Positions 1-20,129 of a stretch of 20,129 bases of DNA are shown one piece after another. The translations under genes were made by a program, and so were the position numbers. How positions within the stretch are numbered: position 1 is the first letter of the stretch; each line of letters begins with the position of its first letter. The notes below the pieces were generated by a model that made no database searches, was not told the DNA's origin, and was given only the letters and a program-made list of their open reading frames with translations. The stretch is from a virus, in IMG/VR virus record IMGVR_UViG_3300009104_000153, positions 1 to 20,129 of that record. One strand, given 5' to 3'.

Positions 1-119
1 CTGACCGTCAACGTCCGCACCGTCGCCGGCCAGCAGGACGTGTCCAGGCAGGCCCTCGAGCGTGGCACCGGCATCGACGCCCTCATCATGGGCGACCTGG
101 CCGCCAGCTACGCCGCGAC
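1..119. repeat. Terminal direct repeat, left copy (circular contig join)
   Basis: These 119 bases are identical to bases 20011-20129. Both copies are in the middle of the major capsid gene and keep the same reading frame, so joining them gives one uninterrupted gene. This indicates a circular or circularly permuted molecule of 20,010 bp. The repeat is most likely an assembly overlap rather than a physical end, because a natural terminus inside a capsid gene would be unusual. Confidence 0.95.
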
Positions 120-714
120 CCTCGACACCCAGGTCATCAACGGGTCGGGCTCGTCCGGCCAGCACCTCGGCATCCTGAACACGTCGGGCATCAACTCGGT
201 GACGTACACCGCCGCAACCGCGACGATCGCCGGCCTGTGGCCGAAGATCATCAAGGCCATCGGCGACGTCAACGAAAACCGGTTCCTGCCCGCCGACGTG
301 GTCATCATGCACCCGCGTCGCCTCGCCTGGATTCAGGCGCAGGTGGACGGCAACTCGCGTCCCATCTTCGTTCCGACGGCGAACATGCCGCAGAACGCGA
401 TGGGGATCGGCGAGGTCGCCGGGTACGGCGCAGTCGTCGGCCAGATCGCCGGCGTCGACGTCGTCACCGACGCGAACATCCCGACCAACCTCGGTTCCGG
501 CACCGACGAAGACCGGATCATCGTGGCCCGTCGCGCCGACCTGGTGCTGTGGGAGCAGGGCGACGGTGCGCCGGCGCTGCTCCGCATGGACCAGACCATC
601 GGCGGCAGCCTCACGGTGAAGGTCGTGACCTACGGGTACTCGGGCTTCACCGCCGGCCGCTACCCGGTCGGCGTGTCGGTCATCTCCGGCACCGGCCTCA
701 ACGACACGCTGTAG
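1..714 (+). CDS. HK97-fold major capsid protein, C-terminal part (gene continues from 19378-20010)
   Basis: This is the 3' part of the major capsid gene, open from the first base of the window in frame 1. Joined to 19378-20010 it encodes 448 residues, a usual size for an HK97-type capsid precursor. The protein forms the icosahedral shell. This part covers the spine, P and A domains and includes the conserved-looking stretch around VVIMHPRRLAWIQ and the C-terminal region with VVTYGYSGFTAGRYPVG, which resembles the HK97 family tail end. An internal GTG at 40 could be mistaken for a start, but the frame is open through the join and the true start at 19378 has a good ribosome binding site. A perfect hairpin follows the stop codon at 768-806. 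Confidence 0.95.
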   Translation: MTVNVRTVAGQQDVSRQALERGTGIDALIMGDLAASYAATLDTQVINGSGSSGQHLGILNTSGINSVTYTAATATIAGLWPKIIKAIGDVNENRFLPADVVIMHPRRLAWIQAQVDGNSRPIFVPTANMPQNAMGIGEVAGYGAVVGQIAGVDVVTDANIPTNLGSGTDEDRIIVARRADLVLWEQGDGAPALLRMDQTIGGSLTVKVVTYGYSGFTAGRYPVGVSVISGTGLNDTL

Positions 715-767
715 GCCCCTCCAGGCGACGCCGACCGGCCCCCCCGGCGGCGTAGCAACCACGGCGA

Positions 768-806
768 GCCCCGGCGCAGCGGACGGCACAACCGCTGCGC
801 CGGGGC
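768..806 (+). terminator. Perfect 15-bp hairpin downstream of the capsid gene
   Basis: A 15-base arm (768-782) is exactly complementary to 792-806, with a 9-base loop (783-791). The stem is almost entirely G/C, so it should be very stable. No T-tract follows, so it resembles the U-less terminators or attenuators known in high-GC actinobacteria. It sits 54 bases after the capsid stop and 33 bases before the next start. It could reduce read-through from capsid into the connector genes or protect the capsid mRNA 3' end. The hairpin is seen directly; the role is inferred. Confidence 0.7.
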
Positions 807-839
807 GACCCACCCGCATCCGACCTCGAGGAGACCCCG

Positions 840-956
840 ATGGCGAAGAACGACGACCAGGCACGCCGCGAAGCGAAGGCGAAGGCCGCAGCTGCAGACG
901 CCGCCGGCAAGAACATTCCTGCGCCGCCGAAGCCGCCCGCCAAGAAGAAGAAGTAA
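840..956 (+). CDS. 38-aa Lys/Ala-rich small protein after capsid gene
   Basis: A short open frame with ATG at 840, preceded by GAGGAGA at a good distance, encodes 38 residues. The N-terminal half is Ala/Lys/Arg/Asp-rich and likely helical; the C-terminal half is Pro/Lys-rich and ends in four lysines (PPKPPAKKKK). It lies between the capsid hairpin and the head-tail connector gene, which starts four bases after its stop, so it is probably translationally coupled to that gene. Its size, charge and place suggest a small capsid-associated or DNA-binding virion component, or a leader peptide. I do not recognise a family. The clean ribosome binding site and head-gene context are the main support. 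Confidence 0.6.
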   Translation: MAKNDDQARREAKAKAAAADAAGKNIPAPPKPPAKKKK

Positions 957-959
957 CCG

Positions 960-1550
960 GTGGGCAACTACGTCGCCCTGTCCGAGCTGAAGGACGCCCT
1001 CGGGATCACCGGGTCGTCGGACGACACGTTCCTGAACCTCGCCATCGACTCCGCGGAAGCGGCGATCGACGACCTGTGCGGCCGCAAGTTCACCGCCGAC
1101 GGGTCGGCGTCGGCCCGCACCTACAGGGCGCAGGCGTACCTGGCGGTCACCGACGACATCTCGACGACGACCGGCCTCGTCATCAAAACCGACACGTCCG
1201 GCGACGGCACCTACGACACGACCTGGGCGGCCTCTGATTACCAGCTGGAGCCGCTCAACGACCTCGCCAAGGGTCGAAGCGTGAACACGATCCGCGCCGT
1301 CGGCTCCGAGGTGTTCCCCGTGTACGGCGACGGCCTGACCGGCGTCGAGGTGACCGCGAAGTGGGGGTGGCCGTCGGTGCCGAACCCCATCAAGCAGGCG
1401 ACGTTGATGCTGTCGAGTCGCCTGTTCGGCCGCAAGGCGAGCCCGATGGGGGTGATCGGCGTCGGAGACTTCGGCCCGGTCCGCATCTCCCGCTCCGACC
1501 CGGACATCGCGCACCTGCTGATGGACTACCGCCGGCCCGGCATCGCCTGA
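960..1550 (+). CDS. Head-tail connector protein (gp6-like adaptor)
   Basis: This 196-residue protein begins with a GTG start at 960, immediately after the small Lys-rich gene. Its N-terminus (ALSELKDALGITGSSDDTFL, then SAEAAIDDLCGRKF) matches the all-helical pattern of the HK97 gp6-like / SPP1 gp15-like adaptor family, which forms a ring under the portal after DNA packaging. The family is usually about 100-200 aa, so this copy is at the long end, with an additional beta-rich middle region (about 60-130). The position right after the capsid and before tail completion genes fits. A GTG start with no strong Shine-Dalgarno suggests coupling to the preceding gene. Confidence 0.85.
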   Translation: MGNYVALSELKDALGITGSSDDTFLNLAIDSAEAAIDDLCGRKFTADGSASARTYRAQAYLAVTDDISTTTGLVIKTDTSGDGTYDTTWAASDYQLEPLNDLAKGRSVNTIRAVGSEVFPVYGDGLTGVEVTAKWGWPSVPNPIKQATLMLSSRLFGRKASPMGVIGVGDFGPVRISRSDPDIAHLLMDYRRPGIA

Positions 1551-1552
1551 CG

Positions 1553-1960
1553 ATGGCCGACTACTCGGCGATCCGCAGCGGCCTCAAGACGCGGCTGGCG
1601 ACCAGCTCGACGTTCATCCAGGTAGCCGCGACGGTGCCGGACACCGTGTCGACACCGTGCGCGATCGTGCAGCCCGGTTCGCCGGTCGCCGACTACGACC
1701 TCGCGTTCAACAACGGCCTCGAGCGGTTCGTGTTCAAGGTGACGGTGCTGGCGCAACGCTTCGACGAGGCGGCGAACCAGACGCTGCTCGACGGTTTCCT
1801 GTCCGGTTCAGGGTCGATTCGCGCCCTCATCGACGGCGACCTAACCCTCGGAGGGAACTGCAAGACCTGCCAGGTCGTGTCTGCGGACACCTACGGCCTC
1901 GTCGACATCAACGACACCCCGTTCCTGGGGTGCGACTACACCGTGGAGGTGTTCGCCTGA
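1553..1960 (+). CDS. Tail terminator / head-tail joining-like protein
   Basis: This encodes 135 residues, starting at ATG 1553 two bases after the connector stop, so translation is probably coupled. The start (MADYSAIRSGLKTRLA) and the alternating beta pattern in the middle resemble tail terminator and tail completion proteins of actinophages, which cap the tail tube and join it to the neck. Two cysteines (near CKTCQ) are notable, but no metal site is obvious. Gene order (connector, this gene, tail tube) is the strongest evidence. The family call is inferred from position and general pattern, not from a diagnostic motif. The stop overlaps the next start (TGATG). Confidence 0.55.
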   Translation: MADYSAIRSGLKTRLATSSTFIQVAATVPDTVSTPCAIVQPGSPVADYDLAFNNGLERFVFKVTVLAQRFDEAANQTLLDGFLSGSGSIRALIDGDLTLGGNCKTCQVVSADTYGLVDINDTPFLGCDYTVEVFA

Positions 1961-2118
1961 TGGCAACCAAGAAGAACGAATACACCGTCGTGGGCAACCA
2001 CGCGGTCCTCGGCCACGAGCCGGGCACGACCTTCTCGGCCGCATTGTCGGCGGAGCAGGAGCAGCAGCTGATCGACGGCGGCCACCTGGTCGCCGGCAAG
2101 CGCCCACAGGAGGGCTAA
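1960..2118 (+). CDS. 52-aa small protein before tail tube
   Basis: ATG at 1960 overlaps the stop of the previous gene by one base. The product has a charged N-terminus (MATKKNEYTVVG), a short beta-like segment and an acidic/Gln-rich helix (AEQEQQLIDGG). Small proteins of this size and pattern are common between the tail terminator and tail tube genes of actinophages, with no assigned function. No signal peptide or membrane segment is visible. The AGGAGGG that serves the tail tube gene lies within its final codons. I call it a virion-operon protein of unknown role. Confidence 0.6.
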   Translation: MATKKNEYTVVGNHAVLGHEPGTTFSAALSAEQEQQLIDGGHLVAGKRPQEG

Positions 2119-2121
2119 CCC

Positions 2122-2532
2122 ATGGCAGAGCTCATCGGCGGCGCAAGCGCCGTCGTCACTATCAACAGCGTCGACCTGTCCGACCACATCACGTCGGCGT
2201 CGCTCGAACAGAACTACGACGACGTGGACACGACCGCGTTCGGCGACTCGGTCCGCACCCGCATCGCCGGCCTCGGCGACGCGACCCTGAACATCACGTT
2301 CAACCAGGACTACGCCTCGTCGGAGGTCGACGCGACGCTGAACGGCCTTGTCGGCACCACCACGGCGTTCACGTTCAAGCCGACCGACGCGGCCACGTCG
2401 GCGACGAACCCGTCGTACAACGGCACCGTCCTCGTCACCCAGTACACCCCGGTGGCCGGCGAGGTCGGCACCCTGGCGACGTTCTCGTGCTCGTGGCCGG
2501 TGACCGGCGCGCTCACCCGCGCAACGAGCTGA
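2122..2532 (+). CDS. Major tail tube protein
   Basis: This 136-residue protein has a strong ribosome binding site (AGGAGGG, 2108-2114) seven bases before ATG 2122, in keeping with high expression. The sequence is beta-rich and Thr/Ser/Asp-rich, with features typical of small actinophage tail tube subunits: an N-terminal motif VTINSVDLSDHITSASL, the DVDTTAFGDS segment, and a Thr-rich end ending SWPVTGALTRATS. Hexamers of this protein would stack into the tail tube around the tape measure protein. Position directly before the tail assembly chaperone pair is classic. It is short compared with many tube proteins (about 140-300 aa) but within range. Confidence 0.8.
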   Translation: MAELIGGASAVVTINSVDLSDHITSASLEQNYDDVDTTAFGDSVRTRIAGLGDATLNITFNQDYASSEVDATLNGLVGTTTAFTFKPTDAATSATNPSYNGTVLVTQYTPVAGEVGTLATFSCSWPVTGALTRATS

Positions 2533-2550
2533 CCCGAGAGGGGGGCCACG

Positions 2551-2853
2551 ATGAAGAACAGCATGAAGATCCGGCTACGCGTCGTCCACGACGGAGCGGA
2601 ACGGACACTCGTCGCCGGACCGAAGGCCATCTACAACTTCGAGACCAGCGGTGCCGGAGTCAGCATCGGACAGGCCCTCGCCGAAGTCAGGGTCGAACAC
2701 TGGGCACGGCTCGCCTACCAGGCGGCCCTCGTCGAAGCCCAGCGAGGCGACGGCCCACCCGTCAAACCGTTCGACGCATGGATCGACGGCCTCGAGGACA
2801 TCGAGGTGCTGGCCGCCGAGGACGACCCGGTCCCTTTGGATGGGACTCCCTGA
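2551..2853 (+). CDS. Tail assembly chaperone, unshifted form (gpG-like)
   Basis: This is the 100-residue product read without frameshifting, starting at ATG 2551 behind a purine-rich ribosome binding site (GAGAGGGGGG). It lies between the tail tube and tape measure genes, where long-tailed phages encode gpG/gpGT-type chaperones that keep the tape measure protein soluble during tail assembly. Visible elements are a basic N-terminus (MKNSMKIRLRVV), an amphipathic helix around 50-65 and an acidic C-terminus. A slippery CCCTTTG lies close to its 3' end, and the longer product is listed separately. Confidence 0.85.
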   Translation: MKNSMKIRLRVVHDGAERTLVAGPKAIYNFETSGAGVSIGQALAEVRVEHWARLAYQAALVEAQRGDGPPVKPFDAWIDGLEDIEVLAAEDDPVPLDGTP

Positions 2854-3008
2854 CCGTTCAGATAGCCGCCCTCGCGGTACGGACAGGGATTTCCCCGATG
2901 GCGCTTCTCGACGCCGACGCGGAGCTGCTCGACGCGATGTTCAGGGTCCTCGAGTACCAGAACGACGAGCAGGCCAAGCAGATCGAGCAGGCGAAAAGGA
3001 GGCGGTGA
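2551..3008 (+). CDS. Tail assembly chaperone, -1 frameshift fusion (gpGT-like)
   Basis: The -1 frame continues without a stop past the end of the short chaperone to a TGA at 3006-3008. A slip at CCCTTTG (2832-2838) gives a fusion of about 152 residues: 96 from the first frame, then 56 beginning GWDSLTVQIAAL. The extension has the usual T-domain look, with a Trp near the junction, a helix containing LDADAELLDAMFRVLEY and a basic end (EQAKRRR). It has no good start of its own at the junction. By analogy with lambda gpG/gpGT, both forms would be needed in a fixed ratio for tail assembly. The coordinates should be read as a join of 2551-2838 and 2838-3008. Confidence 0.82.
2832..2838 (+). promoter_or_regulatory. 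Programmed -1 ribosomal frameshift slippery site CCCTTTG
   Basis: The heptamer fits X XXY YYZ in the zero frame (C CCT TTG). Re-pairing one base back gives CCC TTT, so both tRNAs keep good pairing. It sits five codons before the zero-frame stop, and the -1 frame is open on the far side for 56 codons. I did not identify a convincing stimulatory pseudoknot by eye. Confidence 0.8.
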
Positions 3009-3010
3009 AC

Positions 3011-3517
3011 ATGGCGAAGCGGCCGACGCTGAACAAGACGACCAGCGCCGACGCCGTCCAGCTCTACGGCTTCGACGAGTTCCAACGGGCCCTTCGTCAT
3101 GCCGGCAAGGACACCCGCCGGGCCATCCGGCAGGGCAACAAGGAGATCGCCGACCAGGTCGTGAAGCGGATGCGGCACCGCGCCCGCATCGTCTGGAACG
3201 CCGAACAGTACGAAACGATCGTCCCGTCGATCCGCGCCGTCCAGGGCACCGTCCCGAAGGTGAAGGCCGGCGGCCCCCGTAAGGCGAGGGTGTCGACGCG
3301 GCTCCCATCCGGCCGGCGACGCCGGGAACGGCCCGCAGCCGGCGACGTGTTCTTCGGTGCAGAGTTCGGCGGCCGAAACACCAAAGAGACCATGCAGTTT
3401 CCGCACCCGCGGAAAGGCGGCTACGTCATGTTCCCGACGATCCGGTCGATGCACGGCTACATCAAGAAGGAATACACGCGCCGCATCGAGGACGTGTTGA
3501 AGAAGTTGGGCGACTAA
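3011..3517 (+). CDS. HK97 gp10-like tail completion / minor tail protein
   Basis: This 168-residue very basic protein starts at ATG 3011 behind AGGAGG (2997-3002). Residues 20-55 form a charged helix (LRHAGKDTRRAIRQGNKEIA), and the C-terminal half has the pattern FFGAEFGG, then QFPHPRKGGYVMFPTIR, then a helical tail. This matches a family of actinophage proteins related to HK97 gp10 / tail completion proteins. In actinophages such a gene often sits just ahead of the tape measure, as here. It probably contributes to the tail end or head-tail interface; which one is not clear from sequence. Its stop overlaps the tape measure start by one base (TAATG). Confidence 0.65.
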   Translation: MAKRPTLNKTTSADAVQLYGFDEFQRALRHAGKDTRRAIRQGNKEIADQVVKRMRHRARIVWNAEQYETIVPSIRAVQGTVPKVKAGGPRKARVSTRLPSGRRRRERPAAGDVFFGAEFGGRNTKETMQFPHPRKGGYVMFPTIRSMHGYIKKEYTRRIEDVLKKLGD

Positions 3518-5040
3518 TGGCATCAGCGGTCAGGACGCTCACAGCAAACTTCGTCGGACGAACCGACAACCTCGAGAAGGCGTACAAGCGCGTCTCGAAG
3601 GGGTCCGCGCTCATGTCGGACCGCATCCAGGGGGCGACACGTCGCGCCGGGATGGCTTTCGGCATCATCGGCGGCGCAGCGATCGGCGCAGCTGCAGCGC
3701 TGAAGCCGATGATCGACCAGGCCGCGTCGGTTCAGGAATCCCTGTCGAAGAACACCGTCGTGTTTGGCGAAAGCGCCGCCGCCGTCGAAAAGTTCGCGGA
3801 CACGTCGCTGCAGTCGTTCGGCGTCACGCACCGCGCCGCCCTCGAGGCGACCGGCGTCATCGGCACCCTCGGTAAGGCGATGGGGATGGCCGAAGCCGAT
3901 TCGGCCGAGATGGCGACCACCCTCGTCGGCCTCGCCGGCGACATGTCGTCGTTCAACGACGCCTCGGTCGAGGAGACTTTGACTGCCATCCAGGCCGGTC
4001 TCCGCGGCGAATCCGAGCCGCTGCGCCGCTTCGGCGTTCTCCTCGACGCCGCCACCCTCAAGTCGAAGGCCCTCGCCGAGGGGATCATCACCAACACGAA
4101 GGAGGCGCTGACCCCGCAGCAGAAGGCGCTCGCCGCCTACCAGGTGATCCTCGAGCAGGCCGCCGTCCAGATGGGCGACTTCGAGCGAACGTCGGATTCG
4201 GCGACAAACCAGCAGAAGCTGTTCGCAGGGTCGCTGGACCGGATACGCACCGAGATCGGCGACATGCTGCTGCCAGCGTTCACCGCGGTCGTGGCCTACC
4301 TGAACGAGAACCTGATCCCGGCGCTGTCCGGTTTCGCCGACGATGTCAGAAAAGACGGCCTGTTCGAGGCTGCGTTCAGCAACCTCGGCGAAATGCTCGG
4401 CGACGCGTTGCGCGGCGGCGCGGAAGAATCGCTGGGCAAGTGGAAGGTCGACGAAAAATGGTGGACCACCAACCTCTACTCCTGGGTTCAGGAGAAGATC
4501 CTGAAGGCCACGGCGCTCGTCGCCGAAGGTGCCGGGCTAATCCAGTTCCCGCATCAACCCGGCGGCGGTCCACCGCAGCACACACCGACCGGCGACCCCG
4601 GCACGGGGCCTGTCGGCGTCGGTGCCGGCGGTTCGGCCATCAACCGGCACCCGGCCGCCGCAGCAGCCGCCGCAGCTGCCGGAGCAGCAGCAGCGGCAGC
4701 CGTCGAAGCCGTCACGACGCCCGCTAGGCAACACCCAGCCGCCGCGGCTGCGGCAGCTGCGAACGCGGCAGCCGCCGCCAGTCCAACGCCCGCGCCCGCT
4801 CGGCAGCATCCAGCAGCCGCTGCGGCCCGCGCGGCCCGCGACCCCGAGCTCGACCGGTTCCTCGAGGTCGTCGGCACCCCCGACTGGAACGCGTTTATCG
4901 CGGCGCAGGCACAAGGAGGCCCCCCGAACACCCAGGTCACCGTCAACGTGTCCGGCGTCGTGTCCGGCAACGAGGTGCTGGAAGCCCTCGCCGGCCACGT
5001 CGACCTGAACGGGCCGCTGCCCGCCGAATGGACGCAGTAA
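3517..5040 (+). CDS. Tape measure protein
   Basis: At 507 residues this is among the longest proteins in the genome, located after the chaperone pair. It has an N-terminal helical region, a Gly/Ala-rich hydrophobic stretch at about 45-63 (GIIGGAAIGAAAAL) that could be a membrane-inserting segment, and a conserved-looking helical block (SVQESLSKNTVVFGESA through FADTSLQSFG) typical of siphophage tape measures. By the rule of about 0.15 nm per residue the tail would be roughly 75 nm. The region at about 375-450 is extremely Ala-rich, with three HPAAAA units separated by Pro/Thr linkers, which is odd for this family. The C-terminus has a beta-like segment (QVTVNVSGVVSG). It guides tail length and probably DNA entry. 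Confidence 0.93.
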   Translation: MASAVRTLTANFVGRTDNLEKAYKRVSKGSALMSDRIQGATRRAGMAFGIIGGAAIGAAAALKPMIDQAASVQESLSKNTVVFGESAAAVEKFADTSLQSFGVTHRAALEATGVIGTLGKAMGMAEADSAEMATTLVGLAGDMSSFNDASVEETLTAIQAGLRGESEPLRRFGVLLDAATLKSKALAEGIITNTKEALTPQQKALAAYQVILEQAAVQMGDFERTSDSATNQQKLFAGSLDRIRTEIGDMLLPAFTAVVAYLNENLIPALSGFADDVRKDGLFEAAFSNLGEMLGDALRGGAEESLGKWKVDEKWWTTNLYSWVQEKILKATALVAEGAGLIQFPHQPGGGPPQHTPTGDPGTGPVGVGAGGSAINRHPAAAAAAAAAGAAAAAAVEAVTTPARQHPAAAAAAAANAAAAASPTPAPARQHPAAAAARAARDPELDRFLEVVGTPDWNAFIAAQAQGGPPNTQVTVNVSGVVSGNEVLEALAGHVDLNGPLPAEWTQ

Positions 5041-5044
5041 CACG

Positions 5045-6286
5045 ATGGCTTCGCCGACGTTCGTTGTCCACATCAAGCTCGACGGGTCGTTCCGCGATGT
5101 CGCCGCCGACACGAAAAGCATCAACATCGACGTAGGCCGCGAACGCGTCCTCGACGCCTTCGCGGCCGGCACCTGCCGCATCGCGCTCAACAACCAGGAC
5201 GGCAAGTACGGGCCGCTGTCGGGCGGCACCTACTCGGACTCCCAATGGATCAACGCCGAGGTCCGCGTCCTGGTGTACCTGAACAGCGCCGCCCAGCCGA
5301 CGCCGCTGTTCCGAGGCTTCTGCGACGACATCGACGTGACCTACCCCGACAAGTTCGATTCCGTCCTGATCGTGAAGGCGTCCGACGGCCTGTCGAAGCT
5401 GTCCCGCACCGAACTCTCCGACGAACTCAACGGTGCCACCGGCAATGCGACGTTCGCCGAGGAGGTCGGATCGACCAGGTTCACGAACGTCCTCGACAAC
5501 GCCCAGGTGAACTACCCCGACGAGTCGTCGCCGCTGGACCGTTCCGTCGACACGTCGACGATCACGATGGCCGCGCAAACCGTCGCCAACATGAACACGA
5601 TGACGTACCTGACGAAGCTCGCGCAGTCCGAGGACGGCGCGATCTACTGCCGGCACGGCATCCCAGGCGGCGGTGCCGCATCGGCAGCGCAACGCGGAAA
5701 CGTCCTCACCTACAAGAAGCGGTACTCCTCGTCGACGGCGACCGGCCTGACGTTCGGCGACGCTTCGACGACGACGGCGACCCCGCCGATGACGAGCCTG
5801 CAGACCTCGTTCGGACAGGAGCTGCTCTACACGCGCGGCATCTACGCCGGGTCGACAGGCAACGACCAGGAGTACGAAGAGAACGTCTTCGGCACCCCCG
5901 CCTACGGCATCCGCACCATCGTGCGCCGCAACCTGCTGAACCTGAACGACACCGACGTGAAGGAAGCCGCCACCAACTTCGTCGCCCTCCACTCGACACC
6001 CGTCCTCCGAGTGAAGAACATGACGTGCAAGCCGCGGTCGATGACCGAAGCGCAAGCCGAGAAGGTCGCCAAGCTCGGCGTCTGGGACGGCTTCTCGGTG
6101 CGGTTCCGTCCCGCCGGCGCGTCCGCGGACCTCCTCGAGGTCGTCCGCTGCGAAGGCGTCCGGCACGACATCACCCCGAAGGACTGGACGATGCGCGTGT
6201 CCACGTCCGGTTCCGGCGCTTCGCAGTTCCTCATCCTCGACAACGAGATCGACGGAATCCTCGACCAGAACAAGCTCGCCCCGTAA
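5045..6286 (+). CDS. Minor tail protein (tail tip / hub-like)
   Basis: This 413-residue, beta-rich protein follows the tape measure by four bases. The N-terminal part (IKLDGSFRDVAADTKSINIDVGR, with NNQDGKYGPLSGG about residues 50-62) resembles the actinophage minor tail proteins that form the tail tip. The middle region and the C-terminal block (EVVRCEGVRHDITPKDWTMR) are also typical of that family. Its place after the tape measure, where distal tail and hub genes normally lie, supports a tail-tip role. There is no separate distal tail protein gene, so this one may combine Dit and hub functions in a minimal tail tip; that is inference. No catalytic motif was seen. The next gene follows with an AAGGAG site. 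Confidence 0.72.
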   Translation: MASPTFVVHIKLDGSFRDVAADTKSINIDVGRERVLDAFAAGTCRIALNNQDGKYGPLSGGTYSDSQWINAEVRVLVYLNSAAQPTPLFRGFCDDIDVTYPDKFDSVLIVKASDGLSKLSRTELSDELNGATGNATFAEEVGSTRFTNVLDNAQVNYPDESSPLDRSVDTSTITMAAQTVANMNTMTYLTKLAQSEDGAIYCRHGIPGGGAASAAQRGNVLTYKKRYSSSTATGLTFGDASTTTATPPMTSLQTSFGQELLYTRGIYAGSTGNDQEYEENVFGTPAYGIRTIVRRNLLNLNDTDVKEAATNFVALHSTPVLRVKNMTCKPRSMTEAQAEKVAKLGVWDGFSVRFRPAGASADLLEVVRCEGVRHDITPKDWTMRVSTSGSGASQFLILDNEIDGILDQNKLAP

Positions 6287-6295
6287 GGAGTCCCC

Positions 6296-6568
6296 ATGCC
6301 CAGTCCAGCCGGTTATAAGAGCTTCTCAGCCGGCGCGGTGCTGACCGCCTCCGCAGATGTCCAGCAGCACCTGATGGACCAGGTCGTCTGCGTCTTCGCG
6401 GACGCGTCGGCCCGCTCGACCGCCATCTCCAGCCCTGCCGAAGGGCAGATGTCGTACCTGAAGGACACGAACAAGGTCTACGCCTACGACGGGTCGGCAT
6501 GGACCGAAATCGGAGGCTCCGACCCCGACACCGCCAACAACATCATCGCTATTCAACTTTTCGCCTAG
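6296..6568 (+). CDS. Small virion-type protein (90 aa)
   Basis: ATG 6296 is preceded by AAGGAG at a good distance. The 90-residue product contains the pattern FADASARSTAISSPAEGQMSYL followed by DTNKVYAYDGSAWTEIGG. This short motif (a residue pattern ending YDGSAW) recurs in many phage tail-fibre and baseplate-associated proteins, where it forms a small beta domain. The C-terminus is hydrophobic (IIAIQLFA). It probably sits at the tail tip or links to the fibre protein further downstream. The function is inferred from this motif and gene order only. Confidence 0.65.
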   Translation: MPSPAGYKSFSAGAVLTASADVQQHLMDQVVCVFADASARSTAISSPAEGQMSYLKDTNKVYAYDGSAWTEIGGSDPDTANNIIAIQLFA

Positions 6569-6577
6569 GAGAACACC

Positions 6578-6931
6578 GTGGCCACCTACTCGAAGCAGCT
6601 TCTGTCCGGTTCAACAAACGGCAAGGCCATCAAGGTCGCAGCCACATCGACGGCCGGCACCACCATCCACACCGCCGTGTCCGGCACCACCGACATCGAC
6701 GAGGTGTGGCTGTACGCCGTCAACTCATCGACTTCCGACGTGAAACTCACCATCGAGTGGGGCGAAGCAACCGCACCGGACGGCAACATCGAGCAGACCG
6801 TTACCGCCGAGTCCGGCCTCATGTTGATCGCCCCCGGCCTGCTCCTGCAAAACGGCCTGGTCGTCAAAGCGTTCGCCGCGACCACGAACGTCATCTGCAT
6901 CCACGGCTACGTCAACCGGATCGACGCGTGA
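6578..6931 (+). CDS. Small virion-type beta-rich protein (117 aa)
   Basis: A GTG start at 6578 follows AGGAG. The protein is Thr/Ala/Ser-rich and almost wholly beta-like. It includes ATSTAGTTIHTAVSGT, an EVWLYAVNSS segment and TIEWGEATAPDGN. Similar small proteins occur in tail-fibre regions of marine and freshwater phages as virion structural proteins. Cysteine content is low (one), and no signal peptide or membrane segment is visible. Its stop overlaps the start of the beta-propeller gene (GTGA), so the two are likely translated together and may assemble together. Confidence 0.6.
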   Translation: MATYSKQLLSGSTNGKAIKVAATSTAGTTIHTAVSGTTDIDEVWLYAVNSSTSDVKLTIEWGEATAPDGNIEQTVTAESGLMLIAPGLLLQNGLVVKAFAATTNVICIHGYVNRIDA

Positions 6932-7863
6932 GCCTTCGCTACGGGGCACGCACCCGACCCGCGTCCCTGGTGACGTCCTGGCTCAACAACCTCGACGGCA
7001 CGACGCCGCACGGCCCCGCCGGGTACTTCTGCGGCGGCGGCGCGTACACAACCGTCGACCGGTTCGCGTTCCCATCAGACTCGCGCACCACCCTCAGCAA
7101 CGGATTGCCGGCGAACTCTGACGAGGCGGGCGGCATGGCGAACTCTGGGACCGCCGGCTACGTCGGTGGAGGAAACGAATCGTCAGCCGTCACCACGGTT
7201 CTCAAACTGTTGTTCTCCGACGACTCCATCTCCACGCTAAGCACCGGCCTCTCCGTCGCACGGTGGGGAGTCGCCGGCATGGCGAACTCTGGAACCGCCG
7301 GCTACTTCGGCGGCGGCAACACCTCTGGAACGACGGTCGACAAGTACGACTTCTCCGACGACTCGCGCACCACGCTCGGCACCGGCCTCTCGATTGCGCG
7401 ACGGCAGCTCGCCGGCATGGCGAACTCAGGCACAGCCGGCTACTTCGCAGGCGGCTACGCGCCGAACCGCACCACGGTCGACAAGTACGACTTCTCCGAC
7501 GACTCGCGTTCCACGCTCGGCACCGGCCTGTCGGCGGCGACATCATCCTGCGGCGGCATGGCGAACTCTGGGACCGCCGGCTACGTCTGCGGCGGCTGGA
7601 CCGGCTCCAACGTCGACACGGTCGACAAGTTCGCGTTCTCCGACGACTCACGCACCACCCTGGCGGTCGGGCTGTCGATCGCCCGCAACGGCCCCGGCAC
7701 GATGGCGAACTCCGGCGTCGCCGGCTACGCCGGCGGTGCCAGCGGCACGAACTCATCGGTCGACAAGTTCACCTTCACCCACGACGCCCGTTCCACGCTC
7801 GGCACCGGCCTCTCGTACACGCCGTACAACCCGGCGTCGTTCGCAAACTCGGAAAGCATCTAA
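6928..7863 (+). CDS. Six-blade Kelch-like beta-propeller tail protein (likely receptor-binding)
   Basis: The start is the GTG at 6928 overlapping the previous stop; the frame is open further upstream, but that part overlaps the previous gene. The 311-residue product has a short N-terminal segment and then six repeats of about 46-48 residues. Each has the pattern MANSGTAGYxGGG, then TVDKYDFSDDSRTTLGTGLS. Repeat starts in DNA fall at 7135, 7279, 7417, 7558 and 7702, with a final half motif (FANS) at 7840. The first blade lacks the MANS strand, and the C-terminus supplies it, which would close the ring. The GG plus aromatic pattern is Kelch-like. Such propellers in phage tails commonly bind surface sugars or proteins, so receptor binding is likely but not proven. 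A coiled-coil gene follows with a TAATG overlap. Confidence 0.8.
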   Translation: MSLRYGARTRPASLVTSWLNNLDGTTPHGPAGYFCGGGAYTTVDRFAFPSDSRTTLSNGLPANSDEAGGMANSGTAGYVGGGNESSAVTTVLKLLFSDDSISTLSTGLSVARWGVAGMANSGTAGYFGGGNTSGTTVDKYDFSDDSRTTLGTGLSIARRQLAGMANSGTAGYFAGGYAPNRTTVDKYDFSDDSRSTLGTGLSAATSSCGGMANSGTAGYVCGGWTGSNVDTVDKFAFSDDSRTTLAVGLSIARNGPGTMANSGVAGYAGGASGTNSSVDKFTFTHDARSTLGTGLSYTPYNPASFANSESI

Positions 7864-8390
7864 TGGACATCCACCAGGCGATCAACGAGGTCCAGCAACC
7901 GAGAAGCCGATACCAGCTCGTCCACTTCGTCATCGGGCAGCACGACACGCCAGAGATGCGCTTCTACCAGCTCTGCATCGAGCTGCAGGACATGGGGTAC
8001 AAGCTGCGAATGGCTCGACTCGCAGTCCGCAAAGCGACCATCGAAATCGGCCGGCTCCTAGCCACAGGTGACGACCTCGACGCCATCGAAGCCGAAGAAA
8101 AGCAGGTCGACCTCGAACAAACCGAGATCGTCATGCGAGGCGCGGAACGAGAGATCGCCATCCTGACGGACCTATTCAACGAATCGCAGAAGTTCACCCG
8201 CGACGAAATCGAACACGCACAGCCCGACTACTGGAAGGCGCGCCTGACCAGGCAAACAAACCTCCAGGTGATGTCCGGCCACGTCCAGTGGGCGCAGCTC
8301 GACTCGATGCGCCAAATCGGCCTCCTCGACGAACTCGTCACCGACCGGGAAAACCAACTGGCAAACGGACACCAGGAGCTTCCGCGATGA
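7863..8390 (+). CDS. Coiled-coil protein, unknown (175 aa)
   Basis: ATG 7863 overlaps the previous stop by one base and has GGAAAG upstream. The product is nearly all helix, rich in Glu, Gln and Leu, with a long predicted coiled coil at roughly 40-115 (AVRKATIEIGRLLATGDD, then EEKQVDLEQTEI). A conserved-looking C-terminal segment reads HAQPDYWKARLTRQTNLQ. I believe proteins of this pattern occur in other aquatic phages near tail fibre genes, without known function. Its position after the propeller suggests a fibre chaperone, fibre stalk or assembly factor. No enzyme motif is visible. The stop overlaps the next start (ATGA). Confidence 0.6.
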   Translation: MDIHQAINEVQQPRSRYQLVHFVIGQHDTPEMRFYQLCIELQDMGYKLRMARLAVRKATIEIGRLLATGDDLDAIEAEEKQVDLEQTEIVMRGAEREIAILTDLFNESQKFTRDEIEHAQPDYWKARLTRQTNLQVMSGHVQWAQLDSMRQIGLLDELVTDRENQLANGHQELPR

Positions 8391-8668
8391 CTTATCTGAC
8401 GTGGCAACTATCCGTCGACGGCGTCAGCGGCACCGGTCCAGAAGCCGCGATCGCGGCCCGCGGCGGCAACGCCGAGGCCAGCTGGGCTGTCGACACAAAC
8501 GGCATCCGCGTCGGTTACCTCACCGTGGCCGCCGACCTCACCGGCCTCGACGCCTGGGATGTCACCGAGGTAACCGAGGCCAAAGCGCTCGCGTTCTGTC
8601 GAAAGTTGTACGCCGACGCGGCGCTCCTCGACGACGGCTACATCAGTGGGCCAACCCCGCCGTCGTGA
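8387..8668 (+). CDS. Small protein, unknown (93 aa)
   Basis: ATG 8387 overlaps the preceding stop (ATGA) and has AGGAGC upstream. The 93-residue product has an N-terminal beta-like half (MTYLTWQLSVDGVSG) and a C-terminal helix (EAKALAFCRKLYADAALL). I do not recognise a family. It lies between the tail-fibre-like genes and the endolysin, and its stop overlaps the endolysin start (GTGA), so it may be a tail or lysis accessory. Confidence 0.5.
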   Translation: MTYLTWQLSVDGVSGTGPEAAIAARGGNAEASWAVDTNGIRVGYLTVAADLTGLDAWDVTEVTEAKALAFCRKLYADAALLDDGYISGPTPPS

Positions 8669-9279
8669 CCTACGCCGGCTACGACGACGACCTCGAATAC
8701 CTCGAGCAGTACCGCGACGACGGCGACGAAAACGTTCGCCTCCTCGAACCGCTCCTCGCGTACCGGCTCGCCTCCGCGTACCGGCGTAGCCGCCGGATGC
8801 GCGACCACGTCACCATCGAGTCGGCGGGCCGCACCCGAGCCGAGCAGCAGTACCTGTACGACGGCTACAAGGCCGGCAAACCTGGTTTCAACCTGGCAGC
8901 CAACCCGGACCGGATCATCGGCCGGCACGGCTCGACGACGTTCGTCGGTTCCTGGCACATGGAGCAGCCCGACGGGCACACCTACGCCGTCGACCTGACG
9001 CACCACGGCCGCGACGACTGGGCGCGTATCCACGAGATCCTCCGGTCGTTCGGCCTGCACACCACCGTCCGCGGCGAACCGTGGCACCACCAGGCCACGA
9101 CGATCCGAGGGCCCCTGCCGGGCCCGTTCCCAGATGACCTGCAACCAGAGGAGGACCAGTTGACCCCTGAGCTGGAAGAAAAGTTGGAGGGCCTCGCAAC
9201 GTGGTTCTTCAACGGCGTGAAGATGATCCTCGACCGCCTCGAGGAAGTCGAAGCAGCCGTCAAGGAGGCAAAGAAGTGA
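8665..9279 (+). CDS. Endolysin, M15-type (VanY-like) zinc peptidase
   Basis: A 204-residue protein starts at GTG 8665, overlapping the previous stop. Residues 50-142 match the D-Ala-D-Ala carboxypeptidase / L-Ala-D-Glu peptidase (M15) fold. GSWHMEQPDGHTYAVDL provides the zinc ligands H98 and D110, and GEPWHH provides E138 and H141. The enzyme would cut peptide stems in host peptidoglycan. There is no signal peptide, in keeping with holin-dependent release. After residue 145 comes a Pro-rich linker and then a highly charged helical tail (about 165-204) in place of a known wall-binding domain. A strong AGAGGAGGA lies just before an in-frame TTG (codon 166), so a separate short C-terminal product is possible. 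The holin gene overlaps its stop. Confidence 0.87.
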   Translation: MTYAGYDDDLEYLEQYRDDGDENVRLLEPLLAYRLASAYRRSRRMRDHVTIESAGRTRAEQQYLYDGYKAGKPGFNLAANPDRIIGRHGSTTFVGSWHMEQPDGHTYAVDLTHHGRDDWARIHEILRSFGLHTTVRGEPWHHQATTIRGPLPGPFPDDLQPEEDQLTPELEEKLEGLATWFFNGVKMILDRLEEVEAAVKEAKK

Positions 9280-9488
9280 GCGAGTACCTGGACTTGATCG
9301 AACGCGTCGTCATGACCGCTGTCCAATGCTTCGCGGCGCTGATGCTCGCCGACGGCACCGGCCTGCTCTACAGCATCGACGCCGTCGAGGCCGCCGCGTG
9401 CGCCGGCATGGCCGCCGGCCTGTCCGTCATCAAGGGCTTCGCCGCGCAGAAGCTCGTCGGCGACAAGTCCGCTTCGCTCGTGAAGTGA
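9276..9488 (+). CDS. Holin (r1t-like, two membrane segments)
   Basis: A GTG start at 9276 is preceded by AAGGAGG at about eight bases, the strongest site in the lysis block. The 70-residue product has two hydrophobic segments, roughly 10-27 (VVMTAVQCFAALML) and 36-56 (AVEAAACAGMAAGLSVI), separated by a short turn, with a basic C-terminal tail (AQKLVGDKSASLVK). This layout matches the r1t holin family of Gram-positive phages. It would form membrane lesions that release the endolysin encoded just upstream. The start overlaps the endolysin stop. Confidence 0.82.
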   Translation: MSEYLDLIERVVMTAVQCFAALMLADGTGLLYSIDAVEAAACAGMAAGLSVIKGFAAQKLVGDKSASLVK

Positions 9489-10327
9489 CCAAAGACGACA
9501 CCGACGAAACACCGACCAGCTGGAAACAGCTGAGGGTCAAAACGAACCTTGGGGTGCTGGCCTCGGCCGCCCTGGTGCTCGGCACCGTCCTGTGGCAGGG
9601 CTTCCAGATCAACGCCGCCGTCGAATCGAACTCCGACTCGGTCGCGGACCTGACCCTCGTCGTCGACGAACTCGCCGGCGCGGTATCGCTCGCCAACGAG
9701 CTCGACACGCGCACGGAGATCCTGTTCGGCGAAATAGATTCGCTGCGCGGCCAGTACCAGGAGCAGGCCGACCTGTGGATCGAAATATCGACGAACACGG
9801 AACGCGCCGAGCAGCTCCGCGCCGACCTCGACTCGACGCAGTGGCAGGTCGACGACATCCTGGTGCGCGCCGGCGAGTTCTACGCGATCAACGACACCGT
9901 GAACGACCTGCAGTGGAAGGTCGACGACCTGGAACGCCGCGTCGCCGAAGCGTTCGGCATGGAAATGGCCGACGACGGCGGTGCCGACCTCGACTGGCAG
10001 GTGTCGGATCTGATCCGGCAGGTCGCCGAGCTCCAGGGCCGCGTCAACGCGTCCGGCGACCTCGAGTGGAAGATCACCGACCTCGAGAACGGCCTCGACT
10101 GGGAGATCGACGAGCTGACCCGCCAGGTCACCGAACTACGCGTCCGGTTAGACACCGGGCACGGCGTCGAACAATGGCAGATCGACGACCTGTGGAACCA
10201 CTCCCACGATGTCTACGGCCGCACCGACGACCTGTACGGCCGCACCGACGACCTGTACGACCTCGTCTGGCGCATCTGGTACGCCGTCGAGTCACAGCAG
10301 TGGTCGCATCCGTACCTGTTCGACTAG
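9485..10327 (+). CDS. Membrane-anchored coiled-coil protein with Trp-centred repeats
   Basis: This 280-residue protein starts at GTG 9485, overlapping the holin stop. Residues 1-20 are charged, 22-42 are a single hydrophobic anchor (LGVLASAALVLGTVLWQGF), and the rest is a long acidic helical region. A motif W-[QKE]-[VI]-[DST]-[DE]-[LI] occurs six times, with Trp at residues 120, 144, 171, 195, 206 and 231, mostly 24-27 apart. The end has a perfect heptad duplication (YGRTDDL twice, 244-257) and then an aromatic C-terminus. The topology is probably cytoplasmic N-terminus with the body outside. Location directly after the holin suggests a lysis role, for example a spanin-like rod or regulator. 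I do not recognise a family, and the role is inference. Confidence 0.75.
   Translation: MTKDDTDETPTSWKQLRVKTNLGVLASAALVLGTVLWQGFQINAAVESNSDSVADLTLVVDELAGAVSLANELDTRTEILFGEIDSLRGQYQEQADLWIEISTNTERAEQLRADLDSTQWQVDDILVRAGEFYAINDTVNDLQWKVDDLERRVAEAFGMEMADDGGADLDWQVSDLIRQVAELQGRVNASGDLEWKITDLENGLDWEIDELTRQVTELRVRLDTGHGVEQWQIDDLWNHSHDVYGRTDDLYGRTDDLYDLVWRIWYAVESQQWSHPYLFD
10214..10255 (+). repeat. Perfect 21-bp tandem duplication inside the coiled-coil gene
   Basis: Bases 10214-10234 and 10235-10255 are identical, 21 bases each, and encode YGRTDDL twice. The unit is exactly seven codons, one coiled-coil heptad. Exact identity, including third positions, points to a recent duplication by slippage or to a site where length variation may occur. 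Confidence 0.9.
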
Positions 10328-10337
10328 GCGGTGACCC

Positions 10338-10523
10338 GTGTCAAAGATGACGAAGCTGATCGCGTCGATCACCGGCCTCCTCGTCGCCCTGGGCACCCTT
10401 GTCGGCACCGTGTCGATGACGATCGGCAAAGGACCGGAGCCGGCCCCCGCAGGCATCACAATCGTGCTGAATAGCGCCGAGGCGTTCGAGGACTTCCTCG
10501 AGAACCACCCGTCGAACGGCTGA
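10338..10523 (+). CDS. Small membrane protein in the lysis block (61 aa)
   Basis: A GTG start at 10338, with AGGCGGTGA upstream, encodes 61 residues. One hydrophobic segment spans about residues 7-30 (LIASITGLLVALGTLVGTV), preceded by two lysines and followed by an acidic tail (AEAFEDFLEN). This is the last gene before a strong terminator. It could be a second holin, an antiholin or a pinholin partner of the two-segment holin at 9276. An in-frame ATG three codons later (10347) is a possible alternative start. There is no recognised family; the assignment rests on the membrane segment and position. Confidence 0.6.
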   Translation: MSKMTKLIASITGLLVALGTLVGTVSMTIGKGPEPAPAGITIVLNSAEAFEDFLENHPSNG

Positions 10524-10554
10524 CTGTCACACCCGCCTGCTACAAGATCCGCAA

Positions 10555-10593
10555 CGCCCCCGCCGGTCACCCGGTGGGGGCGCTGCCTCTTTT
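10555..10593 (+). terminator. Rho-independent terminator after the lysis block
   Basis: A 12-bp stem (10555-10566 with 10571-10582, one G-T wobble) closes on a TCAC tetraloop and is followed by CTGCCTCTTTT. It lies 31 bases after the last lysis gene and ends the late operon before the DNA-metabolism operon. Confidence 0.88.
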
Positions 10594-10663
10594 GGGGGCA
10601 TCCCCGAGGTGCCGGCCCCGTTGGACTATGGTGCGGCGTCGTACACGAGCCAGGGGGGCTGGC
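10594..10663 (+). promoter_or_regulatory. Probable promoter region of the second operon
   Basis: This is the spacer between the terminator and the first gene of the replication/regulation operon. A TATGGT at 10627-10632 fits the loose actinobacterial -10 pattern, but I see no convincing -35 at the right distance. An AGGGGGG ribosome binding site lies shortly before ATG 10664. The case rests mainly on context: a terminator just before a co-directional operon requires a promoter here. Confidence 0.35.
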
Positions 10664-11305
10664 ATGGACATCATCCGCGTCGCGGACAAGCTCAAAGCGT
10701 TCCGGCAGGACTTCCCGCCGATCGACTACGGACTAATCCAGTCGTTCACCGAGGACCAAGTCGGCGACGTGCCACGCGTGGTCGGCACCTGCAAGGTCGT
10801 CGACCTCCACACCGGCGTGGTGCTCGCCGAGGCGCACGGCACCCGCGCCCTACGCCCGCCGGTGCCCGGCGCGCAGGGGGCACGAGACACCCGCGACCCT
10901 GACCGGGCGATGACGCAGGCCCTCGGCCGCGTCCTCGGCCTTTTGGGCTACGCCGACGCCGAGTCGATCGAAGGCGACACCGACCTGCCGGACGAAACGG
11001 TGCCGGCCGCTTCGAAACCGCCGCCTGCTCCGCGTCCTCGAGGCGAGAACCCGGCGGTCCGCGCGAAGGCGGTGCTGGCCGGTCAAGCCGAACCGGAACC
11101 CGCACCTGACGAAAGCCTGGTCGACGCCGCCCCTTTACGCGAAGCCCTGAACGGGCTCGACGCGTATGGGAAGGGCACGGCCCGCGCGATGCTGGACAAG
11201 GCCGGCATCCCGGTGCCGTTGCCGGCCCGCGTGAAGCCGGAAGAAACGGTGCTAATCCAGCAGATCATCGACCGGGCCGACGCTGCGTCGCCGCAGGCGT
11301 CATGA
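10664..11305 (+). CDS. Possible ssDNA-binding / annealing-type protein
   Basis: ATG 10664 follows AGGGGGG; the frame is open upstream but across the terminator, so this start is preferred. The 213-residue protein has an N-terminal domain (about 1-105) with IIRVADKLKAFRQDFPP, a beta segment containing VVGTCKVVDLHTGVVLAEAHG, and then DPDRAMTQALGRVLGLLGYAD. That layout resembles phage ssDNA-binding/annealing accessory proteins whose hallmark is a block of the type ENCETSAIGRALALAGY, but the match is divergent. A Pro/Ala-rich linker joins a small helical C-terminal domain (about 160-210). As first gene of the operon, followed by a nuclease and a Rep-like gene, a role in replication or recombination is reasonable. 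Confidence is moderate for a real gene and low for function. Confidence 0.6.
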   Translation: MDIIRVADKLKAFRQDFPPIDYGLIQSFTEDQVGDVPRVVGTCKVVDLHTGVVLAEAHGTRALRPPVPGAQGARDTRDPDRAMTQALGRVLGLLGYADAESIEGDTDLPDETVPAASKPPPAPRPRGENPAVRAKAVLAGQAEPEPAPDESLVDAAPLREALNGLDAYGKGTARAMLDKAGIPVPLPARVKPEETVLIQQIIDRADAASPQAS

Positions 11306-11610
11306 GGCGGCCGTCGGCCCGCTGGACCGATCCAGCGACGTCGCATGAGGCCCCCGCCGGCCTCGACCTGACCGACATCCAGCAGAACATCGTTGACGTG
11401 TTCACCGACCTCGGCGAACTCACCGACGAGGAGCTCGTCGCCCGCTACCAGGGCCGGTACGGCTCCACGGGCCCGTCGACGATCCGCACCCGCCGCCGCG
11501 AGCTGCAGGACGCCGGCATCGTCGAGGTCTGCGGCCGCTCCACCACGGAAGGAGGCCGCCCATGCCAGGTGTTCCGACTCACTCAATCGACGCTGTTTCC
11601 GGTGTCGTAA
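11302..11610 (+). CDS. Winged-helix DNA-binding protein
   Basis: ATG 11302 overlaps the previous stop (ATGA). The 102-residue protein starts with RWTDPATSHEA, a lead-in common in actinophage small HTH proteins. It continues with LTDIQQNIVDVFTDLGELTDEELVARYQ and STIRTRRRELQDAGIVEVCGR, a typical wHTH with recognition helix followed by a beta wing (EGGRPCQVFRL). It could regulate phage operons or assist replication. The last 49 bases overlap the start of the nuclease gene, an unusually long overlap for this genome. Confidence 0.78.
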   Translation: MRRPSARWTDPATSHEAPAGLDLTDIQQNIVDVFTDLGELTDEELVARYQGRYGSTGPSTIRTRRRELQDAGIVEVCGRSTTEGGRPCQVFRLTQSTLFPVS

Positions 11611-11885
11611 CCGAAGCCCAATGGCAGCAAACCGTGATCGACGCCGCCGAAGTGTTCGGCTGGTGGACCTACCACACCCACGACTCCCGCCGATCAACAC
11701 CCGGTTTTCCCGACCTGGTCTTGATCCGGCCGCCACGGGTCATCTTTCTCGAGCTGAAACGCGAAACGGGCCGCCTCACCCCGGCCCAACGCGAAGTCCT
11801 CGGCCTCCTGGCCGGCTGCCCCGGCGTCGAATCACACGTCGCGCGGCCGTCCGAATGGCCACAAGTTGTGGAGTGGCTGTCATGA
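11562..11885 (+). CDS. VRR-Nuc type nuclease
   Basis: ATG 11562 has an excellent AAGGAGG (11549-11555) at six bases, so the 49-base overlap with the preceding gene looks real. The 107-residue protein matches the VRR-Nuc branch of the PD-(D/E)xK nucleases: a helix with EAQWQQTVIDAAE, then TPGFPDLVLIRPP (D51), then VIFLELKRETGRLTPAQ (E64, K66 and Q76). Small stand-alone VRR-Nuc proteins are common in phages and may cut branched DNA such as Holliday junctions or replication intermediates. With the annealing-like and Rep-like genes nearby, a role in DNA processing before packaging is plausible. Confidence 0.87.
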   Translation: MPGVPTHSIDAVSGVVTEAQWQQTVIDAAEVFGWWTYHTHDSRRSTPGFPDLVLIRPPRVIFLELKRETGRLTPAQREVLGLLAGCPGVESHVARPSEWPQVVEWLS

Positions 11886-12460
11886 CCCTGCTGTCATGCG
11901 CAACCGAGACCCAGGAGTTGCCGCTTACCGGGTCGCCACTCACAGCGGAACAGGTGCCGGCCGGCACGACGCCCCCGACGACGGTCTCATCCATGCCGCC
12001 GTCGGCCCTTCCACGATCGTCCCGGCCGGCCCCTGTTCCATCCACGACGGTGACCGCCGACGCCGCGCCCGTCCAGGTAAGCGTCACGCCGGCCACCACC
12101 ACCACCTCGACGACCTCGACGACGGTGCCGGCCGTCTGGGCCGCAGCCGTCGAGGGCTGGAGGCCGTATGTCGCCGTCTGGTTCCGACCGGAACACGTCG
12201 ACCTGGTCCTCGACCTCATTGCCTGCGAATCATCCGGCGACCCGGACGCGTACAACGACACCGAAGCGGCGAACGGTATGAACGCCGCCGGCCTGCTCCA
12301 GCACCTTGACGGCTACTGGCCGACCCGGGCGATCAGGGCGAACGCCGCCGGCTACGGCAACGGCGGCGACATCTTCAACCCGCTCGACCAGCTCGCCGTG
12401 TCCGCGTGGCTCGCCTACCAGACGCCGCAGGGCTTCGACCATTGGGAGTGTCACCGATGA
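11882..12460 (+). CDS. Exported transglycosylase-like (lysozyme-fold) protein
   Basis: The 192-residue product starts at ATG 11882 (ATGA overlap). A second in-frame ATG at 11855 would add nine residues and lengthen the hydrophobic lead before a lipobox-like LLSC; it lacks a ribosome binding site. Residues 20-85 are a Pro/Thr/Ser-rich linker ending TTTTSTTSTTVPAV. Residues 95-192 form a lysozyme-like domain: LIACESSGDPDAYN (catalytic E116), AAGLLQHLDGYWPTRA, GDIFNPLDQLAVSAWLAY and a final WECHR; C115 and C190 may bond. This resembles the peptidoglycan-active domains of resuscitation-promoting or SLT-like proteins in Acidimicrobiia. It is far from the lysis block, so a role in wall remodelling or host interaction is possible. 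The function as a muralytic enzyme is inferred from motifs. Confidence 0.78.
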   Translation: MTLLSCATETQELPLTGSPLTAEQVPAGTTPPTTVSSMPPSALPRSSRPAPVPSTTVTADAAPVQVSVTPATTTTSTTSTTVPAVWAAAVEGWRPYVAVWFRPEHVDLVLDLIACESSGDPDAYNDTEAANGMNAAGLLQHLDGYWPTRAIRANAAGYGNGGDIFNPLDQLAVSAWLAYQTPQGFDHWECHR

Positions 12461-13389
12461 GCCTGCTGCGCGCCGACGCCCTGTCCATTCCGCTCGCCGA
12501 CGACAGCGTCGACCTCGTCGTTACGAGCCCGCCGTACTTCGCCCTGCGTTCGTACCAAGATGGCGACGAGCATTACGACGGGCAGATCGGGTCGGAGCCG
12601 TCACCGCAGGAGTTCCTAGAAGCATTGTGGGCAGCGACGGTCGAGATGGTCCGGGTGGTGAAGCCGTCCGGGTCGATCTTCGTCAACCTCGGCGACAAGT
12701 ACGCCGGGTCGAACGGGCAGTCAGGTGGCCCGTCGCAACTTAGCGGTGCGACATACAGCCCGGACGGCACCCGGACGAAAGCAGCGAAGAAAGGCGGCTA
12801 CGTCCCCAAGACATCCGTGCGCACCAAGTCCCTGATGGGTCTGCCGTGGCGTTACGCCATCGGGTGCATCGACGACCTCGACCTGATCCTCCGCTCCGAG
12901 ATCGTCTGGTCGAAACCGAACGGCCTACCGGAGTCGGTCACCGACCGGGTGCGCCGCAGTCATGAACAGTGGTTCCATTTCACGTTGGAGCCTCGCTACT
13001 TCTCGGCGATCGACGAGATTCGCGAACATCACAAGGAGCCGGAACGGTCCACCAACCCGTTGGGCAAACTCCCCGGTTCGGTGTGGTCGATCCCATCCGA
13101 ACCACTCCAAGTCCCCGACCATCTCGGCGTGGATCATTTCGCAGCGTTCCCGCAGGAATGGCCGAGGCGTTTGATCCTCGGTTGGTCACCGCCTGACGGC
13201 GTGGTGCTCGACCCGTTCGTCGGAACCGGAACCGTCCCAATGGTCGCCAGGGCACTCGGGCGAACCGGTGTCGGCGTCGACCTGTCAGCCGACTACCTGC
13301 GCCTCGCCAACTGGCGGGTGTTCCAATCCGGTCACGCAGCTAAGACGATGCGACGCACCAACCAGGAGCGCCAGGGGTCGCTGCTGTGA
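12457..13389 (+). CDS. DNA methyltransferase, beta class (N6-adenine or N4-cytosine)
   Basis: ATG 12457 overlaps the previous stop and has GGGAGTG upstream. The 310-residue protein has the catalytic motif IV TSPPYF near the N-terminus (23-28) and the SAM-binding motif I DPFVGTGT near the C-terminus (252-259), followed by GVGVDLSADYLRLA. Motif IV before motif I defines the beta group. The middle region, including KSLMGLPWRYAI and WSKPNGLPESVTDR, fits site-specific methylases and contains the target recognition part. No restriction endonuclease gene is nearby, so it is an orphan. It most likely protects phage DNA from host restriction or marks DNA for replication or packaging. SPPY is compatible with either N4-cytosine or N6-adenine methylation, so the modified base cannot be settled by sequence alone. 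Confidence 0.93.
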   Translation: MSLLRADALSIPLADDSVDLVVTSPPYFALRSYQDGDEHYDGQIGSEPSPQEFLEALWAATVEMVRVVKPSGSIFVNLGDKYAGSNGQSGGPSQLSGATYSPDGTRTKAAKKGGYVPKTSVRTKSLMGLPWRYAIGCIDDLDLILRSEIVWSKPNGLPESVTDRVRRSHEQWFHFTLEPRYFSAIDEIREHHKEPERSTNPLGKLPGSVWSIPSEPLQVPDHLGVDHFAAFPQEWPRRLILGWSPPDGVVLDPFVGTGTVPMVARALGRTGVGVDLSADYLRLANWRVFQSGHAAKTMRRTNQERQGSLL

Positions 13390-13973
13390 GCCTCCGCGTC
13401 TCCCAGTGGGTATGGGGCCATTCGCCGGCCCGCAACGGTGCCCGCCTCGTCCACCTCGCTCTCGCCGACGCCGCGTCCTGCAACCGCGGCCACAAACGCG
13501 ACCGCGACTGTGACTGCGCCGAGGTGCCGACCCGTCGTATTTCCCGCGCCGAGCTGGCCGCCATGACCGGCCTGTCACCGTCCGGCGTAAAGAACGGCCT
13601 CGCCGCCCTCGCCGACCTCGACCTGGTCGCCCGCCGTTCAGGCGGCCACGGCACAGAGGTCTCACGGTGGCTCCTAAGGCTGTCTGAGCCGCCGCCGGGC
13701 TGCACCTGCGGGTTCTGCGAGGTGTTCGGCGTCGAAACGCTCAGAACGGCTCTAAACGCCGCGGGGGCCAATATCTGGCCCCCTGTGGAGAACGCCCCGA
13801 ATAGGGGGCCAGATTCTGGCCGGGGAGGGCCAGATTCTGCCGCTAGTGGGCCAGATTCTGGCCCCTATACAGAGACAGAACCACTACAGAAAAGCGAACC
13901 GGTCGAAAACGGCTGTGGATTCGCCCACGGCCTGACCGAGATCCGACGCATGAAGGAGCTGCTCGATGCGTAG
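13386..13973 (+). CDS. Replication-initiator-like HTH protein with internal repeats
   Basis: A GTG start at 13386 overlaps the methyltransferase stop. The 195-residue protein opens with VSQWVWGHSPARNGARLVHLALADAA, then has a Cys-rich insert (C32, C42, C44) and a winged helix (about 51-85, SRAELAAMTGLSPSGVKNGLAALADLDLV), the arrangement seen in phage replication-initiation proteins. A second Cys group (C106, C108, C111) follows. Residues 138-162 are a low-complexity linker with GPDSG-type repeats, encoded by phased palindromes that could be an origin. The C-terminus is a short helix (TEIRRMKELL). By analogy with lambda O, the N-terminal domain may bind the repeats in its own gene. The Rep role is inference; the HTH is well supported. 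Confidence 0.72.
   Translation: MSLRVSQWVWGHSPARNGARLVHLALADAASCNRGHKRDRDCDCAEVPTRRISRAELAAMTGLSPSGVKNGLAALADLDLVARRSGGHGTEVSRWLLRLSEPPPGCTCGFCEVFGVETLRTALNAAGANIWPPVENAPNRGPDSGRGGPDSAASGPDSGPYTETEPLQKSEPVENGCGFAHGLTEIRRMKELLDA
13763..13866. other. Phased palindromic repeats, candidate replication origin
   Basis: Three near-identical palindromes with core GGCCAGATTCTGGCC lie at 13807-13821, 13828-13841 (one G missing in the right arm) and 13848-13864, with centres at 13814, 13835 and 13856, exactly 21 bases apart (two helical turns). A degenerate fourth copy with 8-base arms lies at 13763-13783, its centre 41 bases before the second. Directly downstream (13865-13895) is a less GC-rich stretch (CTATACAGAGACAG and on). 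Iterons inside an initiator-like gene followed by an easier-melting region match the lambda O/ori plan. They could instead be operators for the HTH protein. Confidence 0.6.
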
Positions 13974-14355
13974 AACACTTCGCACCGTCGCCCTGGGCAC
14001 CGCCGCCCTGCTCGCCGCAACGGTGCCGGCCCTCGCCGCCGGCCAATACACACACACGACAACCGACCCGGCATACCTCAACGACGACGGAACCATCCTC
14101 ACCGACCCCTACGGCGTCGACGAAGGACACGGCGCATCGACAGCGTCGATCCTCTACTGGGGGCCACTCCACAACGGCGACGACCACCACGTCCTCGAGG
14201 CCGCCGGATGGCCATACGTTCGTACTCGCGCGGTGCTGGCCGTCGCGTTCCCGTGCATCCCCAACCGGTACTGCTTCGACCACGACGCCGCCGCGCAGCT
14301 CCTCGCCGCCGGCCTGACATGGAGCGCGCTCGACCGCCTGTATGAGCAGCGATGA
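13966..14355 (+). CDS. Secreted small protein, unknown (129 aa)
   Basis: ATG 13966 follows AAGGAG (13953-13958) at seven bases. The N-terminus is a textbook signal peptide: MRRTLRTVALGTAALLAATVPALAA, with likely cleavage after ALA-A near residue 25. The mature part of about 104 residues is rich in Asp, His and Tyr, with an N-terminal TTTDPAYLNDDGTILTDPYG segment and a later FPCIPNRYCFDHD that offers one disulfide, followed by a helix. I do not recognise a family. It has no lipobox or second membrane segment, so it would be exported into the envelope or medium. It may alter the host surface or block other phages, but nothing shows which. Confidence 0.65.
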   Translation: MRRTLRTVALGTAALLAATVPALAAGQYTHTTTDPAYLNDDGTILTDPYGVDEGHGASTASILYWGPLHNGDDHHVLEAAGWPYVRTRAVLAVAFPCIPNRYCFDHDAAAQLLAAGLTWSALDRLYEQR

Positions 14356-14752
14356 CGACCTGCGCCGGCTCATGACCCGGCTCGCCGCATCAGCGCACCT
14401 GGTATCGGTCGAGCTCGACGACCTCCTGGTGCTGGCCTACGAGAACACCGGAGCCGGCGACCGCGTCCAGGTATCCGGCGGCGACATCGTCGACCTGCAC
14501 GCCGTCGGCGACCAACGGGCCCGCAACGCCCTCGACGGCATCAACCGGCACGCCGCGCCGCTGCTGCAGCACCTAGACAACGCGATCCGGTTGCTGCACG
14601 CGACCGGCCCGCAGGACCCGGCACCCCGCACCCGCCAGAAGGTCTCCAAGACGGAGCACCAGGAAGCCCTCGACGCGCAGGAACGCCGCCGAGCCCGCGG
14701 CGAATACACGCCGATCCGCGTCGTCCCGCAACCGAAACCCCGCATCCGCTGA
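14342..14752 (+). CDS. Helical protein, unknown (136 aa)
   Basis: ATG 14342 overlaps the previous gene by 14 bases; an in-frame ATG at 14372 is a possible alternative. The N-terminal half is helical (LRRLMTRLAASAHLVSVELDDLL), then comes GAGDRVQVSGGDIVDLHAVGDQRA, more helix (HAAPLLQHLDNAIRLLHA) and a basic, Pro-rich C-terminus (RVVPQPKPRIR). The helix plus DRVQVSGG pattern resembles uncharacterised actinophage proteins often found near WhiB-like or replication genes. There are no catalytic motifs. The stop overlaps the WhiB start (TGATG), so the two are probably co-translated and might work together. Confidence 0.6.
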   Translation: MSSDDDLRRLMTRLAASAHLVSVELDDLLVLAYENTGAGDRVQVSGGDIVDLHAVGDQRARNALDGINRHAAPLLQHLDNAIRLLHATGPQDPAPRTRQKVSKTEHQEALDAQERRRARGEYTPIRVVPQPKPRIR

Positions 14753-15231
14753 TGGACACCTACCACGAGTGCCGCCAATGCTCGGCACCTGACGGTTACA
14801 CCTGGTACGCCGACGACGGCTACGAGCTGTGCAAATACTGCGGCCACAAACGCATCCACGAGAACGCCTGGTTCAAGCGGGCCGCCTGCAAGGGCATGGA
14901 CCCCGACCTGTTCTTCCCTGAACGCGGCGAGCTCGACGCCGTCCGAGCAGCGAAGCAGGTGTGCGCCGCCTGCCCCGTCGCAGACGAGTGCCTGACCTAC
15001 GCCCTGGTCACCGTGCAGCGGTGGGGCATCTGGGGCGGCATGTCCGAAAAGCAGCGTCGCCGCGTCCGCAACCGCGTCGGCGAGATGGACGGCAACTGCT
15101 ACGTCCGACGCTGCCTGCATTGCCGCTCAGCGTTCAAGACGACGGTCCGCATCAAGAACTTCTGCTCGAGGTCGTGCTACTCCGCTCGTTACGGCGGCCG
15201 GCACCCGGCCCGCTGGAAGCGGCCGGCCTGA
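14752..15231 (+). CDS. WhiB-like transcription factor with flanking zinc-finger-like cysteine clusters
   Basis: The 159-residue protein contains a full WhiB core at about 40-110: C46, C71, C74 and C80 (the CxxCxxxxxC set for a 4Fe-4S cluster), the G-I-W-G-G turn at 92-96 and a basic end (KQRRRVRNR). Unusually, an N-terminal region has two CxxC pairs (C7/C10 and C27/C30), a zinc-ribbon-like layout. A C-terminal region has C121/C124 and C138/C142 in a finger-like arrangement. Phage WhiB proteins are usually about 70-120 aa, so this is extended at both ends. WhiB proteins bind sigma factor region 4 and shift host transcription, so this one may redirect host RNA polymerase. Two added metal sites are inferred from cysteine spacing. 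It is the last gene of the second operon. Confidence 0.88.
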   Translation: MDTYHECRQCSAPDGYTWYADDGYELCKYCGHKRIHENAWFKRAACKGMDPDLFFPERGELDAVRAAKQVCAACPVADECLTYALVTVQRWGIWGGMSEKQRRRVRNRVGEMDGNCYVRRCLHCRSAFKTTVRIKNFCSRSCYSARYGGRHPARWKRPA

Positions 15232-15287
15232 CATGTGTCGCGCACGGCGTCACCACGGCATGACACGATTGTGGTCGAGTGGGAACG
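15232..15287 (+). promoter_or_regulatory. Short gap between WhiB and HNH genes
   Basis: A 56-base spacer precedes the packaging/structural operon. It contains ACGATTGTGGT, loosely like the GACTATGGT before the second operon, but no clear -35. A late promoter could lie here or inside the WhiB gene. No terminator hairpin is apparent, so transcription may simply read through from WhiB. Confidence 0.25.
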
Positions 15288-15614
15288 ATGCGCCCCAAAG
15301 TGATCTGCCTCGAGGCCGGCTGCGGCAACCTGACCGACCAGCCGCCCCGCTGCGACGAACATTCGCAGCATCGCCTCCCCACTCATCCCGGCCGCATCGC
15401 CCGCACCCGCTACGACGCCGCCTGGAACCGCCTGTCGAAGCAGGCCCGCACCGAACAGCCGTGGTGCACCCGCTGCGGAGCGACCGACGACCTGACCGTC
15501 GACCACGTCATCCCCGGCTCGACCGCCGGCGGCGTCATGGTGCTGTGTCGCAGCTGCAACTCCCGCAAGTCCGGCCAGGATCGGCGGTTTCGCCGCACCC
15601 TCGACGGACTCTGA
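15288..15614 (+). CDS. HNH endonuclease next to terminase
   Basis: ATG 15288 is chosen over an in-frame GTG at 15279, as it has the closer GAGTGGGA. The 108-residue protein has an N-terminal small cysteine cluster (CLEAGCG, then CDEH) and an HNH domain. That domain shows PWCTRCGATDDLTVDHVIPGS, then VLCRSCNSRKSGQDRR, with two CxxC pairs for the structural zinc and DH as the catalytic start. HNH proteins beside terminase genes are needed for DNA packaging cleavage in HK97-like cos phages, where they act with the terminase complex. The setting directly before small terminase fits that role rather than a homing enzyme. Confidence 0.9.
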   Translation: MRPKVICLEAGCGNLTDQPPRCDEHSQHRLPTHPGRIARTRYDAAWNRLSKQARTEQPWCTRCGATDDLTVDHVIPGSTAGGVMVLCRSCNSRKSGQDRRFRRTLDGL

Positions 15615-15616
15615 CC

Positions 15617-15639
15617 GGGAGGGGTGCCCCCCCCTTTTT
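15617..15639 (+). terminator. Candidate terminator after the HNH gene
   Basis: The HNH stop is followed by a G-rich arm (GGGAGGG, 15617-15623), a GTGC loop and a C-rich arm, with one A-C mismatch, then five T residues (15635-15639). This could act as an intrinsic terminator or attenuator. The same G/C-rich stretch could also be part of a packaging site, so the assignment is tentative. Confidence 0.4.
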
Positions 15640-15719
15640 GAGGGGCCCCGCCGTGACCCGCAGCCCCCTGAGCCGTCCGTTTTCCGCTGCGAAAACCGGG
15701 GATGGGGGGTGATTCGGCT

Positions 15720-16172
15720 GTGACTGCCGGAAGGCCGCCGAAACCGATCGAGGAGAAGCTGAGAACCGGGAACCCCGGCCAGCGTCGCCTCCCCCAGCTG
15801 CACACCGTCGGCTCGACGCTGCCGAAGCCGCCGAAGCCACCCGGCCACCTCAAGAAGGCCGGCACCAAGGTGTGGGGCCAGGTGTGGACCGCGGCGCAGG
15901 TGTGGCTCGGCCCGTCCGACGTGCCGGCCGTAACGCTGTGCTGCGAGCTCGCCGACCAGGTCGACTCGTTGAAGCGGACGATGGCGGCGACCCGCAAGCC
16001 CGAGATGAAGCTGCAATGGCATTGGGCGGTGCAACGCAGCCAGAAGGAGCTGCTCGCCGCGTATTCGCAGCTCGGGTTGACGCCGACGGCGCGGGCGAAG
16101 CTCGGCCTGGTCGTCGCGCAGGCGGCCGAGACCGAGTCGAGGCTGACGCGGTTCTCGAACCGTGCCGGCTAA
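15720..16172 (+). CDS. Terminase small subunit (P27-like)
   Basis: GTG 15720 is preferred over ATG 15702, because the family's usual N-terminus begins here (GRPPKPIEEKLRTGNPGQRRLP) and GGGGGGTGA lies at a good distance. The 150-residue protein has the typical P27 layout: Pro/Lys-rich arm with HLKKAGTKVWGQVW, and helical middle and C-terminus (LGLTPTARAKLGLV). It recognises the packaging site on concatemeric DNA and recruits the large subunit, whose gene overlaps the end by 11 bases. The HNH gene upstream makes up the third part of the packaging set. Confidence 0.88.
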   Translation: MTAGRPPKPIEEKLRTGNPGQRRLPQLHTVGSTLPKPPKPPGHLKKAGTKVWGQVWTAAQVWLGPSDVPAVTLCCELADQVDSLKRTMAATRKPEMKLQWHWAVQRSQKELLAAYSQLGLTPTARAKLGLVVAQAAETESRLTRFSNRAG

Positions 16173-17613
16173 GACCGCCGCCCCGGCGTCGCTCGGCCCG
16201 CTCGTCGCCGAGTTCACCGAGGAGTTCGTCCGGCACACCCGCGGCGAGTACGCAGGCGAGCTCGTCGACCTCCGGCCCTGGCAGCGCGACATCCTCGACG
16301 GCCTGTTCGCCCTCGACGACGACGGCCTGTGGAAGCACCGCCAGGGCATGGTGATCCTGCCGCGCAAGTCCGGCAAGTCGCTGCTGCTGTCCGGCGTCGC
16401 GACCTGGGCGCTGTTCGCGTCCGGCGAACCAGGCTGCGAGGTCTACTGCGTCGCCGGGTCGAAGGATCAGGCGCGCATCGTGTTCCAAAACATCAAAGAC
16501 ACGATCGACGCCGACCCCGACCTGACGGCGGCCGCCGAAGTGTTCAAGGACGCGATCTCGGTGCCGTCGACCGGAGCGGTTTGCCGCGTCCTGTCGTCCG
16601 ACGGAGCCCTCGCGCACGGCCTGTCGCCCGTCGTGTCGATCGTCGACGAAACCTGGTGCCATCCCGACGGCGAGCTGTACGAAGCGCTCCTGTCCGGTTC
16701 CGGTGCCCGCCGCCAATCGCTTCTCGTCCACATCACGACCGCCGGTTCCGGCGAAGGAAACCCGCTGGCGAACCTCGTCGAGTACGACCGCCGCGTCCAG
16801 GCCGGCGAGGTCGACGATCCGACCTGGTGGTCTTGGTGGAACCCGCCGCACCCCGACGACGATCCGACCGACCCGGCGACCTGGGCGGCCGCGCACCCCG
16901 CGTTCGGCGACTGGATCACCGCCGAATACCTGCAGTCGCAGCTGAAGCAGCTACCGACCGCCGAGTTCAAGCGCCTCCACCTCGCCGCCTGGACCAGCAA
17001 CCGCGACGTGTGGCTCGAACCCCACCAGCTCGACCTGATCGGCACCTGCGAACCACTCACCGCCGACGACCACCCGGTGCTCGCCGTCGACGGTTCCTGG
17101 TCGTCGGACGCGTCCGCAGTCGTCGCCGCCACCGCCGACGGCCGCGTCGAGCTCCTCCACCTACAGGAGAAGCCGCTGGACGGGCCCGACAACTACCGGG
17201 TCGACATTCCCGAGCTGCTCGCCGCCGTCGTCGACCACGCCGAACGCCTCATGACCCGCGCCGTCATGTACGACCGGTACCTGATCGGACCGGCGATGCT
17301 CGCCCTCGGCGAGGACCCCGGCCTCCCCGTCGTCGAGTTCCCGCAGAACGCCCGGCGGATGGTGCCGGCCACCAAGAGGTTCGCCGACGCGCTCCTCGAC
17401 GGGCACCTCCAGGTCGTCGACAACGACCTGCGGCCGCAGCTGCTGCGCCACATCGAGAACTGTCGCCTGAAGGTCGACCGGCTCGGAGCCCGCATCGTCA
17501 AGGACCACACCGGGTCCTCGAAGAAGATCGACGCCGCCGTGTGCGCGGTCATGGCGTTCGACGCAGCCAACGACATCCCGTACATCGAACCCGTCACCCC
17601 GAGGATCTACTGA
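16162..17613 (+). CDS. Terminase large subunit (ATPase and nuclease)
   Basis: A GTG start at 16162 overlaps the small-subunit stop. The 483-residue protein has an ATPase half with Walker A (LPRKSGKS, 66-73) and Walker B (VVSIVDE, 157-163), then a linker with many Trp residues. Its RNase H-like nuclease half has metal-ligand candidates D310 (AVDGSW), D371 (MYDRY) and D457 (KKIDAAV). The enzyme cuts phage DNA and pumps it through the portal. Length and motifs match the HK97-type Terminase_1 family. Together with the adjacent HNH gene, this suggests cos-type packaging, though headful packaging cannot be excluded. Its stop overlaps the portal start (TGATG). Confidence 0.97.
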   Translation: MPAKTAAPASLGPLVAEFTEEFVRHTRGEYAGELVDLRPWQRDILDGLFALDDDGLWKHRQGMVILPRKSGKSLLLSGVATWALFASGEPGCEVYCVAGSKDQARIVFQNIKDTIDADPDLTAAAEVFKDAISVPSTGAVCRVLSSDGALAHGLSPVVSIVDETWCHPDGELYEALLSGSGARRQSLLVHITTAGSGEGNPLANLVEYDRRVQAGEVDDPTWWSWWNPPHPDDDPTDPATWAAAHPAFGDWITAEYLQSQLKQLPTAEFKRLHLAAWTSNRDVWLEPHQLDLIGTCEPLTADDHPVLAVDGSWSSDASAVVAATADGRVELLHLQEKPLDGPDNYRVDIPELLAAVVDHAERLMTRAVMYDRYLIGPAMLALGEDPGLPVVEFPQNARRMVPATKRFADALLDGHLQVVDNDLRPQLLRHIENCRLKVDRLGARIVKDHTGSSKKIDAAVCAVMAFDAANDIPYIEPVTPRIY

Positions 17614-18692
17614 TGCCCCTATTCGGCCGCAAGCGCCTCCAGACCCGCGACCCCGACCCGTTCCCGCCGTGGAACCCGCCGATCTGGAACCAGAACCTCG
17701 CCGGCGTCGCCGTCACCGACGACACCAGCCTCGGCGTCGTCACCGTCTGGCGATGCGTGGACCTGATCTCGTCGACGATCGGTTCGCTGTCAATCCACGC
17801 CTACCGTGACGGGGAACGCATCGACACGCCGCAGATCCTGCTGCAACCAAACCCGACCGAGCAGCGGATCGACACCTGGTCGGCGCTCATCACCTCGGCG
17901 CTGCTGCGCGGCAACGGCTACGCGCTGCTCGGAGACTTCGACCGGTTCGCGCATCCCCGCCAGATGGTCGTCATCGACCCCGACCAGGTACGCGTCGACG
18001 TGTCCGCGGACACCGGAGCCGTCACCTACCGCATCGGCGACGTCCGGTACACCCGCTTCGAGGTGCTGCACCTCCGCGGATTTATGCGGCCCGGCCACGT
18101 CGTCGGCGAAGGCGTCCTCGACTCGCAGAAGCACGCCCTGGGCCTCGCCATCGCCGAACACGAATGGACCGAACGCGTCTTTTCGGAGGGGTCGATCCCG
18201 TCCGGCGTCATCACCACCGACACCGAACTGTCGCCGGAAGCCGCCGACGAGCTCAAGAAGGCATGGGTGCGTTCCCACGGAGGAAGGGACCGCACCCCGG
18301 CGGTGCTGTCCGGCGGCCTCGCCTACAAGCCCATCCAGCTCACTAACTCCGACCTCGAGCTCCTCGAGGCCCGCAAGTGGTCGGCCACGCAGATTGCCGC
18401 CATGTTCGGCGTGCCCGCGCACCTCGCCGGCGCGCCGTCATCGGACTCGCTGACGTACTCGACGGTCGCCGAGGACTCGCGTGCGTTCGTCCGGTTCGGG
18501 CTGCGCCCCTGGGTGCACCGCCTCGAAGCGGCCCTGTCCAGCGTGCTGCCCCGCGGCCAGTCCGCGTCGATCTCGACCGCCGAGTTCCTCCAACCAGACG
18601 TGCTGACCCGCTACCAGGCGGCACAAATCGCCATCGCCGCCGGTTTCAAGACCGTCGAAGAAGTCCGAGCCGAGGAGGGCCTACCCGCATGA
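17613..18692 (+). CDS. Portal protein (HK97 family)
   Basis: ATG 17613 overlaps the terminase stop. The 359-residue protein has the HK97 portal pattern: VWRCVDLISSTIGSLSIHAYRDGER near residues 45-70, NPTEQRIDTWSALITSALLRGNGYA, a clip/stem region, and the conserved ARKWSATQIAAMFGVPAHLAGA followed by SLTYSTVAEDSRAFVRFGLRPWVHRLEAAL. It forms the dodecameric ring through which DNA enters and leaves. The length is somewhat shorter than typical (about 400). Its stop overlaps the protease start (ATGA). Confidence 0.95.
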   Translation: MPLFGRKRLQTRDPDPFPPWNPPIWNQNLAGVAVTDDTSLGVVTVWRCVDLISSTIGSLSIHAYRDGERIDTPQILLQPNPTEQRIDTWSALITSALLRGNGYALLGDFDRFAHPRQMVVIDPDQVRVDVSADTGAVTYRIGDVRYTRFEVLHLRGFMRPGHVVGEGVLDSQKHALGLAIAEHEWTERVFSEGSIPSGVITTDTELSPEAADELKKAWVRSHGGRDRTPAVLSGGLAYKPIQLTNSDLELLEARKWSATQIAAMFGVPAHLAGAPSSDSLTYSTVAEDSRAFVRFGLRPWVHRLEAALSSVLPRGQSASISTAEFLQPDVLTRYQAAQIAIAAGFKTVEEVRAEEGLPA

Positions 18693-19252
18693 GCAACAAC
18701 GTCATCGAACGCAACCTGGTCGCCGAATCGATCGAGGTCCGCGAATCCGCGGAAGGACGCCGCGTCTGCGGCATCGCCGCCCCGTTCGGCTCCGACTTCG
18801 ACGCCGGCGACTACGTCGAACGGTTCGCCCGCGGCGCGTTCACTAAGTCGATCACCGAACGCGCCGACAAGATTCCGCTGCTCGAAGCGCACCGCCACGA
18901 CGCGATGCCGCTCGGCCGCGCCACCACCCTCGAGGAAACAAGCAGCGGCCTGTACGCCGAGTTCCTCGTGTCGAGGACGGCCCGCGGCGACGAAGCGTTG
19001 CAGCTGGCCCGCGACGGCGTCATGCACTCGTTCTCCGTCGGTTTCGTCCCCGTCCGCGACCACCGGTCCAAGACCGGCGACGGACGGCCCCTCGTCGAAC
19101 GCCAGGAAGTGAAGCTGCACCACGTCGGCCTCATCTCCGAGGTGCCGGCCTATTCGGACGCGAAGGTGCTCGCCGTCCGCGACTACGACCCCGACGACGA
19201 GGACGCCTGCCCGAAGCTCGCCGTCTGGCGGGCCCGCATCCTCACCGTCTGA
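18689..19252 (+). CDS. Prohead maturation protease (HK97 gp4-like)
   Basis: ATG 18689 has GAGGAGG upstream within the portal gene. The 187-residue serine protease has the family triad candidates H68 (LLEAHRH), S116 (HSFSVGF) and E151 (ISEVPAY), and the typical opening VCGIAAPFGSDFD with FARGAFTKSI. It would cleave the N-terminal scaffold-like domain of the capsid protein during maturation. The C-terminal tail is acidic (YDPDDEDACPK). A gap of 125 bases separates it from the capsid gene. Confidence 0.93.
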   Translation: MSNNVIERNLVAESIEVRESAEGRRVCGIAAPFGSDFDAGDYVERFARGAFTKSITERADKIPLLEAHRHDAMPLGRATTLEETSSGLYAEFLVSRTARGDEALQLARDGVMHSFSVGFVPVRDHRSKTGDGRPLVERQEVKLHHVGLISEVPAYSDAKVLAVRDYDPDDEDACPKLAVWRARILTV

Positions 19253-19377
19253 ATCGCGCACGAAGTCACACCCACCTGCAACACTTTTGGGACTGCGCCG
19301 CTCCTGCGCCGCCGGTCGTGCCGGCACTCGGGACCACCCAGGACCACCACCAGCACGACCACTAAGGAGCCCAGAGC
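19253..19377 (+). promoter_or_regulatory. Leader region of the capsid gene
   Basis: This gap holds a 10-base perfect palindrome (GTGCCGGCAC, 19318-19327), a repeated TGCGCCG, and Cys/Thr-poor ACCACC-rich sequence before a strong AAGGAG (19364-19369). No open frame looks coding. The long leader and the strong ribosome binding site suggest separate control of capsid expression, perhaps with its own promoter, but I cannot point to clear -10 and -35 boxes. Confidence 0.35.
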
Positions 19378-20129
19378 ATGAAGCTGCTCGACCAGCTCGT
19401 CGAGGAGCGCGCAGAGATCGCCGACGCCATGTCGGCCGTCTGCGACGCCGCCGCCGACGAGACCCGCGACCTCTCCGACACGGAGGAGTCGAACCTGAAG
19501 GACCTGCACGCCCGGTCCGAGTCCCTGGACGCCCGCATCTCCGAGCTGCGCGACATCCAGCTGCGTAACGCCGAAGCCGCGAAGCTGCGCGCCGAGGTCA
19601 CCACGACCCCCGAGACCGCCGAGAAGGCCGTCGAGGTGCGCGTGTCGGCCGAGCCGCTCACCTACGGCGAGCACACCGACGCGTCGTTCTTCCGCGACGT
19701 GTTCGCGTCCCAGCACCGCCACGACCCGGCTGCCCAGGCCCGCATCGCCCGCCACACCGCGGAGATGGAGCTCGAGCACCGCGACGCCGGCACCGGAGCG
19801 TTCGCCGGCCTCGTCGTCCCGCAGTACCTGACCGCGATGGCCGCCGAGCTGGCCCGCGCCGGCCGGCCCACCGCGAACGTCTGCAACCGGCTGCCCCTGC
19901 CGGCCGACGGCATGACCATCAACGTGTCGCGCGTGACGACCGGTTCGACGACCGCCATCCAGGCGTCGGAGAACAGCGCCGTGTCCGAGACCGACATGGA
20001 CGACACGCTGCTGACCGTCAACGTCCGCACCGTCGCCGGCCAGCAGGACGTGTCCAGGCAGGCCCTCGAGCGTGGCACCGGCATCGACGCCCTCATCATG
20101 GGCGACCTGGCCGCCAGCTACGCCGCGAC
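19378..20129 (+). CDS. HK97-fold major capsid protein, N-terminal part (continues at 1-714)
   Basis: ATG 19378, with AAGGAG at eight bases, begins a frame that runs to the end of the window and, through the 119-base overlap, on to the stop at 712-714. The N-terminal 75 residues or so form a helical delta domain (LLDQLVEERAEIADAM, then LSDTEESNLKDLHARSESL), as in HK97 gp5, which acts as an internal scaffold and is removed by the protease. The N-arm and E-loop region follow (TGAFAGLVVPQYLTAMAAEL). The upstream protease gene fits this maturation. The 448-residue total is close to the family norm. Confidence 0.96.
   Translation, partial: MKLLDQLVEERAEIADAMSAVCDAAADETRDLSDTEESNLKDLHARSESLDARISELRDIQLRNAEAAKLRAEVTTTPETAEKAVEVRVSAEPLTYGEHTDASFFRDVFASQHRHDPAAQARIARHTAEMELEHRDAGTGAFAGLVVPQYLTAMAAELARAGRPTANVCNRLPLPADGMTINVSRVTTGSTTAIQASENSAVSETDMDDTLLTVNVRTVAGQQDVSRQALERGTGIDALIMGDLAASYAA
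20011..20129. repeat. Terminal direct repeat, right copy (circular contig join)
   Basis: This is identical to bases 1-119, as described for the left copy. Only one copy should be counted in the 20,010-bp circle. Confidence 0.95.

Follow-up and report, generated by a model that had tools for sequence, protein, structure and literature searches.

The study of what lysis requires beyond a holin and an endolysin in phages of Gram-positive and actinobacterial hosts has just begun (LysZ and LysF1b, 2025-2026). LysZ was reported for the Corynebacterium phages CL31 and Cog (McKitterick, Lyerly and Bernhardt, ref. 59 in PMC13056207). As summarised in PMC13056207, it is a 177-aa single-pass protein of N-in/C-out topology that acts on lipid-anchored glycans, and its deletion gives small plaques, hence its designation as auxiliary. 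In mycobacteriophage Girr, a lysin and a 2-TM holin are followed, with a 4-nt overlap, by a 1-TM helical protein, and deletion of the 1-TM gene results in small plaques (PMC13056207). Corynebacterium phage CL31 has the same layout, and its 1-TM helical protein, clg_49, is presumed by gene position only to be LysZ. LysF1b is required for efficient lysis, though it is non-essential (PMC13056207).

We analyzed IMG/VR record IMGVR_UViG_3300009104_000153 from position 1 to 20129 (20,129 nt, the whole stretch of DNA studied, hereafter the window). The window carries a direct terminal repeat of 119 bp in two identical copies (1-119 and 20011-20129), so it is probably a complete genome, circular or terminally redundant, of about 20,010 bp. 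Among its products are TerL, a portal protein, a prohead protease, a capsid protein, a tape measure protein, an N6/N4 methylase, an HNH nuclease, and a WhiB-family regulator (14752-15231, PF02467, E=2e-24). WhiB is also found in two contigs that encode relatives of the protein described below, clearly in L055 (E=2e-18) and weakly in L071. To our knowledge, WhiB proteins are restricted to Actinobacteria and their phages. The nearest kin of the window TerL are the TerL of Pontimonas and Streptomyces phages. The presence of WhiB and the kinship of the terminase make an actinobacterium, probably a marine one, the likely host. In agreement with the original prediction, such a host would usually be monoderm, and it could also have a mycolate outer membrane. 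We also scanned 84,980 prokaryote genomes with the profile of the rod protein (see below) and, separately, with its 61-aa neighbour. Neither scan retrieved a relative, so the host could not be read from a prophage.

Two products of this genome have unusual repeats. The tape measure protein (3517-5040) has an Ala-rich C-terminal half with repeated RQHPAAAAA units. The other is a probable tail or fibre protein in which a unit of about 50 residues (MANSGTAGYxGGG...SDDSRTTLGTGLS) is repeated in tandem, at about 7000-7863.

The lysis block and the features of the rod protein

The genes of the lysis block lie on the forward strand. The endolysin (8665..9279) carries the motif S-W-H-M-x-Q...A-V-D...E-P-W-H-H, and the residues S, R, Q, H99, D111, E139, W141, and H142 are invariant in 11 cassettes. 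Its sole database match is PHROG 2649 endolysin (E=0.0025) and its profile has no match in the PDB, so it is called M15-peptidase-like by motif conservation alone. Next comes a 70-aa holin of the r1t type (9276..9488), which matches PF16945 above the gathering score (E=1.7e-10) and PHROG 443 holin (E=1.8e-10). The following gene (9485..10327) encodes a 280-aa protein that spans the membrane once and carries six Trp modules on a coiled-coil rod, hereafter the rod protein. It starts with the GTG at 9485, in a 4-nt overlap (GTGA) with the holin stop codon, and its own stop codon ends at 10327. Downstream lies a 61-aa single-pass membrane protein (10338..10523) that ends in VLNSxEAYxxFxxNHPSxG. 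This small protein belongs to no database family, is the steadiest neighbour of the rod gene, and is widely conserved, being kept even in cassettes that lack the rod gene. The position of the rod gene after a holin and before a small membrane protein is therefore as originally described.

About 1.5 kb downstream of the rod region, the product of the gene at 11855-12460 may be a lipoprotein. Its LLSC box is non-consensus, and a Thr/Pro-rich linker leads to a C-terminal domain in which the motifs ESxGDPxAxN and GLLQHL are transglycosylase-like. Pfam gives no match for this product, similar proteins are encoded in contigs L018 and L025, and it is a possible second wall enzyme.

The rod protein has a single hydrophobic segment. 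Charge bias and conserved columns delimit a putatively cytoplasmic N-terminal segment (aa 1-21, 9485..9547), with a conserved T-x-W-K-Q...N-L-G immediately ahead of the transmembrane helix (aa 22-40, 9548..9604). The Kyte-Doolittle hydropathy of this helix is 1.72 in the window and ranges from 1.65 to 2.28 in relatives. Three K/R residues precede the helix and none follows it, and K/R are commoner before than after the helix in 18/18 family members (2-4 before, 0-2 after). This inside-positive bias points to an N-in/C-out topology, as predicted by charge count. The remainder, about 235 residues, is acidic (17 K/R vs 54 D/E, pI about 4.05). It begins with a juxtamembrane ectodomain (aa 41-114, 9605..9826), a run of invariant or near-invariant columns that is the best-conserved portion of the long forms of the family in our alignments.

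The motif W-x-[VI]-[DST]-[DE]-[LI] then occurs six times, as WQVDDI (aa 120, 9842..9859), WKVDDL (aa 144, 9914..9931), WQVSDL (aa 171, 9995..10012), WKITDL (aa 195, 10067..10084), WEIDEL (aa 206, 10100..10117), and WQIDDL (aa 231, 10175..10192). Module 1 gives way to different sequence in L011 and L012, and the Trp of modules 2 and 3 are invariant in the long-form alignment. When the protein was shuffled 20,000 times with its composition preserved, three motifs were obtained in 3 shuffles and more than three in none, which confirms the six Trp-centred motifs of the original prediction. Their wording as W-x-x-D-D-L is literally true at aa 144 and 231 only. Likewise, the proposed spacing of mostly 24-27 residues holds for four of the steps and fails for the one between modules 4 and 5 (24, 27, 24, 11, and 25 in order). 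After the modules, the heptad YGRTDDL is present in two tandem copies (aa 244-257, 10214..10255), one of which is missing from each of L008 and L017 in the alignment. The protein ends in a conserved tip (aa 262-280, 10268..10324), whose W273 is invariant in 17/17 aligned members, including those that have no Trp module.

The hydrophobic residues of the rod protein recur with a period of 3.45-3.5 residues, which 0/200 shuffles reach in each of seven relatives. The coiled-coil periodicity is real, and the description of this protein as an N-terminal membrane anchor followed by about 235 acidic coiled-coil residues is confirmed by hydropathy, charge, and periodicity. When the family's 53 distinct motif contexts are compared, the positions -2, +2, +5, +9, and +12 from the Trp are hydrophobic. 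With the heptad core at these positions, the motif Trp is assigned to position f and would face the solvent. Two AlphaFold2 runs gave a helix throughout nearly the whole protein at low confidence (pLDDT 58 and 56), as may be expected in the modelling of a lone coiled-coil chain. At 0.15 nm per residue, some 230 residues in one straight helix would span roughly 35 nm, which is an upper bound because there are breaks at Gly-rich points.

The rod family in uncultured viruses

Apart from generic coiled coils, searches for the rod protein in Pfam, PHROGs, NCBIfam, the PDB sequences, and a set of 50,697 phage records gave no match. Relatives were found in IMG/VR, where about 25 contigs from uncultured viruses, several of them near-duplicates, carry the family. 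As judged by these sequence comparisons, none of the resources searched describes the family. The Trp repeat does occur in other phage lysis cassettes, on uncultured viral contigs and not among the sequenced phages. Contig L054 encodes a 75-aa single-pass protein with W-like motifs; we rejected it as a family member since its profile shows no relationship.

The long forms (about 210-293 aa) all have the anchor and the strongly conserved stretch past the membrane helix. The short forms (146-164 aa in L055, L071, L074, L077, and L078) keep the anchor and the terminal tip, and the anchor of the L055 protein is shared with the family (hhalign E=1.6e-5). Among 17 aligned members, eight columns are invariant: six (Q, L, G, S, W, and V) in the anchor or where the ectodomain begins, an R in one of the rod modules, and the tip Trp, W273 in the window. 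Between these ends lie rods of about 100-245 residues, which carry anything between zero and six Trp modules. The window has six motifs, L008 has five, L038, L045, and L056 have three, L074 has one similar motif, and L055 has none. Judging from the alignments, the length of the rod differs between relatives by whole modules, and an elastic middle between fixed ends would be expected if the rod serves to reach.

The gene order endolysin, holin, rod, and 61-aa protein is found in the window, L005-L008, L011-L013, L017, L022, L023, and L056. In the latter the rod has 31% identity, yet the order is the same, and both the window group and L056 retain the 4 nt shared by the holin and rod genes. Other orders were observed. 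The r1t holin is followed by the 61-aa protein and the rod in L045 and L046, upstream of a scaffold-like gene and with the endolysin 5-6 kb away; an r1t-like holin precedes a short rod in L071; a short rod is followed by the 61-aa protein and the endolysin in L055; and L032 has the rod, a multi-TM protein, and an endolysin with a peptidoglycan-binding domain. A holin or an endolysin thus adjoins the rod gene in most of the orders found. A role in lysis, as first proposed, is supported by the variety of gene orders in which one or both of these genes stand beside the rod.

In L037-L044 and L074-L078, the rod gene lies between terS and terL, and no endolysin could be recognised on the fetched stretch of DNA. 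These contigs do have relatives away from recognisable lysis genes, which the original prediction had counted against a lysis component; the majority of the gene orders do not. The interval between the terminase genes also contains a ferredoxin and the 61-aa protein in the L037-L044 group, both of which are lacking in L074 and L078. In L037-L044, the ferredoxin gene (Fer4_15, E=2e-16; 1852-2091 in L038) has the rod gene on one side and that of the 61-aa protein on the other. The holin and Rz genes of T7 are located around its terminase genes, so the placement between terS and terL would be compatible with a role in lysis, by analogy and not as proof of one.

These locations also bear on whether the protein is a component of the virion, of DNA ejection, or of assembly, with the coiled coil in a structural role. 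Besides the placement between the terminase genes, the short forms of L055 and L057 come after tail genes, and the rod gene of L045 lies between a large late gene and the scaffold-like gene. Yet few virion proteins have an N-terminal membrane anchor of inside-positive bias, the only structural profiles matched were generic coiled coils, and the steadiest neighbours of the rod are the holin and the 61-aa membrane protein. We regard a virion function as very improbable.

The recurrent proximity of the holin, which is the nearest lysis gene in several of the orders, raises another alternative. The rod could be a second holin, an antiholin, or a part of the lesion, in which oligomerisation driven by the coiled coil would set the firing time of the r1t holin, as in LysF1b or T4 T. 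The two genes are translationally coupled, and that of LysF1b likewise overlaps its upstream 2-TM gene by 4 nt (PMC13056207). However, LysF1b and the Gordonia 1-TM proteins are N-out/C-in proteins of 79-145 aa with their bulk in the cytoplasm, and the Gordonia set has no coiled coil (PMC13056207, PMC9671378), whereas the rod proteins have the opposite charge bias and 146-293 aa. Furthermore, L032 pairs its rod with a different multi-TM protein, which indicates that the rod is not tied to one holin, and a pure timer would have no need of a variable-length rod with a conserved far tip. We hold a partner of the holin to be an unlikely reading.

The pairwise dN/dS of the rod gene is 0.06-0.36 over nine pairs, similar to that of the endolysin and of the 61-aa protein. 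By this measure, the rod gene is under purifying selection. It is nevertheless missing from the otherwise intact sister cassettes of L009, L015, L016, L018-L020, L021, and L025. In L021 (the same contig as L052), a deletion scar at 6839-6893 fuses in frame the first ten and the last seven codons of the gene, leaving a 17-codon remnant in which MTDEPETTSW is joined to SHDYLYN at a shared TGGA. The absences require four changes on the endolysin tree, a count to be read with the weak support of the tree and the possible recombination of cassettes in mind. The conjunction of purifying selection with absence from sister cassettes shows that the rod gene is maintained yet dispensable, i.e., useful where present but not essential.

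Genes for exclusion are often dispensable and patchy as well. The rod could be a surface protein made late to prevent superinfection of the infected cell, or a premature attack on it, and would neighbour lysis genes by virtue of shared late expression. Surfaces can be masked by anchored N-in/C-out rods, and in two groups of contigs the endolysin is not adjacent to the rod gene. Still, exclusion genes are usually early or lysogenic, whereas, in the window group and L056, the rod gene shares nucleotides with the stop codon of the holin, and in most gene orders it has a holin or an endolysin beside it. We find this explanation improbable.

A putative auxiliary lysis protein

The predicted N-in/C-out topology, the overlap with the holin, and the context of the lysis block suggest an auxiliary lysis protein acting in the wall zone. 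Our preferred reading, in which we have moderate confidence, is that the rod is a putative spanin- or LysZ-like auxiliary protein of actinobacterial phages. Its action in lysis, the binding by its Trp residues, and the identity of its partner are what we infer. The rod would be co-translated with the holin, its N-terminus would stay in the cytoplasm, and the single helix would anchor it in the cytoplasmic membrane. The coiled coil, with conserved ends and variable length, would project outward across the wall zone. Once the holin fires and the endolysin cuts the peptidoglycan, the exposed Trp residues and the C-terminal tip may engage a partner in the wall zone, for which membrane-anchored glycopolymers and the neighbouring 61-aa protein are candidates. 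The engaged rod would then help to destabilise what still keeps the cell together. We conjecture that the ligands of the exposed Trp residues are glycans of the wall or glycans anchored to lipid.

Against a role in lysis stand the lack of homology between the rod and any characterised lysis protein, the intact sister cassettes that do without it, and its placement between terS and terL with no recognised endolysin. One may go further and imagine a spanin-like machine for cells devoid of a classic outer membrane: a membrane-anchored ruler with a Trp grip on wall or lipid-anchored glycopolymers and a tip at the far side, whose length is tuned to wall thickness by gain and loss of Trp modules of 24-27 residues. 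We hold this elaboration to be doubtful. The design itself is clear, with a fixed anchor, a fixed tip, and an adjustable rod, and the natural length variants and deletions make its role testable.

Comparison with known lysis proteins

The i-spanin Rz of lambda (PMC6139136) resembles the rod in being an N-in/C-out single-pass protein of the lysis cassette with a long extracytoplasmic coiled coil and a permissive linker. It differs in having a lipoprotein partner, the o-spanin, which was found neither beside nor inside the rod gene, and the host of the rod is apparently actinobacterial. No ORF with a signal sequence and a consensus lipobox was found between 8400 and 10800 of the window on either strand, and the possible lipoprotein at 11855 is, unlike an o-spanin, fused to a transglycosylase-like domain. 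Among other coiled-coil matches, PHROG 739 (Rz-like) matches the rod weakly (E=0.05). We rejected a two-component spanin of the Rz/Rz1 type, since the helix and topology are predicted to be of the i-spanin type but no lipoprotein partner was found, and a unimolecular spanin like T1 gp11, since the sole membrane helix is N-terminal and the protein contains zero Cys.

The type III holin T of T4 also has one N-terminal membrane helix, an N-in/C-out topology, and its bulk outside the membrane (PMC13056207). In contrast to the rod, its ectodomain is globular and it is itself the holin. The rod was rejected as a holin of this type, as the gene immediately upstream encodes a separate r1t holin. LysF1b of mycobacteriophages Girr and NormanBulbieJr is, like the rod, a 1-TM helical protein whose gene immediately follows, and overlaps by 4 nt, one for a 2-TM holin-like product, but it has 124 aa, an N-out/C-in topology, a helix followed by basic residues, and a cytoplasmic domain that is charged, with no Trp modules described (PMC13056207). 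The Gordonia 1-TM proteins likewise occupy this slot. The K/R bias is reversed in 18 members of the rod family, and we excluded its assignment to the LysF1b/Gordonia 1-TM holin-like proteins.

The rod shares with LysZ its place as a 1-TM protein after the holin in the lysis cassette of an actinobacterial phage and its predicted N-in/C-out topology. The presumed LysZ, CL31 clg_49, has 171 aa, carries many basic residues past its helix, and lacks Trp modules, in contrast to the rod, and the two show no similarity (BLASTP E=20, hhalign probability 0.1), so that the rod was not classed with LysZ by sequence. The original prediction held that a spanin-like rod would be unexpected in a monoderm host, and this surprise is now reduced by what PMC13056207 relates of LysZ in Corynebacterium phages. 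An auxiliary 1-TM lysis protein of actinobacterial phages is a known kind, and what is new is the family. It adds a solution unrelated to LysZ and LysF1b in the same gene slot, and lets annotators recognise a family on about 25 contigs of uncultured viruses where databases are now blank.

Follow-up and report, generated by a model that had tools for sequence, protein, structure and literature searches.

We conclude with high confidence that the gap at 15615-15719 of the DNA analyzed here, a viral stretch of 20,129 nucleotides (IMG/VR record IMGVR_UViG_3300009104_000153; hereafter the window), is where a small tailed phage carrying an HK97-type HNH-TerS-TerL module has its cos; the predicted 3' overhang measures about 14 nt. 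The gap very probably represents a cos of the HK97-type 3' kind, which is already known, and the cut itself is a prediction. The initial annotation had placed a candidate cos here, and this was borne out: relatives show an accumulation of contig ends in the gap, which is base-exact within the window's own clade. Judged from these contig ends, the genomes appear to have defined, base-exact ends between HNH and TerS.

The gene order around the gap is HNH, TerS, TerL, as in the HK97-type module. The HNH endonuclease gene (15279-15614, + strand) matches Pfam HNH_5 (E 1.7e-7) and HNH (E 4.8e-7), and its profile matches the solved HNH endonucleases 4h9d and 5h0m (E 5e-4 to 9e-4); its predicted structure was too weak for use (pLDDT 67). 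It is probably the last gene before the right genome end. The small terminase gene TerS (15720-16172, + strand) matches Pfam Terminase_6 (E 1.4e-9). A sequence search of TerS against the PDB gave no match, and the five best PDB matches of the TerS model were all HK97 TerS, with a probability of 0.99 but E values of 0.06-0.2. TerS most likely starts at the GTG at 15720, which is common to the relatives and is preceded at a distance of 10 nt by a G run (15704-15709, + strand) that is probably the ribosome-binding site; an ATG at 15702 offers an alternative in-frame start. The large terminase gene TerL (16162-17613, + strand) matches Pfam TerL_ATPase (E 7.4e-17) and TerL_nuclease (E 1.2e-8), and its nearest relatives among named phages are those of phiPsal1, TG1 and phiC31. 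At the DNA level, direct comparison of the window with phage records revealed no similarity.

All features listed in the initial annotation for the gap lie exactly at the coordinates given there: a C8 run (15627-15634, + strand), a T5 run (15635-15639, + strand), the palindrome GGGGCCCC (15642-15649) and the inverted repeat GTTTTC-N6-GAAAAC (15679-15696, arms at 15679-15684 and 15691-15696). Compared with dinucleotide shuffles, C8T5 and GTTTTC-N0-12-GAAAAC were each found once at an expectation of 0.00, and the T5 run is the sole run of at least five T on the + strand of the window. GGGGCCCC was found once against 0.83 expected and is therefore unremarkable; with a chance-level count and no conservation among the relatives, it was rejected as a functional part, and its proposed role in the cos falls away. 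A structured-RNA reading of the gap was likewise rejected, given that there was no Rfam match and that the gap, as RNA, folded no better than shuffled sequences (z +0.84). As C8T5, the palindrome and the repeat alone do not prove a cos, we looked for genome ends in relatives.

Searches of IMG/VR yielded 30 contigs with TerL and 27 with TerS. Within the clade of the window, defined as the 21 TerS loci L050-L070, five contigs (L054, L056, L059, L060, L062) start exactly at the base equivalent to 15672, and L156 is a sixth contig to do so. Two clade contigs start 14 and 21 nt to the left of this base (L057, L063), one about 27 nt to the right (L053) and nine inside TerS, and the gap is spanned by four (L051, L055, L058, L067). 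L007 and L009 come from different metagenomes, are identical over 6260 nt and have the same first base. The linear L007 contig (19,044 bp) has both ends inside the gap, and its right end, ...CCCGAC (sequence ...GGGGGCCTAGCCCGAC), lies 28 nt past the HNH stop. The spanning L005 (90.6% over 298 nt) carries CCACAGCCCCCTGAA before the left start, 15 extra nt, and 15 nt are thus missing between the two ends of L007. End polishing of 3' overhangs during library preparation gives missing, not doubled, bases, so the missing stretch is what would be expected if 3' overhangs had been lost at this step. The right end of the clade is known from one contig, and the end spacing is 14-15 nt.

These ends allow the cut in the window to be predicted. 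The octamer CTGCGAAA at 15687 places the top-strand nick at 15671/15672, and the sole AC in range (15656-15657) places the bottom-strand nick at 15657/15658. From the left and right ends of the relatives, the predicted cohesive 3' overhang is CCGCAGCCCCCTGA (15658-15671, + strand, 14 nt), its 3' polarity being likewise a prediction. A position weight matrix built from four clade starts ranked 15672 first of 39,972 positions, as did a matrix from all 21 starts; the 17 distant starts alone ranked it only 385th of 39,972. The window is a circular assembly that runs through the predicted site, a form that would fit cos DNA whose ends were joined inside the cell.

A pile-up of ends was also seen in more distant relatives. 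An HNH profile returned 80 loci, 44 of which hold a contig right end; four of these (L042, L083, L106, L116) run to the contig end without an in-frame HNH stop and were omitted. Half of the remaining right ends (20/40) lie 28-110 nt past the HNH stop (P 7e-18 if uniform), and 19 left ends upstream of HNH, used as a control, are spread over 1-2671 nt. With a TerS profile (80 loci, 58 left ends), 22 left ends fall within 20-140 nt upstream of TerS (P 2e-16), and the 16 right ends that serve as control in this set are spread. Profile A1 detected no HNH in 12 left-end contigs. Right ends stop after AC in 11 of 23 right-end contigs (L041, L078, L084, L088, L105, L110, L111, L114, L116, L118, L132), a count that includes both L110 and L111, which are identical over their last 300 nt. 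When aligned on their first base, the starts have an octamer like CTGCGAAA in common. The start set of 29 contigs, five of them added by hand, was reduced to 21 at 85% identity and enlarged by ten more to 31. A loose octamer pattern, picked after inspection of the starts, was matched 24 times within the first 80 nt of these 31 starts, 19 times at offset 15. The pattern is absent at this offset from 12 of the 31 near-TerS starts, among which L056, G017 and G015 have a variant by eye. Among 20 further records, eight had a TerS match, and in five of the eight (G015, G017, G021, G024, G026) the gap contains both ends. G017 misses no bases, and its two ends have CTTTCG in common. In the group of L118/G024 and L132/G026, about 1.4 kb of other DNA lies between cos and TerS.

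It is possible, if less probable than an overhang of about 14 nt, that the same cos leaves a shorter overhang of 9-12 nt and that the single right-end contig of the clade was trimmed by a few bases. Shorter spacings do occur: in the 33-kb contigs G024 and G026, the bases absent between the ends are precisely the 10 nt CCCGACGCCC of the spanning L102, 12 nt lie between the ends in the L079/L081 group, and overhangs of 10 nt in HK97 and 9 nt in Paenibacillus larvae phages are given in the accessible parts of the respective reports. Against trimming, the end of L041 falls directly after AC, at the base equivalent to 15657, other right-end contigs also stop after AC, and six contigs agree on the left start. 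Several AC are in range in L005, L045 and others.

With the cut placed as predicted, the conserved parts of the gap can be told from the variable ones. Of the 15 spanning sequences in which this distance could be measured, 12 have a T5-T7 run whose end lies 31-35 nt to the left of the predicted cut (32 nt from the top-strand cut in the window), the exceptions being L022, L102 and phiPsal1; L006 and L017 were excluded because they start too near the cut to judge, and L087 was not counted. Of the C8 and T5 runs proposed as cos features, the T run thus holds up through its near-fixed distance from the cut, and C8 is not conserved: among the sequences compared, C7 is kept only in L239, a homologue from an Acidimicrobiales metagenome-assembled genome (MAG), and CCCG, CCGG, CGGG or GGCC stands before the T run in five of the six sequences compared (relatives and window). 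The inverted repeat is not expected from the shuffles, and its loop and right arm contain the conserved octamer; its arms vary, being ATTTC/GAAAT in L002/L005/L007, and the repeat was not seen in L004 and L006 among the relatives aligned at the gap.

The initial annotation had offered a terminator as an alternative for the first part of the gap, and an intrinsic terminator of the HNH transcript is improbable. The stretch 15612-15639 does fold to -12.0 kcal/mol with the T run behind it. However, L239, the closest relative, keeps 65 of the 69 bases of 15634-15702 without the upstream hairpin arm GGGAGGGG, and the folds of L239 and L005 reach only -1.0 and -1.6, respectively. In addition, the T run keeps a near-fixed distance from the cut, and the site is not among the results of a terminator scan. 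As the GC hairpin before the T run is not kept in relatives, we rejected this reading.

The octamer also provides a candidate TerS site. In the accessible part of the HK97 study, TerS is described to bind +15 to +29 of cos, where it contacts positions 16 and 21 next to an A-tract (PMC11331095). The octamer of the window occupies positions 16-23 from the predicted cut, with G20 and A21-24. Since it is placed where HK97 TerS binds cos, we propose by analogy that 15687-15701 (+ strand), comprising the octamer at 15687-15694, 15 nt past the cut, and a G followed by an A-tract, is the TerS recognition element; the A-tract is shorter in the window than in HK97.

Headful (pac) packaging, with a pile-up because the pac cut begins each series, is very unlikely as an explanation of the contig ends. 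Phages that package from pac sites have the same layout, with TerS/TerL adjoining the recognition site, but a pac leaves the right end undefined, yet the right ends here are sharp, and whole linear contigs have both ends in one gap, 10-15 nt apart. Equally remote is the view that the ends are assembly breaks at hard sequence rather than genome ends: the gap is rich in C and G and contains a G run, but relatives whose gaps are AT-rich (L158, L169, L171, L172) also have ends at the same offset, the spanning contigs were assembled across the gap, and the ends used as controls on the opposite side are scattered.

A cos close to HNH-TerS-TerL, as the initial annotation had assumed for HK97-type phages, agrees with the linear isolates HK97, TG1, Samora and phiC31, all of which end between HNH and TerS. 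The right end of HK97 reads ...AAATGAC, followed by CGCCGCCAAA and the left start GTTTG, with HNH before the right end and TerS at 50. The window clade resembles HK97 in the order HNH, cos, TerS, TerL, in a right end after GAC, in a GC-rich terminal stretch and in the G and the A-tract of a recognition element, predicted for the window, that lies at about +15 to +29; by structural modeling its TerS would also be nearest to that of HK97. HK97 differs in an end spacing of 10 nt as compared to 14-15 nt, in the lack of the octamer YNGCGAAA and in that no T tract was seen at -33. Among the TerL groups that include named isolates, only phiPsal1 is nearer than the Streptomyces phages phiC31, TG1 and Samora. 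TG1 and Samora end in ...CAGCGATCCCGGCCCCA and start with GCTCGG, and CCCGGCCCCA/GCTCGG (slash, boundary) is common to the ends of all three, the ten bases standing at the start in phiC31. They resemble the window clade in that about 50 nt separate HNH from the right end and 134-145 nt separate the left end from TerS, and in the C-rich 10-nt terminal stretch CCCGGCCCCA; they differ in a right end after GAT and no octamer at +16. Pontimonas phage phiPsal1 (31 kb, a difference from the window clade) has a related HNH and TerS and the junction ...CTAC/CCGCCGCCTGA/T-N14-CCGCAGTT. Its deposited record starts exactly at the predicted boundary after AC; in the accessible part of its publication, the genome is presented as a circular map, with no mention of packaging. 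For P. larvae phages, the accessible text reports a 9-nt 3' overhang, CGACTGCCC, and HNH at the genome end in many. These nine bases are present at the predicted cos of the spanning L148; the P. larvae phages differ in the 9-nt overhang, and Fern has no octamer at +16.

By analogy with HK97, a TerS ring would bind concatemeric DNA at the element that starts 15 nt to the right of the cut and would bring TerL to the cut with the aid of the HNH protein. In a staggered cut, the top strand would then be nicked at 15671/15672 and the bottom strand at 15657/15658, which would give the 3' overhang CCGCAGCCCCCTGA (about 14 nt). The mature genome would have TerS/TerL on the left and HNH on the right. 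The assignment of nicks to proteins and the binding of TerS are modeled on HK97, for which gp74 (HNH) is described, in the part of the source available, to stimulate TerL cutting at cos (PMC9410871).

More tentatively, a shared cos grammar may extend across many distant uncultivated HNH-TerS phages, with two independent recognition events setting the overhang length and with many 'linear' contigs being complete. Such a grammar would read: T tract at about -33, AC followed by the bottom-strand nick, an overhang of 10-15 nt, and the top-strand nick followed by N15-YNGCGAAA. If true, the varying overhang length would result from independent recognition of the HNH/AC and TerS/octamer sides. The placement proposed here already provides an uncultivated phage group with a cos predicted at the level of single bases. 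The available HK97 text raised the question of whether TerL and the HNH protein make one nick each (PMC11331095), and a varying end spacing in which each side has its own motif bears on this question. Our analysis also suggests that cos sites can be located from no more than the ends of public contigs; a narrow literature search found no published use of contig ends for this purpose. Five IMG/VR contigs of the 'linear' class, which is said to consist often of fragments, appear complete with both cos ends (L007, G015, G021, G024, G026). If so, some contigs labeled as linear and possibly partial are whole genomes.

The window record itself has an exact 119-bp end overlap (1-119 and 20011-20129), which gives a circular assembly of 20,010 bp. 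Direct terminal repeats were rejected as its explanation, since the 119 bp lie inside the capsid gene and look like an assembler k-mer overlap. The closest relative is the stretch in the Acidimicrobiales MAG mentioned above (L239), with a TerL identity of 94%. This collinear, permuted relative (L239, L247, L248) lies inside a 107,921-bp contig, with the break between window positions 9487 and 10646 and with flanks that include ABC transporter and aminotransferase genes. It is probably a prophage, and Acidimicrobiales are the likely host. A search of the window for the Pfam family Phage_integrase (PF00589) gave no match, though the relative looks integrated. Elsewhere in the window, a WhiB-like regulator is encoded just upstream of HNH (14752-15231), and an N6/N4 DNA methylase gene lies at 12406-13389.
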